Notes under the pieces: generated by a model
Databases searched by the model: none
What the model was told of the DNA's origin: nothing
Seen by the model: the letters and a program-made list of their open reading frames with translations, nothing else
Source: Aurantiochytrium sp. KH105
Lineage: Eukaryota > Sar > Bigyra > Thraustochytrida > Thraustochytriidae
Length of the DNA: 64,000 nucleotides
Assembly (NCBI GenBank): GCA_003116975.1
Contig: BGKB01000085.1
Coordinates: forward strand, 124,001-188,000
Direction of reading: 5' to 3'
Shown here: positions 1 to 64,000 of the stretch, piece after piece
How positions within the stretch are numbered: the stretch's first letter is position 1
Layout of the letters: each line of letters begins with the position of its first letter
Made by a program: the position numbers and the translations under genes

Positions 1-527
1 TCTGTTGTCTCCTTTGATCGTGTGCCTTCGCACGTGTGATTGATTCTCGCGCGCACCGCAAAGAAGAAGAAGACAGAAACCTCAAAAGTACTTTGGACAG
101 AAAGCGGTTTAGCTCATTCCTCCAACATTCATTGTATATGATAACGCTATCGATTTTGAAAGCAGTTCGTTTCCAGCATGTGTGGAGCTGTAGTTGCATT
201 GACTACATTTCACTCATATATTTGCTGCTCGCCTCAAGAGCGTGGGTACTTTGCTGGCCCTACCTTTTCGTTCTTTCCCCCAACAAGGGATAAAAGTAAA
301 CGTTTGTATACTTTCTATTGCACAACGATTTCCTCGAGATAACGCCGTGCAGATTCTGTTGCTTGATATATGGCGTTTCGCGAGAACGAGGCATGGCCAG
401 ATGATCGATACAAGTAAGATCTGTGCACATTCCATCGGCTTACGTTTGAGGCGATGCAACTATAACTGTCCCTACTTTTTTTTTTTGGAATGCTCGCAAA
501 AGCCTTCATGGGCTGCCAGTTCCATTT
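1..527. other. Left-edge intergenic sequence
   Basis: No frame here has protein-like composition. The stretch is richer in A+T than the coding regions and probably holds the 3' untranslated region of the minus-strand transporter gene that ends at 528. A T-run lies near 475-486. No RNA gene or repeat family was recognised. Confidence 0.5.
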
Positions 528-2288
528 TCACGTCTGTCGTGGCGGACCGCCTGAGCGCATAATCTCGATCTTCAGATCGCTTTCCGCACGTTGTATCACA
601 GCCTTTCCAAAGTAAAAACAACCTCCCACGGTGCATGTGAGACCAATGAATTGCCACACCGTGTAGGAGTCGCGAGGCAGGCCAAGGCGACTATAGAGTG
701 GTGACGCGGAAGCGACACTGACAACAGGAATGATGACCCCGTTGGCCACGAAAAAGAGAACAGCAGAACCTTCGTCAATCACGATCAGCATGAGCAAATT
801 GAAGGCACAGACGGTGATGATGTAGGTCCAAGTCGAAATGGCCGCACTCGAACAGTCCTCTTTGCCATAAGCTGGGTGCCCCGTCACCGGGTCGTACGTG
901 TTGAGTCCAAGGAAACCGCATCGAAAACCATCGATAAAGTTGGCCATGATCTCGCCGCGCTCAATCTGGTTGAGGTCATCCATGTCTCGATTCTGAATCC
1001 AGACACCCAGGGGGACGAGAAAGAGACCAATGACGAACTGGAAAATTGCTACCCAGGCATTGAGTTGGTGCGCATCACAGCGGAAGCGTGGCTGGGTCAA
1101 GACCCATTCTTTGAGGCAGCCACCCAGGGCCAGCGGGAAGCACGATATTGCAAAGACGACAGTCCACATGGCATCAGATTGTCCCGGGCCGCCCTTGATG
1201 ACGTTCACCAGACAGAGAACAACGCCAAGTAGTACCATGATGGCGCCGATCACGTGACGCCGCGAAAAGCTGCGCCCAAGCATTAAGGCCGAGAGACCCA
1301 TGGACATCGGAATGGAGAGCTGCTGGAGAATTAGACGCAAGGCACCACCAAGGCCATGGCTCGCGAGAAGATTAATGTACAGAGCGATGGTATCGCACAG
1401 GGCCATGACGCCGACAAGCCAGAAAAATTGGTGGCGCGCAAAGACCGCCCTCGCGCGTTCGATCATGCTGCGCCGCAGCCCTTCGGGCGTATTGTGACGT
1501 CCATGCAAATAAGACTCGGCACGTTCGTCGAAATCGTCAAAGAAATTACGACTGCCGTGGTTTCGCCCATGACCTCCACCTGGGCCAAAGCGGCCGTCGA
1601 CATCTTCGTCATAGACCCCCTCGCTACCGCCAAAGTTGTAGTCGTCTTCGTCGGAAATGTATGACGTGCTCGTGGCGCGGGATTCACGCCCGGAACCAGG
1701 AGTGAGCCAACGGCGCGTCTTGGCGCGACGGCGCCGAGCTTCTTCGAGACCATAGAGTGTGGAAAAGAAAATGATGCACGTCAGCACGACGGCCTGGTCG
1801 AGGAAGCACCTGTACGGGGCCATGAGCACCTTGCCATTGACGGTGTAGCTGATTGTCTCTGCGCTGCCGCAAAGAATGAGGAGCGCGAGAATGGCGAGAA
1901 GCTTGGCCTGTTTACGCCATCCCCATTGGGCCATGGTGGCAGCCTCTTGCTCATCGACATCGTTCTCCGCGAGAAGGGGTCGGCTCATGTTGTCTGCAAG
2001 TCTGGGCCCGCGTGGACTGTTCCCAAGGCTTGCGTTGCTCGCATTACTCGCGAGCGAGAGGCTGTTCTGGCTCGTAACGGCGCGGAAGAGGTCGTCGGCG
2101 CTGGTGCCCTGGCCAGTATCCTCAAAGCTTCCGGAGCCCCAGCTCCCGCTGCGAAGACCGGAGTTCGAGCGGAGACCTCCGAGTCGCATCGAGACCGGCG
2201 GTCTCTCTCCCAAGCGCGCGGAGAGCCCGTCTTCCTCGTCGGTGTCGGCGTCGCCCCCGCGGGCTCGCGCCGTCTGCGCCAGCGCCAT
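528..2288 (-). CDS. CRT-like (chloroquine-resistance-transporter family) membrane transporter
   Basis: Predicted 586-residue transporter of the CRT-like branch of the drug/metabolite transporter superfamily. Known relatives sit in vacuolar, digestive-vacuole or plastid membranes and move small peptides, thiols or amino acids. The first 120 residues are Ser/Gly-rich and polar. About ten hydrophobic segments follow, split by a long acidic Gly-rich loop (about residues 190-280). The stretch with LILQQLSIPMSMGLSAL and the paired cysteines in the loop before the last helices (RCGFLG and KEDCSS) match the family pattern. The start chosen is the first true ATG (context GAGATGG). The open frame continues upstream, but only with low-complexity Arg/Ala-rich sequence and no ATG. 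The substrate cannot be told from sequence. Confidence 0.8.
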   Translation of the reverse strand: MALAQTARARGGDADTDEEDGLSARLGERPPVSMRLGGLRSNSGLRSGSWGSGSFEDTGQGTSADDLFRAVTSQNSLSLASNASNASLGNSPRGPRLADNMSRPLLAENDVDEQEAATMAQWGWRKQAKLLAILALLILCGSAETISYTVNGKVLMAPYRCFLDQAVVLTCIIFFSTLYGLEEARRRRAKTRRWLTPGSGRESRATSTSYISDEDDYNFGGSEGVYDEDVDGRFGPGGGHGRNHGSRNFFDDFDERAESYLHGRHNTPEGLRRSMIERARAVFARHQFFWLVGVMALCDTIALYINLLASHGLGGALRLILQQLSIPMSMGLSALMLGRSFSRRHVIGAIMVLLGVVLCLVNVIKGGPGQSDAMWTVVFAISCFPLALGGCLKEWVLTQPRFRCDAHQLNAWVAIFQFVIGLFLVPLGVWIQNRDMDDLNQIERGEIMANFIDGFRCGFLGLNTYDPVTGHPAYGKEDCSSAAISTWTYIITVCAFNLLMLIVIDEGSAVLFFVANGVIIPVVSVASASPLYSRLGLPRDSYTVWQFIGLTCTVGGCFYFGKAVIQRAESDLKIEIMRSGGPPRQT

Positions 2289-2932
2289 CTCGGCCAGCCG
2301 CCGCCGTCCAGAGCCAGCCAGCCCCTCTTCCCGCACGCGACGCGACTCGACTCGGCTCGGCCTGCCTCGTCTGGCCGTGGCCCGAGCCTCGCCGCCGCCC
2401 TCGCGCTCCTCGGCAGCAGGCACGCCGGGCTGGGCGCGGCCAGCAGAGCCCGCCCGCGAGCCAGCGCGCGGACTTCGGACTCTGCGCGCGGGGTCCGCGG
2501 AGGAAAAAGTCGACGAGACGCGTCGCGTATGTAGTACGGTCAAAGACGCCAGCCGTGCTTCTGCTTCTTGGCAGCGAGGTCAGCAGTGACCTGCTGGCGT
2601 CGGTCCAGGCAAAGCTCGCTTCACCGACGTTAGCGGCAAGACGAGGCGATGGGGCTCAGCGACGGAGACAGGTCAGAACAGAAAACTCATCACAGCGTCG
2701 AAACAGCACGTCTCGCGCCGCTCGCGAGGCTTTTACCGCAACGATGAAGACAACAACAAGATCAATCAGGAGGTCGACTTTTGTTTCACAATCTTCGGTT
2801 GGCTGCAGCTGGCTGCAGCCAGCGACGTAAGGTGGGTGCATTGATTAGTACGGCGAAGATAGATGGCATCCCTTTTTCCCGAAAAGAGTTAACGCCGGAT
2901 ACCAAAATTGGATCATGTTACTGCACCTAGGC
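2289..2932. other. Intergenic region upstream of the CRT-like gene
   Basis: Holds the promoter side of the minus-strand CRT-like gene (2288) and the 3' side of the minus-strand oxidoreductase gene ending at 2933. GC-rich near 2300-2520, then more balanced. A short direct repeat GGCTGCAGCTGGCTGCAGCC lies near 2801-2820. No other gene was recognised. Confidence 0.4.
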
Positions 2933-4195
2933 CTACACGGATTCTGAAGGCGTTTGCATGAAGCGAGTGGTGATGACGGACACCAGGACACTGACAGCCG
3001 CGACAACGGATACTTTGAAAAGGGCAAAGCCATTGCTGGATTCCTGTCCAGGGGCCACGCCGTTAAAATCGCCCCAAGTCTTGGAGACAAAGAGGTCTTT
3101 GCTCTTCGCCAGGGTGGTCACAAAAGGTCCAAGCACGCCTGTGAATCCAGTATACATGACCCCACTGCGCGGGCCGAGGGGAACTACCATGACCAGATCG
3201 CTCGGCGACTGGTGAAGCGAATACTTTGCCGACGGCGTTTTGCCCTTGACGAGGGCCGAGATGTTTTTTACTACAATGCTGACCATTTGGTTCGCGAAAT
3301 AGGCCATCTTGTTTTCTGCTAATGCGCAGACGTCACCCACGGCAAAAACGCCAGGCATTACCTCGCCTTGCGCATTCAGCACACGCATTTGCAAATCTAC
3401 ATGCACGTGCTTGCTCGTGTCAAGCCACTCGCTCGGGAAAGTTTCCGTGTTTTGCGTGGCACCAACACAAAGAAAGGTGAGATCCGCTGTTATTTCTTGG
3501 CCGTCCGAAAGAGGAATCGTTCGCTTCCCCACAACGCTGGGCTCGCTGCCAAAGTCCGCAAGGTCCATTTTGGCTTTCGCATTCAAAAAGACGCGGATCC
3601 CGAGCGCTTCGAGTTGCGCGTTGAGAGCCTTGTGGAACTTGGGGGGCAAGGACGGTTGCGAGTGGCTGATGAGCGTCGGGCCCGCTTGCACAATGCTGAC
3701 AGCCTTGTCCGGGTAGAACGACTTGATTTCGCCAGCGAGCTCGACGCCCACGACGCCACCGCCTACAATCGCAATGGACTCGGCTCCCTTGACTTGAGCC
3801 ACGCATTTGGAGAAATAGTCGCGCAGGTCCTTTTCGCTCGAAATGCCGGCCGAGGGTTCCCCGGGGGACCTGTTGACGGCTCCAGTGGCAAGCACGCAGT
3901 AGTCAAAGGGGATCGATTCGCCCGAGTCCAGCTTGACCGCTTCCGATGTCACTTCTGTGACGACGCCAACGATGATTTTGCCGTGCTTGAGAAGCTTGTC
4001 GCGCGGAATCAGCACCTTTTCATCCCAGCCTTCGATTGTCGCAGCGCGCAAGGCGCCAATTTTATGCACAAAGTGCTCACGACGGTCGACGAGCGTCACC
4101 TCAACGTTATCTGTCTCTGCGAGCGCGTCCAGCTGCTTGGCCACGGCACTGCCGGCGTAGCCGCTGCCTACCACCACGACCTTGACCGTCGTCAT
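2933..4195 (-). CDS. FSP1/AIFM2-like FAD-dependent NAD(P)H oxidoreductase
   Basis: Predicted 420-residue two-dinucleotide-fold flavoprotein. Family members reduce quinones with NAD(P)H; animal FSP1 regenerates ubiquinol and suppresses lipid peroxidation at membranes. The FAD-binding motif GSGYAG is at about residues 10-15, the second (NAD) motif VGGGVVGVELAGE at about 165, and the second FAD motif GVFAVGDVC near 315. The C-terminal block KSKDLFVSKTW closely follows KSRDLFVSTSW of human FSP1, which favours this subfamily over type II NADH dehydrogenases. Human FSP1 carries an N-myristoylation glycine. This protein begins MTT and instead ends in a hydrophobic helix (about 388-410) followed by a short polar tail, as in a tail-anchored protein. 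The start is the first true ATG (context GCCATGA). Confidence 0.85.
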   Translation of the reverse strand: MTTVKVVVVGSGYAGSAVAKQLDALAETDNVEVTLVDRREHFVHKIGALRAATIEGWDEKVLIPRDKLLKHGKIIVGVVTEVTSEAVKLDSGESIPFDYCVLATGAVNRSPGEPSAGISSEKDLRDYFSKCVAQVKGAESIAIVGGGVVGVELAGEIKSFYPDKAVSIVQAGPTLISHSQPSLPPKFHKALNAQLEALGIRVFLNAKAKMDLADFGSEPSVVGKRTIPLSDGQEITADLTFLCVGATQNTETFPSEWLDTSKHVHVDLQMRVLNAQGEVMPGVFAVGDVCALAENKMAYFANQMVSIVVKNISALVKGKTPSAKYSLHQSPSDLVMVVPLGPRSGVMYTGFTGVLGPFVTTLAKSKDLFVSKTWGDFNGVAPGQESSNGFALFKVSVVAAVSVLVSVITTRFMQTPSESV

Positions 4196-5412
4196 GGCTT
4201 TGTTTCCTCGCTGTACTCCCCCGTGTCCTCCCTCCGCTCTCCTGCTCTCTCCAATTCGAGTTTGCCGGCGCTCGCCCGTGTGCGCGTCCACATCCCGATC
4301 GCTCACTGGATTCTCTGTTCCTGGCCTCGGAGTGCGGCTGTCTGGGCCCGAGACGCTGCTGTTTTCTTGTCGTAGCCTCACTCACCTCACCGCCGGTATG
4401 AAAATGGGTGCGCTCTCGGGATGCTGACAAGTCCGCCACAGCCTTGTTTGCGGTGGCGTTTGCGCATCGACACGAGACAGGAGCATCATCCGCCAAGGAC
4501 CTCGGCTGCGCGTCCGGAGGTGCGGGCGGCCACTGCTTGGACTGGGGACGGCGTTGATTTGAAGAGCGAGATAGATGGTGGATTGTGTATAGGATGAAAC
4601 GCGGGAGAGGACCGAGGCCATGCAATGAAGACCACAGGGGCATGGAAAGAATGCTTGCTCATCATCATCTCGATGGAATGCGAAAAGGTGCTTTCCCGAG
4701 GAAATCACCTGTCTCAAATGCCACGTGCAGCAGAGACGAAACAAAAGTCACCAGGCGAAGGAAGGTTGTACAGTAAATGCTGGATGGTGGACCAAAGAAG
4801 TCACCCACCCCTTTATTTCGCATCGCAAGGTGTAAAAAATTATCAAAACGTCAAGCAAAATGAAGCAAAGCGAACGTGCGCGTGAATATTAAATCGGTTT
4901 AGATTCAATGCGAGAATGGTCTGCGTTACGTATGTGAGCTGCGCTTGAACAACGGTCCTTTCGGTGTTCTGGAGGAGGATCATATCCGGGCTTGACAGCA
5001 TGAAGCGGTAAGCTGAAGTCAAAAGTTCAAAAGATATTACCTATTTTCTAATAATGAACTCGAATACATTGCGTTTACTTGAAGACATCATCTTCAAGCC
5101 AGGTGACCTGTGGGGATAAGTTTTAACCAAGAAAGATCGCGGCAAAATTCGCTCACAATACCTGGCTTCCTTTTCCCCCCCACCACCCCGGCATGGTTGT
5201 CTGAAGTTTTCTCCGAAGTTTGATCAATTTATCATCCAGATATTGACAAAGGCATTCGTAGATCGATCGTCCGACATTGGTTAAAAGTAGGAGGAAGCAA
5301 CGTGTTGCTCTTACACGAAGTTAAAAAAGAGGGTATCTACAAGCGGCAAAATATTTCTCAGTTGCTTTCGCGAAGGCTTCGTCTGCTAAGAGGGTCGATG
5401 AACAGGTTTTCT
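4196..5412. other. Intergenic region, 1.2 kb
   Basis: Upstream of the minus-strand oxidoreductase and downstream of the minus-strand HYPK-like gene. The part near 4200-4560 is GC-rich and probably holds the oxidoreductase promoter. From about 4750 to 5350 it becomes A+T-rich with T/A runs. Short frames here have no coding-like composition. Confidence 0.4.
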
Positions 5413-5727
5413 TCATGCAGTGGATGCTTGCGGAAGAACGAGTGTGGCAAGGGCCTTTTGCAGGTCGCCACCGGCTTCCCTAAGCGCGCGAAGCGCCTGT
5501 GTCTTTTCCATCTCGAACTCCTTGACGACGAGGTCGACGTCGGCGTCCTTGACCTCGACCTTGGCCAGCTCCTTTTCACGCGCGAGTTCTTCCTCCTTGG
5601 CTTTCGTCTCTGCGACAGCAAGTTCTTGAAGTGCCTCCTGGATCGTCTGCCCGGACGCGTTGGCGCCCGACGCAGCGGCCTCCTCGCCCTCGTTCATGCG
5701 CTCCATGGCGGAGCTATCCTTGGCCAT
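5413..5727 (-). CDS. HYPK-like UBA protein (candidate NatA auxiliary subunit)
   Basis: Predicted 104-residue protein. An acidic, Ala/Glu-rich helical N-terminal part is followed by a UBA-like three-helix module at about residues 60-100. Its pattern (DLVVKEFEMEKTQALRALRE, then GGDLQKALATLV) matches the C-terminal domain of HYPK. In animals and fungi HYPK binds the ribosome-associated N-terminal acetyltransferase NatA and tunes its activity. The size is close to other HYPK proteins. Start context AAGATGG is strong. The gene diverges from the eIF4B-like gene, so two translation-linked genes share one intergenic region. Another NAC/UBA-type small protein is possible but less likely. Confidence 0.65.
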   Translation of the reverse strand: MAKDSSAMERMNEGEEAAASGANASGQTIQEALQELAVAETKAKEEELAREKELAKVEVKDADVDLVVKEFEMEKTQALRALREAGGDLQKALATLVLPQASTA

Positions 5728-7090
5728 CTTGTCTACTCTTTGTCACGCGTTCGTCCGAAGCGCAGGCAGAGCAATCGGCGTGGACTCCGCGAGACGTCGA
5801 GGGACGACCTCCCGCGAGCAATCCTTTTTCCTTTTGCGCTGACCGGCCCGCACGCACCCCCTTCGGTCGCTTGGCGATGATCAATCAGTCAGTCAATCGA
5901 TCGTTCATTTTTTATCTAGCACCCAACTTGTTGAAGGCAAGTGAGCTAAACGGCAATCCAAAAGGGTGATAAAGACCATTTACAACTGTAACAAATTTTT
6001 ACTACAACACGCCTATTCTTGACACCACACATCTCCTGGCCGCACATTGTTTGGCGTGGGCATTCGAAGACCTTGCTGCTGTAAGAACTCGGGCTCGCAA
6101 GAACAGATTCATTGGCCGTCTTTTGTCGTTGAGACAGCCTATACCCGCCCCTTCTCTCCGTGGGAATCCTGCAGCAGCAACAGCAGCAGCAGCTGCAGCT
6201 GCAGCTGCTGCTGCTGCTGGCCGCACCAATGACTGACTGACTCCCTTGCAGGGGCGGCGCCTCTCCGGCCCCTTGGGGTTATCTAGTCCCTTCCCCCCTT
6301 TTAGTCTCCCTCTTCACCCTATTCTCCCCCTTTCCCAGGAGCACTGCAGACCCGCACGTCTCTCAACTCCGTCTTCCGAGTTACCCCCCTCCGCCCCCTC
6401 CGCCCGCCTCTCCCCCCCGTAACCCCGCCCACCCAGCTACGCCCCCAATCGATGGTGTGGCTGGCGCTCGCCTTTCCAGAACCTCCGTAACCTCTGCAAC
6501 CGCCGCCTCCCGCCCTCGCCGCGTCCACCCGCTCGCTCCCTCCCTCCGCCCCCGCGCGGCCAGGCCCGGCGCGGCCGGCCCCGCCGTGCCTGCCGTGCCT
6601 GCCGCGGCCCGGCCCGGCCCGGCCCGGCCCCTCCCTCCGTCCCGCCCCCGCGCGGGGGGAGCGCGCCCGCGGCGCGCGGCGCGGCAGCCCGGCCGCGAGC
6701 GCGGGGGCAGGAGTCCGGAGACGCGCACACGGCGCGCAGGCCGCGCCACAGTGGCCTTTCGCGCCGCGCAAGTCGAACTCCGCCGCCCGCAAGTCGCTTT
6801 CCGGGGCGGCACTGCAGCCAGAAGGAGACGAGGAGGAGGGAGGCGGGAGCCGCGGCGAGGAGGAGGAGGCGCGGCAGCAGAGTATCTTTGCGCACGAGGC
6901 GGCGCAGGCGGAGGAGCAGACGCGCACGAGCGGCGGGCGGAGAGCGGCGAGCGGGCGCGGCGCGGCGGCGAGCGGCGGGCGCGGGAAGCGCGGAGAAGCG
7001 CGGCCGGAAGGGAAGCGCGGCGGAGCCGGCGGCGGCATCGGCGGCGAGGCGACCGAGAGCCACTCGCGCGCTCGCAGGTACGCGGAGAAG
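5728..7090. other. Divergent intergenic region between the HYPK-like and eIF4B-like genes
   Basis: A 1.36-kb divergent promoter region. The left part is balanced in composition. The right part (about 6240-7090) is strongly C-rich, then G/C-rich with a purine-rich stretch near 6820-6860, and probably includes the eIF4B-like 5' untranslated region. Long frames across it consist of Arg, Ala, Pro and Gly only and are judged spurious. Confidence 0.5.
6181..6216. repeat. 36-bp perfect palindrome made of CAG/CTG triplets
   Basis: Four CAG units, then GCTGCAGCTGCAGC-type centre, then CTG units. The 36 bases equal their own reverse complement exactly and could form a hairpin or cruciform. It is flanked by imperfect CAG triplets from 6170 and by one more CTG unit to 6220. 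Confidence 0.9.
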
Positions 7091-8362
7091 ATGGCGTCCT
7101 TCGGCGGCGGCGGCGGCGGCGGCGGCGGCCAGTTCACGGTGTTCCTCGGCAACCTGCCGTTCGACTGCACGCAGGGCGACGTGGATGCGCTCTTCCAGGG
7201 GCTCAACGTGGACCAGGTGCGGCTGATCCACGACCGCGAGGAGGGCACCTTCAAGGGCTTCGGCTACGTCGAGTTTGGCGACGAGGCCAGCCTGCAGACC
7301 GCCCTCGGCTACAACAACGTCGAGTGGATGGGCCGGCGCCTGCGCATTGACGTCGCGCAGCCCAAGGGCCAGGGCCGCGGCGGCGGCGGCGGCGGCCGTG
7401 GCGGCTTCGGCGGCGACCGCGATGGCCGCGGCGGCTTCGGAGGTGGCGGCGGCGGCGGCGGCGGCTACGGCGGCGACCGCGGCGGCTACGGCGGCGACCG
7501 CGGCGGCGGCGCTTTCAGCAGCTACAGCGGCGGCGGCGGCTCCCGCGCGGACCGCCCCGTGCCGGACGAACCGCCCTTCACTGCCTTCGTCGGCAACATT
7601 CCGTTCGAGACCGTCCAGGGGGATCTGGAGGCGCTCTTTGACGGCCTCTCGGTCAAGGAGGTCCGCATCGCTTACGACCGCGAGACCGGCGAGCCCCGCG
7701 GCATGGGCTACGTCGAGTTCAACGACAAGCAGTCGCTGGTGACGGCTCTGCAGTACAATGGACAGCCCTGGGGCTCGCGCGAGCTCCGCATCAACGTTGC
7801 CGACCAAAAGGGCGGCAACCGCCGCGGCGGTGGCGCAGCTGGCGGCGGCGGCTACGGAGGCTCGCGCGGCGGCGGTGCAGCCGGCGGCGGTGCAGCCGGC
7901 GGCGGCGGCTACGGAGGCTCCTCGCGCGGTGGGTCGCGCGGTGTTGGCTTTGGCGGAAATGATGGCTTTGGCGCCCCCGCGGGATCCGGCGGCTACGGCG
8001 AGGACCGTGCCGGCAGCGATGCCTTTGGCTCGAGCAGGAGCCGTGCCGACCGCGGCGACTTCCAGGACAACTCAGCCTTTGGCGTCCAGCGCCGTGGTGG
8101 CGCCGACATGGACCCATACGGCGGCGCTGGCGGCCGTGCCGACGACCTCCCACCTGAGCCCACGGCCCAGGACGAGGCTGAGCGCCCCCGTCTCAAGCTC
8201 GCTTCGCGCACCAAGAAGGACCCTCCTGCGGCCTCTGCCCAGGCCTCGCGCAGCTCGGCCATTTTCGGCGCTGCCAAGCCTGTTAATGTCAAGGAGCCCA
8301 AGAAGGCCTCTGAGGAGGCCTCCGGCAGCAAGGACGACAAAGCCGAGGCGCCCTCCAAGTAA
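7091..8362 (+). CDS. eIF4B-like translation initiation factor with two RRMs
   Basis: Predicted 423-residue RNA-binding protein. RRM1 (about residues 17-92) carries RNP2 VFLGNL and RNP1 KGFGYVEF. RRM2 (about 160-238) carries AFVGNI and RGMGYVEF. Arg/Gly-rich linkers separate and follow the RRMs. The C-terminal part has RPRLKLASRTK (about 366) and SSAIFGAAKPV (about 388-398), matching the RPKLxLxxR and SIFGxAKPV signatures of eIF4B. eIF4B stimulates eIF4A helicase during ribosome recruitment. Typical eIF4B has one RRM, so two is unusual; generic Gly-rich hnRNP proteins have paired RRMs but lack the C-terminal signatures. Start context AAGATGG is strong, and the frame is closed upstream. Confidence 0.75.
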   Translation: MASFGGGGGGGGGQFTVFLGNLPFDCTQGDVDALFQGLNVDQVRLIHDREEGTFKGFGYVEFGDEASLQTALGYNNVEWMGRRLRIDVAQPKGQGRGGGGGGRGGFGGDRDGRGGFGGGGGGGGGYGGDRGGYGGDRGGGAFSSYSGGGGSRADRPVPDEPPFTAFVGNIPFETVQGDLEALFDGLSVKEVRIAYDRETGEPRGMGYVEFNDKQSLVTALQYNGQPWGSRELRINVADQKGGNRRGGGAAGGGGYGGSRGGGAAGGGAAGGGGYGGSSRGGSRGVGFGGNDGFGAPAGSGGYGEDRAGSDAFGSSRSRADRGDFQDNSAFGVQRRGGADMDPYGGAGGRADDLPPEPTAQDEAERPRLKLASRTKKDPPAASAQASRSSAIFGAAKPVNVKEPKKASEEASGSKDDKAEAPSK

Positions 8363-8850
8363 TCGCTGACTGGATTTGGTTGGTGCCCATTCCAGCTCCA
8401 CATCATTCTCCCCGAGAACCGTGTCGGTTCTCTATTTCAATTGTCATCCTCGACTGCCTGCTTGCCTGCCTGCGAATTCCCTATTCGCATCACTTCAAGC
8501 ATTCTTTCCATCAATCAGTCTTGGCCCGCAAGAACGTCGCTATAGCAAACAGCCGCGCGTACGCACACCAACGTCTTTTTACACCCTCTCGTGTTCCCTT
8601 CATTTCCCCTTCCCCTTCCCTTCTCTTCAATCAACTAAAAGCAAAGATAAAGAAAAAAAAGTGAGTGTGAATGAATCACAACGACAACAACAAAAAGATA
8701 GAAGGAAAGACAACGAGAAGAAGCTTGATTCGCCGAGTGATTGAGTTAATACATGTACATTCGCGCTCTCACCGTCGTCCTCGTCCCGATCGACTCGGAA
8801 CGTGATAAAAGAGAAAGAGACGAACCTATGTTCGTCACGCCTGCGCGATA
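8363..8850. other. Convergent intergenic region
   Basis: Lies between the stop of the eIF4B-like gene (plus) and the stop of the minus-strand orphan at 8851. T- and C-rich near 8580-8640, then A-rich around 8640-8710. Probably two facing 3' untranslated regions. Confidence 0.45.
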
Positions 8851-9606
8851 TCACAGACTGTCGCTGCTCGCGACGCTTGCTCCTGCGCTGCTCGCCTCGT
8901 CTACATCTTCCCGCACGGAGTCCATCTTGCCGAGCGGTGAAGACATGGCAAACGTAGGAAGGTCTACAGCAGATTGGCTGTTTCCAAGCGCGAAAGCGGC
9001 CACTACATTTCTTGCGCCGGCAAAGAGCGACTCTTCTGCGACAGATCGCGCCGTTGCCGCGATGCACTCCAGCGTCTCGCGTGGCAAACTTCGCGCAGAA
9101 CGTGTCTCGCGGCAATCGCGGCCCATTGTCCTCGAGTTCATGAATCGATACACGTTGTCGCGCGCAGCACCCGTGCTGCGCGAAGTGTGCGATGACGTAG
9201 CGAATCCCATATGACTCGATGAACGCGCGAGTCGTGGCGTCAGGGCTAGCGCAACCTCCTCTTGAACATGCGCATGATTGTTGATCGAGTTGTTGTTTGC
9301 GACTCCGGGAGCAGCGGAAGCGCCGCTGCCGCCGCTGCTAAAGACTTGGTCTGCCATTCGCGCCTCGAAGAGCCGTCTTCTCGGCGTCGATTGCCTCTGC
9401 GGATGTGTTTCTGCCCGAATTCCTCGTCTCCGAGCGGCATTCTTGCTTTGTTGCCATGATGCAAAGCCATCGTCTCCGCCCACGCTGCTTGCGCCTAGAC
9501 TTTTGAGCGACAGCTGCGAAAGGTCAAGACGCAGCTTTTGCTCCACGCCCTCGTCGTCCTCGTCGTATTCTTCTGGGAGCTCCTCGAGCAGAGGTTCGAA
9601 CTCCAT
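8851..9606 (-). CDS. Hypothetical protein, 251 residues
   Basis: No family recognised. The N terminus is very acidic (MEFEPLLEELPEEYDEDDE), followed by a Leu/Ser stretch (LRLDLSQLSLKSLG), a basic Arg-rich middle, and an Ala-rich, probably helical segment near residues 170-225 (ETLECIAATARSVAEESLFA). There is no signal peptide or membrane span. The start is the first true ATG (context AAGATGG). Upstream the frame continues only through a CT/CG microsatellite and is not credible as protein. Coding status rests on an intact long frame and balanced amino-acid composition. Confidence 0.55.
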   Translation of the reverse strand: MEFEPLLEELPEEYDEDDEGVEQKLRLDLSQLSLKSLGASSVGGDDGFASWQQSKNAARRRGIRAETHPQRQSTPRRRLFEARMADQVFSSGGSGASAAPGVANNNSINNHAHVQEEVALALTPRLARSSSHMGFATSSHTSRSTGAARDNVYRFMNSRTMGRDCRETRSARSLPRETLECIAATARSVAEESLFAGARNVVAAFALGNSQSAVDLPTFAMSSPLGKMDSVREDVDEASSAGASVASSDSL

Positions 9607-9644
9607 CTTGGAGAAGGTTCTTTGCGTTGCGCGTCCTCCACCGC

Positions 9645-9676
<32 letters not shown>

Positions 9677-10240
9677 CGGCCAAAGTCGGTCACCGCAAGC
9701 ACGCAAGCACGCAAGTACGCTAGCACGCTATCACTCTAGTTCGCTAGGACGCAAGTTTGCCACTTCGCAAGAAAGCGAGCCAGCCAGCAGACCAGCAGGC
9801 CAGCAGGCCAGTCAGCCGGCAAACGAGCTGCCAGACGCGCCGCGAGCTGGCCGCTCCAGCCAGCTTCAGAGCGAGCTTTGGGTGATTGAATGATTGATTG
9901 ATTGATTGATCGATTGATTGATCGATGCATGGAGAAAGAGAGAGAGAGCGAGAGAAAGTTGGTAAGAAAGACCTTAGGCTGAGAGCGACGCGTAACGTTA
10001 TAGCACACACACATTCACACACATAATCCTCCGATCCTCCGCCTTCTCAACAAACTTAGGTCTTCGTGATGGGTTGTCCCGGAGGACCGCCCCTAGGCTA
10101 GAAAAAAAATGAATGAAAACAATGGGAAAGGAAGCTCCGGATAAGGACTTGATTGAGGGGTCAAGTGCGAACTCATCCTGATGCGCGACACCAACTCAGC
10201 GATTCGCTTTGCGCTCTTCCTCTCTCTCTCTCTCTCTTTT

Positions 10241-10280
<40 letters not shown>

Positions 10281-10543
10281 GCGGGTGGAGAAAAAAATGC
10301 TGTGGCCTCGTATCGCAAAGTATTTGGACATGGCCTCGTGCGCACCTTTCAAGAGTCCGAGTCCGGGTCGTCCCCGGGGACATTAATCGGCCGCAGATAG
10401 CCAGTGGTAGGCGGCAGCAAGGAAGAAATCAAGAGGCTCCGGCTCAGCCTGCCTGCCACCACCGGCAGGACGCGGAGATTTGCCTTCACAACGGCTACTT
10501 TTCCTTGCATTATACCACACATAAAAGGGACAAAGAGAAATCA
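9607..10543. other. Microsatellite-rich intergenic region
   Basis: Upstream of the 9606 start and downstream of the ODAD1 stop at 10544. It contains (CT)n then (CG)n at about 9645-9679, GCAAGCAC-type repeats at 9695-9720, CCAGCAGG-type repeats at 9780-9820, (GATT)n at about 9886-9930, and (CT)n at about 10217-10278. No gene seen. Confidence 0.6.
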
Positions 10544-12436
10544 TTATTGATAGTGGTCGTCGGGAAGATTAAAGTGTGCGGTGGCCTGCGAATCGACAAA
10601 GGTGCGCTGGCGCGAGTGCTGCTGTTGCTGCTGTTGCTGGTGGAAGTTGCTGCTCGCTGCGTGCACAGCACTGCGCTTGGGGGACTGCTGATGCGCAGCC
10701 TTCTTGTGAATGGTCTTCATCGTCTTGATCTTGAGCTCTTGGTGCGTCAGGGGCCTGTACTCGTGGTCCTCGTCGTCAGATCCTTCGTCCGAAGAGTACT
10801 CGTTCAGCGAAGGAGGATTAATCTGCACAGTATCCTGACCCATTGGCGCCGTTGGACCTTGGCCTAGAATGCTCACAAGAGCATTCGATGGCGAACCCGG
10901 GCCGCCCGGTGAACCCGGCGAGAACGGGCTGCCCGGCGAGAGAAGCGGGCTGCCAGGACCTTCGTTGTCTAGATCGCCACCCAAACCAAGGTCGCCAGGG
11001 TTGCCTCCGTTGGGGCTGTTCGGGAGCTGACGACGCGAGTATGCCGCCCACATTTGAAGAATCTCGTTGGTCCGCTGCTCAATGATGCCAAGGAACTGCA
11101 TAATATTGGCCTCCGTGACCTGGGTATCCGACAGCAAGTCAGCCATGGCCGTCTTGTCGCACTCTGTCTTGAGAAAGATGGCCTGAATGCCGACCTTGAG
11201 CGCAGCAATCGTCTTCATGGCCTCCTGATACCGAAGTTCGTACTTTTCGGCAGCAGCCTCGGTGCTCTGCAGCTTCGACTGCAAGTCGTTGAGCAGCTGC
11301 TGATGCTGGTTTGCGTCGTCGCCGGACTCTTGCGTGTACTTGTCCTCTTCCTCGTGAAGCTGCTGAATCTGCTCCTCAAGCTTCTCAAGCTCATTGTTTT
11401 GCTCATTGACAAAGTTGAACAAAGAAAAGTTCTGCTCTTCGTTCTGGATAAAGGTCTTGACAAGCTCGTCGACGTCTGTGATGCCTGTCGCAGCTTTGAT
11501 CTTATTAAAGGCCTCTTCGTACGACTGGACCTTCATCTCGGTGGCGGCAACATTGGCCTTGTCCTTGGCCATGCTCCACACGCCCTTGGCCACCTTCTTC
11601 TTGAGACGTGCCTCCTCCTCCATTGACATCTCGCCACGTTGACCGATGGTGTCCTTGCCCTGCTCGCGCAACAGCATATCTTTGCGTCGTCGGTCCGCGT
11701 CGATGGCACGATCCAACTCGGCGATTTGCTCGTCGACCTCGGCACGCTCCTTGTTGTTCTGCTGCTCGATTGCCGTCATCTCCATCTGTGCCTGATCGCG
11801 GGCTTCGTAGGCCTGGTTCGAGGACTCGATAATGGTAGCCATCTGCTTCTTTTTCTCGTGCAGCTCCTTTTCAAGCTTGCGATAGATATTGTCAAACACA
11901 ACACGCTCGCGCCGCAGGCCATCAATCGTCTCCCGGAGCTGCTTGTTGTGCGCAAGTGCCTCGTTAAATTTAACAAGAGCTTTGTCGAGACGGTTCTCGA
12001 GAATGCGAATCTGCTTGGCCACCATCTTTTGGCTCTCTTTTGCAGCATTCACGCCGCCCATTTGTTTGCGCTGTTGCAGGATTTTGCTCTTCATCACTTT
12101 GATGGCCTTATTGAGCTCCTCAAGGTTACGGGTTTCGATTGCAAGCTTTTGCGTAAACATGTCGCCCTGGTCCTGGACCATGGCGAGCTTGCTCGAGGGT
12201 CCAGAGTCGCCCCCCTTGGTGGCCAGGTGCCGTTCTTCCATGGCGAGTTCCGCCTTGAGAGCTTCTTCATCCTTGCGCAGCTTGTTGATGGCTGCTTGCT
12301 GTCGTCGAATGATGTTTTGACTTTCTTCCGTATACGCGCGCCTGTTTTGCTCCATGTTGCGGTACTCGCGCTGGAGCTGCGCAAATTCAGACGCAAGCGC
12401 CGAGGCCGACTTGGCCTCACCATCGTTCCCGCTCAT
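10544..12436 (-). CDS. Outer dynein arm docking complex protein (ODAD1/CCDC63/CCDC114 family)
   Basis: Predicted 630-residue coiled-coil protein of the axonemal docking complex that seats outer dynein arms on doublet microtubules (DCC2/ODA1 in Chlamydomonas). Heptad-rich helices cover about residues 15-480. The family signature lies at about 147-195 (LENRLDKALVKFNEAL, then LRETIDGLRRERVVFDNIY). The C terminus differs from the core: a Gly/Pro/Ser segment with repeated SPGSP-type units (about 515-560), an acidic stretch, then a Gln/His run. The start is the first true ATG at 12436; the upstream frame lacks an ATG. The neighbouring minus-strand gene is DRC4, also axonemal. Confidence 0.88.
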   Translation of the reverse strand: MSGNDGEAKSASALASEFAQLQREYRNMEQNRRAYTEESQNIIRRQQAAINKLRKDEEALKAELAMEERHLATKGGDSGPSSKLAMVQDQGDMFTQKLAIETRNLEELNKAIKVMKSKILQQRKQMGGVNAAKESQKMVAKQIRILENRLDKALVKFNEALAHNKQLRETIDGLRRERVVFDNIYRKLEKELHEKKKQMATIIESSNQAYEARDQAQMEMTAIEQQNNKERAEVDEQIAELDRAIDADRRRKDMLLREQGKDTIGQRGEMSMEEEARLKKKVAKGVWSMAKDKANVAATEMKVQSYEEAFNKIKAATGITDVDELVKTFIQNEEQNFSLFNFVNEQNNELEKLEEQIQQLHEEEDKYTQESGDDANQHQQLLNDLQSKLQSTEAAAEKYELRYQEAMKTIAALKVGIQAIFLKTECDKTAMADLLSDTQVTEANIMQFLGIIEQRTNEILQMWAAYSRRQLPNSPNGGNPGDLGLGGDLDNEGPGSPLLSPGSPFSPGSPGGPGSPSNALVSILGQGPTAPMGQDTVQINPPSLNEYSSDEGSDDEDHEYRPLTHQELKIKTMKTIHKKAAHQQSPKRSAVHAASSNFHQQQQQQQHSRQRTFVDSQATAHFNLPDDHYQ

Positions 12437-13085
12437 TGTCTTCACCCAATGATGAAATCTCGTATTGCTAAGACGACTTGCGGCTCGCGTTTGCCAACAC
12501 CAGTCCAAGATCGATGCGCGTCCCTGAGCGCGCAAGGTTTCGTACCCTTCCTTGGTGCGCGCCCTGTACGCGCGCGCCCAAGACTCTTTTCTTGTCTAGG
12601 AGAAAGTGCGCAAGCGCTCGCTGCCTTGCACGGATGCTTAAAGTAGCAATCGATCAAACGACAAAGTAGGAGCGCGTCAATTGCCGCCGACCGGCACTTG
12701 AGCAAGCACGCGTCCGCTTAAGCTTTTTTACAAGTTCTTATCGCACGCGCGACGAGTACAATCATAAGACGCAGCGACTCTACGCATTGGAGCAAAGGCC
12801 TTCAAGTGGAGACAAAACTCTTGCAATAAAGAACTTGAAACCTTGAAAAAAAAAGGGGGGGGAGGGGGGGTTCCAACGGATAGTCTCCTCATGGCAGCTA
12901 GCACATCGACACAGGTTGAAAGTACACACGAACACACACATTATCGTAAATGGCCCGAGACGAGACGAGACGAGACGAGAGAAGGACAGACTGACAGAAG
13001 ACTTGCTGGCAGCTAGAGTGACAGAGGGAGAAACAGATGATTGATTTGGAATGGGAGTAAATTGGTAGGGGTATTAAAATGGAAG
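12437..13085. other. Intergenic region between ODAD1 and DRC4
   Basis: Carries the presumed ODAD1 promoter and the DRC4 3' side. An A-run followed by a G-run lies at about 12845-12870, and a (GAGAC)n tract at about 12956-12983. No extra gene seen. Confidence 0.5.
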
Positions 13086-14477
13086 TCAAAAGCCGCTCGC
13101 TGGAATCTTGAGAGGATGCAGCTCGAAACCAACCTCTTGAACAGCGATGCCATATTCGCCAAGCTTGGACTCGTACGCCTCGAGCATCTTGTTGTGGTGG
13201 CCGACAGCGGCGGTGATCGACTGTGAAAGATCCGAAACAGCAGCATTCTTCGCCTCGAGTATATCACGCACCTTGGCTTGCACAATTCCAAGCGTCGAAG
13301 GATCGAGATTGAATTGCTTGAGGATCTCCGACAGATACCCGTCCGTCTTCTCGAGCTCCCGGTCGAGCAGAGTCACCTTCTTCTCGAGCAGAATATTCTT
13401 GAGACCAGTCTTTTGCTGGACGTCAAACACAGAGCTCTGCAGCTGGTCATACAGATTTTTGCGCTCGGACGAAATCATCTCAAAGCGTTGGCCAAGAACC
13501 TCGTTCTCCCATTGCAGCGCCTTGAGCTGATCCTGCACGACGCCCAGGTTGACCTTCGTTTTGGACAAGCGTGCCTTAATCTCCGTGTACTCTTCGAGGC
13601 TCCCTCGCAGGCGCTCCACATCTTGAAGGGCCTGTTTGAGTGGTTCGGACATGCGCTTATTTTCCTGGGCAATCTCGAACATGAGCTTTTCATCAGCAGA
13701 CTCTTTCTTTTTCATCTCTGAAACACCCTCCTTGAGAGACTTGATGAGATCCAAGTTGTTGTGCGTGATGTCATTGTAGTAGTTTTTGATCTCTGCAAAG
13801 GCCTTTTCGTGCGTCTTCATGAGCTCGTCAATGTGGCTGTCCTTGCGTTGCTCGATGCGCTGGATATCTGCCTTACGCTGCGCCTCGAGCTGTTCGCGGA
13901 GCACGCGTGAGCGTCGTTCGTGCTTGAGCTGCAGCTCCCTGGCTCGCCGCTCGAAATTCTGTCGCAGCTCCGTGATGCGACGATCCTGTTCCTGCTTGAG
14001 ACTTTTGATAAAGTCTTCATGGCTTAGCTCCGTCTCCTTGAGTTCAATTTTGAGAGCGCGCTCGTCCTTTTTCAGCTCTGTTTCGGCGTGTCGATGCTTG
14101 TCTTCCTCGAGTCGGAGCGAATTATTGCAATCGGCCTTCAAGTAGGTCACCTCATTCTGGTGCTCGTACAAGAGATGCTTGACACGCTGCTTGTAAACCT
14201 TGATTTCGACCTGGTGTCTCTCCTCAAGATCTTGTAGCTCGCGATGCTTGTTGCGCACTTCGGCCTTTTTGTCTTCGAGATTCTTCTTCTCCACAATCCA
14301 GAAATAGTTGATCTTTTCGCGCTGCTGCTGGAATTCGTTGAACTGCTGCTGCTCCGTGAGCACCTGCCGCTTCAAGTCCTTGGCCTGCCGCACGAGTGCG
14401 AGTCTTGCTTCGGCCTCAGCATTGCCGGCGCCACCGTCATCGCCCTTCTTCCCGCCCTTCTTCTTTCCCTTGCCCAT
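13086..14477 (-). CDS. Dynein regulatory complex subunit 4 (DRC4/GAS8)
   Basis: Predicted 463-residue coiled-coil protein of the nexin-dynein regulatory complex, which links doublet microtubules and regulates ciliary beating. A basic N terminus (MGKGKKKGGKKG) leads into continuous coiled coil. Conserved GAS8 features include REKINYFWIVEKKNLED (about 50-66), YLKADCNNSLRLEE (about 108-121), and the LKNILLEKKVTLLDRELE block (about 365). The length is close to the family norm of about 450-480 residues. The start is the first true ATG; the frame reaches 14591 without one. This gene supports a flagellated life stage in the organism. Confidence 0.92.
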   Translation of the reverse strand: MGKGKKKGGKKGDDGGAGNAEAEARLALVRQAKDLKRQVLTEQQQFNEFQQQREKINYFWIVEKKNLEDKKAEVRNKHRELQDLEERHQVEIKVYKQRVKHLLYEHQNEVTYLKADCNNSLRLEEDKHRHAETELKKDERALKIELKETELSHEDFIKSLKQEQDRRITELRQNFERRARELQLKHERRSRVLREQLEAQRKADIQRIEQRKDSHIDELMKTHEKAFAEIKNYYNDITHNNLDLIKSLKEGVSEMKKKESADEKLMFEIAQENKRMSEPLKQALQDVERLRGSLEEYTEIKARLSKTKVNLGVVQDQLKALQWENEVLGQRFEMISSERKNLYDQLQSSVFDVQQKTGLKNILLEKKVTLLDRELEKTDGYLSEILKQFNLDPSTLGIVQAKVRDILEAKNAAVSDLSQSITAAVGHHNKMLEAYESKLGEYGIAVQEVGFELHPLKIPASGF

Positions 14478-15098
14478 GGTCCCGCGCAGCGGCGCCTCTG
14501 CGCTTTTCCGCCGCGCCGCGAGCTCGCTCGAGCTCACGCACAAGCCTCGGTTTGCTGAGTGCCTCTGCTGCAGCAAGCCACTGCAAGCCACCTCAAGCTA
14601 ACAAGCTAGTAAGCAAGCAAGCAAGCAAGCAAGCAAACACTTGCTAAGGAGACTTCTGGTTTCCTTTTATCTCGTTCTTCTACTTCTTTCTTCTTTTATG
14701 GCAAATGAAGAAAGCAACCCCTTTTCGCACGGCAAACTTGTGACAATGTGCTATCGTCGCACGGGTCGTAGTAGCGCTGCGCCGTCGCAGCAGAGGCGTA
14801 CTTGCGCAGATCTCTCTGCCAATAAATACCAAGTGCCCAATGCCAGTGCAAAATGAAATTCAACGGATCTGCCGTCCATCGCAACAACACCTGTAAAATG
14901 GTGTGTACCACTCTTTAGAATGAGAACGTGCACGGGACTCATTGACGCCGCGCGGATCTATGGGACTCTTCTCTGCGGAAAAAAAGGTGCGCGCGCGCGC
15001 GCGCGCGCGCGCGTGTTGGATGGGGCGTTTGAGAGATCGATGGGGGACGAAAGACGAATTAAAGGTCAAGCAAGTAAGTCTTCGGACGAGGCGAAACG
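14478..15098. other. Divergent promoter region between DRC4 and the IQ/WW gene
   Basis: A 621-bp region that probably drives both genes. It holds an (AAGC)n tract at about 14608-14636 and a (CG)n alternating run at about 14991-15013. No third gene was recognised. Confidence 0.5.
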
Positions 15099-16460
15099 AT
15101 GGACCGGCGGCGAAAGCCAAGTACGACCCCCAGTGCGCGACAAGCTTCGCGACGGCGATCGCTGCGGCTGTCCGTGGAGGAGAGAGCTTTTGAAGCTGCG
15201 CAGCATGCTGGAGCTGCTCGCCTACAAGCCACGTACAGAAGCTACCGCGTGCGAAGACGCGTGAAAAAGAGGCTTAAAAAGAGATTTGTCAAGGCTTGCG
15301 ACAGCGACAGCGGCTATGATTACTGGGTCGATCTCGAAACGAACATCTCTCAATGGACATGCCCCGTCCTTTTGCGGGATGCAGACTTTCAGTACTATGG
15401 CATGGAGGAACCAGATCCAGCGGGCCCCGCAGGCACAACGACTGCGATGCGCGAGGGGTGGCTCGCCGTGCTACCGCGTTCCTCCAATCCTGCAAATGCG
15501 AGGCCACAGCGGATCGACATTTACGCCTCCATTGAAGCACCTCAGCGGTGCTTGTTTGTGAATCAGAGCAATCTCGTGGCGTTTTGCGGAGATGAATCTG
15601 ATGCAACCGAATGGAAGTACGCGCTTTCGTTTTTTGCGTACACGAAATCCATGCCGGGCTCCACTCGATACTCGGTATGGAGTGCATGCCGACCCTTTCG
15701 CTGCAAGGTCTGCATGGAGCAAACCGAGACGGATGGCGATCCAACGGCGGAGCGTCATCGAGGATGGCAGCGGCGTTTCGAGTTTCACGCGTTTTACAGT
15801 CCTCTGCAAGGAGCAATCCGTTTGAATGTGCAACAAGTTCCCAACCCATTACGTCACCGCATCAGTGAGATGGCTTCCGCTCGCGGCGGGTGGGGCCAAC
15901 TTTTTTCCTTTTTTGCGTATCCTACGATTCGTCAGGCTGTCTACGAGGCAGTTTATTGCGAACCAGCATTGGAACGATCGATGATCAAAGCCATGCCTGT
16001 GCAAGATTCACCGTTTCTCCATCCGCCCATCGACCAGATCGAGTACGATCCAGAAGGAGATCCAGAGCTGACAACTTCTTGGTGCCGCAAGTTTGAGTTC
16101 ATCGGGTTCAAAAGTCGATATCCAGGAACTGTTCAGTTCACCGTTTTACAGCGCTTTGAACCGCTTCTCCAGGACGAGAACATGTCCAAAGAAGAGAAAA
16201 AGTATGCTGAAGATGTCCATTTTCCCATCTTCAAGCTTGCCCAAGAGGGCCAGGGCGATATTGCGGGGTGGACGCCCGTGACAGAATTCTTTGCATTTCC
16301 GTTACCCATTCCAGGGACGACAAGATTCTATTTCAAGGTCGCGCGCAAACCCACGCGATTTCGTGTGACGCTGCATGACCACATTGGTCCCTGGCTCACG
16401 CTTTTTTCGTTTTATGCTTACTCGACCCGAGCGCAAGACGTCTATAGAATTGAATATTAA
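15099..16460 (+). CDS. IQ- and WW-motif protein with six beta-type tandem repeats
   Basis: Predicted 453-residue protein. A basic N terminus is followed by an IQ-like calmodulin-binding motif (RLQATYRSYRVRRR, about residues 41-54) and a WW-like motif (DYWVDLETNISQW, about 74-86). Six divergent repeats follow, at about 172, 225, 267, 329, 392 and 431, with spacing of roughly 40-65 residues. Each repeat has an aromatic core (F-x-F-x-A-Y/F), in several copies a PG[ST]xx[FY] turn, then a basic hydrophobic strand; examples are LSFFAYTKSMPGSTRYSV and TEFFAFPLPIPGTTRFYF. I do not recognise the repeat. The protein has no signal peptide or membrane span. Its divergent pairing with DRC4 hints at a flagellar role, which is inference only. 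Confidence 0.75.
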   Translation: MDRRRKPSTTPSARQASRRRSLRLSVEERAFEAAQHAGAARLQATYRSYRVRRRVKKRLKKRFVKACDSDSGYDYWVDLETNISQWTCPVLLRDADFQYYGMEEPDPAGPAGTTTAMREGWLAVLPRSSNPANARPQRIDIYASIEAPQRCLFVNQSNLVAFCGDESDATEWKYALSFFAYTKSMPGSTRYSVWSACRPFRCKVCMEQTETDGDPTAERHRGWQRRFEFHAFYSPLQGAIRLNVQQVPNPLRHRISEMASARGGWGQLFSFFAYPTIRQAVYEAVYCEPALERSMIKAMPVQDSPFLHPPIDQIEYDPEGDPELTTSWCRKFEFIGFKSRYPGTVQFTVLQRFEPLLQDENMSKEEKKYAEDVHFPIFKLAQEGQGDIAGWTPVTEFFAFPLPIPGTTRFYFKVARKPTRFRVTLHDHIGPWLTLFSFYAYSTRAQDVYRIEY

Positions 16461-16600
16461 AAACGAACAGCTCCAGTCACCTTGGCTAAGTTTCTCTTCC
16501 GTTCGTTATAATTCATTTTGCAGGTGAACGTGCGCTCAACGACCAAGGGCAGGGCACGCGAAGATTTTTCTCCAGGACCGCACCAGCGCTGCTCGACGCT

Positions 16601-19081
16601 TCAGGCGTCCTGGGGCACATTCAGGCCCTTGACAATATCCTCGCAAAAGTTGATGGTCTTTTTTTCTTGGTCAGAGCTCACATCATAGTTCTGATAAATG
16701 ACGGCAAGATGCACAGTCGGGTCAATCTTGCGCACAACGTAAGTTATTTTCCACTCGTCCTCACGTACAACAGTCGCCGAGGCTGCGCAGTCCGTGAAAG
16801 GCGCGAGGATGATACCTGCAAGTCCCGCGCGATAAGGTGCGAAATCGAAATTTTGTGGCCACGAGAAGATGATGGGAAGGCCGTTGATTCCGGCGATGGG
16901 CTCGAACAGCCCTTCTTCCGTATCTTGATCCGCGTCCTCCGCTGCCGCATCTCGAGACGTTCGGTCGCCAAGTTCCTGGCAATTCTGAACGGCCAGCTTG
17001 CATTTGAGCGTGTCGCTGTCGATTCCGAGATTCTCGCAAAGGGGTCTGGTACACGTTAGCGTAAATGCCTCCGGATTGAGAGGTTTGCATATGAAGCCAT
17101 TTGGTGTTCGCGTGGGAAGCACGTAGCGTTGAAGCTTTTGGTTCGATGGAGCGTGGAATTTTTTATCTTTTTTGGATTCCTTGGCGTTCGAAAGGTCTTC
17201 CGCATTGACTCCTTGCTGCTCGCACTGCACTGCATCCAGTACGAGTACCGCACCAAACGCAAGATTCTTCTTTCCTACCCTCTCTTCCAAGCTGCACGCC
17301 TTGAGATTTTTCTTCATGCCAACGAAACGTTGGATTTTCAGAACGAGCGGAGACCGGGTCCTCTTCATTCCTGTGCCTAAGCGCATGGCGAGTACAGGAT
17401 AGAAAATTAGCGATGCCTTCGCAGCAAGGATATTGAATACCCGCTGCGTGTATCGCACGGCCACGCGAAAGTGGTCCTGGGTGATCGCGTTCATCGCCCT
17501 CGAATTCTCAACTTGATGAGGTCGGATGGTGATATTGAATGGTCCTACTGCATTGGATGGGCCGCCGTTCCCTTGACCACTAAAGCTTCCAGAGCTGCGC
17601 TCAGGCTCCTCTGCGCCATGGGCGTGTGCGCTCCCCGAAGAGCTAGGAACAACCAGCTTTTCGAGCGTTGCAACATGCTTGCGAGCCTCTACGAGAGCGA
17701 GCATGGTGCCATCCAACGAATAAGACGATATCTGGTAACGAACTTGAGCAAGGGCCATGAGGGCGTCCAGCTCAGCAAGAGCATTGTTGATGAGAACTTG
17801 CAGCATGCGATTGCCGTCAGAGCCCTCGAATACATCGGTGTTGCCCATTTGCTCTCTTGCCTTTGTGTCCACAACCAGATCGGCTAGAGTACCATTGGTA
17901 TGATCTTTGATAAGGCGCTCGTACATTTCACAGGTGGCACGTCGCGTCTCGAGAAGCTGGCTCATTTTCAGAAAGATTGTCGCGTACGCCTCAAATGAGC
18001 CCTTTGCAAGCTGCGCCTTGACAATGGCCTTTTCTCTTGCGGTGAGACGGACAGTATCGACGAGCTCCTTGGACTCATTGGCTCTCTTGGATCCCATGGC
18101 TTTGTGAGCCGTGAGCTTTGACACATGATCATGGCCGTGCTCGTGTTCCTGCCGACCACGCTGGCCTGGCTCGCCGCTGCTTAAGCCTGGTCCGTTTGAC
18201 AAGCTGTCCTCGTAGGATGAAATCGCAGCGCACTGGGCGTCGATGAGACGATGAATGCCTTCGATTGACCTGTCAAGATTTCTGATGGCCTTTTCGAGAT
18301 CCTCTGGATCGTCCAGGAACTTGAGCGCTGTGAGAAGCTTGTCCGCCGAAAAAAAGGATAAGAGCACACCTGATAGTGCGAACCAAAAGGCGTTGTTCTC
18401 GTCAGAATTGCGATCGAGTTCGTTGATCAGTCTCCCTTGGGTACGTTGAGTTTCTCCCTCACGAAGGCCATCAAAAAACTCAAACAGGCTGTCCTTGATG
18501 GAGTGTTCCTCATCGAGAGCTGAGATAAGGTCCGAAACGACCTTGGAAAAGGGCGCAGAGTACGTGCCCTCTTCGGGGCGCCTCGTCGCTTCACCTAAGA
18601 GGCCGCCACTAGTTTCGTCATTATAGCTTGTCGAGGTGGCAATGTCTGCCCAGGTGCCCCCGCTGTTGAGTGCGACGTCGCCGAGGAATTGGCCGACCTG
18701 GTCTGAAATTCCATGATGTAGACTCGAGAGCCCAGCCGAGTACGATTTGCTGGTGTTGAGTTTTCTGCGGTTCCGTGAGCCCTTGGGCGTTGCAAGTATG
18801 CCGGCTGCCGAGAGCATTCTGTCCTCTCTTCGCCCGTGCTGCTCCTCTGCCAAATGATGCCTCCATCTGCTCGGCTGCCGCGCTTTTTGCAGCAGTTGCA
18901 GCGTCGGCGACGCGCTCGTCACGGGCTTGTGCTCCTCCGCCGCGCCCTCCGCTGCGCCCGCCCGCGTCGCCGCTGCTGCTCTCGCGCTCGCCCTCGCCGG
19001 CGCCGTGCCGCCAGAATTATCATCCGCTCGCCATGCGCGGGATCCGCCATCGCGGGCGGGAGACGGAGTCGAGTTGCCCAT
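16601..19081 (-). CDS. Large orphan protein, possible KICS2 (C12orf66)-like
   Basis: Predicted 826-residue protein starting MGNSTPS, which fits an N-myristoylation signal (Gly2, small residue at 6). The first 130 residues are low-complexity. The middle is helical, with a short hydrophobic helix (FWFALSGVLLSFFSA) and a helical stretch AYATIFLKMSQLLETRRATCEMYERL. The last 80 residues alternate hydrophobic strands: LPIIFSWPQNFDF, then WKITYVVRKIDPTVHLAVIYQ. The order and spacing recall the end of animal KICSTOR subunit KICS2 (VMHWPN, then STYFLTRPEPHFTIVIIFE), which restrains TORC1 at lysosomes. This is a by-eye resemblance, not a database match. The start is uncertain: the frame stays open upstream, where it runs antisense through the SNM1 gene. 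Diverges from the SNM1-like gene. Confidence 0.6.
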   Translation of the reverse strand: MGNSTPSPARDGGSRAWRADDNSGGTAPARASARAAAATRAGAAEGAAEEHKPVTSASPTLQLLQKARQPSRWRHHLAEEQHGRREDRMLSAAGILATPKGSRNRRKLNTSKSYSAGLSSLHHGISDQVGQFLGDVALNSGGTWADIATSTSYNDETSGGLLGEATRRPEEGTYSAPFSKVVSDLISALDEEHSIKDSLFEFFDGLREGETQRTQGRLINELDRNSDENNAFWFALSGVLLSFFSADKLLTALKFLDDPEDLEKAIRNLDRSIEGIHRLIDAQCAAISSYEDSLSNGPGLSSGEPGQRGRQEHEHGHDHVSKLTAHKAMGSKRANESKELVDTVRLTAREKAIVKAQLAKGSFEAYATIFLKMSQLLETRRATCEMYERLIKDHTNGTLADLVVDTKAREQMGNTDVFEGSDGNRMLQVLINNALAELDALMALAQVRYQISSYSLDGTMLALVEARKHVATLEKLVVPSSSGSAHAHGAEEPERSSGSFSGQGNGGPSNAVGPFNITIRPHQVENSRAMNAITQDHFRVAVRYTQRVFNILAAKASLIFYPVLAMRLGTGMKRTRSPLVLKIQRFVGMKKNLKACSLEERVGKKNLAFGAVLVLDAVQCEQQGVNAEDLSNAKESKKDKKFHAPSNQKLQRYVLPTRTPNGFICKPLNPEAFTLTCTRPLCENLGIDSDTLKCKLAVQNCQELGDRTSRDAAAEDADQDTEEGLFEPIAGINGLPIIFSWPQNFDFAPYRAGLAGIILAPFTDCAASATVVREDEWKITYVVRKIDPTVHLAVIYQNYDVSSDQEKKTINFCEDIVKGLNVPQDA

Positions 19082-19445
19082 CCTCGCGCCCTCGCGCCCT
19101 CGCGCCCTCGCGCCCCGCACGCGCTCCCGCGCAGCGCGCGACCGACCGACCGACCGACCGACCGACCGACCGCGCGCCTGCGGGTCGTTCGATCCTTCGT
19201 TCGAAGTCTGCCGTCGGCGGCCGAGACCGAGACGGATGCTTTGGTTTTGAACCGATCGTTTTGAACCACGCGCATCTTCAACATCATCATCTTTCCTGCC
19301 TGCAGAACCAGAGCGCGCTCGACTCGCCGCGGCTCGCCGCGGCCCGACGCGGCGACGCGGCGACGCGGCGACGCGGCGACGCGGCTCGGGACCTTGGCCC
19401 GACGCGCCGCGCCGCCGCCTCGGCCGGCCGCGCAGAAGGAGCGCG
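19082..19445. other. Divergent promoter region with GC-rich tandem repeats
   Basis: Separates the KICS2-like gene (minus) from the SNM1-like gene (plus). It contains a (CCGA)n tract at about 19139-19171 and an (ACGCGGCG)n tract at about 19345-19384. Shadow frames through these tracts are repetitive and rejected as protein. Confidence 0.6.
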
Positions 19446-22403
19446 ATGGCCGGATGCGGCGGCGACATGGCGGCGGCGCAGCAGGCCCAAGCCCAAGCCC
19501 AGCTCGCGGCGGCGCTGCGCGCGCGCAGGGCGCGGCGAGAGGCCGCGCGCGGCGAGCGAAGAGGCGGCTGGGAATCTGCGCTGTCGCTTTCCGAGGTGCC
19601 GCGGGAAAAGGCGACGTCGAGTGCGAGTGCGGCCAAGGCGAATGCGAGGGCAGCCAAGTCGAGGCCGCCGTTGGCGAGGAATAACCCGCCAAAACGAGCA
19701 GAGCTCGCCGCAGAAAGTTGGCAAACGGCAATGCCTGCGGCTGCGCCCAAGGTGGAGAGCTTTTCAAAATGTGACACAATCGTCGTTCCCGATTCTGATC
19801 TCGAAGGGGTGACTCCGACTTTGCTGAAGGAGAATATCGCACCAAGCATGGCTGCGAGTTTCTCTTCCAATACTCGCAAATTAATGATGGCAAATGTTGC
19901 GAAAACGTCAAGTAAAACAATATCGTCAACACCTGGCGATTCCAAAGCATTCTCGGGGAGAACTGACGTGGGAGGAAATAAAGAAAGGACCATGCCAGAC
20001 CATGTCACGAACGCGATAAAGGCGAAAGCTTGCACTCAGAGTCCATCAGAAATCGAGTTGCAACTTGCACAAAAAAAGGATGTATTTACCAAGATGGATG
20101 CAGTGACCGATTGCACCACTGCTGCAGCCGCGGCCTCAGCTGCCGCAGCCGTCTCGGGGACCACAGAGAGCAAAGACATCACGACGGAGTCAGCGCTGGA
20201 AGCAGCGCAAAAACGTGCCACGTGTTCTCGACTTGAAAGTGGGACGATTCCAGTGAAAAAGATGGCTACGACCGAGGCGAATGGACGCTTAGATACCTGC
20301 TGTACACATCCATCCATGGTAGCGCCATCGGGGCGTGGCGAGGGTCCTCGACTTGAAAGTGACGCGATTCCAGTTAAAGAGGATCCAACGATCGAGGTGA
20401 ATGAAGAGTCGAGGACATGTTGTATACACAAATCTACAGCAACGCCATCAGAGCGTGCCGAATGCCCTCAATGTGAAACCAAGACAACTCCAATTGAAGA
20501 TGAATCTATGATCGAGACATCTAAAGTCACGGCACATGCGTCCGGGACACCGAGATCCAAGCGAATCAAGCTTTCACACAATGTGGACAATATTATCTGC
20601 ATCGACGCAAGTCAAGACACCAGCGATGCTCACATTTCAGAGTCCTCGCCTCCGAATTCAAGGGAAATGCCTGCACTCGCTGCCATAAGCGTCGTCGCAA
20701 ATTCCGGATCGGAGGAGATTCTTGAAAGACAAGAGGTCGTTCCTTGCTCCGTATGCGGTCACGACCTTGGTCAGCTTGAAGGCGAAGCGCGACAAGAGCA
20801 TGAACGCGTGTGCAAAGAAGACGCTGCATTGGACCGAATGCAGAGACGCAATTATGCCTGCCCTATATGCGATCTGGATCTTGCGTGTTCACTTGTTAAT
20901 GAATCTCAACTTACAAAACGGTTGAGGCATATTCGTGTCTGCGCAAAGGCGAATGGGATCTCAGATCCGCGGCAATTCGCGCGAATCGCCAAATCCACAA
21001 CGCTGGACAGCGATGACAGGGATCCTGACGAGGAGTGCGATGAGGGCGACGAGAACTTTGAAGCGCTCATGGATGCAGTCTTTGATGAAGACGAGGAGGC
21101 TAAAGAAAATGCAGCAGCGGCTCGAGAGAACGACAACAACGGGCGCAACGCGTTTTCAATGCTCATGCAAGGATCAAAGACGCAAGGGATTGGCGGCAGA
21201 CGCGCCGTCCCAGCATCTAAAAATAATAAAGCCCAACAGCAAAAGAAAAGACCCAGGGGCGGGAAGATGTGGAGGGGGAGTACTGGGCCCCACAAGTACC
21301 CACCCCCGCAGAACCAGGTCCCTGACTGTAAGGGTTTCATCGTGGACGGCTTCAGGTATCGATTTCCAAAGCAGAAGAATACGTTTTTCTTGACTCACTT
21401 TCATGCTGACCACTACGGTGGCATACCCTACAGGTGGGATGAGGGACCAATTTACTGTACGCCAACAACAGCGCGTTTGCTAGCCATGCGGTTCAAGGTG
21501 AGCGCGGCGTGCATCCATCAAATCAAAATTGGAGGTCCGCCGGTGCGTGTGCAGGGCGTAGATGTTATCGCCTTGGATGCGAATCATTGCCCAGGCGCAG
21601 CCATGTTCCTCTTCAAAGTCCGGAAGACGGGGCGTATGCACTTGCACACGGGCGACTTGCGATATGATCGTCAATGCATCGACCTGCGCAAGACGCTGCG
21701 TATCCCTGCCGGGTTCCGCCTTTCGACGATCTTTTTGGACACAACGTATTTGCGCCCCTCCTGCCGCTTTATCTCGCAACAACAGGCGATCTCACAAGCT
21801 GCAGAGCGTCTGTCGAGAGTCCTCCGTGTGGAGTCAAGGAATGCGCTAACTTCGGCGATGGGCTTGGATGGAAAGGACAAATCAACCCTGGTTGTTGTTG
21901 GCGCTTACACAATTGGCAAAGAACGATTTCTATGGGGCCTCCTTCGTGCATGTTTTACTGAAAAGGAAAAAATTTATGTGAGCCCGTCGAAGCTACGCAT
22001 TCTCAAGTGTCTCGAGGATCTGCAAATCGATGATCTTTTGCGTTTGACGACCGACAAGTCAAAGGCACGTGTGCATCTGACCGAAATGGGCAAGCTGAAC
22101 ATGCCCACGCTTCGAGGAATGCTAGTGAATCAATTTGCGCGTGTGGTTGCACTTCGCCCCACAGGTCACGCAAAGCGTGTGCATGAGGCTGTCTCGCGCG
22201 ATGAGCGTGTGCGTATCATTTCGGTGCCATACAGCGAACACAGCTCGTTTGATGAGCTTGGGCACTTTATTGCAGATGCAAAGGTCGTGACGCGTGGGCA
22301 AGCTCTCTCGTTTGTTCCGACCGTGCAGAGTGTCGGCTCAAAACGTGGCGCTGGAATGGCAGATACTCGAAGCGAGCTCGAGGCGCTTGTGCGCAAAGTT
22401 TGA
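19446..22403 (+). CDS. SNM1/PSO2-type DNA cross-link repair nuclease (DCLRE1A-like)
   Basis: Predicted 985-residue metallo-beta-lactamase/beta-CASP 5' exonuclease of interstrand cross-link repair. Residues 1-430 are poorly conserved and contain three tandem repeats of about 40 residues (about 258-378). Two zinc fingers of the C-x2-C...H-x3-C type follow at about 433 (CSVCGHDL) and 472 (CPICDLDL), resembling the UBZ4-type finger of SNM1A. The catalytic domain begins near 631. Its metal-binding motif HFHADH is at about 652, the DANHCPGA motif at about 711, HTGDLRYD at about 734, and the beta-CASP segments GAYTIGKERF (about 819) and YSEHSSFDEL (about 930). The start is the first ATG (context GCGATGG). 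The order of domains fits SNM1A/Pso2 better than Apollo or Artemis. Confidence 0.92.
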   Translation: MAGCGGDMAAAQQAQAQAQLAAALRARRARREAARGERRGGWESALSLSEVPREKATSSASAAKANARAAKSRPPLARNNPPKRAELAAESWQTAMPAAAPKVESFSKCDTIVVPDSDLEGVTPTLLKENIAPSMAASFSSNTRKLMMANVAKTSSKTISSTPGDSKAFSGRTDVGGNKERTMPDHVTNAIKAKACTQSPSEIELQLAQKKDVFTKMDAVTDCTTAAAAASAAAAVSGTTESKDITTESALEAAQKRATCSRLESGTIPVKKMATTEANGRLDTCCTHPSMVAPSGRGEGPRLESDAIPVKEDPTIEVNEESRTCCIHKSTATPSERAECPQCETKTTPIEDESMIETSKVTAHASGTPRSKRIKLSHNVDNIICIDASQDTSDAHISESSPPNSREMPALAAISVVANSGSEEILERQEVVPCSVCGHDLGQLEGEARQEHERVCKEDAALDRMQRRNYACPICDLDLACSLVNESQLTKRLRHIRVCAKANGISDPRQFARIAKSTTLDSDDRDPDEECDEGDENFEALMDAVFDEDEEAKENAAAARENDNNGRNAFSMLMQGSKTQGIGGRRAVPASKNNKAQQQKKRPRGGKMWRGSTGPHKYPPPQNQVPDCKGFIVDGFRYRFPKQKNTFFLTHFHADHYGGIPYRWDEGPIYCTPTTARLLAMRFKVSAACIHQIKIGGPPVRVQGVDVIALDANHCPGAAMFLFKVRKTGRMHLHTGDLRYDRQCIDLRKTLRIPAGFRLSTIFLDTTYLRPSCRFISQQQAISQAAERLSRVLRVESRNALTSAMGLDGKDKSTLVVVGAYTIGKERFLWGLLRACFTEKEKIYVSPSKLRILKCLEDLQIDDLLRLTTDKSKARVHLTEMGKLNMPTLRGMLVNQFARVVALRPTGHAKRVHEAVSRDERVRIISVPYSEHSSFDELGHFIADAKVVTRGQALSFVPTVQSVGSKRGAGMADTRSELEALVRKV

Positions 22404-22707
22404 TTTGTTGTGATTGGCGCAAGTGTCAGTGAGTGAACGAATGAGCTAGCTCTCAGTCAAGGTCACAGCGGAGCTAGTCGATGCATGTGGCAATGATGAA
22501 AAGAACGAACACAGAAAAACATAGGTTGGATTCTTTTGATTGAGGGTGGGTAAATGGGCTTGGTTGCTTGGCTGCCTCCACGCACGCACGCGCCTACGCA
22601 CGCACGCACGCACGCACGCACGCAGACAAGTGCTTTTGTTAAGGTACCAGAGGCTGTCTTGTTCCGTGCCGTGTGCACTTGCGCACTTGCGCACGTTCGA
22701 AGAAAGC
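22404..22707. other. Convergent intergenic region with GCAC repeats
   Basis: Between the stops of the SNM1-like gene and the K+ channel gene. It contains a (GCAC)n tract at about 22580-22623 and a short GCGCACTT direct repeat near 22674-22694. Confidence 0.6.
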
Positions 22708-24375
22708 TTAGACACTGTTATTTCTTTGCTGCGAAACGCGGTGCGATTCATGAGCCGCATCACTAACAACGGCGCGATTCCGCTCAACCAATTGATCGAC
22801 CGCGGCGCTCGTGTCAGGGAAGCGCTCCAACACACTGTCGAGTTGAGCGCGCGTGAGAACGTGAAGCTCGGTAAACTGTAACGTGGATACGTTGTAAATA
22901 GCGTGAATGCCAGAATAAATGAGCTCATGACCAAACGACTGACCTCGCACAAGCTCCTCACGGAGCGCTTCGGTCAGACTGAGACGCAAATGGAGACGAC
23001 CGTGCGTAACTTCGGCCGCGTTCCGATCGAGCAAGTCTGATTCTAAATGAAGAACGATGAGACCCTTGCTGACAATGTAGAGCTTGTTGATATGATCTCC
23101 AACCGAGATGACTCGCTCGAAAGGCGCGTAAACCTCGATACGCAGATTTGCGCTGAGCGCAGAGACAAAGCCAGCAAGTTCGTGATCTGGAGCGACTTGC
23201 ACGAAACGAATTTCCCGAATCCAGGAGGCATTTACGCGCAAGTTGACCTCATCCTGAAGATGCGGAGACATGCGGTGAATAAGAGACTGGTATCGGGCCG
23301 AGTCCCGCACGGAGTGTAGGTAGTTAAAGTACTTGCGCAAGCGCACCTTGAGCTCGTTGGGGAAATCGTACGAGGTCATGAACTCATTGAGGTTGTTGAG
23401 TGTGATGCGGTTCTCGGTGGCCATCTCGTTGAGCTCCGCAATGAGCGTGCAGATGACACCAACCAGAAATGCCTGGAGCGCGCTGCCGAGCAACATGAGG
23501 AAAGACACAATAGCACGTTCCAGATTAGTGCGCGGGGTAATATCACCAAAGCCAATCGTCGTGAGGATCGTCGTCGCCCAGTACCACGAAATGAGATAAA
23601 TTTCGCCTGGCGGGACCTCTTCCGGGTCGAGGCCGAGATTGCTGTCGAGGTAGTTACCGAGCCAGTTCTCAGAGTCCGAGAGGGTGCTTCCCTCAAGATA
23701 CGGGATGATGCCCAGAAAGCAAGCAATCCAGTGTGCGATAAGGACCACTGCGGTAAAGTAGAGAGCGAGATGCAGACGAGTGAGGTTGATGCCGACGCGA
23801 TCGCGCCAGCGTTTCCAGATTCTCGAGCCGCGGAGAATGCGCGCAATTTTGAGCAGCTTGAGCAAGCGCAGCGCGCGGAGAGAATGCGAGTCGATGTCGT
23901 CACCAGCAATCGCAGTAATAATCCAGTCAAAGGGGACGACTGAGACAAAATCGATGATGAACCAGGAGCGGAGGTAATTCCGCGCAATGGCGCTGTGTTT
24001 GCGCACCCAAAGTCCGGTGGCAGGGTTCAGATATGGAAGATTAAAAGTGATGATGATGTCGGTGAAAAAGATAAGGTCGACAATGAGATTGAAGAAGAAC
24101 AGTGCATTGTAGACGAGAGGCTCAAGAAAGGCTGCATCGACGGGCGTCACGACTGCTGCATAGATGAGGCCAAGGATGAGAAAGATGTCCCAGACCTGCA
24201 TGTACGAGGAGTACGGGTTCACAAGGCAAAAGCCTTTCTCCCATTTTTGCGAGTCGTACTCGAAGCCGGACATGCGTTTGTCAAGCTCTTCGTTGATCCT
24301 TGTGCTCAGTCTGTACGTCTCGACCCTGGTGCGACGGAGGGCCTTGGCCTCTTCGTCCACGCCATAGTCCGTCAT
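22708..24375 (-). CDS. EAG/CNG-type voltage-gated potassium channel with C-terminal CNB-homology domain
   Basis: Predicted 555-residue six-helix channel. S1 lies near residues 60-80. The S4 voltage sensor (about 164-190) has basic residues at every third position (RALRLLKLLKIARILRGSR). The pore helix and filter WYWATTILTTIGFGDITP lie near 266-283; GFG replaces the commoner GYG, as in EAG/ERG channels, and predicts K+ selectivity. A C-linker and cyclic-nucleotide-binding-homology fold follow (about 330-515). The phosphate cassette is degenerate: FGHEL is present but the canonical R-T-A triad is absent, so ligand gating by cAMP or cGMP is doubtful. The start is the first true ATG. The length is short for the family because there is no N-terminal PAS domain. 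Confidence 0.88.
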   Translation of the reverse strand: MTDYGVDEEAKALRRTRVETYRLSTRINEELDKRMSGFEYDSQKWEKGFCLVNPYSSYMQVWDIFLILGLIYAAVVTPVDAAFLEPLVYNALFFFNLIVDLIFFTDIIITFNLPYLNPATGLWVRKHSAIARNYLRSWFIIDFVSVVPFDWIITAIAGDDIDSHSLRALRLLKLLKIARILRGSRIWKRWRDRVGINLTRLHLALYFTAVVLIAHWIACFLGIIPYLEGSTLSDSENWLGNYLDSNLGLDPEEVPPGEIYLISWYWATTILTTIGFGDITPRTNLERAIVSFLMLLGSALQAFLVGVICTLIAELNEMATENRITLNNLNEFMTSYDFPNELKVRLRKYFNYLHSVRDSARYQSLIHRMSPHLQDEVNLRVNASWIREIRFVQVAPDHELAGFVSALSANLRIEVYAPFERVISVGDHINKLYIVSKGLIVLHLESDLLDRNAAEVTHGRLHLRLSLTEALREELVRGQSFGHELIYSGIHAIYNVSTLQFTELHVLTRAQLDSVLERFPDTSAAVDQLVERNRAVVSDAAHESHRVSQQRNNSV

Positions 24376-24506
24376 GCTACTCTCTCTCTCTCTATTCTCT
24401 TCGTCCTACTCCTCTCCTCTTTCTTGAAGAGGCGCTGGTCCTCTCCGTCGCGCTATGTGCAACTCCAGACGCGGGGCTCGCGGCCCGCCTTGGCGTCTCT
24501 TTGTCC

Positions 24507-24540
<34 letters not shown>

Positions 24541-25908
24541 GTGTCCCTCTTGCCGTCTTCCTTCGCGCGGCCCAGGTCCTCGTCGACGTAGTCGTAGAAG
24601 AAGTAGGGGGTCCGTCCGCACACCGCTTCCGCGTACTACACCTCGCGCGCGCGGGCTCCAATCTCCCTTCCCGCGCCGCGCTCGCTGCCAGCCCCAGCCC
24701 GCCAGCGCGCGCGTGCGGCCGCGCCTCCGCCCCCCGCGCCCAAGCAAGCAAGCCGAGAGCCGAGCGGGCGGAGTGGACTCGGCGCGCGAAGCAGGTCTGC
24801 TGCACGCCGCGGCGGTATGGTATGCTGGATGGTGCACCCGGCCAGTGTAAGCCCGGCGGCGATGATTGTTAGATAGGAGGACAGGCGTGCAGGGCTTGAC
24901 TATAGCCCGCCGCGAGAGACTTCCTCCGCCGGGGCCCCGGCACAAGCTCCAGCTTCGCGGCCAGCTTCCGCTCCGACGCGGCCGCGCGCTCCGCTGCGCG
25001 CTGCAGCTGCTCGTGGCGCGTTTTCTTGCGTGCACGCGCGGCATGTAGGCAGGCAGGCAGGCAGGCAGGCTGGGCGAGGCGCGGCGAGCGAGGCGCCATG
25101 GCCGCGCTCGGCGCGCCTGGGGCCGAGCGCGCGGCCTCGAGGGCCGGCGAGAGCGCCGGCTCTGGCGGCTGGGACGCCTGGCTGGCGGCGCGAGCGCGCG
25201 GGCTGGGAGCAGCAGCGGCACAGCAGAGGCGGCGGCATCATCGTCTTGGTCGTCCATTGTCTGGCGGCCGCCCCGCCGCCATCGTCGCGACCTTGCTCGC
25301 GGGCAGTCAGCCAGGCAGCCAGCCAGCCAGGCAGCCAGCCAGCCCCCGCCGCGGCTGCGCTGCCGGCCGGCGAAGGCTCGCCTCGGGGCGGCGAGCGCGC
25401 GGGGTCGAGCCGCGCCGGGTCGCGGAGAGGAGGCAAAAGTGGGAGCAAGCAACTCAAGGGCGCGGGAAGGCGGCCGCTCGCACGGGGACATTGGCGGGGA
25501 CCCTGGTGTGCACCCGGGGAGGGGTGCGCGCCGGGGGAGCGGGAGAGAGAGCCCCGTGGAGGCGTTGTGCTTTGTACTCCTCCATCCAGCCCGAGTCGCG
25601 ATGAAGCTCCAGTCTTCTTGTCGCTTCGCCGAGGCGGAGAGAGCGCAGCGGGATTCAGAAACGTAGCGCCGGCAGCAGCAGACGCAGAAACCTCGAGAGG
25701 GAGTGGAGGGTTGGCTTCGTAGGGAGGAGCAGACAGACCGACCGCTGTGCGCGCGGCAATCACGAAGCTCACGGGGGCTCGCGGGCTCGGCAACCTCGCT
25801 CGCGCGAGAACTTGCATCCAAACGCGGTTGAACTTAACGACGACGACAGCGACGACGACGACAGCAACCTATACGACCAGGACCAAGTCGTCCCCGACAC
25901 GAACCAGG
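24376..25908. other. Very GC-rich divergent intergenic region
   Basis: A 1.5-kb region between the K+ channel (minus) and the conserved orphan (plus). It contains (TGTC)n at about 24507-24541, (GGCA)n at about 25047-25070 and CCAGCCAGG-type repeats at about 25308-25345. Long frames on both strands are Arg/Ala/Pro/Gly-rich, without conserved motifs, and are taken as consequences of high GC. Confidence 0.55.
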
Positions 25909-26799
25909 ATGACAGAACTGTACTCTGAGAAACAGCGGCTGACCGCGGAGGAAGGAGACAAGCTCGCGGGAAAGGTCGACAAGGGAACCTCTTGGGACGG
26001 CAGTCTGCCCGAGCGCGGCAAAGACGGAACCGTGACTTTTGAGGACGAGCCCGAGTTCCGTCCCAACCTGCTCCCGCACGAGGTGTTAGAGCGCGGTTCC
26101 TTTGGTGGATCGTATTTTCGAAACATCTCGTCGGGTGTCACCAATGAAACATACAAGGACACGTGGAAAGAGCTGCCGCAGGAATGGCTCAAGGATCTTG
26201 ATGTAAAGACGCATGTTGCAAACACAACGTACGACGAAAAGGTCAACCGCTACGGCGTAAATTGCGGCGCCAAAGTTGACAAGCACGATGATCCTTTTGG
26301 TCTGCAGTACTGGGAACAAAAGGGATGGATCGAACCGCAGGACCCATACGGGTGGTTTTGCTGGTACACGCGCTTTGTGCGGGGCAGAAGGTCCCCCGAC
26401 GACCAGCGCCAGATCTCGCGATGGAAAAAGTGCGCAGGACCAACGGGTCGTTGGCGGAACAATCTCATTGGCAAGGTTCTTGCTGCGGGCGCTTCCCACG
26501 ACGATGCCAGCGTCTCTCCTGTCGTGCGTCAAACCTTGCAGCACTGGGGCTATGAACTCACGGCAACGCACCTTGAGGCAGGGGCCAAGAAGCGCGGCGC
26601 AAGTAAGAGCTCGGCGTCGGCCAAGAGCAAGGATAGCACTACCGATGATGACGCGGCGGTCACGAGCAAGATTGAGCAAGAGCAGGAAGAGCTTGCCAAA
26701 AAGAGAGAGGCTTCAAGCAAGAATCGAGCCGCTCGTGCCGCGAAACGGCGCAAACAAAAGGAAGCCGACGAAGAAGAAATCGATAGCGACGATGCGTAA
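25909..26799 (+). CDS. Conserved protein of unknown function with a DPYGWFxWYxRF motif
   Basis: Predicted 296-residue soluble protein. The core contains FEDEPEFRPNLLPHEVLERG and FGGSYFR (about residues 45-72). A striking aromatic/basic block follows at about 145-187: DPYGWFCWYTRFVRGRR, then QISRWKKCAGPTGRWRNNLI, then SPVVRQTLQHWGYELT. I recall similar uncharacterised proteins in fungi and other protists, but know no function. The C terminus (about 230-296) is a charged, helical Lys/Glu/Ala tail that looks like a nuclear-type basic region. The start is the first true ATG in frame. The frame runs upstream through a Thr-rich stretch without ATG. Confidence 0.75.
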   Translation: MTELYSEKQRLTAEEGDKLAGKVDKGTSWDGSLPERGKDGTVTFEDEPEFRPNLLPHEVLERGSFGGSYFRNISSGVTNETYKDTWKELPQEWLKDLDVKTHVANTTYDEKVNRYGVNCGAKVDKHDDPFGLQYWEQKGWIEPQDPYGWFCWYTRFVRGRRSPDDQRQISRWKKCAGPTGRWRNNLIGKVLAAGASHDDASVSPVVRQTLQHWGYELTATHLEAGAKKRGASKSSASAKSKDSTTDDDAAVTSKIEQEQEELAKKREASSKNRAARAAKRRKQKEADEEEIDSDDA

Positions 26800-27246
26800 T
26801 TCCATGGTCCGGTAAAAGAAGATCCACAAAATTAAGAAATAGGTATTCTGGTCTTTTCGTTTTCTCCCGTCGCTGTCGAGCGAGAAAGTTTTCCTATTAG
26901 GGGAAGGAAGCAGAGAGGGGTAAAAGAAAGAATAGATAAGATTACTCGATGGTTGAAATCCTGACTCTGGGCTAAAGATCATTGTCACAAACAAGTTGGG
27001 CAGACCAAACGCCGGAATGTAGCCTTGAGAGACGATTTGACGCTTTGCTCCCATGGAGACGCCCGACCTGAGCACTTCCTTGTGCAAGGTCTCGATTGTT
27101 GTCGTAGCTTGCGACGCATCTCTCTGCCGGGAACGAGTACACAAGCTTCTCAGGCGGGGGCTTTCGACTCGACCTTGCGTCCGGAATCGAGAGCCGACTG
27201 GTCTGGGCCCTAGTTCCTGAGTTCCTGCGTGTGTTGAATGAAAACG
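26800..27246. other. Convergent intergenic region
   Basis: Between the orphan stop at 26799 and the CD36-like stop at 27247. More A+T-rich than its flanks. No gene or repeat recognised. Confidence 0.45.
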
Positions 27247-29043
27247 CTAGTCCTGCGTGGTGGCTGAAGTTGCAAACACAGGAACAAAGTGATGCTCATG
27301 AAAGTAGTGAATTCTGACCGCATTGAGCAAAGGAAATGCAAATGCAATAGAGAGGATCGTACCGACCACATAAATACCTTCCCGAATGTCATGTGCAATG
27401 TAGAGCATCCTGAACTCAGAAACGCCTTCGTTGGTGATTTCCGAAACCTGATCGAACCAGCCGATAGGGACATAGGTTCCGTCGCGCACGTGTGGAAACC
27501 ATACGTCGCGATGGTGAGGCCATTGTACGCGGCGAATCTGACCCACCACTTGTGCGCGCACGTGCTCGACCATCGTCTGTCCGAGAATCGGCTCAATGTC
27601 AATGACCATAGAGTGAAGTTCTCGATCCGGACTCAAACCCTCTACGCCTTCAATAAGGGAGTCATCACCTTCTAAAAAGTGAGGAAGCGATACCTGTAAC
27701 GGCGCCCCCTGTTCGAGCATGGACAGATTGCCCAGAAAGCCGCGCGGGCCAAATTGGTAGTAGCGTGCGTTGGCGGGGCGCTCGGTGGCGTTCATGAACA
27801 GCTCAGGAACTGGACGATACCTGTACATTTGAATGCCCTTGTAAACAACGGCCTCGGCGTCCTGGCAGTAAAACTTGAGCGCGCGCGAGATGAGATCGTT
27901 GAAGATGATGACCGTCTCGTCCGGATGCAAGCCCGGGGCAAATTGCTCGCCAACTGTGCCCCACACGCGGTTTGCATCGCGATCCCACACGCCGTTGACG
28001 ATTTCGGTCGACCAGATTGGCACCTTTTTCGCCTTTTTAGAGGCGCAGCAAGGGTAGGTGGGGGTGGAGCACTCGTGGCCGCCTGGAAGGGGATTTGTGC
28101 CAAAGGGACACTCGATGGCAACTTCTTGCATGCCTTGAAACGTTTCGAGCTGGTAAACCTCGCTCTCGTTGCGCGCGCCAACGCGCATGATCGTCTTTTG
28201 CAAAAAGTGGGGATCCTTGTCTTGCGTCACGTTCGAATACAAGCCTGGAAATTCAATGGGGATCTCGCCGAAGACCCAATCCTTGTAGCCTGTGAGTAGC
28301 TCGTGCACAGTCTTGCGGGTGAAAAGACGGTTAAAGTCTGTCTTGTATATGGTGTGCGACGTGACTTCGTACCACCAGAACTTGCCGAGAACAGCGTCCA
28401 TGGCCAAGAAGAGAATATTGAGCGTCGTAATCTCGATCTTGTCCGTGTCAAAGCGGCCGCCCGTTCGAATCATCGTTTCCACAGGGTCGAACACGTAGTA
28501 CGAGTGCTCTCGGTAGGCGAGAGTGTCTGCGCTGGCGTTCCACTCGAAGTCTGAGCGGATCTGATACGTGGTGTAGATCCAGGGCCCGAGTTCCTCAAGA
28601 CGTGGTTTCTCGCCTTGCAAGACACCATGAGGATTGGTAATGTTAAAGAGATAGAACTCCATGTAGGTGGTTCCAGTCCTGGAGCGGTTTCTGAACTGCT
28701 CAAAGCCATCGGCTTTTTCCGAATCGATGACGACGTTTCCACGGATCCCATCGTGCACGAGACCGGTAATGAAGGTCGGCAAGCCCGCCACCAGAGCTAT
28801 GGAGACCAAAAGGCCTAGGCTCGCGCATAACAAGCATCGTCGTGACCTGTGTTGATTCCAGGCCCTGGACGCCACCACGCTCGGATCTCCAGTTTCCTCG
28901 GGTCCAAGGGGATCTACAAGGTCCTCATCCTCATGGGCTTCATTAAGGTGTTGTCGCTCTAAGGCTGCCTGCTCTTGCTCTTGCTCATGCTCCTGCGCGA
29001 GGAGACCCTCGTTGAGCGTCCTCGGCGACGTGGTCTCGTCCAT
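27247..29043 (-). CDS. CD36/LIMP-2/SR-B family membrane glycoprotein
   Basis: Predicted 598-residue protein with the family's hairpin topology. A Glu/Gln-rich cytosolic N terminus is followed by a first membrane span (about residues 70-95, CASLGLLVSIALVAGLP), a large lumenal or extracellular domain, and a second span (about 562-582). Family features include the post-membrane segment FYLFNITNP, then GPWIYTTYQ (xGPYxYxE-like), several N-x-S/T sites, clustered cysteines (ECPFG, CSTPTYPCC), and the HxMxxDIEPxxG-like motif HSMVIDIEPILGQ. Relatives bind lipids or lipoproteins, or act as lysosomal receptors and cholesterol channels. The start ATG is at 29043. The N-terminal extension is longer than in animal members. 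Ligand unknown. Confidence 0.88.
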   Translation of the reverse strand: MDETTSPRTLNEGLLAQEHEQEQEQAALERQHLNEAHEDEDLVDPLGPEETGDPSVVASRAWNQHRSRRCLLCASLGLLVSIALVAGLPTFITGLVHDGIRGNVVIDSEKADGFEQFRNRSRTGTTYMEFYLFNITNPHGVLQGEKPRLEELGPWIYTTYQIRSDFEWNASADTLAYREHSYYVFDPVETMIRTGGRFDTDKIEITTLNILFLAMDAVLGKFWWYEVTSHTIYKTDFNRLFTRKTVHELLTGYKDWVFGEIPIEFPGLYSNVTQDKDPHFLQKTIMRVGARNESEVYQLETFQGMQEVAIECPFGTNPLPGGHECSTPTYPCCASKKAKKVPIWSTEIVNGVWDRDANRVWGTVGEQFAPGLHPDETVIIFNDLISRALKFYCQDAEAVVYKGIQMYRYRPVPELFMNATERPANARYYQFGPRGFLGNLSMLEQGAPLQVSLPHFLEGDDSLIEGVEGLSPDRELHSMVIDIEPILGQTMVEHVRAQVVGQIRRVQWPHHRDVWFPHVRDGTYVPIGWFDQVSEITNEGVSEFRMLYIAHDIREGIYVVGTILSIAFAFPLLNAVRIHYFHEHHFVPVFATSATTQD

Positions 29044-32000
29044 GGGTCACGCAAGGCAGCAAACTATCCGTGTGTTCAAAGTATATCACTTTTGCCTTGG
29101 GTCGCGGAGGCGCGCAGATAGGTCGTGGAGCGTCACGAGCCGCTCGTCTAGGGCTCGCTCGCTCGCGCTCTCGTCCGCTCGCCTGCTCGCGCGCTCGCTC
29201 GCTCGCGCGTGCGCGCGCTCGCTTGTTCTCTCACGCAATCAAACTTTGAGCTTCTGGCCACTGGGCGAGCGGGGCGGGTTCCAGTTCTGAGCCTCCTTTG
29301 CTTTTGCGCGAGGTTTCGCAAACAGAGCGATCCGCGCGCCTCGCAATCCCTCGACGTTGTGTTCCACCGCGATTCGAGACACTCTTGCTTGGCTCGCCGC
29401 GCGGAAATCGAAAGGACTCGGAATCATTTTACAAAAACTTTCTCCCCTTTTTTTCCAAGCGCAGCTGACCCAATTGTATCTTGAGAAAGAGCTCGAGCTG
29501 TGATGCTATCTGCTGCTGCTGCTGATGCTGATGCCGAGACATGTGCGAGAGTTCTCGTTGAGAAAGACTAATTGTTGTAATTTGTTGTTGCCAGTTCCGG
29601 GAGAACAACGTGGCCGACGTACTGGAATCTAAATGGAGGCACGAGTTCCTTTTGCAGAACCTATGTACGCGAAACTCATTGTGGTATCTTGGCGCGTTCA
29701 TTCGTCAAAGTCGTTCATTCGTCAAAGCAGATCATTTATAAAAGAGAGAATCCACAGCAGGGTCTAGTTCAGAACGGAAAGACAAAGACGGAAAAAGTGC
29801 GTCATCAAATGGGATGTAAGGTTCTTCGAAGAATGCCGAATTAACGGCGCAAATTGAAACGAGAATGATCAAACTGAGAAGACAAAACGCGAATTTGATT
29901 GCAAGGATATTAAAGTCTTTCATGAGAAAAACGTGGCGGAGTGTCACCACCAACCAACCACGTGACTCCGAGCTGTCAGGACTTGTAGAAAAATCGAGCG
30001 GATTGAGTGAATCTTAGAACTTCTACGATCCCGCTCTGATCAAAGAAGATGAGCATCCATTGCACACGAAACTTCCGACAGACATTGGACAGCTTAAACT
30101 TCTTGACTGCGCATTGACAGTTTACGACTCCCCCTAATTCCGCAATGATGTTGGACCGAACCTGAATACTTCTTTCCCATCGGACTTTCCCTGTTGCCGC
30201 TCCTAGCAACTGGATGAATCTTTTGCGCTCAATAAGCCTACAGTTGCAAACAAGAGCATGATCGAACATGACGTTGTCACCACGCTTTGAAATTCGAGGC
30301 CCTTCGTTCGCCATTCTTGGTCCCGCTAATGAAAGCAGGAGAAATTTGTGGTTGTTCGCAAAGCCCGGGCCCGCTTGCCTATCTGCCTGCAGAGCGAAAC
30401 AACTCACTGACATGCATGCACCCGTTCCTCACCACTCGTGAGAGCTACCATTTCACCGAACGCGACCTTGCATTTGATCTTCGCCTGCTGCTCTGTCGCT
30501 CAGGCACCTCTTTACATTCGTGCCCCCGAACTCCCCAAATCATGTGTCGACACACATCTTCACGCAGTTGCAGCATAGCCGCACCATCCGCGTAGCTTTC
30601 GAGGAGCCACAGCCGTTCCTGCGAAGCTGCTGCAACCAACTGCATCTTGGAGGCGGCATTGCGAGCGGAAGGTGGTGGGTGTCCCCGACGCGGTGGCCGG
30701 CAAACGCGTAGCGGGCGATCGTGTCGGTTGGTCTCTTGCTTGCAATTGCTGTCGCATCTCGCCGCTTTTGCCACTTTGCACTGCACGTACAATGCTCGCT
30801 TCCCCCCTCCCAGCTTGAAGCACCCACCTTGAGGCGGACAGTCGACTGACGCAGTGCGCGCGCGATGCGAACGAGCCTGTCTTGCCTCCGCGATCTGCCG
30901 CGCACGATCGCCGCGCTGGCTGCGGCCTGCACTGCACTGCACTGCACTGCACTGCAGCCAGCAGCACCAGCAGCAGCACCACCACCACCAGCACCGGCCT
31001 CGCTGCTCGCTCTCCTTCGATCGCGACGAGCGAGCTCGCTCCCGCCGCCTCGTCAAACAGTCGAGGCGGCTTGACGGCCACGTCTCACATCACAGATAGA
31101 TCATCCTTTGTTCGTAAGCAGCAAATCTCGCGCACGAGGTGGCGGCCGAGGAAAGCTTCGATCTCGCGGGACCTGGCTTGCTGGTTTCTGTTGCGAAGGA
31201 GAAGGAGACGAAGACGAAGAAGGAGGAGATGTGCGCGATCGTGATGGCCGAGGCGGCCACAGGCGGTGCGCACACGACCAGATCGAGACACCCACGCTGA
31301 CGCACGCTTGCATGGTCGTCCGGCCGGCGTGGTGGCTGCGCGGTATACCGATGGTGACGGCAAACGCATTGAACGCAATGCGCGGGCTCGCGCGCATCAT
31401 GAACAAACGAAGACCCGCCGCCGACACGAGCGAAAACCTTGCTTCCTTGCTTGCACGCCTGCGACATGACGCGCGCCGCCGCGGCCGCCGCCGGTGTTTC
31501 CGCGTCCGCTCACCGGGATCTCCCGGCCGCCTCGCCGAGATCTCCCGGCCGCCTCGCGGGCCCCGGCCGTTCGCAGCGCAGGTCGCGGCGCGTCGGCAGG
31601 TTTGGTCTGGCCGCGGGCCGCGCAGGGGCGGCGCAGCGGCGGCGAGCGGCCATCGGGTGGGGCGGGCGGTTTGTCTGTCTGTCTGTCGGTGGGTCGGTCG
31701 GCCGTGACGAGGGCGGCACGCGCCGCCGCAGCGCGCGGGAAGCCGCTGTCTGTCAGTTCCTCGTTTGCGGAGCGGCGGTTGGTCAGTCAAGGCCGAGTTT
31801 GCTCCACTTGCCCGCGCGCCATACCCCACTTGCGCGCCGCGCGTGCAAGTGCGGCGTCCAGGCTCGGGCCTGGCCACCCCCGCTTCTCGTCTCCGCGCAG
31901 GGCAGGGCCGCACTACACGCAGCGGCCGCCGCCGCTGCGCGCGGGCGCGGCTGCTCCGTTCTTGGTCTTGGGGGCGAGCGCGGGCCTGGCAGGCAGGCTC

Positions 32001-32561
32001 GAAGGCATGCGGGCGCGAGGCGAGGCGGGGCTGGCAGAGTTGTTTGCGGTTTTGAATTTGAATTTGAAATGCGGCCGCGTTTCAAACCTCCAGCTGAGCC
32101 GAGCCGAGCCGAGCCAGGTTTATGGTTGCTTCGAAAGCAAAGCAAAGCCCGAAGCGCCAAAGCCCGAAGCGCGGGCGCGGGAATCCGCAGTCGCTGGCTG
32201 CAGCAGCTGCAGCTGGTGGCTGACGCTGGCGCCGGATAGACAGATAACCAACCCGCTCGTCTGCTCAGCGGGAGGCGCCGCGCCGCTGTTCTCCGGCCCG
32301 ACCTCGTCGAGGCCGCGCGAGCCGAGTCGCGGGAGTCGACCAGCCAGGAAAGTGGAAAACAACCCGGCAGTCGAAAGGCGGAGAAAAGGGGGAAAAGCAA
32401 GAGGAGAAAGGTGAACCGAGGTGAACACAAATCAAAAAAACAAATAGGGCCTAGAACAAGCAGGGCAGGCTTGCACCCACTCCCAGCCCGGCGCAGTCAG
32501 AGAGAGAGAGCGAGCAGAGGCGCGCGCGGCAGAACGCGGACGCGGGCTGGTGCCGCGCTGC

Positions 32562-32608
<47 letters not shown>

Positions 32609-32722
32609 GGCGGGCGGGCGGCGACGGGGCCGAGGCCGCGGAGGCAGGCACACCCGGCGGGCGGAGCGGAGAGAAGAGCTGAGAAGGCCGCCGGCCTTGT
32701 TTGGGGACGGCCGGAGGACAAG
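29044..32722. other. Divergent intergenic region, 3.7 kb
   Basis: Lies between the CD36-like gene (minus) and the receptor-like kinase (plus). Composition changes along it: (GCTC)n at about 29150-29222, an A+T-richer island at about 29400-30550, then a strongly GC-rich stretch from about 30840 to the kinase start. It includes (CACTG)n at about 30926-30955, (TCTG)n at about 31673-31688, (GAGCC)n at about 32095-32117 and (GTGC)n at about 32565-32610. Long frames in the GC-rich half are low-complexity. Weak small frames at 29732-29923 and 29976-30413 are discussed as rejected. Confidence 0.5.
31801..31855 (+). promoter_or_regulatory. Pair of CACTTG boxes spaced 22 bp, plus one inverted copy
   Basis: CCACTTG occurs at 31804-31810 and 31826-31832, the second inside ATACCCCACTTGCGCGCCGC. 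An inverted copy (GCAAGTGCGGCG) lies at 31844-31855. The hexamer CACTTG is of the E-box class CANNTG. The same arrangement recurs near 50781 and 63106 in this window. It lies 0.9 kb upstream of the kinase start. A regulatory role is inferred from phasing and recurrence only. Confidence 0.4.
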
Positions 32723-35239
32723 ATGGACACGGAGGACCTCATCGCGCTCGGCCCGGGCTCCGACGCGAGCCTGGACGCGCTGCGACCGTTCGTGGCCAGA
32801 GTCAGCGCCGTCCGTAGGGCGCGCGAGGCGGGCGACAGTTGCAAGTCATCGACCATGCTCACCGACATGAACTTCGCCCTGGGACCTGCGCGCGAGATGT
32901 TCAGCTCTGGGCTCTGCCAGTGGTACGAGGACGTCGGCCTCGCGCGCCGCATCAGCATCTCCTCGTGGACATCATGGCGAAATGCAATCTCCGTCAGCAT
33001 CGAAATCTTTTCAGACCCCTACTGCGCGCAAGTATCCTCTTCCTCGGGGACCACCATTGGCCCGTTCACCTCGCGAGTTGAGACCATCACACCGACCCTT
33101 AACATTTCAAGCTGGTCCATCAACTTATGCTACACAGACGAAGACTCCGCCCAAGATATGACGCTCGAGCTCAAGCTAGCCGCCATAGAGGGCGGCGCCC
33201 ACAACTGGGCTCTTTTGCCGCCCGTGGTTCGCATTCAGACAGCGGCGAGCTCCCTCCAGGTGATCTCACGAAGACTGCGAGATGTCGGTCTCGAGATGGA
33301 CCCACCTCGGAGGCTCCGCAATCGTGAACTGTCCCCTCTTTTGTTCGCTTCGGAAGTCGATGATGATGAGACCGAGTGCGGCCTGTTAGACGACCCGAGC
33401 CAAATATCCTACGCACCCATGATCGAAGGAAGCGGAGCCTGTGCCCGGGTCTACACGCCCTACAGCAACGAAACCTTGTATGCCCTCGTCAACTGCGAGA
33501 CGAGCACGACCCCGGGCGCCACAAACGCTCCAGCAAACATTACATTCTTTTCCGACGAGGAATGTCTCGTTGACTCGGACATCCTCGTGTCGAATGCAAC
33601 GGAAAACGCTACGAGTCCATGCGACGTCTTTCTTCTCGACGACGAAGTCTACGCACAGTTCGTGTGCTCATACGCTATGGACGAAGACGAAATATACGCC
33701 AGCCTCAGTAGCGGCGAGCCGTCTGCCACACCAAACCCAACACCTGCCATAACCTTTCTGGGCAATTCCCCGACGACACCGACGACACCAACAACACCCT
33801 CTCCCATCGACGACGCTTCGGGTCCCCCGGATGCAGTCCTGCCGGCCACTGTCAGTGTGGCCGCCATGCTTGTGATTCTCGCTGGCGTTGCCTATGTCAT
33901 GGTCACTTCTCGAAAAAGCAAGAAAAAGGTGGACAAAGACGCTCTTTCAGACGACCTTCAGGATGCCCTCCCCGATGGCTCCAACGTAAAACGCCGCGGG
34001 ACCCTCAGTGTCCTGGGCACCTCCGTGTCCATGTTTCGCGCCACTGTGCTTGGCGCAAGATCGACGTCGGACGCGGAAGACACTGATTTCTATGACGATG
34101 ATGACGACGATGAATATGCTCCCGAGATTGTTTTGGATGAAAGCTACGTTATTGCCGACACGAGCCTTGTCCAAGTCGGTGCCGCAATCGACCGGGGCGC
34201 ATTTGGCCGCGTGTACAAGGGAACGTACCAAGGGTCGCCCGTGGCCATCAAAGATATTAACTGCGGACCTGGAGACAAGCAGGGTGGCCGCGAGGCTTTT
34301 GCCAACGAGGTCATTAGCCTTCAAAAGCTTCAGCACCCGAACGTGATCCGTCTCTATGGCGTCATGCTCCCGTCCCCCACTGTGCGTCGGCTCGTCCTGG
34401 AAAGGGCGCAGTACACGCTGGACGCGGTCTTGCGCCGGCAACCGGGTTTTCGCAGCAGCGGCATCACCATTGTCACCTTGCTTCAGTGGATGGAGCAGGT
34501 GTGTGTGGGCGGTGACTATATGCACAGCAAGGGCATCGTGCACATGGATCTCAAGCCCGAAAACATTCTTGTCGATAGTTCCTGGCACATTAAACTCGCG
34601 GACTTTGGGGCTTCTTGTGCGACTTCAGATTTACGTGGCACAATCGCGAGCAGCAGCAGCCTTCGTGGCGTGGGCCGCCAAACGGGGTCGGGTCGGTCTC
34701 GACAGGCACGAATACTTGCGGGAAGCATTGGGTATATGGCGCCTGAACGTTGGGCGTCCGGAAGCACGCTGACACCGAGCGTGGATGTGTTCTCGTTTGG
34801 AATGACGCTCTGGCAGGCGCTGCACCATGCACAGAATGGGCCCTTTCCGTCAAATTGGACCGCGCCGGTCGCCATTGAAGCCGTGCAGAATGGTTATCGA
34901 CCCGAATTGCAAGACGAACTTCCCAACGACCTTGTCGATCTCGTGAGCGCATGCTGGGACGATGAGGCCGACTCGCGGCCGACGTTTGCCGAGGTGCGGT
35001 CGACGTTGTCGTCCATGCTTGGGGTGAGAGCAATGGACGTTTCTGCGTCGAGGGCAGCACGCAAGGCGTTTGAAGTCGGGCAACAGGTGGCTGTGTGGGA
35101 TGCGGATGCTATGTGCTTTGTTGGCCATGGCGTAATTACCGAATCTCCCCTTGGGGCTGCTTCGCCGTGTGTTGTACAACTTGATGATGGCAGAGAGACG
35201 GTCGTGGACCCGACTTCGCTGTTGCAAAGCGATGCGTAA
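32723..35239 (+). CDS. Receptor-like TKL-type protein kinase with C-terminal small beta-barrel
   Basis: Predicted 838-residue protein. Residues 1-365 are Ser/Thr/Asn-rich with N-glycosylation sites and spaced cysteines, ending in a Thr/Pro repeat (SPTTPTTPTTPSP). A single membrane span lies at about 370-392, followed by basic KSKKK and an acidic Asp run. The kinase domain spans about 478-770: glycine loop GAAIDRGAFGRVYKG, VAIKDI lysine, catalytic loop HMDLKPEN (HMD, not HRD), DFG retained (ADFGASC), then GYMAPERW. TKL-family kinases of this layout are abundant in stramenopiles. A final module at about 784-835 (GQQVAVWDADAMCFVGHGVI) looks Tudor/SH3-like. No signal peptide follows the ATG chosen (context AAGATGG). 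A missed upstream exon is possible. AATAAAA lies 76 bp after the stop. Confidence 0.85.
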   Translation: MDTEDLIALGPGSDASLDALRPFVARVSAVRRAREAGDSCKSSTMLTDMNFALGPAREMFSSGLCQWYEDVGLARRISISSWTSWRNAISVSIEIFSDPYCAQVSSSSGTTIGPFTSRVETITPTLNISSWSINLCYTDEDSAQDMTLELKLAAIEGGAHNWALLPPVVRIQTAASSLQVISRRLRDVGLEMDPPRRLRNRELSPLLFASEVDDDETECGLLDDPSQISYAPMIEGSGACARVYTPYSNETLYALVNCETSTTPGATNAPANITFFSDEECLVDSDILVSNATENATSPCDVFLLDDEVYAQFVCSYAMDEDEIYASLSSGEPSATPNPTPAITFLGNSPTTPTTPTTPSPIDDASGPPDAVLPATVSVAAMLVILAGVAYVMVTSRKSKKKVDKDALSDDLQDALPDGSNVKRRGTLSVLGTSVSMFRATVLGARSTSDAEDTDFYDDDDDDEYAPEIVLDESYVIADTSLVQVGAAIDRGAFGRVYKGTYQGSPVAIKDINCGPGDKQGGREAFANEVISLQKLQHPNVIRLYGVMLPSPTVRRLVLERAQYTLDAVLRRQPGFRSSGITIVTLLQWMEQVCVGGDYMHSKGIVHMDLKPENILVDSSWHIKLADFGASCATSDLRGTIASSSSLRGVGRQTGSGRSRQARILAGSIGYMAPERWASGSTLTPSVDVFSFGMTLWQALHHAQNGPFPSNWTAPVAIEAVQNGYRPELQDELPNDLVDLVSACWDDEADSRPTFAEVRSTLSSMLGVRAMDVSASRAARKAFEVGQQVAVWDADAMCFVGHGVITESPLGAASPCVVQLDDGRETVVDPTSLLQSDA

Positions 35240-35871
35240 GTCGTGATTGCTGTGTATGTGTACCTTCGTTCGAAAAAGGCTCTGTTTTCCTTTTGAGATT
35301 GATCCATCACTGATAATAAAAGTTTAGACCAAGGGCAACGAGGGGAGCGATAAGAGGGCGGGCTGAACCCTCTTGTTTCCGGAAAAACAAAAGAAAACAA
35401 TACAAAAAACAGTATGTGTGTACTTTCTATTCAACTGAAAACCTCCTTTGAAGTCGTGATTTTAACTTTCATTTTCATTGGGATGATTTCAGTTGTACGG
35501 ATGAATTCGTTCCGCTTTCCACTTTCTACGGAAGACTCAACTGATCGTGCATGCTGCTGAAGTGGTATACCTTGACTTTTGCTAACAACCAAGAAGACTC
35601 GCGTGCAACTACTACACACATGCGATTCTTTTTTTACATGCTCGACTTTTCCTCAGTCACAATGAAAAGCGAAGGTACAACGACCAGCAAGGATCCCTCG
35701 TTGACTTGCGGAACTTCATTATACAAAGCAGTAGCAGTAGGGACACGTACTTGGATGAGGCTCCAGAAGTGGGTTTAAGAATTAAGCAAGACGCGGTGGA
35801 GAGGAAAAAGAAGAAGAAAAAGAAAAGATGCTAAAAAGACTCTGAAGGAGGATGGATGATCAGCCTTAAAT
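35240..35871. other. Convergent intergenic region
   Basis: Between the kinase stop and the TrpD-like stop. A+T-richer than its flanks, with a possible plus-strand polyadenylation signal AATAAAA at 35315-35321 and a purine-rich A/G run near 35795-35830. No gene recognised. Confidence 0.5.
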
Positions 35872-36933
35872 TCATGTTTTGGCCACCTTCGTTGGTGGCT
35901 CCTCGGGCGCGGATGCGGCAAGACGCGTCGAAGTCTCTGCAAATTTATCGAGCGTTGCCAGAACATCTCCCGATTGCAATTTTGCAATCGCGGTCTTGTA
36001 GCCCGCCTCGACAGAGTCGCAAAGGCCATAAACGTAAAGCGCTGCACCGGCGTTGAGCGCAATAGTATCAGCGACGGCGCCCTCAGCCTTGTCACCACCA
36101 GAAAAGATGTCCCGAATAATGGCGGCATTCTCCGCTGGCTCGCCTCCCTCGAGGTCCTTGATCTTGCATTGTGCGATGCCCATTGCCTGGGGGTCCACAG
36201 TGATCTTCTGCACGCCCTGGGGGGTCACCTCGCGCGCATCTGCGACTCCAACAGCAGCAAGCTCGTCGAGACCGCAGCAGTGCACAATGAGGGCGTGCTC
36301 GGCACCGAGCTTGTGCACGACCTCCGCGTAGACGTCGAGCAAGGCAGGAGAGTACACGCCAAGCATCATACGCTTTGCGCCCGCTGGGTTGAGAAGCGGG
36401 CCGAGGATGTTGAAGATAGTGCGGATCTTGAGTGCGCGGCGGATGGGCACCACGTGGCGCATGGCCGGGTGAAAGTTGGGCGCGAACATGAAGGCAATCC
36501 CGGCCTCTTGCACGCAATCAGAAATGTGTGCCGGACCCAGGAGCGCGATACCCAGCTTTTCAAGAACATCCGAAGACCCCGACTTGCTTGTGACAGATTT
36601 GCTTCCGTGCTTGGCGACGCGCGCGCCGCACGCTGCCGCGACGATGGCCGCTGAGGTGCTAATATTGATCGTGTTATGTCCGTCGCCACCTGTGCCGACC
36701 ACGTCAACGACCTTGTCGCCGCCCTGGACTTTGACATGGACGGCGTGTTTGCGCATCACGCCGGCGAGCGCCGCGATCTCGGCCGCCGTCTCGCCCTTGG
36801 CCGCGAGAAGCGCCAGAAAGGCCGCCGTCTGCGCGTCTTCGGCCTCGCCGCTCGCGATGGTCTCCATCACCGCGGCCGCCTCTGCCTCCGCGAGGTCCTC
36901 GCGCCGCACGAGCTTCTCCAGGGCCTCCCTCAT
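35872..36933 (-). CDS. trpD: Anthranilate phosphoribosyltransferase (tryptophan biosynthesis)
   Basis: Predicted 353-residue enzyme that transfers the phosphoribosyl group of PRPP to anthranilate, the second committed step from chorismate to tryptophan. The small helical N-terminal domain covers about residues 1-70. The PRPP-binding glycine motif VGTGGDGHNTINIST is at about 78-92, followed by KHGSKSVTSKSGSSDVLEKLG (shown in part), FAPNFHPAM (about 151), and RTIFNILGPLLNP (about 171). The length matches bacterial and fungal stand-alone enzymes; there is no fusion to other Trp enzymes. No clear plastid or mitochondrial presequence is present at the chosen ATG, so a cytosolic enzyme is expected. 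The frame stays open upstream but has no further ATG in a good context. Start ATG 36933. Confidence 0.93.
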   Translation of the reverse strand: MREALEKLVRREDLAEAEAAAVMETIASGEAEDAQTAAFLALLAAKGETAAEIAALAGVMRKHAVHVKVQGGDKVVDVVGTGGDGHNTINISTSAAIVAAACGARVAKHGSKSVTSKSGSSDVLEKLGIALLGPAHISDCVQEAGIAFMFAPNFHPAMRHVVPIRRALKIRTIFNILGPLLNPAGAKRMMLGVYSPALLDVYAEVVHKLGAEHALIVHCCGLDELAAVGVADAREVTPQGVQKITVDPQAMGIAQCKIKDLEGGEPAENAAIIRDIFSGGDKAEGAVADTIALNAGAALYVYGLCDSVEAGYKTAIAKLQSGDVLATLDKFAETSTRLAASAPEEPPTKVAKT

Positions 36934-37807
36934 CCTGCCCCGCCGCCTGCCCACGCGCGCGCGCTGTCCTGCGCGCTGCTCTGCGCTGCTGCGCTGCTGC
37001 GCTGCGCTGCTTTGCTTGCGCCTTGAAGAAAGGTGTTTGCTGTTGGCGGCTGCTGCTGCTGTGCTCTCTCTCTCTCTCTCCCGCGTATGCACGAGCGGCG
37101 CCGCGAGAACACCGCCGCCAGCGAACCTGCCCCGCCCGCCTCCTGAGACGAGACCGGCGACCGCGCGCGAGCATCGCAGGGGACCCGGCTGGGCCGGCAC
37201 GCAGGGCCTGCTGCCGCCAAGTTGCTTGCCTGCCTGCTTGCTTCGCTCGCCCGCGCGCGCTCGCTGACCGCCCCGTGCGCGAGGCAAGCGCGCCAGCTCG
37301 ACTCGAGCTCGCTCACGCTAGTGAGAGCATCGTCTTCGCTTCGCGCTTTCCGAAAAGGGCGACCGGCGGCCCGACAGTGAAGACCTCGGTCTTGGGAGCC
37401 TCGGTCTTGGGAGCCTTGGTCTTGGGCGCCTCGTCTCCGGCCCCGTGCAGGTTAATTGCCTCTGCGAGCTCGCTCGCGAGCTCCTCGTGTGTGTACACAC
37501 GCTCTCGCTCGCCGTCTCGCCGTGCATTGCAGTGCAGTGCAGTGCGATGACGAGCCCGCAGAACCCCCCGGTCTCGCTCCAGCCCGGCCGACGAGACCCG
37601 CGCCCGAGCCCTCGCCGCGCCCTCTCCGCGCCGCGCCGCGCGCGTCCTCGCCGCGCCGTTGCCGCTCGGCCCGCTCTTGGCGAGCTCGAGCTCGAGCCGG
37701 CGCACGTGCACGTGCACGCGCTCGCGCTCGCGCTCGCGCTCCGGGGCGGCGAGGAGGAGGTCGTCCGGCGCAGGGACAGGCGCGGCAGAGCGGCAACGGC
37801 GCGGAGG
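36934..37807. other. Divergent intergenic region between the TrpD-like gene and the phosphatase gene
   Basis: GC-rich, with GCTGC-type repeats at about 36970-37015, (CT)n at about 37069-37081 and GCAGT repeats at about 37528-37545. A three-fold repeat of about 15 bp (TCTTGGGAGCCTCGG-like) lies at about 37388-37432. On the minus strand it would read APKT(K/E). Since it lacks a start codon it is not called as a gene. Confidence 0.45.
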
Positions 37808-38868
37808 ATGCGGGCGGGCGCGGGCGCGGGCGCGGGCGGCGCGGCGGGCGCGGGGCCGTGGGCGGGCGCGGCGGCGACGGCAACGTCGACGTTGACGTCG
37901 ACGGCGGCGGCGACGGCGTCGGCGTCGGCGGCGGCGCTGGCGGGGAGCGTGGCGGCGGCGGCGCTGGCGGGCCTCGCGCTGTGGACGCTGCGGCGGCGCG
38001 CGGNNNNNNNNNNNNNNNNNNNNNNNNNNNNNNNNNNNNNNNNNNNNNNNNNNNNNNNNNNNNNNNNNNNNNNNNNNNNNNNNNNNNNNNNNNNNNNNNN
38101 NNNNNNNNNNNNNNNNNNNNNNNNNNNNNNNNNNNNNNNNNNNNNNNNNNNNNNNNNNNNNNNNNNNNNNNNNNNNNNNNNNNNNNNNNNNNNNNNNNNN
38201 NNNNNNNNNNNNNNNNNNNNNNNNNNNNNNNNNNNNNNNNNNNNNNNNNNNNNNNNNNNNNNNNNNNNNNNNNNNNNNNNNNNNNNNNNNNNNNNNNNNN
38301 NNNNNNNNNNNNNNNNNNNNNNNNNNNNNNNNNNNNNNNNNNNNNNNNNNNNNNNNNNNNNGGCGGCGCGCGGCGCCCGGCGGCGCGAGCGCCCAGGCGC
38401 GCGAGCGGAGAGCACGCGAGGAGGCCGCGAGGGAAGCCGAGGCCGCGATCCGCGCGAGCAAGTGGCGCCTTCCACAGACGGTGATCCTGCTCCGCCACGG
38501 CGAGTCGCTTGGCAATGTGCGCGAGAATGCGTACAGGGTCATCCCCGACTGGTGCATCCCGCTCACGGAGGAGGGCAAGATGCAGGCGCGGCGCGCGAGC
38601 AAAGACATTGTCGAGCTCATCGGCTCGCGCAAGGTCGTCATATACTATAGTCCGTACACGCGCGCCGTGGAGACGCTCGACGTGCTGCTTGATGCCATTC
38701 CCGAGGATCAGATCGCCTTTATGCAGGAGGAGCCTCGCATTCGCGAGCAAGAGTTCGCCAATTTCCAGACACCACGTACGTTCACGCCCCTTTTCTGCAC
38801 AGAATCGATCGATTGACTGACGGATGCGGCGTTATGTGTTTTATTCTTTCTTGTCCTACCCCGCGTGT

Positions 38869-38903
<35 letters not shown>

Positions 38904-39441
38904 AGAGATGCCGCAGATCAAAAAGGAGCGAAATCGCTACGGTCGCTTCTTTTACAGATTTCCGGACGGCGAGTCCGGTGCCGACGTCTACGATCGCGTT
39001 TCGTCCTTTTTCGAAACGCTCTTTCGCCAATTTAAGCGAAGTCCTGTCAGCGACATGGAGAGCGACAAAGACTACGTCTTGCTTCTTGTCTCGCACGGGC
39101 TCACCATCCGGCTCTTCGTCATGAAGTTCCTGGGCTTTAACGTGAGCTACTTTGAAAAGCTTAGAAACCCTCGCAATTGCACCCCTCTCGTCATGCGCCG
39201 GAAGCTAGGCACCTTTGTTTATGAACTCGACGCCGCCTCGTGGCGAAGTATGGGAGTGCTTAATCCTTACGAGCAGTGCGTTCCCATCGATAGCTTTCAG
39301 TTTCCTGTACATTATTGCGTCTCTCCTTCGCTCAAGTCATTTCGTAGCGCCCATCGGAAGGCATTTGGAAACTGGTCTGAAAATGGAATTCAAGACGACG
39401 AAGACGATGTCTTTGACAATTCCGGCGACGAATTCCACTAG
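37808..39441 (+). CDS. Membrane-anchored histidine phosphatase, DET1-like acid phosphatase (two exons, interrupted by N gap)
   Basis: Two-exon gene: exon 1 37808-38775, intron 38776-38905, exon 2 38906-39441. The start ATG at 37808 leads into an Ala/Gly-rich signal-anchor helix ending ALAGLALWTLRRR, a charged helical linker, then a phosphoglycerate-mutase-fold domain. Catalytic motifs are LLRHGESLGN (phospho-histidine), YYSPYTRAVETLD, EPRIREQEF, and LVSHGLTIR (second histidine). The splice joins FANFQTP to QMPQIKKERNRYG, which matches the yeast DET1 order EPRIREQDFGNFQ...YGHFFFRFPHGES. DET1 is an acid phosphatase linked to ergosterol traffic. If the N run is collapsed on its 12-base flanking overlap, the frame is continuous and the protein is 377 residues. 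The N-terminal part before the gap is less certain than the catalytic part. Confidence 0.8.
38004..38361. other. Assembly gap (358 Ns), probably a false gap
   Basis: The 12 bases before the gap and the 12 after it are identical (GGCGGCGCGCGG). Merging them joins the reading frame before the gap (signal anchor) to the frame after it (phosphatase) without a shift. Confidence 0.7.
38776..38905 (+). other. Spliceosomal intron, 130 bp
   Basis: Donor GTACGT at 38776, acceptor CTACAG ending at 38905, phase 1. The polypyrimidine tract is a pure (CT)n microsatellite at about 38872-38900. Splicing restores a conserved protein alignment across the junction. Confidence 0.85.
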
Positions 39442-39950
39442 CGGTAGCGTGAGATGCTTCTCGTTTGAAAATTGTTTGTCTTTTAATTAACACGGAGTCC
39501 ACGAGAGAAATACATGATTTTGCGAAGGCCAATCGGCACCTAGACCCCTCCGGCTTTGATTTTTTTTTCGAATCGGTTGGTCGACCGTTCGCCCACCGGC
39601 GAGAAACGTCGATTGCCGCAGTCTTGGTCTGCAAAGTCAACTCGTTGCAAAGTTAGACCGCGGGCGCCCCGGGGCGCCCTATATAATATATGGGCAGGCG
39701 GGCGCGTGAAGGGCGGAGCAGAAGGGGGAGGGCGGCGCGCCTAACGGCGGGAGCAGACGGGGATCGCAGGGGTGCGGCGGGCTCGCGGTGCCGCCGCGGG
39801 TGTACGGGCCTTGCTGCCCAGGAAAACCTGTGAGAGGGCGCGCGGTCAAGGGTAGCCTGTGCGCGTGGTTCACGCACGGGCTTGCGCAGGAACAGGGCCA
39901 TATGGAGGCAGCTGAAGAGGCGCCGCCGCCGGTTCTGCCGTGTGGATGAT
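39442..39950. other. Intergenic region with a TATA-like element
   Basis: Between the phosphatase stop and the next plus-strand gene. A TATATAATATATG element at about 39681-39693 sits right after a GC-rich near-palindrome (GGGCGCCCCGGGGCGCCC, about 39661-39678). This is the most TATA-box-like sequence I noticed in the window, about 260 bp upstream of the next ATG. Confidence 0.45.
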
Positions 39951-40814
39951 ATGATGCGCAGCGACCAACCTGAGTACGAAGACGCGAGGGGTTTTGTCAC
40001 CCCCATTGCAGACCGCAACCAGCCAGGCTGGGCGCACCGTCCCTCACACGGGAAGCTCTACGGCGAGAAGATCGACATGGAGCCGTGGCGAGCAACTATC
40101 CGCGAGATCTTCGAGCGAGGTATCCGAGACCAAGGCGCCAAACAGTCCGCTTCACTTATTCTCGAGAGCTTGGAGAAGCACTATCCCTTCAGGATGGACA
40201 TACCGGGGGAAGCCGACATCAACACGGAGATCCAACGTCTTTTCAGACTTCAGAAGGAGGGTCGTCCTCTCGACACTCCAGCGGGCCGAGGCATGGACAA
40301 GCGCTACGTCGCCACCCTTCGAGAAGCTATCGACCAGAATCTGACAAAGGACGAGACCCTCGACTACTTTCGGAGCAAATGGGGCGCCACTGAGGCCGCG
40401 TTGACCGCGCTCGGAGGGCCAAAGCCAAGCAAGTTCCTCCAGGACAAGACCATCATCAACAAGTGGGCACAGATGCGAAGAGCTCGGCAATCCGCTGGCC
40501 ATGGGCAAGCAACGCAAAACACGCAAAGCAGCACGCAGAGCAGCACGCAAGGCAGCACGCAAGCAGAGCGTGCTCCCAAGCGGAAGCGCCACCGGCTGGA
40601 CCCGCGCTACATCGCAACGCTCCAAGAAGCACTCGAGCAATCCTTGACCACGATGGATGCCCTCCACTTCTTCCGCGAAAAGTGGGGCCAGACCGAGGCA
40701 GACTGGAATGCGATGCCAGGTGACAAGCCGGCGTTGTTTCCGGAAGACAAGCAGCTCAAGACCAAGCTCGCCAACATGAAGCATGCCCTCAAGAAGCAGA
40801 GGTCGGAGGTTTGA
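39951..40814 (+). CDS. Orphan protein with two to three helical repeats of about 65 residues
   Basis: Predicted 287-residue protein of unknown function. Two clear tandem repeats begin at about residues 116 and 218: DKRYVATLREAIDQNLTKDE, then LDYFRSKWGATEA, and DPRYIATLQEALEQSLTTMD, then LHFFREKWGQTEADW. A more divergent first copy (WRATIREIFERGIRDQ) starts near 44. Each repeat is predicted to be helical with conserved W and basic ends. The linker between copies is a Thr/Gln/Ser run with QSSTQSSTQGSTQ, encoded by a (GCAGCACGCAAA)-like minisatellite. The basic RAPKRKRHR could be a nuclear localisation signal. No transposase motif is visible. The start is the first in-frame ATG; an upstream exon is possible. 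Confidence 0.6.
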   Translation: MMRSDQPEYEDARGFVTPIADRNQPGWAHRPSHGKLYGEKIDMEPWRATIREIFERGIRDQGAKQSASLILESLEKHYPFRMDIPGEADINTEIQRLFRLQKEGRPLDTPAGRGMDKRYVATLREAIDQNLTKDETLDYFRSKWGATEAALTALGGPKPSKFLQDKTIINKWAQMRRARQSAGHGQATQNTQSSTQSSTQGSTQAERAPKRKRHRLDPRYIATLQEALEQSLTTMDALHFFREKWGQTEADWNAMPGDKPALFPEDKQLKTKLANMKHALKKQRSEV

Positions 40815-41589
40815 CGACTTGCTGACCCCAGACGTAACGATAAACAAAGATAATTCCGATGCATTTGCGCCAATCTCACTTCTACTCCGCTCATGCGGCT
40901 CGCCCACCGGCCTTGTCGCGCCTTCTACGCCCCCGCAAGGCCCGCACGGACGCTCAGGGGCTCGCAGGTCCCGGTTCTGCCTGCTTGTTCCCTAAGATGC
41001 TTCCTGATGATTAGCTGCTGATTAGGTCTTTGCCGGGCCGAAGCAATTTTGCAGGGACACCCCGCACGCCCGCGCGCTCCCGGCCGGCGTCCTCCCCCGG
41101 GGTCGCGCGCACGCTGCCGCGGCCGCGCGCCGATCGAGGCAAAGCCGGATGGGTCTGATGCCCAGGAGGCCTTCGATTATGAGGAGACGATCACGTACTT
41201 TACTCGCGAACTCCGTGTTAAAAAAAAAGCAAAGCGAAAGGTTGATGTTCTTTTGCACCAAAGGAATGAGCACCGCTTACAGAAAATTCCATTTCAGAAT
41301 AAAGATATACCTTCGATTCGATTCGATTCGATCTGCTGGTGCTAGTGTTGCTGGTGCTGCTGGTGCTGCTGGTACTGGTGCTGGTGCTGGTGCTACTGCT
41401 GGTGCTACTGCTGGTGCTGCTCCAAGAGAATGAAAAGCTTCGCTTCGCTTCGTTTCTGTCAGATAGTCACGTTTGCTGCGGGACCGCATTTTCTAAAGAA
41501 AATAAAGTAATGCTCAGAACGCCAAGGGCGCTTTTACTTTCTACTAATCATAAGTTGTCAATGAGTCAAAGGGGGAGGAAAAAAAAATC
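40815..41589. other. Convergent intergenic region with minisatellite
   Basis: Between the orphan stop and the ankyrin gene stop. It contains (GATTC)n at about 41313-41333, directly followed by a CTGGTG-type minisatellite (TGCTGGTGCTACTGC variants) at about 41334-41420. No gene recognised. Confidence 0.6.
41334..41420. repeat. CTGGTG-type minisatellite
   Basis: Short degenerate units of TGCTGGTG, TACTGGTG and TACTGCTG in tandem, about 87 bp, immediately after a five-copy GATTC array. Confidence 0.85.
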
Positions 41590-42871
41590 TCAAATCGAGT
41601 ACGCGCCAAAGTAGAGGACGGCATACACAATATAAGTCTTGTAACTGCTCTCAAAGTGCTTCAAATAGGTATCGTAGACGACGAAGCAAAGAAGCAGGAG
41701 AACCTTGAACCAAATGTGCATGTCGTAGCTCGCATGTCGGGTCTTGAAGAACTCGCCCAAGTTGCACTTGTGGAACTCGCTTTGCGATGGAAGGTGCAAG
41801 TCCTTTTCCAGCGCGCGAGCAGCTGACCACTCTTCGAGCAGTTCTCGCGTTCGTCGGTGTTCGATGACGCCCGAGTCAGATGCAACGTACTGTGGGATGC
41901 GGCCCGTTTCGAGATCTGGCTTAGCGCGCTCGAAAAGAGTGAGCAGAATTTGCATGCGCTGGTCGAAAGTTTGCCGCTTCGCGTCGGCGAGCTTTGCCGC
42001 CGCAAGAACGACTGCTGACTCGCCCTTGTCGTTGCGCGCAACATCGCTTGCACCGGCGCTCAGCAGCATCACAAGCACTTCAAGATGGCCCTTGGAAGCG
42101 GCCCGCAAGAGTGCCGTGTTACCGTGAAGATCAGTTTCCTCCAAATTCGCTCCGCGCCCAAAGAGGGCAATTACAGTACCGACATGTCCGTGCTCAGCGG
42201 CGGAAATGAGGGCCGTTTTACCTGACGAAGACTTGCCATCGATATCGATGGAACCACCTGCCTTGTCGACCATCGCCACAAGACTCTTGGTGTCTCCATG
42301 GCGGGCGAGACGAATGAGTCCACGCACGGAAGCATTCCCTGACTCGTAGTCGTCGGCCTCGTCATCACGCACTTCCGAGAGCGTGGCGAGAGGCGCGATC
42401 CGTGTGCTGGTACGGGAGTTGCTTGCACGAGAGAACGCGGTCTCGAGGTCGGCGTCGAGCTCCTCTTCGCAGAGCCGACGCGCCTCGTCACGCGTAATGT
42501 GTCCGTCGGCCTTGGTGAGTCCCCGCAGCGAGACGCGCTTCTCGTCCAGGGGCTTGCGGGCCGCTCGAGAGCGACGCTGCCCGGACGAGGAATACGAGCC
42601 CGAAGACGGTCTCCGTTTGAGACTTTCGCGGTGCGGCGTGCGGGGGGAGGAGCTTCCTATGTTTGTCATTTCCTTGACGAATCGCGACGGACTGGGGCTC
42701 GCCGAGGACGCTACCGAGGACGAGGAAGACCCCATGCGACGCAAGCGCTGCAAACGATGGACTTTGGCATTGCGCTCGTTATCGAGCTCGTCGCCGTGTT
42801 CGCGCAGCCGCTCGTTTCTCTGCCGCGCGAGCCGCCGCAACATCATGACGCCCCGCGATTTTCCGGGCGTG

Positions 42872-42903
<32 letters not shown>

Positions 42904-43191
42904 CGACCTTTCTGCGCTAGATCCGTAGCTGCTCGTACTGCTCGCACCACTGCTGCGACGCTTCTTCAGCTTCTTGCGCTTTGATTTCTTCAGGTCTCTG
43001 CTCGAGAGAGAAGACGACGGCGAGTTCCACGAGGATTCCGAGCTCTCAGAGGGCGTCCGCGTGAGCTTGCGTCGCAGAGCTTGCGTGCAGGACGCGCGTT
43101 CGTGCAGCTCCTCCATGTCGAGCATCCCGGCATCGTCGAGACCTTGACGGCTTTCCAGGTCGGGCCTTCGCCCTCGTGATTGCATCATCAT
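41590..43191 (-). CDS. Ankyrin-repeat protein with C-terminal membrane segments
   Basis: Predicted 533-residue protein. Residues 1-230 are Ser/Arg/Lys-rich and likely disordered, with a long Ser/Arg run. An acidic segment follows (EARRLCEEELDADLETAF). Ankyrin repeats cover about 290-400, with the clearest copies being SGKTALISAAEHGHVGTVIA and HGNTALLRAASKGHLEVLVM. After a polar helical stretch, two hydrophobic segments lie at the extreme C terminus (FKVLLLLCFVVYDTY and YIVYAVLYFGAYSI), and the frame ends right there. The layout resembles the ankyrin-plus-membrane start of a TRP-like channel cut short. Either this is a short membrane-tethered ankyrin protein, or further exons lie downstream on the minus strand. 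Three consecutive ATGs mark the start. Confidence 0.7.
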
Positions 43192-46191
43192 TGCAGGTCT
43201 GCTGCGTCCTTTCGTCCAAGGCCTTGTCCTAGTTCGTTTTCACGCCCACCGACGTACCTACCTACCTAGGCCACTACTACCCACCCACCTCTCAGGCAGA
43301 GATTGACGAGCTGTGTCTCCGCGACCTTGAAGTTATTCGGCGTGTCGCCTGTCGCGGTTGGCTGCTTGCTGCACGCCGAGTCGCGCCGCACCGGGCCAAG
43401 CGCCGCGGTGTGGTGGGGGCGGTGGTCTCGCTGCTGCTGCCGCTGCAGGCCGGGCTATGGCGGCGGCAGCGGCCGTGGCCGGGGGTGGTGCCGAGGATTG
43501 GCAGCCTGACGGCCGTTCACACACTACACTCCTCCTCCGAGTCCTTTTCACGCCACCCCCGCGCCGGCGCCTGCCGGGGCAGACGTGCCGCGCACGTAGA
43601 CGCGGTCGCTCTCGCGCGCGTCGAGCCGAGTGCCGCCGCTCGGAGCGGAGTCGCGTTGCTTTCGCTGCGCCAAGATCGCAGACGGCAGCTCGCCGTGGCT
43701 TGGCTTGGAGCGTCTTGGATGCGCTGGACTTGGCTGCTCGTCGAGCACGTGCAGGCTGCCCCAGGCAGTCCCAGCCCGGCCCAGCGCCAGCTAGCCAGCC
43801 TGCGCAGCGAGCGAGCGAGCGAGCGAGCGCGCGCGCGCGCCGGCAGTCTGACGCTGTGTCTCCCGCCGCGTCCTCGCCGTCGCAGTCGCCGTCGTTGTTG
43901 GCGCAGTCGCTCTTTCGATCGCGGTCTGCCCGGACACGAGCGGGCTTCGATTTGAAAACAGCAGCCTTGGATTTGAAAAAGCACTCGGAGGAAAGTTTCA
44001 GCCAGAAAGAAGGAGGGAATTTGAAAACAGGAAATCAATTTGAAAAAAGCGACTTGAACTTGGGTTGTGAACTTTGGAAAAAGAGCAGTGGCCACAGCCC
44101 ATATCAAATCCCTTTTTTTCCTCCCTGCCAGCGAAAGTGGACTCGGTCACAACTTCCGGCCGCCAGCAGACGGCGCTCGCGCGGGCGCCGTGGGATTGCG
44201 CAGCCCCGTCGCAGCGCGCTGCTGAAGCGCGGGAGGGATGAGCGAAGGAAGAAGGGTCTCGATTGGGCATGGTGGCAATGGTGGCTCGATCGCGGCCAGG
44301 CTCGATGGGACTGGTTCTCTGCGGGCCTGCAGGCCTTCCTGCCGCCTTGTGCGTTGGCGCCCTCCTGCTTGACGCTAACCGCTTTGCAGCCTGACCACTA
44401 GTCATTGGAGCAGGGCGAAAACTCAGTGGCGTTTCACTGGTAGAACTCCCCCAGTGGAGGAGGTGCGGAGAGGGCAGGAGCGAAGCCCTAACGTTGAAGG
44501 CGAGAGACGCCGAGAGCGCGATCTTGAATCCGACTTGTTCCGAATGAAGGGCGAAACCTCTTTCAATGCGAAGAAGCAGGCAGAGTACGAACCCGCGATT
44601 GCTGGTCGCGTTGCTGTTGCTCGCGCGGCCCGTCAGTGGGACCGGAAGCGGATGCCTCGCAGCTTCTTCTTCTTCTTCTTCTTCTTCTTCTTCTTTGTCT
44701 TCATCTTTTTCTGCTTCTTCATGACTCTGTAGTGATGAATGAGCGTTGCCGACCCAAATTCGTGGTCCAGGCCCCGATCGACACTTTTGTCACACCACGC
44801 CAAATCGCTTGGAACAAGAGAAACGCCCCCTTCCCCCCTTTTCTCGCTTGCAGTGCGCACTGCTCAACAGCGCATTCTCGGCTTCTTCAGTATTGCAGAA
44901 TTTTCCCTTGATCTTGGCCTCGATGCCAAAAATGCATTTAGGTTTGAATCGCATTGTCATCGGCCAACTCGAGTCCACGCTTGCGAGCTCTGCAAAGCAA
45001 GCGAGAACTCTGTCAAGTGGAGCAAATCGTGAGCTGCACCTACCTTGAGGCCTAGGAGTTCGACCATGATCGCGGTTCGAACATGAATAGTCTAGGATGC
45101 TCAAACTTCTCCTCGTACAAATCGCCGGTCCATACAAGTCGCCTACACAAATGAAGAGCGATCATGCTATGATGATGCTTAGCCGATTCGTGTGGCATTC
45201 TATCTCTTGGTCGGACAGCTTTATTCTCGTGGATTTGACGCATTTCCTGAGTCACACAGGATGAAAGGATGCTATATTCGAGTTCATCGAAATTGGCTTT
45301 GCACGATGTAGGCTTTGCAAGATGGCACTGGATGAATGCTCTTCGTTCTTTCAAAACCATTCCTTTAGCTGCATGTGGAAGTCAGAATGTACACGAACTA
45401 CACCACCATTCGCGAGAGATCTTATATACACAATCTGAGAGGAAACATGCTATCAGCATCGTGTCGTTCTTCGTCACACCAAGAGAATAAAAGGAGGCGA
45501 CGTGTTTACAAAGCTCTCCCTCTTCGTTAGAATATTTGAGAACGGGGCGCTTGCTCACGGTCGCTTGCTGCTTTCTCATTTCTTTTCCGGGCCACTCCTT
45601 CGTAAGAATCAAAAGTACGGCTTACCTTCACACGCAATGCGCATGCCGATTCACCGCGCCACAGACCCTTTCACGCATTCTCCCATCGAGAGAGAGGCCT
45701 TCTGCTGCTCTACAATAGCTTTCTCTCGTCGAACAAGGCTTGCTCACTATTCCCTAGATCGGGTGAACATTCTCTTGACCGCTCGATACCGCTGTAGAAG
45801 ATGGTGTCCAAGGGACAGGCAGCCAGACGCAAGTGGCAGCAGCAGCTAGCGAACCCATAAGATACCCCTACTTGACGCGCGTGCCTCTTTGTCATTGGTA
45901 GCAGCTGGCTGCTGGTGTGCACGCCACGTGCACCAAGGCTCTTTGCTTTGGCCCTCAAATCCCCTTGGCTGGCCGACAACCAAACACGAAACCAAACCGA
46001 AGAGCCCGGTGCACCCGCCCGCCCTCTGCGCGCGCGCGACGTGACGCGGCGTCCTCTTCATTGCCGCCGCCTTCTCCCGCGCCTGCGCAAGCGCGGGTCG
46101 TCAGCGCCGGCGTCTCGTGCTCGTGTGCGCCTTGCACGGCGGCACAGAAAGAGCACGGGCTCAAGGACAAAACCAAAAGAGCAACACGAGA
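43192..46191. other. Divergent intergenic region, 3 kb
   Basis: Between the ankyrin gene (minus) and the membrane orphan (plus). GC-rich from about 43380 to 43900 with a (GAGC)n/(GC)n tract at about 43808-43842, then a cluster of four ATTTGAAAA motifs (43950-44046), a (TTC)n tract at about 44663-44697, and an A+T-richer stretch at about 44750-45850. No conserved protein seen on either strand. Confidence 0.45.
43950..44046 (+). promoter_or_regulatory. Cluster of four ATTTGAAAA motifs
   Basis: Exact ATTTGAAAA at 43950-43958, 43971-43979, 44019-44027 and 44038-44046, followed by weaker relatives. Such an A+T-rich repeated motif inside a GC-rich flank is conspicuous. Function unknown. Confidence 0.35.
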
Positions 46192-47028
46192 ATGACGTCG
46201 ATCGACGAAGCCCCGGCGGTAACCGTATCAATCTATGACAGGGAAAAGGCGAGGGCAGAGCGTAGACAAGTCCACCGCGAGGTGAGAGGAAAATATCTTG
46301 GTAAGAAGAGTGACTCTCTCGTGCTCAATGTCTTTGCTTCGTCATCGGAGATTATCTTCTCGTTTCTTGTTGGTATCCAAATCCTCGAAGAGGACATTAC
46401 CACCGGAGCTGTGGTTGTAGCGCTCAGCGTACTGCTCTTCGGGGTGCTAGTCATTTGGCTCCACTACAAGCAGTACCACCATGATGACTTTGAGTGCGAT
46501 CGATCTTCGCAACGATTCAATGCTATTGCTCTGATAGCTGCTGTTATTGGCCTCCTACTATACCCAGATGTAAAGTCACGTGTGATTCAAGATCCAGGCA
46601 ATATCATCTTTCTCATTCAAGGTACCATCACCGATTGCTACGGCACCTACATCGTCTCGAACATGTGGTCGACATTTGAACAAAGGGCGGGAGAAAAGTC
46701 TTGGTCGTGGGCAAGAGCTTGCAAGGACTACATCTTTCTTGCCACATGGGGAAGTTTTATGGCCTTGCTTGCAACTTCACAATTCATCATTTGCGCTTGT
46801 TGGTTGCCGGACAACTGGTACATGTGCTGCGTAGATCTCAATGAAAGGGAGGACTTCGAGGAGGCGGATGAAGAAACGGGTGACGCAAGAGTCCATCCCA
46901 ATCGCCCCGGCTCCCCTCCTCTTCATCATTACGTCAATGAACACGATTTGAGCTTTTCAAGTCTATTGAGTACGATGCTTTTCTGCACCGAGGTTGACCT
47001 GATTGCGATTGTAATTCTCTTTTACTGA
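46192..47028 (+). CDS. Multispan membrane protein of unknown function, 278 residues
   Basis: No family recognised. A short charged N terminus is followed by about six hydrophobic segments, at roughly residues 48-66, 70-92, 105-122, 137-155, 180-205 and 255-278. Notable sequence features are HYKQYHHDDFECD after the second span, a CACWLPDNWYMCC cysteine cluster after the fifth span, and an acidic loop (EREDFEEADEE) before the last one. The protein ends within the last hydrophobic segment (AIVILFY). The start is the first true ATG (context GAATGA). GATAATAAAT at about 47063-47072 may be a polyadenylation signal, some 35 bp after the stop. Confidence 0.65.
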   Translation: MTSIDEAPAVTVSIYDREKARAERRQVHREVRGKYLGKKSDSLVLNVFASSSEIIFSFLVGIQILEEDITTGAVVVALSVLLFGVLVIWLHYKQYHHDDFECDRSSQRFNAIALIAAVIGLLLYPDVKSRVIQDPGNIIFLIQGTITDCYGTYIVSNMWSTFEQRAGEKSWSWARACKDYIFLATWGSFMALLATSQFIICACWLPDNWYMCCVDLNEREDFEEADEETGDARVHPNRPGSPPLHHYVNEHDLSFSSLLSTMLFCTEVDLIAIVILFY

Positions 47029-47360
47029 CGTTCCGTTTTGCCTGGTTACTTCTTTTCAAGAAGATAATAAATACAATCTGATCTTTTACAATGCGGTTCA
47101 AAGTTTTTCGAAGGATCCACAATTGGTAGTGCACGCTCATCATAATGTGCGCCGTGCACAAAGACAGCGCACCCTCTCTTCTTCTTTTCTTTTTTTTTTA
47201 AGCTGCACTACATGCAGCAGAATCACGCCAGAATGTACATCATTTACAGAAAGCTTCACACATGCATGGCAACACAGGTCAAAAGTAAGTGCTTGTCCAA
47301 CGACGATGCTGGAATTCTGAGATATGGATGGAGTCCATGTGTTCAACCCAAGCTTCGTCT
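47029..47360. other. Convergent intergenic region
   Basis: A+T-rich 3' flank shared by the membrane orphan (plus) and the acidic orphan (minus). T-run at about 47187-47200. No gene seen. Confidence 0.5.
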
Positions 47361-47891
47361 TCAAGCAGCGTCGGCTTTTTTTGCTTCTGCGCGGCCCAAA
47401 TAACTCTTCTCGTCCGTTTCCCCCTGGTCCGTCTTACTTGGCCCTAGTATAAAGAGCTTGCCACCGGGTTTGCAAAGGTCTGGGTAAGCGGTGCGCCATT
47501 CTTCGACACTCGCCGGCTGTGTCATGGCATGCGAGACGCCGTCGCGAACGTTCGCGTACGGATCGTCTTCATCGTCGCCGTAGCCACCATGGCTGCTAGT
47601 ATTGCTGCTGCTGCTACTGCTGCTGCTTTCTTTCCTCCCTTCAAGTGGCTCGAGGCCCTGCAGTTGTCGCTCTAGCTTGCGCAAGGTTTCCTCGAGCTCA
47701 CGGCCAGTCTCTAGATTAAGGCGCTCAAGCTGCGCCTCGAAGGACATACCAGCAGCAAATTCAATGTCGTCATCAATCTCCTCACCGCTGCCATCGTGTT
47801 GAATGAAAAATTCATCATCCTGGTCGACCACTTTGAGCAGGTCAGCAGCGAACTTTTCAAGCTGCCGCTTCTCCTCCTCGTCGTCGTCCAT
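47361..47891 (-). CDS. Small acidic protein, 176 residues, function unknown
   Basis: Not recognised. An acidic N terminus (MDDDEEEKRQLEKFAADLLK) leads into a helical region with heptad character (about residues 50-85, FEAQLERLNLETGRELEETL), a Ser run, an acidic Gly/Asp loop, and a C-terminal segment with WRTAYPDLCKPGGKLFILG that looks like a folded motif. It has no signal peptide or membrane span. Start context is GCGATGG. It diverges from the small basic gene at 48236. Possibly a cofactor that works through helical contacts, but this is a guess. Confidence 0.55.
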   Translation of the reverse strand: MDDDEEEKRQLEKFAADLLKVVDQDDEFFIQHDGSGEEIDDDIEFAAGMSFEAQLERLNLETGRELEETLRKLERQLQGLEPLEGRKESSSSSSSSNTSSHGGYGDDEDDPYANVRDGVSHAMTQPASVEEWRTAYPDLCKPGGKLFILGPSKTDQGETDEKSYLGRAEAKKADAA

Positions 47892-48235
47892 CGCTAAAAA
47901 CCAAAACGCTTGCTCGTCCGTCAGCTTTTAAGAAGAGAGGCAAAAGACGCTCGTCGCTTCGCCGCAACCGACACGTTCATGCACACAAGAATCTTCTCGC
48001 GGTAGCGCCTTTTCGTCGTCGGCGTTGTCGTCGCCGTTGTTGTCGCCGTTGTTGTTGCTCTTAGGCACCAGCAGCAGCGGTCAAGCAGATCTGCATTCAA
48101 CTCAGCTGGCCGTCTTGAACCACCACCGCTTGCTTGTCCGCTCGCTCGCTCGCGACGCAGTTGCCCAGGAGCAGCAGAGCGGAGCGACGCGAGCGCGGGC
48201 TTCGTCAGCCGCGTGCCGCCGCGCGAAGAGGAAAG
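47892..48235. other. Divergent promoter region
   Basis: A 344-bp spacer between two small genes. It contains GTCGTCGCCGTTGTT-type triplet repeats at about 48016-48056. No other feature seen. Confidence 0.45.
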
Positions 48236-49225
48236 ATGCCGCGGTCGCCGCGCAAGAGAGTCCGCGCGCTCAAGGTCGAGCCCGCAACGGCGTCAGCCAA
48301 GCTCGTCAAGGAGGAGGACATCGCCAAGTCGGCGCAGCACCAAGGCCTGAAGCGGCCGCGGCCACGCTGCGAGGGCTGCCTCGTCAAGTCCGCAGGGGAA
48401 GGTACGTGGAATGTTCGAACGGAGACGCCGTCGCCGGCGCTGCCAACGATGCCGGGGGAGAAGATCCGCGCGATTAATGTCATGCCTGGCAGGCAGGAGC
48501 GCGCCGTGCATAACACGCCCTTCATGCATGACCTGCCAATTGTGCATGACACGCCGTTTGTGCATGACACGCCGTTTGCACATGACACTCGATTTATATG
48601 ACATCCTATTCCGTACGGGAAACTGACGTCCATAACGTGACCTTTGCTACCCTTTCTCACGGTGCTCAATCCCCCATTTTAAAACTCCACGATAGCATGC
48701 GCACGCACGAGATGTATTGACTGCTGCAAGGCTGTAAAGAGCGAGATGAAGTCGGCCGCAGCGGGAAAAAAGGGATCCTCAGTATCGCAAGCCAATAGTC
48801 GCGCTGCCGCCACCACTGACGTCGAGTGCAGGTTTCACGACAAAGTAGACGCTCTTCTTCTGGGCTGGATTGAAGGATACCAGGAGCGCGCCACCTTGCG
48901 AAGCGATCCGACACGTCTGCCACGAGGCCAGCACGTCGACAAGCTCTTTGAACACGAGGGCGACACAGCCTGCCTCTTTTCCATCAAGGATCTTCTTGCA
49001 TCCACCGCGTACAAGCGCTGGAAGCCGGCCACCATTTCGCAGTCCCGCATGAGCAAGTGGCACATTGAGACGCAATTCCGGCGCCACGATACAGAATCCC
49101 GCGCACAGCGCTTCAAGCGTGTCCTCAAACGCATCCAGACCCAGCATGGCATCAGTGAATCGGACCCTGGTGCTGACGTTGCCGACACGATCGCTGCTGC
49201 AAATGCAAGCAATAAGGCCCCCTGA
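48236..49225 (+). CDS. Small basic protein, probable two-exon gene (209 residues), function unknown
   Basis: Proposed exons: 48236-48401 and 48762-49225, with donor GTACGT at 48402 and acceptor CCGCAG ending at 48761. The join keeps frame (630 nt) and reads KSAGE-AGKKGSS. Exon 1 encodes a basic Arg/Lys N terminus (MPRSPRKRVRALK) and RCEGC. Exon 2 encodes a soluble domain with conspicuous Trp residues (LLLGWIEGYQER, YKRWKPATISQ, MSKWHIETQF) and a basic end. The domain is not recognised. Without splicing, exon 1 runs on to a stop at 48599-48601 and gains five HDTPFV-like repeats, while exon 2 could start alone at 48746. The donor matches the window's other intron, which favours splicing. Confidence 0.5.
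48508..48597 (+). repeat. Five-copy 18-bp minisatellite inside the proposed intron
   Basis: Units of 18 bp (consensus GCATGACACGCCGTTTGT) at 48508, 48526, 48544, 48562 and 48580. Copies 3 and 4 differ by one base. The unit length is a multiple of three and it reads as HDTPFV in the exon 1 frame. Confidence 0.9.
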
Positions 49226-49320
49226 TTGTTCTTCTCGCAAACGCTTGTGCAGCAAAACAAAGGCATTCTTGCCTAAAAACAAAAAATTATTGACAATGTG
49301 CTTGTTTGATTGGGATTTCC

Positions 49321-50310
49321 TTATGACTTGGCAGAAGCCTCGAGCGAGAGGAGTAGCATAGGACGCACGTACACATCAAGAGCTTCCACAAAATACACGC
49401 AAGCGAGCCACACCACGCCCATAATTCCCACGAGACCAACGTACGCCAGAGGCGCCCAGAGGAAGCGCGTGTAGTCCATGAAAAAGTAGTAAAAAATGCC
49501 CGTTGCGTAGTGCCAAATGAGAGCAAACACAACATACATGTTGGCGTAAACGACCATGAAGATCCAGTGTTCTCGCTTCATTGGCAAACCGCTCAATGTT
49601 GCTTCCACGAGCATCATTGCCAAATTTCCGTAGTGCATCGTCAGGGCGCGCCAGTTGAGCAACCGTGAAAGGCGATATGGGTCCTTGCGCCGCGCCATTG
49701 GAATTAACACAAAGTGCACCACCAACGTGACCATGAGTGCCGCGCTAAAGCAGACCTCAAAGAGCACAGGGAGCCATCGGCTGCGACCTGACATAAAGGC
49801 GGGTGCGACGCCAAGGCTATGTGTCGCCGCAAGAAGGAAATATGCGGTCAACAGCGTCCAGCTCCACACTGTAAACGTCGTGAAGCGCTTGAAGCGGCGG
49901 ATATGAACAATGTTCCCGTAGTTGCTTCTGACAAGGGGGTAGTTGTTTGTCGCGTAAATGTGCACCGTCAAAATGGTCGCCGCAAAGGCAAAGAGTAAGC
50001 GTGACACGGTCAGTGCGAGCGACGCTCGATCCGTCACGTCCCGCTCAGGAACATCGACGCCAAGCAGCGCGAGCGCCTCGTCGATGGACTGAGGTGCTTC
50101 TGCGGCCTCGAGGCGCTCCTCGGCGTACCACGTCAGCACACTCACGTCCATGGCGCTCACTGTGAGAACCACGAGCAAAAACCTCGGCAGGCTCAACTTG
50201 GGCGGCGGACCGTGCCCGGCACCGGGGACGGGCTGCCCATCCGTGTTGGTCTTGCCGCCGCCGCTCTCGCCGCCATTCTTGCCCCGCTGTCGCACTACGC
50301 TCGCCGCCAT
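49321..50310 (-). CDS. FAR-17a/AIG1-like multispan membrane protein
   Basis: Predicted 329-residue protein with about six to seven membrane spans after a Gly-rich N terminus. Two features recall the FAR-17a/AIG1 family of threonine hydrolases acting on fatty-acid esters of hydroxy fatty acids. One is a threonine at the start of a hydrophobic helix (RFTTFTVWSWTLLTAYFLL, about residues 141-159). The other is a conserved histidine at the start of a later helix (LTMHYGNLAMMLVEA, about 221), with a downstream HYATGIFYYFF that resembles HHVTGMWVYPF of AIG1. The resemblance was judged by eye. The N-terminal 100 residues, including an extra span and soluble loop, are outside the family core. The start ATG is at 50310 in a strong context. 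Confidence 0.6.
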   Translation of the reverse strand: MAASVVRQRGKNGGESGGGKTNTDGQPVPGAGHGPPPKLSLPRFLLVVLTVSAMDVSVLTWYAEERLEAAEAPQSIDEALALLGVDVPERDVTDRASLALTVSRLLFAFAATILTVHIYATNNYPLVRSNYGNIVHIRRFKRFTTFTVWSWTLLTAYFLLAATHSLGVAPAFMSGRSRWLPVLFEVCFSAALMVTLVVHFVLIPMARRKDPYRLSRLLNWRALTMHYGNLAMMLVEATLSGLPMKREHWIFMVVYANMYVVFALIWHYATGIFYYFFMDYTRFLWAPLAYVGLVGIMGVVWLACVYFVEALDVYVRPMLLLSLEASAKS

Positions 50311-50403
50311 GGTGGAGCGGGCGGTAGTACGGGCGAATCTTGTTTGCTCTCGGATGGGATGCGTTTTTTCTCACAAGGTCGTGCTGCATCGACAGATGAC
50401 CCG

Positions 50404-50443
50404 GGATGGCATGGCATGACATGGCATGGCATGACATGACATG
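50404..50443. repeat. GGCAT/GACAT pentamer array
   Basis: Tandem ATGGC and ATGAC pentamers over about 40 bp. A similar GGCAT array occurs at about 63924-63946. Confidence 0.8.
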
Positions 50444-50780
50444 GTTTGACATCGCACGCAAGTCTGTATCATCGACAGAAAAGGAATTGCTGATCAGAGA
50501 GAGCTTGTGAGAGCAACCTGCATCGAGCAGGGCTTCTCGGGCCACATCACCATGATCTGAAAGGCACTATGCACTCATTCCTTATTTTGTTTGTCGCGTG
50601 CCGAGACTCAATACTTTTCCTTTTCTCTGCAAGCTTCTCAAGCCAGACCAACAACTCTCTAAATCGATCGTGCTTCTCCTTTGGCGACATTATCAGAAAG
50701 CCTCCCTCCGCCTTGGAAATCGATCTCTCGTCGTCGTACGTGACTTGCGGTAGCGCCCACTAACCCCCTTCCTTAACCTC

Positions 50781-50818
50781 GCTATAACCCACTTGCGGGG
50801 CGCTATACCCCACTTGTG
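50781..50818 (+). promoter_or_regulatory. Tandem GCTATAMCCCACTTG boxes
   Basis: Two near-identical units, GCTATAACCCACTTG and GCTATACCCCACTTG, with CCACTTG at 50789-50795 and 50810-50816 (21-bp spacing). They lie about 150 bp upstream of the TrmB-like ATG, where a promoter is expected. See the similar sites near 31801 and 63106. Confidence 0.5.
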
Positions 50819-50967
50819 CCGCCGCGCCCAAGCGGCGAGTCGCGGCGCCGGAGTGAGTGGCTACTCTGCTCGCGACGAGGCCGCCGCGCGACGAACCCGA
50901 ATGGATGCTCGCGAGGGCGGGGGCACGGGCGCGGACGGCGACAGCGCGGGGATTGGCGCGCGCAGAC

Positions 50968-52029
50968 ATGGAGGGCAGCGCGAAAAGGTCTGCGGCGCAG
51001 GCGCTCTCGGGCGGTCCCGAAGCCGCTGGCGGCGGCGGCAGCGCCAGCGCCAGTGATAATGACGGCGAGGGCGACAGCAAGCGCGCCTGCACGGACCTGC
51101 GCAGCCGCGTCGCCAACACGCGGAGCGAGCCGGGAAATATCAAGAAGATCGACCAGGCGTGGAAAGAAGTCTTTGGACACCTCAAGCTAGAGGATGTCTC
51201 CCTGGTCAGCGAGATTGGCAAGACGCGGCCGCGGAACCACGTGAACCCGCTCGCGTCGCAATTCCTTAGCCCTGTCGAGCCGCCAAAGTGGGCCGAAATC
51301 TTCGAGGACACGTCCAAGCCGCTCTTTATTGACGTTGGCTGCGCGCAGGGCCGCTTCGGTCTCCTCATGGCCACGAACGAAAAGTGGAAGGACTGGAACC
51401 ACCTCGGCATCGAGATCCGCGCACCGCATGTCACGCGCGCCAATGCTTGGGCAGAGCGCAAGGGCCTGAAGAATGTGCACTACGTTAGCTGCAGCGCCAA
51501 CTCTTCGCTCGGGCCCATCATCTCCTCATATCCGGGCACGGTTGAGTGGGTCGCTGTCCAGTTTCCGGACCCACACTTCAAACGCAAGCACCACAAACGC
51601 CGCGTTGTCCAGCCCGCGTTCCTCGAGGACCTCGCGCGTCATTCGCAAAAGGGCTGCAAGCTATTCATGCAGTCTGATGTTGAGGAGGTCGTGGCGCAGA
51701 TGCGCGATCGCACCGACGGTTGCTCCTTTTTCGATCGTGTTGGTACATACACGCCTCGCGACGAGGCGCTTGACCCGGAAATTTGCCGCAATGGCGCGGA
51801 CGATTCGCTATGGACAAAGTCGGGCCAGCGTGCAGAGGGCAAGGCGATTGATTTTGGTGATTGGCTCGAGGGTCCTAATCCGGTCGGCGTGCCAACCGAG
51901 CGTGAGGTGCAAAATCAAGCGCTCGACCTACCCGTCTACCGTTGCCTTTTTGAGCGCAATGATCGCGATGTACCCCCGCCTAGTCTCAACACCACTGTTT
52001 CGGGCCCCAAGCCTCACCCTGAGGCTTAA
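50968..52029 (+). CDS. tRNA (guanine-N7)-methyltransferase, TrmB family (plant/plastid-like form)
   Basis: Predicted 353-residue SAM-dependent enzyme that methylates G46 of tRNA. The order of motifs is RNHVNPLASQF (about residues 89-99), the SAM-binding motif FIDVGCAQGRFGLLMA (about 121-136), LGIEIRAPHVTRA (acidic ribose-binding Glu), then VQFPDPHFKRKHHKRRVVQP (about 196-215), whose PDPxxKxxHxKRR signature is diagnostic. It resembles the plant form more than yeast Trm8, and no Trm82 partner is encoded here. Two starts are possible: ATG 50968 (context GACATGG, chosen), or ATG 50905, which adds MLARAGARARTATARGLARA, an Arg/Ala-rich presequence that could target a mitochondrion. Confidence 0.88.
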   Translation: MEGSAKRSAAQALSGGPEAAGGGGSASASDNDGEGDSKRACTDLRSRVANTRSEPGNIKKIDQAWKEVFGHLKLEDVSLVSEIGKTRPRNHVNPLASQFLSPVEPPKWAEIFEDTSKPLFIDVGCAQGRFGLLMATNEKWKDWNHLGIEIRAPHVTRANAWAERKGLKNVHYVSCSANSSLGPIISSYPGTVEWVAVQFPDPHFKRKHHKRRVVQPAFLEDLARHSQKGCKLFMQSDVEEVVAQMRDRTDGCSFFDRVGTYTPRDEALDPEICRNGADDSLWTKSGQRAEGKAIDFGDWLEGPNPVGVPTEREVQNQALDLPVYRCLFERNDRDVPPPSLNTTVSGPKPHPEA

Positions 52030-52950
52030 GCGCGGGCACAGTATTGATCAAACGACCTGGACACTAGCACAAAACCGCCACCTTTTACGTAAAACACTAT
52101 TTTCCGAGAGCTTCACCCAATGCTTCTTTCTGAACGCAACATGTATCGTCGTGATCTGCTTCGTCACCGGTATTTGTTTGTTTTGCACGCAACGCGTCCG
52201 GTATCGCAGTTTCGAAACGGGGAAAAGTCGAATCGCAGACGCAAAGGTAGAACGGTTTTAGGGGGAGGGGGGCTCCAGATGTTCTATGAATGATCTCGCG
52301 CCACAGTCATGACGATGATCGGATTCGCCAAGTTTGCGCGCACGTCTCTATTTCTCTCTCGTCGCAGCAAACCTCTCCCCTTGCAACAGCACGTCGACGC
52401 TCGCCCACAAGAGGAATCGAAAGTCACCCTTGTCATTCTACAAGATACAGAACGTTCTGTTCCTTCGAGCCGGGTCTCGGAGCAAACGAATCCTCGTCCA
52501 GGGCACGCTGCGCGCGAGCGCCTGTGCTGCGACAGCACAGACACAACCCGCGTCGACGGCGCACCGCCTCGCCGTCGCGCGGCGCCTGGGTCCGGTCCTG
52601 GCAGCACCGAGCTGCCATCCTTTGCCGGCCGGCCGCCGTGGCGTGCCCGGCCGGGACCGGGGCCGCAGCGGATTCCCGAGGCTCCCTCGGGGACACAAGC
52701 AAGATGGCAAGTGTACTGGGCGTAGTACCATAAGGTACTCACTACAACACAAGCTACATGCTACATGGCAAATGTACCCGCACGGTCGCGCCAGGATCCA
52801 AGGCCGAAGACTTTCCCGAGCGCAGCGAGCGAGCAGCAGAAGCGAATCGCCGGAGAGACCCCCGCCCGAGGACCGGCGCCCGGCGCGCAGGCGGGCCTGC
52901 GCGCGCTCGCGCAGGCTCGCGAGGCCTCGCTCGGGCGGGCGGGCGGCACC
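52030..52950. other. Intergenic region, 0.9 kb
   Basis: Between the TrmB-like stop and the protease start. A+T-balanced to about 52290, then increasingly GC-rich. Overlapping frames on both strands from 52300 to 52950 lack conserved motifs. Probably 3' flank plus the protease promoter and leader. Confidence 0.45.
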
Positions 52951-54534
52951 ATGGCGGCGGCGGGAAGCCCGGGCCCGGAGCCCTCGGGACGCAGCGGCGC
53001 GGCCGGCGCCGAGGCGGCCGCGGGCGTCCGCGAGGTGCTCGAGGCCGTGCTCTCGGGCCAGGACGAGGACGCGGCGCGGGAGAAGCTGCTGCGCATGGAC
53101 CGCGCGAGCGACCTCGCAGACCGACGCAGAGCGCGAAGGCTCGTGGAGAAGCTGCTGCGCGAAAACCGCGTGGAGGAGACCGCCGTCCTGGGCCCGCCAG
53201 GGTCCTGGAGACGACGTCTGCGCGAGCGCATCGTGCTTGAGAATCTGGCCTTCATCGAGGACTTCAACGCTCGACAATCCTCCGCAAGACTCGATTCCGA
53301 CTCGGCGCTACTCTTGCTCGATCATGACGAGTTCGCGCAAACGATGAGTCAAGGACTGCTCGAAGTCGATGCGGCCATGCCAGAGGCCAACAACACCGAC
53401 ATCGTCAGAGATACATTGCCCTCGGAGCGTACCTGGGACTGGAGAGAACACGGTGCCGTGGGCCATGTGCGACACCAAGGGAACTGCGGAAGCTGCTGGG
53501 CTCATGCCACTGCTGCAGTGGTCGAAGGACGCATGGCCATCGATGAGCAAAGACTCTACCAGCTGAGCGCCAGACAAATTGTCGAGTGTTTCCGTCCAGA
53601 AGCGTACGGATGCCGCGGCGGGAGCTTTATTAATGCACTGCGCTCCTACACTCAGCACCACGCGCTAGACACAGAGGAGACCTGGGCTTCGGCGCCTGTT
53701 TCGGCTGCATCGTGTCCAACTGGTCTCGATACAATTAGTAAAGACCGAAACGGCGTGGTTTTAACCAAGGGCGTGATCGATAGTAAAGAGATTCGTTCTT
53801 CTGTCTCTCGGATGGCAACGCTCGTTCGCCAGCAACCAGTTGCCTCCTCCATGATTGCCTCAAGCCGCTGCCTTCAATTTTACGCACAAGGCATTCTTGA
53901 CGATGTGGCATGCGCTGCTTCGTCATCGTCCGACATCAAGCACGGTCAACACGCGGTGGCAATCGTTGGATTTGAGAACCTTGATGATCCCGAACGCAGC
54001 GCCTGGATCGTTATGAATTCCTGGGGCCGTCAGTGGGGCGAGGGCGGATTTGCGCGCATCAAAGTTCACCACACAGGTCCACCAGCCTTTGCAATCAACA
54101 CACTCGTTGCAGCGCCCCGCCGTGCAACTTTTGCACCAGCCTGTCGAGCTGGCTCTGTCATCATGGCGAAATGTACAAGCCAAGGCACTGCAAGCAATAC
54201 AAGTAAACTCACCCCCTATGACGATGGGAGTGAACACGGGCGTGATCAGCACGGCGAGCTCATCCGCAACGCCATCGTCGGCACCGGTTTTGCACTTTGG
54301 ATCCTGACGTTGGTGTGCATTGTTCAGCACGTTTGTTTCAGAAATGTTCGCCGGAAGCGACGTGCAAGGCCGCCACGAAGACCATCTCTTACGAGAGCAA
54401 GTCATGAGTCATTGAATCGTCTTCTCGAGGGTTACGAGGAAGAAATTGACGACGAGAACGACGGCATCGGGGAAGACGGTGCTGAAAACGGCGGAGTATC
54501 TCGTGCACGTCCATATGACTCATCCATCATCTGA
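52951..54534 (+). CDS. Papain-family (C1A) cysteine protease with C-terminal membrane anchor
   Basis: Predicted 527-residue protein. Residues 1-85 are Ala/Gly-rich and charged. A pro-domain like the I29 inhibitor follows: ERIVLENLAFIEDFNA (about 92-107, ERFNIN-like) and DHDEFAQTM. The mature-type domain starts near WDWREHGAVGHVRHQG. The active-site Cys lies in NCGSCWAH (about 181), His in HGQHAVAIVGF (about 334), and Asn in NSWGRQWGEGGF (about 356). After the catalytic domain come a Ser/Thr-rich stalk, one membrane span (about 441-464, GFALWILTLVCIVQHVCF), a basic stop-transfer (RNVRRKRRARPPRR) and an acidic tail. No N-terminal signal peptide is visible at the chosen ATG (CACCATGG), which is odd for this family. 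An upstream in-frame ATG at 52765 does not add one. Confidence 0.85.
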   Translation: MAAAGSPGPEPSGRSGAAGAEAAAGVREVLEAVLSGQDEDAAREKLLRMDRASDLADRRRARRLVEKLLRENRVEETAVLGPPGSWRRRLRERIVLENLAFIEDFNARQSSARLDSDSALLLLDHDEFAQTMSQGLLEVDAAMPEANNTDIVRDTLPSERTWDWREHGAVGHVRHQGNCGSCWAHATAAVVEGRMAIDEQRLYQLSARQIVECFRPEAYGCRGGSFINALRSYTQHHALDTEETWASAPVSAASCPTGLDTISKDRNGVVLTKGVIDSKEIRSSVSRMATLVRQQPVASSMIASSRCLQFYAQGILDDVACAASSSSDIKHGQHAVAIVGFENLDDPERSAWIVMNSWGRQWGEGGFARIKVHHTGPPAFAINTLVAAPRRATFAPACRAGSVIMAKCTSQGTASNTSKLTPYDDGSEHGRDQHGELIRNAIVGTGFALWILTLVCIVQHVCFRNVRRKRRARPPRRPSLTRASHESLNRLLEGYEEEIDDENDGIGEDGAENGGVSRARPYDSSII

Positions 54535-54590
54535 AAAAAATCAACGTCAATCTTTCTTTTCCTTTTTCTTCATTTCGGAGCAGCGAGAGG

Positions 54591-57500
54591 CTAAATGATC
54601 TCGATCTTAAGCCGGTACTTCCAGTCCTTGCTGTGAACCTTGTATTGGTCGTGCGTTCGCGGCTGCCAAGAAACATCTCCGCCCAGACCCATGTGTGCAG
54701 TGTCAATGTGAATGTAAAGAGGTGAGCTCCTGTCGATATCCGGCAGCTCACTTTGATGTTTTGCTGTGGCCAAATCGTCAACAGTGTAACGCGAAGCATT
54801 GAGTTGCGCCCCACTCATCCCTGTCGGACGGGCGCTCGGTCCCGGCATCTCGATGCCCTTGGGACTCACACCAGGAAAAACTTCGCGCCGCACAGGCGCC
54901 GGCGAAGCGTGCGAAATACGAAATCCACGTCCCGAGCCTCGGCTGCGGAATGCAGCCCACTGCACATCGGCTCTTCCTCCGCACTCACTCGGTTTGATAT
55001 ACGGCACGTGCATTGCGTCAACCTCACACTCGTACACGCCCAGTGGAGCACTCGCTTTTCGGTCCGGGTACGTTTCGTGTGGCCCGCGACCCAGATACTC
55101 GACTTGATCGAATTCCCCTGGAGCTACAAAGACCATGCCAATGCGTGGCAAGGTCACGCATCCATTCACAACCGATGAGTCGGCCTCGACATCGCACGTG
55201 ACATAGATTCCATCATTTGCAAAAGTATACATGGTCTTTGTACGGAAACGTGGCCTCTTGCCGTGAAAATGAGAGACACACACCTTGACTTGTACGCTTT
55301 GCGACAACGTTTCAATCTTCAAGTCGTCCGTCACTTCATGCAGAGCGTCCAGACCTAGCTTTCTCCACAGACCATTGTATGAGGTTCCGGACTTGGGTGC
55401 CAGCTTGCGTAAAAATTCATATGGTAGCATGCTGTCGAGGCCGCCAAGATCGTTGTCGGTTGGCGCGCGGAAAAAAGCATGTCCAAATCCTCCAGATTCC
55501 AGCACCGTCACGCCACTGGGATGCATCACACTGAGAATTCTACCATTGTGCGCGTCAAACTCCACCGTGTAGGTGGCGAGACGAACCTCGAACCGCCCTT
55601 CGTGCGCTGTTACATCGGGCTCGTTCCCCCCACCAGATGCCCCAGATGGAGATGGAGGCGGCGTCAGAGCGCTAAACTTGACGCGGCCCAAATCATGGCA
55701 AAGACGCCCGGCCGGGCCCACCACGCACTCCTCAAAAGCCACTTCATGTCCTTGGGGGGCATACGCCATGTCGCGCGCAAGGACAATATATACGCGCAAA
55801 CGTAGTCCTTCAAGACCTTCGGCGAGTTCCGCAAGCGCGGCGCTTGATGGAAGGCCATTTACGTTGCCGCTCTTTTCGAGGTAACAACGTCCCGATGCCA
55901 GCGGGACGGCAGATGCAACGCCGAGCACTGACCAGTGCACCGCAAGAGCGTTTAAAGGGGGCGCATGCGCCTCAAAGACAATTTCTGCGTCAACATCAAA
56001 GTCTTTGCGCACGCCAAAGGTGATTACTGCAGGCTGCTGCAAGTATTTGGCCTCATGCATGCTGGGATGCGGTGTGCGATCAGGAAAGCAAAGGCCATTT
56101 ATGCAAAAGGTCTTGTCCTCCACGCCGCTCTTGGGCCCAAAATCACCGCCATAGGCCCACTCGCCTTGCAAAAAGGATGCCTTGGACAAACCCTGGTCGA
56201 CCCAATCCCAGATGAAACCCCCTTGCATACGCGGGTGTAAGGGGGAGCGAAAGAGTTTCCAGTAATGATGCAAATTGCCATTCGAGTTTCCCATAGCGTG
56301 CGCGTACTCGCACAGAATGATTGGGCGCCGCGAGGTCACGCGCTCGACCTCAATCAATCGCTTCGGGCTATCGTACATCGGACAGATAATGTCGGTCGCC
56401 TTGGGATCGCGACCGTCGCCCAGGAGCAAGGGAGAGTCGCCACTTGCAATGCCGCCTTCATATTGAACGAACCGCGTGGGGTCGACTTGACGGATCCACT
56501 TGGCGCACAAGCGAGCGTTTGGTCCGCAACCAGATTCATTGCCAAGAGACCAACCAATGATGCAGGGATGGTTGCGAGATCGCTTCACCATGGCCTGGCA
56601 GCGAAGTAAAAACGCCATTTTCCACTTTGGGTCGCACTGCAAGAGAGAAATGGCCGCAGCCACTGTAAATCCATGCGTTTCCACGTTCGCCTCGTCCACG
56701 ACGAGCATGCCGTATTCGTCACAGAGCTCGTACCAGCGATGTGCGTTCGGGTAGTGACTGTTCCGCACCGCGTTGAAGTTGAATTGTTTCATCAGCTCGA
56801 GGTCTCTGCGCATCAGCATCTCGGGAACGGATTTGCCATGCTCTGGACTCCATTCGTGCCGATTCACGCCGCAAACGAGCACGGGCTCGCCATTCACACG
56901 CAATTGGTTCTTGTAAATATCCACGCGGCGAAGACCTACGCGCGTTGACTCAATTTGAATGGCGACAGCGCTTGTGTTGCCGCCATCGAGGGCCTCGAGC
57001 ACCAAAGTGTAGAGATATGGATCCCGCGGACTCCACAGGCGTGGCTCTGCCACCTCGAGTGTAAGATTTGCGATCGGAACCTCCGACTCCAGACGATGGC
57101 GACTGAATTCAGCGAGAGCGTAGCCTGTGGCATCTTGCGTGGCCACCTTTGATCCATTTGCGTCATAGAGAGTCGCACGGAGAACCATGCGATGCGCATC
57201 AGTGGCGAGGCCTGAGAAACGTGTCTGAACGTGGACGGAGGCGGCCTCGGGATCTGTTTCAACTACATAGTCAACGATGCCGCCCGTGTGAGGCCTACAA
57301 GACAGCTCAATGTCACGAAAACACCCGGAGAGCCACCATTGGTCCTGATCTTCGAGATAGCTTCCATCGGTCCAGCGATAGATGACCAGGACGAGGGAGT
57401 TCGTCGCACCAAGATGCGCATGGGAAATCTTCACCTCGGTCTCAGTCATGCTGTCTTGTCCATAGCCTACGCGCACGCCATTCACATAAACGTCGACGCC

Positions 57501-58079
57501 AGCGCCGGCTCCATGCAGAATCAAAAACACATCGCGTTCGCCCAGGAGGACTGCCTCTTGCCATGTGTCGGGGAGGTCAAAGCTCAAACGGTAGACCCCA
57601 GTCGGGTTTTCGTCCGAGGGCACGCGCGTGCTAAGAGTGTGAGGGCGCTTCCATGGATACTTGATGTTAGTGTAGATGGGTACGTCTTCGTCGCCTTCAA
57701 TTTGCCAATTACTCGGAATAAGCGTTTGGCCCCATGAGGCCTCTTCCTCCTCCTTCTTACCCTGGACATCTCCCGTGTCCCCTCCGAGGTAGACGCCAAT
57801 ATCATGAGGACGCACGCTGGCCGGGTTCGCGAACAGACGAAACTCGCACATAACTGGGTCCTCGACTGTTGCAAGGAAGCGGACCCACTCGGTCTCCTGT
57901 CGTCCCTCCTTGACTGCAGCAAGGGCCTCTTCAGTTGAGGAGACAAGCCGTAATGGCGTGTGGTGCACGAGAGCATTCTCGTAGACAATTTGAGGGTTTT
58001 GCCAGTGCTCTAGCTTGCCACTGCTTTCAAAGAAGCCTCGCAGACTGTTGAGGAAGCGCAGATACGCTGTTTTCACCAT
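54591..58079 (-). CDS. LacZ-type beta-galactosidase, glycoside hydrolase family 2
   Basis: Predicted 1162-residue enzyme that hydrolyses beta-galactosides. Domain order follows LacZ: sugar-binding jelly roll (about 90-330, with YTNIKYPW and NPTGVYR), immunoglobulin-like domain, (beta/alpha)8 barrel (about 400-700), second Ig-like domain, and the C-terminal small-chain beta-sandwich (about 850-1155, with GHAFFRAPTDND and YLGRGPHETYPDRK). The acid/base Glu is in GWSLGNESGCG (about 515) and the nucleophile Glu in ILCEYAHAMGNSNG (about 588). VNRHEW carries the conserved His. No signal peptide is seen, so an intracellular enzyme like yeast LAC4 is expected. The length is slightly above E. coli LacZ (about 1023) owing to loops. 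Start context is CAAATGG. Confidence 0.93.
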   Translation of the reverse strand: MVKTAYLRFLNSLRGFFESSGKLEHWQNPQIVYENALVHHTPLRLVSSTEEALAAVKEGRQETEWVRFLATVEDPVMCEFRLFANPASVRPHDIGVYLGGDTGDVQGKKEEEEASWGQTLIPSNWQIEGDEDVPIYTNIKYPWKRPHTLSTRVPSDENPTGVYRLSFDLPDTWQEAVLLGERDVFLILHGAGAGVDVYVNGVRVGYGQDSMTETEVKISHAHLGATNSLVLVIYRWTDGSYLEDQDQWWLSGCFRDIELSCRPHTGGIVDYVVETDPEAASVHVQTRFSGLATDAHRMVLRATLYDANGSKVATQDATGYALAEFSRHRLESEVPIANLTLEVAEPRLWSPRDPYLYTLVLEALDGGNTSAVAIQIESTRVGLRRVDIYKNQLRVNGEPVLVCGVNRHEWSPEHGKSVPEMLMRRDLELMKQFNFNAVRNSHYPNAHRWYELCDEYGMLVVDEANVETHGFTVAAAISLLQCDPKWKMAFLLRCQAMVKRSRNHPCIIGWSLGNESGCGPNARLCAKWIRQVDPTRFVQYEGGIASGDSPLLLGDGRDPKATDIICPMYDSPKRLIEVERVTSRRPIILCEYAHAMGNSNGNLHHYWKLFRSPLHPRMQGGFIWDWVDQGLSKASFLQGEWAYGGDFGPKSGVEDKTFCINGLCFPDRTPHPSMHEAKYLQQPAVITFGVRKDFDVDAEIVFEAHAPPLNALAVHWSVLGVASAVPLASGRCYLEKSGNVNGLPSSAALAELAEGLEGLRLRVYIVLARDMAYAPQGHEVAFEECVVGPAGRLCHDLGRVKFSALTPPPSPSGASGGGNEPDVTAHEGRFEVRLATYTVEFDAHNGRILSVMHPSGVTVLESGGFGHAFFRAPTDNDLGGLDSMLPYEFLRKLAPKSGTSYNGLWRKLGLDALHEVTDDLKIETLSQSVQVKVCVSHFHGKRPRFRTKTMYTFANDGIYVTCDVEADSSVVNGCVTLPRIGMVFVAPGEFDQVEYLGRGPHETYPDRKASAPLGVYECEVDAMHVPYIKPSECGGRADVQWAAFRSRGSGRGFRISHASPAPVRREVFPGVSPKGIEMPGPSARPTGMSGAQLNASRYTVDDLATAKHQSELPDIDRSSPLYIHIDTAHMGLGGDVSWQPRTHDQYKVHSKDWKYRLKIEII

Positions 58080-59046
58080 TTGGTCTTCGCTCAACAACGA
58101 AAGGGAAAAGGAGTTCTGTGTCGCTCGCCCGTTTTCCAATAGCGCAGGTGCGGCGGAGACTTGCAAAATGCAATCTAAACGTCTCGCCTGTACAGGCTTA
58201 CGCGACAGGGCAAGAAGACCAAGCGCGCTGGGTCTGCTGCACCTTGACCCACCCACGTCGCTTTGTTGCTCCAATCACTTTACGTCCCACCTCGACCTCG
58301 CTCGACCAATCAATCAGCCCGTGTCGCTCTCGTCACGTCGCGAGTTTGCTTTTTGCTTGCCCGCTGCCGGCTGCCCTTTACTTCCTTGCCTGCCGACTGC
58401 TCTCTGCCTGCAGATTGCTCTTTGCCCGCGGAGGCTGCCGCGCGTCCCGGCGATGTGACGGGTGGCACGATGCCCGATGTCGCCCCGCACTCTTGGAAGG
58501 CGCCCATCGAGCCATCGCTGTTATGAACTCACTAGACGCGGCACACACATCTCCGCCTCTGCCACGACGACCATTATCATCAACATGGTGGTCATCGCGG
58601 AGGTGGGTGACGAAAGAAAGACAGGAGTCATGGCACTGCAGCCTCGGTAGGCTGGCAGACCGGGCTCACATCGTTCGGTAAATGGCGCGATGAAAGATGC
58701 ACTTGTGCTGGGTGTTAGTGTGAATGCTGCTGCTGCTGCTGCTGCTGCTTACTGGGTGCAAGCCTTGTGCGCAACATTCCAAGAAGCTGAAGAAGTTGGG
58801 ATGGGACGGGATAGAGAGAGGCAAGGAAAAGACAACAATGCGTTGCAGCAAAACATTCTTTGAGTTGCAGGCCTACGTAGTAGCTATACTTCACTCCGGC
58901 TTCGGCGCTTGATGCGTTCAACAGAGAAATACGGACAAAGGCGGGAGGGGGAAAGGGGAAGAAGGAGCCTTTATCCATTGTTGCTGCAACAAGGCATGAA
59001 GTTGGTGACAGTGAGTAAGTTTGGTGGCAGGAAGCACCACCTGCCT
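58080..59046. other. Intergenic region, 1 kb
   Basis: Upstream of the LacZ-like gene and downstream of the LOTUS-like repeat gene. It contains a (CTG)n run at about 58726-58750 and GCCTGC-type repeats at about 58380-58440. No conserved frame seen. Confidence 0.45.
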
Positions 59047-62000
59047 CTAGGAGCAGAGCTCTGCGAGGAGAATGCGATTTGACGCATCGTCGTAGACGAG
59101 CCACTGCGGGTAGCGCTGGCAAAAGGTGGTGATCCCCATAAGGGTGATGACATTGTAGTCTTTGCTGTGATCGGTCGATATTTCAGCCAGACGAGAGACC
59201 GAAACAGCGCCACGGTGCCGGAGAAGCCAGGTGCGCACGACGCAAAGTGCATGCAGGTTGTCGTCGTCGTCCAGCACAGAAACTGTAAGAGGAGTCTTAC
59301 GGTGCGGAGTCGAGACACCCGTGCCCGTTCCTGACCTCGAAGAAGCAAGACCAGAGCGCTTGACCGTGAGCACATAGGTTTTCGGATTCCAGCCCAATAA
59401 GTGCGGGTGATCGTTGCAAAAGACGCCAAGCGTACGCGTCTTGATGACTTTTGCTGCCTCGGGGTTCTCCTTGTAAAAGTTTCCCAACACGGACGCCTTG
59501 TAGGGCCCATGCGACTTTTCAAGCAGCCAATTGGCCAAGAGATTGGCAATACCGAGACTTTCTTTCTTCCATGCTCCCGACGACGAGGGAGCGCGCGCCG
59601 CATCTATGCCTCCATCTGCATTTGCATTGCCAGCCCCCGCGCTTGATTTGGCAGAGGTAGTCTCGGGCGGCACCCGGGCACCGATTCGGGCGCTCCAAAT
59701 AATATGCGACTTGGCGTCCCAGCCCAAGAGGTCTGGGACAGCATTGATGAAGACCTGCAGGGTCTTGGCTTTGACATGGCGATTGATCTGAGGAAAGACC
59801 TTGTAAAAAGCACCGAGATTGGCCGCATTTGTGTGACCGCCGTGTTCATTTTCGAGCCAAAACGCCATGGCCGTCGCGGCTGACCGGTCCGAGGTGGTCA
59901 GGCCGTCCGATGTTCCGTCGGGTTGCAATCCGGGCGTGTGGGCGGCACTTGCATTGGGGAACAAAGGCTTGCCGCCGCTGCGCTGCAATTGCTGCTGCGC
60001 GAGGGGCGTCGCGGCATCGCGCGAAGGTGAAATAGGGAGAACATTCCCGCCCGCCGGAGACGAGGGCTTGTTCGCTCCAGAGACGGCCGAGAGAATCCTC
60101 GACTTGCTGTTCCAGCGCAACACGTCGCTGTGCTCGAGCGTGAAATTATGCAAGGTTTGACTCCGGATAAGCTTGGCGAGCACAGGATGCTTTCGGTAAA
60201 AGGCGCCGAGGTTGGCCACGTTCGTCGAACCATTGTGGTGCTCCTGTAGCCACTCAGCAACGACCATGGCTGAGAGAGTTGGGTTCGCCGTATAAAAGGC
60301 CTCCTCGAGCTCGGGCGTCGGATTCTCGCTCGCGATCCAACTCGCAAGGCTCTTTCCTTGGCCGCCGCTGCCACCACTGCCATTGCCATTGGAACTTCCA
60401 TTGCCAAGCACACCGTTCTCGCCACCACTGCCGGGGCTGCCAGCCCCGGTCCCGGTTCCTGGTCCGGCACCGGGCCCCTTATCCGGGCGAACGAGGGTGA
60501 CAACGCGCGTCTTGGGATTCCAGGTCATGAGGTCTGAATTCTGACGAATAAAGGAGGCCAACGACTGCCCGCGTACAACGTTAGCGAGGTCGGGTTTGGC
60601 CTTGTAAAACATGCTCAGCGCATGCGAATTGGCTTGCGAGCCGTGCTTGTCCCGAATCCAGCGCACCATGGCTTCAGCCGCAGAGCGGCTCTGCTCGGGA
60701 AGCACGGGCGTTGGCTGTTCTCCTGCCACGGCAATAACGTGCGAAGACGGAGACCATGAAAGAACGTCGCTGTTCGACTCTACAAAGTGGCCCAGCGTCA
60801 TGGTCTTGATAATCTTGGCCATCTCGGGGTTCGCCTTGTAAAAGCGACCCAAGTGCGCCGCCTTGGTGGACCCACCGAATTCCTTGTGGAGCCAGACAGC
60901 CAATTCTTCAGCACACTCGCGCATTGTCAATCCAGAAATAACCTCTCCGTCAATCTTGATCTTGCCGTCATCCGAAGAGCCAAAGTCATTTGTGTCTGTG
61001 CCATCGACAGCGCCGCCAGTGCTATTGTCGCCGTTGGCATTTCCTTGCGATTGGAAAATGCTTGCGCGCAATGGCGAAAGGCTCGTCCAGGGGTTCACAG
61101 GGGTCTTTGGCACCACTTCGGACGTAACCACCTGGGTACTACTTGTGGACTCAAGCGTCTTCGTCGATACGTCCTGGCTTCCTGTGGCCATTGTCGGCGT
61201 CGTCGATGCTCCTGTTCGCGCAGAAGGCATGCTCAACCGAGGAGGCGAAGGCGTTGAAGACGGAGGGGTAGCCTTGGCTAATCCGCTTCCAGACTTGGCC
61301 TCCACGGAGGAAACTGTCGGATTGAGCATGCCACTCAAAAGCCCGCCTGGACTCTCGAGGTTTCGCATGGCCGACACTAGCAGGGCGTCTCCTTCCTCGT
61401 CGAGAGGGTGCACATTTTCAGCATCCTCGTGTTGTCTGCTTGTTTCAAGGCTCGCTAGTCCCGCCGATGTGTTCCACATGAGAGACCTTGCGGTGGGCGA
61501 GACACCCGGCGCAACGTCGCTTCCCGCGACTGAAGATGAGGATGACATTGATGATGACGTTGAAGACGTTGTTGAGGACGTCGAGGACGTCGAAGGGTGA
61601 TGCCAGACATTATTCAAAACGCCAGAACCCGGGACAGCAAAGGATTGCGGCAGGGATGGCGGAGGTAGTTGCTGCTGAGGCTGCAGAGACGAAGCCTCGA
61701 AGCCATTGCTGTTCTTTCCATTGAGGACGCTGGGTACCTTGGGGTGCGCCTGCTTATTTTCAAGCATGTCGTCGAAGCGCTTCACGTCATTCTCCACATC
61801 AACGCCCGAGACCAAGGGCGGTGGCGGGGGAAGACTGCCGGTGCGGGCCTCTTCCACAATTCTTTGAACATCTTCCTGTGAAACAGTCGAAGGGTCGAAA
61901 TTGTGCAACGTCAAGGCTAGATTCCGAAGCTGGCTGGCTTGAATGCCCATCGCTTGCGCAAAGGTCTCCGTCGTGCAAATCTCAGCGGATCCATCGTCTG

Positions 62001-62499
62001 CAAGGGTATGAAGCGGAACGTACTGGATGTCCTTGACAAAGTAGAGCTCGGGGCTTTGCGCAACAACATAGACGTCACTGCTTCCAACACGCAACTCTGT
62101 TGCACATTCGTAGCAAAGCACCGCGAGCGCCTCCGTCGATCCAGACTTGGCCTGCCAAAGATCGATATTGGCGTCCGAAAGGAGAATTTGCAGTTTATCT
62201 TTGGCGGCCTTGATCGCCGCGGACTCTTCCACGCCCGGGGCAAAGCCCGTCACCGTTGAGAATATCCGCGACTTCACGTGATCTCCATCAAGAATGCCAT
62301 GCACGCGGAAACCAGCTTGGCGCCATGCGGACACCCTTTTCTCCACCTCTGCGCCCACCGCTTCGGCAGAGGCCGCTCCAGAGTGCGAGGCGTGCGCACA
62401 CAGAGCTCTTACATCCACAAAGAGCTCGCCCTTCTTGAGCGTCTCTCTGGCGTGCGCTGCCTGGAGCCGGGCCCTCGCCTCTTGGTCGAACTTGTCCAT
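59047..62499 (-). CDS. PIN-like N-terminal domain plus about six winged-helix/LOTUS-like repeats
   Basis: Predicted 1150-residue protein. Residues 1-185 have the alternation of a PIN/FEN-type nuclease fold: LFVDVRALC, HGILDGDHVKSR, SGSTEALAVLCYE, VYVVAQSPELYFVKDIQYVPL. The usual acidic cluster (EAD, DxD) is eroded, so activity is doubtful. A Ser/Pro/Gly-rich linker covers about 215-520. Repeats of about 65 residues begin near 529, 607, 743, 873, 983 and 1082. The consensus is a-WL-x4-G-x5-a-LG-x-FY-x3-P-x2-a-x2-a-x-TL-x-F-x6-LLxW-x5-a-a, where a is hydrophobic. Examples are VLGNFYKENPEAAKVIKTRT and HPHLLGWNPKTYVLTV. Size and pattern recall OST-HTH/LOTUS RNA-binding winged helices, which pair with NYN/PIN nucleases in MARF1-type proteins. 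This is inference by eye. The start ATG is at 62499. Confidence 0.75.
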   Translation of the reverse strand: MDKFDQEARARLQAAHARETLKKGELFVDVRALCAHASHSGAASAEAVGAEVEKRVSAWRQAGFRVHGILDGDHVKSRIFSTVTGFAPGVEESAAIKAAKDKLQILLSDANIDLWQAKSGSTEALAVLCYECATELRVGSSDVYVVAQSPELYFVKDIQYVPLHTLADDGSAEICTTETFAQAMGIQASQLRNLALTLHNFDPSTVSQEDVQRIVEEARTGSLPPPPPLVSGVDVENDVKRFDDMLENKQAHPKVPSVLNGKNSNGFEASSLQPQQQLPPPSLPQSFAVPGSGVLNNVWHHPSTSSTSSTTSSTSSSMSSSSSVAGSDVAPGVSPTARSLMWNTSAGLASLETSRQHEDAENVHPLDEEGDALLVSAMRNLESPGGLLSGMLNPTVSSVEAKSGSGLAKATPPSSTPSPPRLSMPSARTGASTTPTMATGSQDVSTKTLESTSSTQVVTSEVVPKTPVNPWTSLSPLRASIFQSQGNANGDNSTGGAVDGTDTNDFGSSDDGKIKIDGEVISGLTMRECAEELAVWLHKEFGGSTKAAHLGRFYKANPEMAKIIKTMTLGHFVESNSDVLSWSPSSHVIAVAGEQPTPVLPEQSRSAAEAMVRWIRDKHGSQANSHALSMFYKAKPDLANVVRGQSLASFIRQNSDLMTWNPKTRVVTLVRPDKGPGAGPGTGTGAGSPGSGGENGVLGNGSSNGNGSGGSGGQGKSLASWIASENPTPELEEAFYTANPTLSAMVVAEWLQEHHNGSTNVANLGAFYRKHPVLAKLIRSQTLHNFTLEHSDVLRWNSKSRILSAVSGANKPSSPAGGNVLPISPSRDAATPLAQQQLQRSGGKPLFPNASAAHTPGLQPDGTSDGLTTSDRSAATAMAFWLENEHGGHTNAANLGAFYKVFPQINRHVKAKTLQVFINAVPDLLGWDAKSHIIWSARIGARVPPETTSAKSSAGAGNANADGGIDAARAPSSSGAWKKESLGIANLLANWLLEKSHGPYKASVLGNFYKENPEAAKVIKTRTLGVFCNDHPHLLGWNPKTYVLTVKRSGLASSRSGTGTGVSTPHRKTPLTVSVLDDDDNLHALCVVRTWLLRHRGAVSVSRLAEISTDHSKDYNVITLMGITTFCQRYPQWLVYDDASNRILLAELCS

Positions 62500-63105
62500 C
62501 CTCCCTCTGCTGGCGATGACAACTTGCTGCGTCCGGATTTAGGAAATCAGAAGTTGAGAAGAACGTTTCCGCAACGATTCTGCTGCCGATGGCAAGAGGA
62601 GCGAGCGCGCGGCGTCCCCGCGCGCCTTCTTTCCCTCCTCGGACCGTCGCCTGCGCGGCCTTGGCCTCCTCACAGTTGTGACCAAAGATCCCCCTTGTTC
62701 AAGCGAGTTTTCAAGGCGCGGATCTATTATATCTATCTGGCTCAGCTACACCGCCCCCCGCCCGAGGCCCGGCGGAGTACGGCGGCGCGAGCGAAGCGGC
62801 GGCGCGAGCGAAGCGGCTGCGCTGCGCCGGCGCGGCGCGGAGTGGCGCGAAGCGGCGCGGCGCGTGCTGGGAGGGATCGATGGATGGATGGATGGATGGA
62901 ATGGATCGGATGGATGGATGGTTGAACGGATGACCGCGCGGGGCCGCTCGAGCGGCCGACCCGGCGGCGGCGGCGGCGGCGCGGCGCGCGGGGCTGCGGC
63001 CGGCCGGCCTCGCGCTCTGCTCCTGCTCGACGCCGCTCGCCGCGCGGCGCCGGGCGCAGGCGGCCGAGCGGGGCGCCTCGAGGGTCCGAAGGCGCACTGC
63101 CGCCG

Positions 63106-63180
63106 CAAGTGGGCCCGCGCCTTTGCCGCACTTGCGCGCCGCCCATTCCGCACTTGCGGCCGCCGCATACCCCACTTCCG
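63106..63180 (+). promoter_or_regulatory. Three-copy 22-bp array of CACTTG-type boxes
   Basis: GCACTTG at 63128-63134 and 63150-63156, and a variant CCACTTC at 63172-63178, are spaced exactly 22 bp apart. An inverted CAAGTGGG begins at 63106, again 22 bp away. The unit ends in GC-rich CGCGCCGCC-like sequence. It lies about 600 bp upstream of the minus-strand repeat-protein gene. Confidence 0.45.
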
Positions 63181-63923
63181 CGCCGCGCGGGCACACTGAC
63201 AGTGTCGCTGTCAGGGCAGCTTAAAATAGGCAAGCCAAGCCACGCCAAGCCACGCCACGCCGCGCCACGGCGGGCCGCAGCCCCCGGCCACGCCAGGCGC
63301 TGCACTGCTGCTGCCTGCGGCGGCGGCTGCGCAGCTCAGCGAGCGAGCAGCCTCTGGCAGCGAGCGGCGCGGCCTCGGCGCGCCTCCCTCCCAGGTCGGT
63401 GCAGGCACCTGCGCCTTGAACTTGAACTTGACAGACAGAAGGCGAGTTTTCTTACAGACAGTTAGTTATTTTTATTTTACTTTCGAGAGAAAGAAGCGCG
63501 GATATCCTCGACTTCGGAGAATAGCATATCCTAGGTTAAAGGGAGAAGTGCCGCGCTGCGGGGACGCGATCCTGGAACCCTAGTCGCGGGAGCTGAAGCC
63601 TCGCCGCGGCGTGCGCAACGCAAAGCGCACACCGTTTTGCTTTGGCTTGTGCCATGGCGATTGAGAGCTTGTTGACAATCGCCAGTCGATGACGCGCGGG
63701 AGTGTGGGCCGGTGCAAGAGAGATCGTGATCCTTAGCCCCACTCTTGACTTTATCAGGAGACGGCCGGGGCGGGGCGGGGCGGGCTGGGCCCCGGGCCGG
63801 CGATGCCACGACTGCGCGGCGCCCGAGTTTCTCAACGGATATACGCGCAGAAGACAAGCAAAAAGCAAGCAAATAGCAGGTTTCCTCCGACAGAAAACAA
63901 CGAAAGAAACAGAACAACGTTCG

Positions 63924-63946
63924 CATGGCATGGCATGGCATGGCAT
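63924..63946. repeat. GGCAT pentamer array
   Basis: Four consecutive GGCAT units, the same pentamer class as at 50404-50443. Confidence 0.85.
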
Positions 63947-64000
63947 AGGTCCGTGATCAGAGGAGACCGTTCAACGTGGGGAAGACAGACAGAGACAGGC

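Follow-up and report, generated by a model that had tools for sequence, protein, structure and literature searches.

A single unspliced reading frame of 1150 codons on the minus strand of Aurantiochytrium sp. KH105 DNA (the window, i.e., the whole stretch analysed, is 64,000 nucleotides long) encodes a 215-residue head followed by S/T/G/P/N/Q/A-rich linkers carrying a ~70-residue repeat: five copies are clear, the sixth has diverged, and there may be a seventh, truncated one. This repeat array is far above chance, and a repeat copy is confidently modelled as a winged helix. The best explanation, to which we assign a probability of roughly 0.45, is that of a multivalent RNA-binding scaffold in which a LOTUS-like array may be combined with a possibly dead PIN/FEN-like head. 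The observation that the sequence-only reading made on this ORF is confirmed, and its overall interpretation, a MARF1-like architecture joining a PIN-like head to six LOTUS-like repeats, is partly supported. The features, in window coordinates, are as follows:

59047..62499, minus strand: whole ORF, 1150 amino acids, ATG to TAG
61855..62499, minus strand: residues 1-215, candidate eroded PIN/FEN-like head (motif order, low-confidence model)
60922..61854, minus strand: residues 216-526, linker, 61% S/T/G/P/N/Q/A, pI 4.7
60706..60921, minus strand: residues 527-598, repeat 1 (self-comparison; AlphaFold2 winged helix, pLDDT 89.5)
60472..60690, minus strand: residues 604-676, repeat 2 (self-comparison)
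60277..60363, minus strand: residues 713-741, possible truncated extra repeat (1/2000 shuffles)
60070..60282, minus strand: residues 740-810, repeat 3 (self-comparison)
59674..59892, minus strand: residues 870-942, repeat 4 (self-comparison)
59347..59556, minus strand: residues 982-1051, repeat 5 (self-comparison)
59050..59259, minus strand: residues 1081-1150, repeat 6, diverged, at the C-terminal end of the protein (0/2000 shuffles)

Codon bias, trained on nine other long ORFs within the window, is 0.079 in the frame itself versus 0.047 in the best of the other five (an antisense frame), and when head, linker and repeats were each taken separately, the correct one of the three sense frames scored best every time. 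From its composition, the linker spanning residues 216-526 is probably disordered, and linkers of flexible composition also set most of the repeat copies apart.

In an ungapped self-comparison of the protein, all ten pairs among copies 1-5 score 108-146 over 60 residues, against a background in which the maxima of ten protein shuffles range from 25 to 46 and the best other real pair reaches 40. Copy 6 scores 30 and 27 in the same comparison, which is shuffle level; against a profile of copies 1-5 it attains 8.7 bits, a score reached by none of 2000 shuffles of its own sequence. Residues 713-741 (LASW...LEEAFYTANP), picked post hoc, attain 5.1 bits (1/2000 shuffles) and look like a possible truncated seventh copy. 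LGxFY and TLxxF are each exact in four of the six copies, and the consensus earlier proposed holds for most copies. The pI lies at 9.7-11.0 in four of the six.

AlphaFold2, given 72 residues and an alignment of the six copies (6 rows), returned a winged helix (pLDDT 89.5, pTM 0.72), the fold on which the LOTUS-like assignment depended, with the elements H2-15, E18-20, H21-30, H32-49, E54-57 and E62-65. What distinguishes OST-HTH among winged helices, according to PMC2848206, is a unique helical insert that separates helix 2 from helix 3; the Egl domains are marked by an added helix 3 (PMC13186709). In the repeat model, helix 32-49 directly follows helix 21-30 and, unbroken in DSSP, would span the insert and third helix; the structure is helical from helix 2 to the end of the last helix. 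With this model, Foldseek gave nothing better than E 0.32 and listed no LOTUS protein in the best 50 of 343 rows, the first neighbours being the F-112 winged helix, DsrD, CapW, eIF3 and Z-beta. Of 314 matches in a viral structure library, the best stood at E 0.13, and none reached E 0.001.

Sequence links to LOTUS domains are marginal or absent. Against bacterial OST-HTH domains (27 of the 28 loci L081-L108, the partial L099 being excluded and L109-L115 left out), hhalign places the repeat colinearly over 47 columns with two gaps of one residue and one of two residues at a weak P of 0.089; this score was matched by 26/300 column shuffles, and profile-profile comparison gave no significant OST-HTH link. 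By comparison, OST-HTH subgroups match one another at 96-97% probability. On the same weak alignment, the G of GYSKL lies opposite K in the repeat: the glycine of the conserved Ghxph motif of the OST-HTH insert is absent from the repeats, while its aliphatic end is retained (KTMTL, RGQSL, RSQTL, KAKTL, KTRTL and TLMGI in the six copies). Three TDRD7 domains, taken to be LOTUS domains, gave P 0.0095 over 47 columns by hhalign, and the second of them scored above all 200 of its shuffles against the repeat. It was the only one of 30 LOTUS sequences to beat all its shuffles, nine bacterial rows without any reported match having been entered as 200/200.

Pfam and NCBIfam gave nothing above cut-off for the whole protein, the head or single repeats. 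The power of Pfam on such repeats is limited: it matched two of the TDRD7 domains at 6.7e-15 and 0.0015 (under cut-off) and left the third, presumably equally a LOTUS domain, without a match. Several rows were set aside as chance level: YBR230W-A (0.13) and ToxA_N (0.11) in Pfam, both far below cut-off; the best NCBIfam row (0.094); EryAIII for the head against PDB sequences (2.8); and, for the repeat profile against PDB sequences, yeast mitochondrial uS9m (0.016 over 27 positions, and 0.022), the designed CTPR-rv4 (0.075) and SPAG6 (1.4). No relative was confirmed in the viral or genome contigs of collections that are viral and prokaryotic (bacterial, archaeal). A eukaryotic family would lie outside such collections. 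The repeat profile likewise found nothing in 188 genomes of the phylum to which a Myxococcales MAG (G020, locus L051) belongs, a result that is uninformative without a positive genome.

Thus, of the claim that the repeats are LOTUS-like, the winged-helix part is borne out by the model, whereas no significant link to LOTUS emerged from Pfam, PDB sequences, profile-profile comparison or Foldseek, and LOTUS membership is unproven. There is a substantial minority chance that the repeats instead constitute a separate, lineage-specific winged-helix family making protein-protein or DNA contacts, with an unrelated alpha/beta domain at the N-terminus. The failed or marginal links to OST-HTH, the assorted Foldseek neighbours without LOTUS among the best 50 of 343 rows, and the failure to find a relative among viral, bacterial and archaeal sequences, where a eukaryotic family would not be expected, are consistent with this; however, the sensitivity of the searches is limited, as the unmatched third TDRD7 domain illustrates, the order and spacing of the elements fit LOTUS, and TDRD7 domain 2 beats its shuffles.

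The head carries, in order, VDV (28-30), LDGD (70-73), STEA (121-124), QSPE (148-151) and HNFD (199-202). The succession VDV, LDGD, STEA and NFD corresponds to a FEN-type order. A single-sequence model of the head is poor (pLDDT 50, pTM 0.43), with a strand at 25-29, helices at 30-39 and 45-61, a strand at 65-69, a helix at 92-107 and low confidence over most of the remainder; the Foldseek matches to it, the best at E 0.6, carry no meaning. Of the alternating alpha/beta region noted earlier, then, a beta-alpha-alpha-beta-alpha start is recovered, but most of the rest is modelled with low confidence.

Archaeal FENs were drawn from 30 loci, many of them truncated because only the part from the first M onwards was kept; rows longer than 250 aa were used for hhalign and of at least 290 aa for the profile HMM, and 12 sequences of at least 330 aa were tested singly. 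In the best alignment to a single archaeal FEN, HNFDPS stands opposite TDFNPD and QSPE falls at the DYD site, with the motifs of the first half out of register. The score of the head against the FEN profile HMM was reached by 183/1000 shuffles and that of residues 20-110 by 417/1000, the shortest head slices for this test having been chosen after the alignment was seen; the hhalign score was reached by 61/100, and those against the 12 single FENs by 3 to 110 of 200. As a control, the NYN profile against the FEN profile was likewise unsuccessful. The motif order favours a PIN/FEN-like head, but the poor model and alignments not clearly above shuffles stand against it, and the chance that the head is PIN/FEN-like falls somewhat short of even.

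Yeast Mkt1, taken to be a degenerate FEN-like protein, is matched by Pfam XPG_N at 3.4e-29, whereas the head of the ORF has no Pfam match. The scores of Mkt1 against single FENs were reached by 0, 14 and 2 of 200 shuffles, so that even a degenerate head of FEN type can be detectable, unlike this one. Comparison of the head with Mkt1 itself remained at shuffle level (184/500 with BLOSUM62, 104/500 with BLOSUM45). These controls lower the odds of the head proposed in the best explanation, and of that explanation as a whole, and raise those of a head that is not nuclease-derived, i.e., another Rossmann-like domain, in front of a real LOTUS-like array. That alternative is nonetheless improbable: the model offers only the beta-alpha-alpha-beta-alpha start at moderate confidence and the FEN, Mkt1 and NYN alignments are unconvincing where Mkt1 was readily found, but the motif order, the one alignment in which the late segments NFD and QSPE are in register with acids of FEN, and the fact that nuclease folds are known to occur together with LOTUS or Egl domains (PMC2848206, PMC13186709) speak for nuclease ancestry.

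A true MARF1/limkain-type endoribonuclease, with an active NYN/PIN domain and a LOTUS array cutting target mRNA, would share the overall logic of a possible nuclease-type head followed by many winged helices, and bacteria usually combine OST-HTH with NYN (LK-nuclease) (PMC2848206). However, residues 1-215 lack the GKNxxD and SDSDF-type motifs of bacterial NYN+LOTUS proteins and read AQSPE where the acids would be expected, the ORF and head have no Pfam match to NYN, and a Pfam search with the whole protein, open to E 10 and with HMMER filters on, reported no family at all, RRM included. Against an alignment of 25 NYN regions (those of the 27 OST-HTH loci with more than 110 residues ahead; several rows, extended in frame to the preceding stop, include sequence from outside NYN), the hhalign score of the head was reached by 11/100 shuffles; GKN...D can be seen by eye in 20 of these 25 stretches within their first 150 residues. 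On the missing motifs an active nuclease head is rejected, the absence of NYN hallmarks indicates that the protein is no MARF1 orthologue, and such an endoribonuclease is very improbable; "MARF1-like" was too specific a label.

Under the scaffold explanation, the repeats would be distant LOTUS/Egl-type winged helices gripping structured RNA, probably stems, with the tandem array conferring avidity. Less securely, the N-terminus would be a PIN/FEN-like fold that lost most of its metal-binding acids and now, like that of Mkt1, serves for docking. The protein would then bring partners together on mRNA to repress, localise or store it, without cutting. It is a rather doubtful proposition that a FEN-like PIN head without activity and an array of six or seven LOTUS/Egl-type copies were fused independently in this protist, purely as an RNA scaffold, and equally tentative that such a fusion is a third nuclease-fold/winged-helix pairing besides NYN with LOTUS and Egl domains with a 3'-5' exonuclease. 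If true, evolution would have turned repeatedly to nuclease folds with LOTUS-type arrays as a means of collecting structured RNA, and the six short repeats would be a simple system for distinguishing stem, G-quadruplex and partner-protein binding; should the repeats fall outside LOTUS, they form a winged-helix repeat family to which the library searches gave no name.

Several known systems offer parallels. Bacterial NYN (LK-nuclease/DUF88) proteins likewise join a nuclease-superfamily head to OST-HTH, but with one or two such domains (PMC2848206) and with the GKN...D that the ORF lacks. Human MARF1/limkain b1, described with an active NYN endoribonuclease, two RRMs and eight LOTUS domains (PMC6294520), resembles the proposed order of an N-terminal nuclease-type fold with a LOTUS-type array behind it, whereas neither NYN motifs nor RRMs were found in the ORF. 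Fission-yeast Mkt1 keeps two of six active-site residues and still works with these mutated (PMC7026591), making it a model for a FEN-type head acting without cleavage; the yeast Mkt1 compared above differs in its strong Pfam XPG_N match, absent from the ORF head, and passages describing Mkt1 name no LOTUS array. Egalitarian combines three LOTUS-like Egl domains with a 3'-5' exonuclease homology domain and binds RNA stem loops (PMC13186709): it shares winged helices on flexible linkers and a nuclease-homology domain, though its exonuclease fold follows the winged helices, whereas the proposed PIN/FEN-like head precedes them. Drosophila MARF1, with an RRM and six tandem LOTUS domains and, according to its authors, no homology to nucleases (PMC6168497), differs in that RRM and in LOTUS domains recognised in print where those of the ORF went unrecognised by searches, but it parallels the ORF in its tandem row of six winged-helix-type modules, in that a working nuclease is not expected, and in the logic of a post-transcriptional scaffold.

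The reading frame at 59047–62499 on the reverse strand runs from ATG to TAG through 1150 residues with no internal stop. Codon bias, trained on nine further long ORFs within the window, prefers this frame over the five others and, in a comparison of the three sense frames only, ranks it top for the head, the linker and the repeats each. The long unspliced ORFs of the window, which fit an intron-poor protist (perhaps a labyrinthulomycete), include by Pfam a papain-type protease, an ankyrin protein, an ion channel and a GH2 enzyme. Four features belong to its setting:

54591–58133, reverse strand: full-length, bacterial-type beta-galactosidase with four GH2/beta-galactosidase Pfam domains, adjoining the ORF at 59047–62499
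39882–40814, forward strand: 310-residue ORF in which two copies of a segment of about 65 residues can be made out by eye
38004–38361: run of 358 N in GC-rich surroundings
19446–22403, forward strand: DNA-repair metallo-beta-lactamase gene (Pfam DRMBL, 4.1e-15)

The beta-galactosidase is 30–35% identical to the best 80 loci kept from a search of prokaryotes only, on which footing an old transfer is no more than a question. The segments of the 310-residue ORF, which has no Pfam match at 0.001, read DKRYVATLREAIDQ...KWGATEA and DPRYIATLQEALEQ...KWGQTEA. The N run is probably a scaffold gap, so ORFs called across it are untrustworthy. The metallo-beta-lactamase gene, which we take to be SNM1-type, has a Lactamase_B_2 match below its Pfam cut-off; upstream, zinc-finger-like Cys/His segments can be discerned by eye.

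The sequence-only reading had envisaged a MARF1-like protein with a PIN-like head and six LOTUS-like repeats, and the repeats are indeed present as modules of about 70 residues. Copies 1–5 score 108–146 pairwise in ungapped 60-residue windows against ten-shuffle maxima of 25–46, whereas copy 6 stays at shuffle level (30 and 27) in the ungapped comparison and emerges with a profile of copies 1–5, at 8.7 bits matched by 0 of 2000 shuffles. In the six-copy alignment identity to copy 1 is 16–43%, and W10, L24 and F46 are invariant in all six. Copies 1 and 2 lie just a few residues apart, while the 2–3, 3–4, 4–5 and 5–6 linkers consist to 78, 71, 72 and 55% of S/T/G/P/N/Q/A; copies 2–5 are basic (pI 9.7–11.0), copy 6 mildly so (8.0) and copy 1 not (6.5). 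One further element lies between copies 2 and 3:

60277–60363, reverse strand: candidate half-length relic repeat, overlapping the start of repeat 3

This 29-residue stretch, picked after inspection, resembles the first half of the repeat (1 of 2000 shuffles as good), and its continuation into repeat 3 hints at an internal deletion that may have removed part of a copy.

The AlphaFold2 model of the repeat from the six-row alignment (mean pLDDT 89.5, pTM 0.72) comprises helix 2–15, strand 18–20, helices 21–30 and 32–49, and strands 54–57 and 62–65, and is read as a winged helix, so that this part of the proposal is upheld at the level of prediction. Foldseek against the PDB places a viral DNA-binding winged helix, DsrD, CapW, eIF3 and Z-beta at the top (E 0.32 or worse), with no LOTUS entry among the best 50 of 343 matches.

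That the repeat is a LOTUS/Egl-type domain, i.e., a LOTUS (OST-HTH) winged helix or its counterpart in Egalitarian, is given a probability of about 0.6. The available text of PMC2848206 describes OST-HTH as a winged helix set apart by a helical insert that carries a Ghxph motif; the repeat has predicted helical structure at the position of the insert, but the Ghxph glycine is absent from the copies in the six-copy alignment and its weak alignment to OST-HTH. Against a profile of 27 OST-HTH domains from prokaryote genomes, hhalign gives P 0.089 over 47 columns (three gaps, two of one residue and one of two residues), a score equalled by 26 of 300 column shuffles; copies 1–5 alone give P 0.058, without a shuffle control. 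Single OST-HTH subgroups align just 4–14 columns with the repeat, and bacterial subgroups detect one another at 96–97% probability. Further test sequences were three that we take to be domains 1–3 of human TDRD7, domain 3 presumably being a LOTUS domain as well. Together they give P 0.0095 over 47 columns and singly 0.11, 0.0069 and 0.099, all without a shuffle control. With the unfiltered repeat HMM, domain 2 scores above 200 of 200 of its own shuffles, domains 1 and 3 are equalled by 59/200 and 36/200, and the 27 bacterial rows by 4/200 to 200/200; because 30 sequences were tried, the domain 2 result is no more than suggestive. Searching the 1150-residue protein with a combined LOTUS profile gave no match. 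As a control, Pfam finds TDRD7 domain 1 at 6.7e-15, domain 2 weakly (0.0015, below cut-off) and domain 3 not at all. LOTUS membership is thus neither proven nor excluded by sequence comparison, and the label is likely but unproven.

The proposed PIN-like head, in front of a long linker (residues 216–526), fares less well, and its PIN/FEN-like nature is a tentative reading at somewhat under even odds. Its motifs are:

Residues 1–215, in order: LFVDV (26–30), ILDGD (69–73), STEAL (121–125), QSPE (148–151), LALTLHNFD (194–202)

We take this order to be that of the FEN/XPG-type acids: sites one and two are acidic, the third pair retains one member, and the later sites are altered. The best alignment to a single FEN sets HNFDPS against TDFNPD and QSPE at the DYD site, the first-half motifs being out of register. 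Against this, 183 of 1000 shuffles match an archaeal FEN profile as well as the whole head does (417 for residues 20–110, 81 for 95–215, 32 for 160–215, 24 for 172–210), as do 61 of 100 by hhalign; scores against 12 single FENs are equalled by 3/200 to 110/200 shuffles. In a single-sequence model, the ten-residue blocks averaging at least 70 cover residues 31–60 and 91–100. A sequence that we take to be yeast Mkt1, presumably a degenerate FEN-like protein, is matched by the head at shuffle level (184/500 with BLOSUM62, 104/500 with BLOSUM45). The controls on detectability point both ways: this Mkt1 sequence is found by Pfam as XPG_N at 3.4e-29 and scores against three single FENs with 0/200, 14/200 and 2/200 shuffles as good, which the head does not equal; a profile control of NYN (the MARF1-type nuclease domain) against FEN, one superfamily in the available text of PMC6294520, yields no significant match, and the NYN and FEN profile tests of the head are therefore weak. 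In a comparison with the NYN region of 25 bacterial loci, the head is equalled by 11 of 100 shuffles, and NYN hallmarks are absent from residues 1–215, so that MARF1 orthology is not supported.

Among the open-licence papers listed, titles and abstract openings yielded no description of a FEN-like PIN joined to a LOTUS array, nor of LOTUS arrays in thraustochytrids; OST-HTH has already been reported from stramenopiles, where it is combined with Tudor, WW, MORN and ubiquitin-system partners (PMC2848206, in part). A PIN/FEN-like head, if that is what it is, would retain too few acids to form the usual metal site and would act as a docking module instead. The most likely role of the protein would be that of a multivalent scaffold, for RNA as we infer, in the light of known systems. 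Fission-yeast Mkt1, which retains two of six residues and whose silencing is unharmed by mutating both (available text of PMC7026591), would be a precedent for a non-cutting FEN-like head, if the head is of that type. Egl carries LOTUS-like winged helices on flexible linkers with a nuclease-homology domain and binds RNA stem loops (PMC13186709, in part), and fly MARF1 has six LOTUS domains, lacks a nuclease and binds the CCR4-NOT complex via its LOTUS domains (PMC6168497, in part). Human MARF1, in contrast, cleaves RNA by its NYN domain (PMC6294520, in part), whereas the present protein would be expected to act without cutting RNA.
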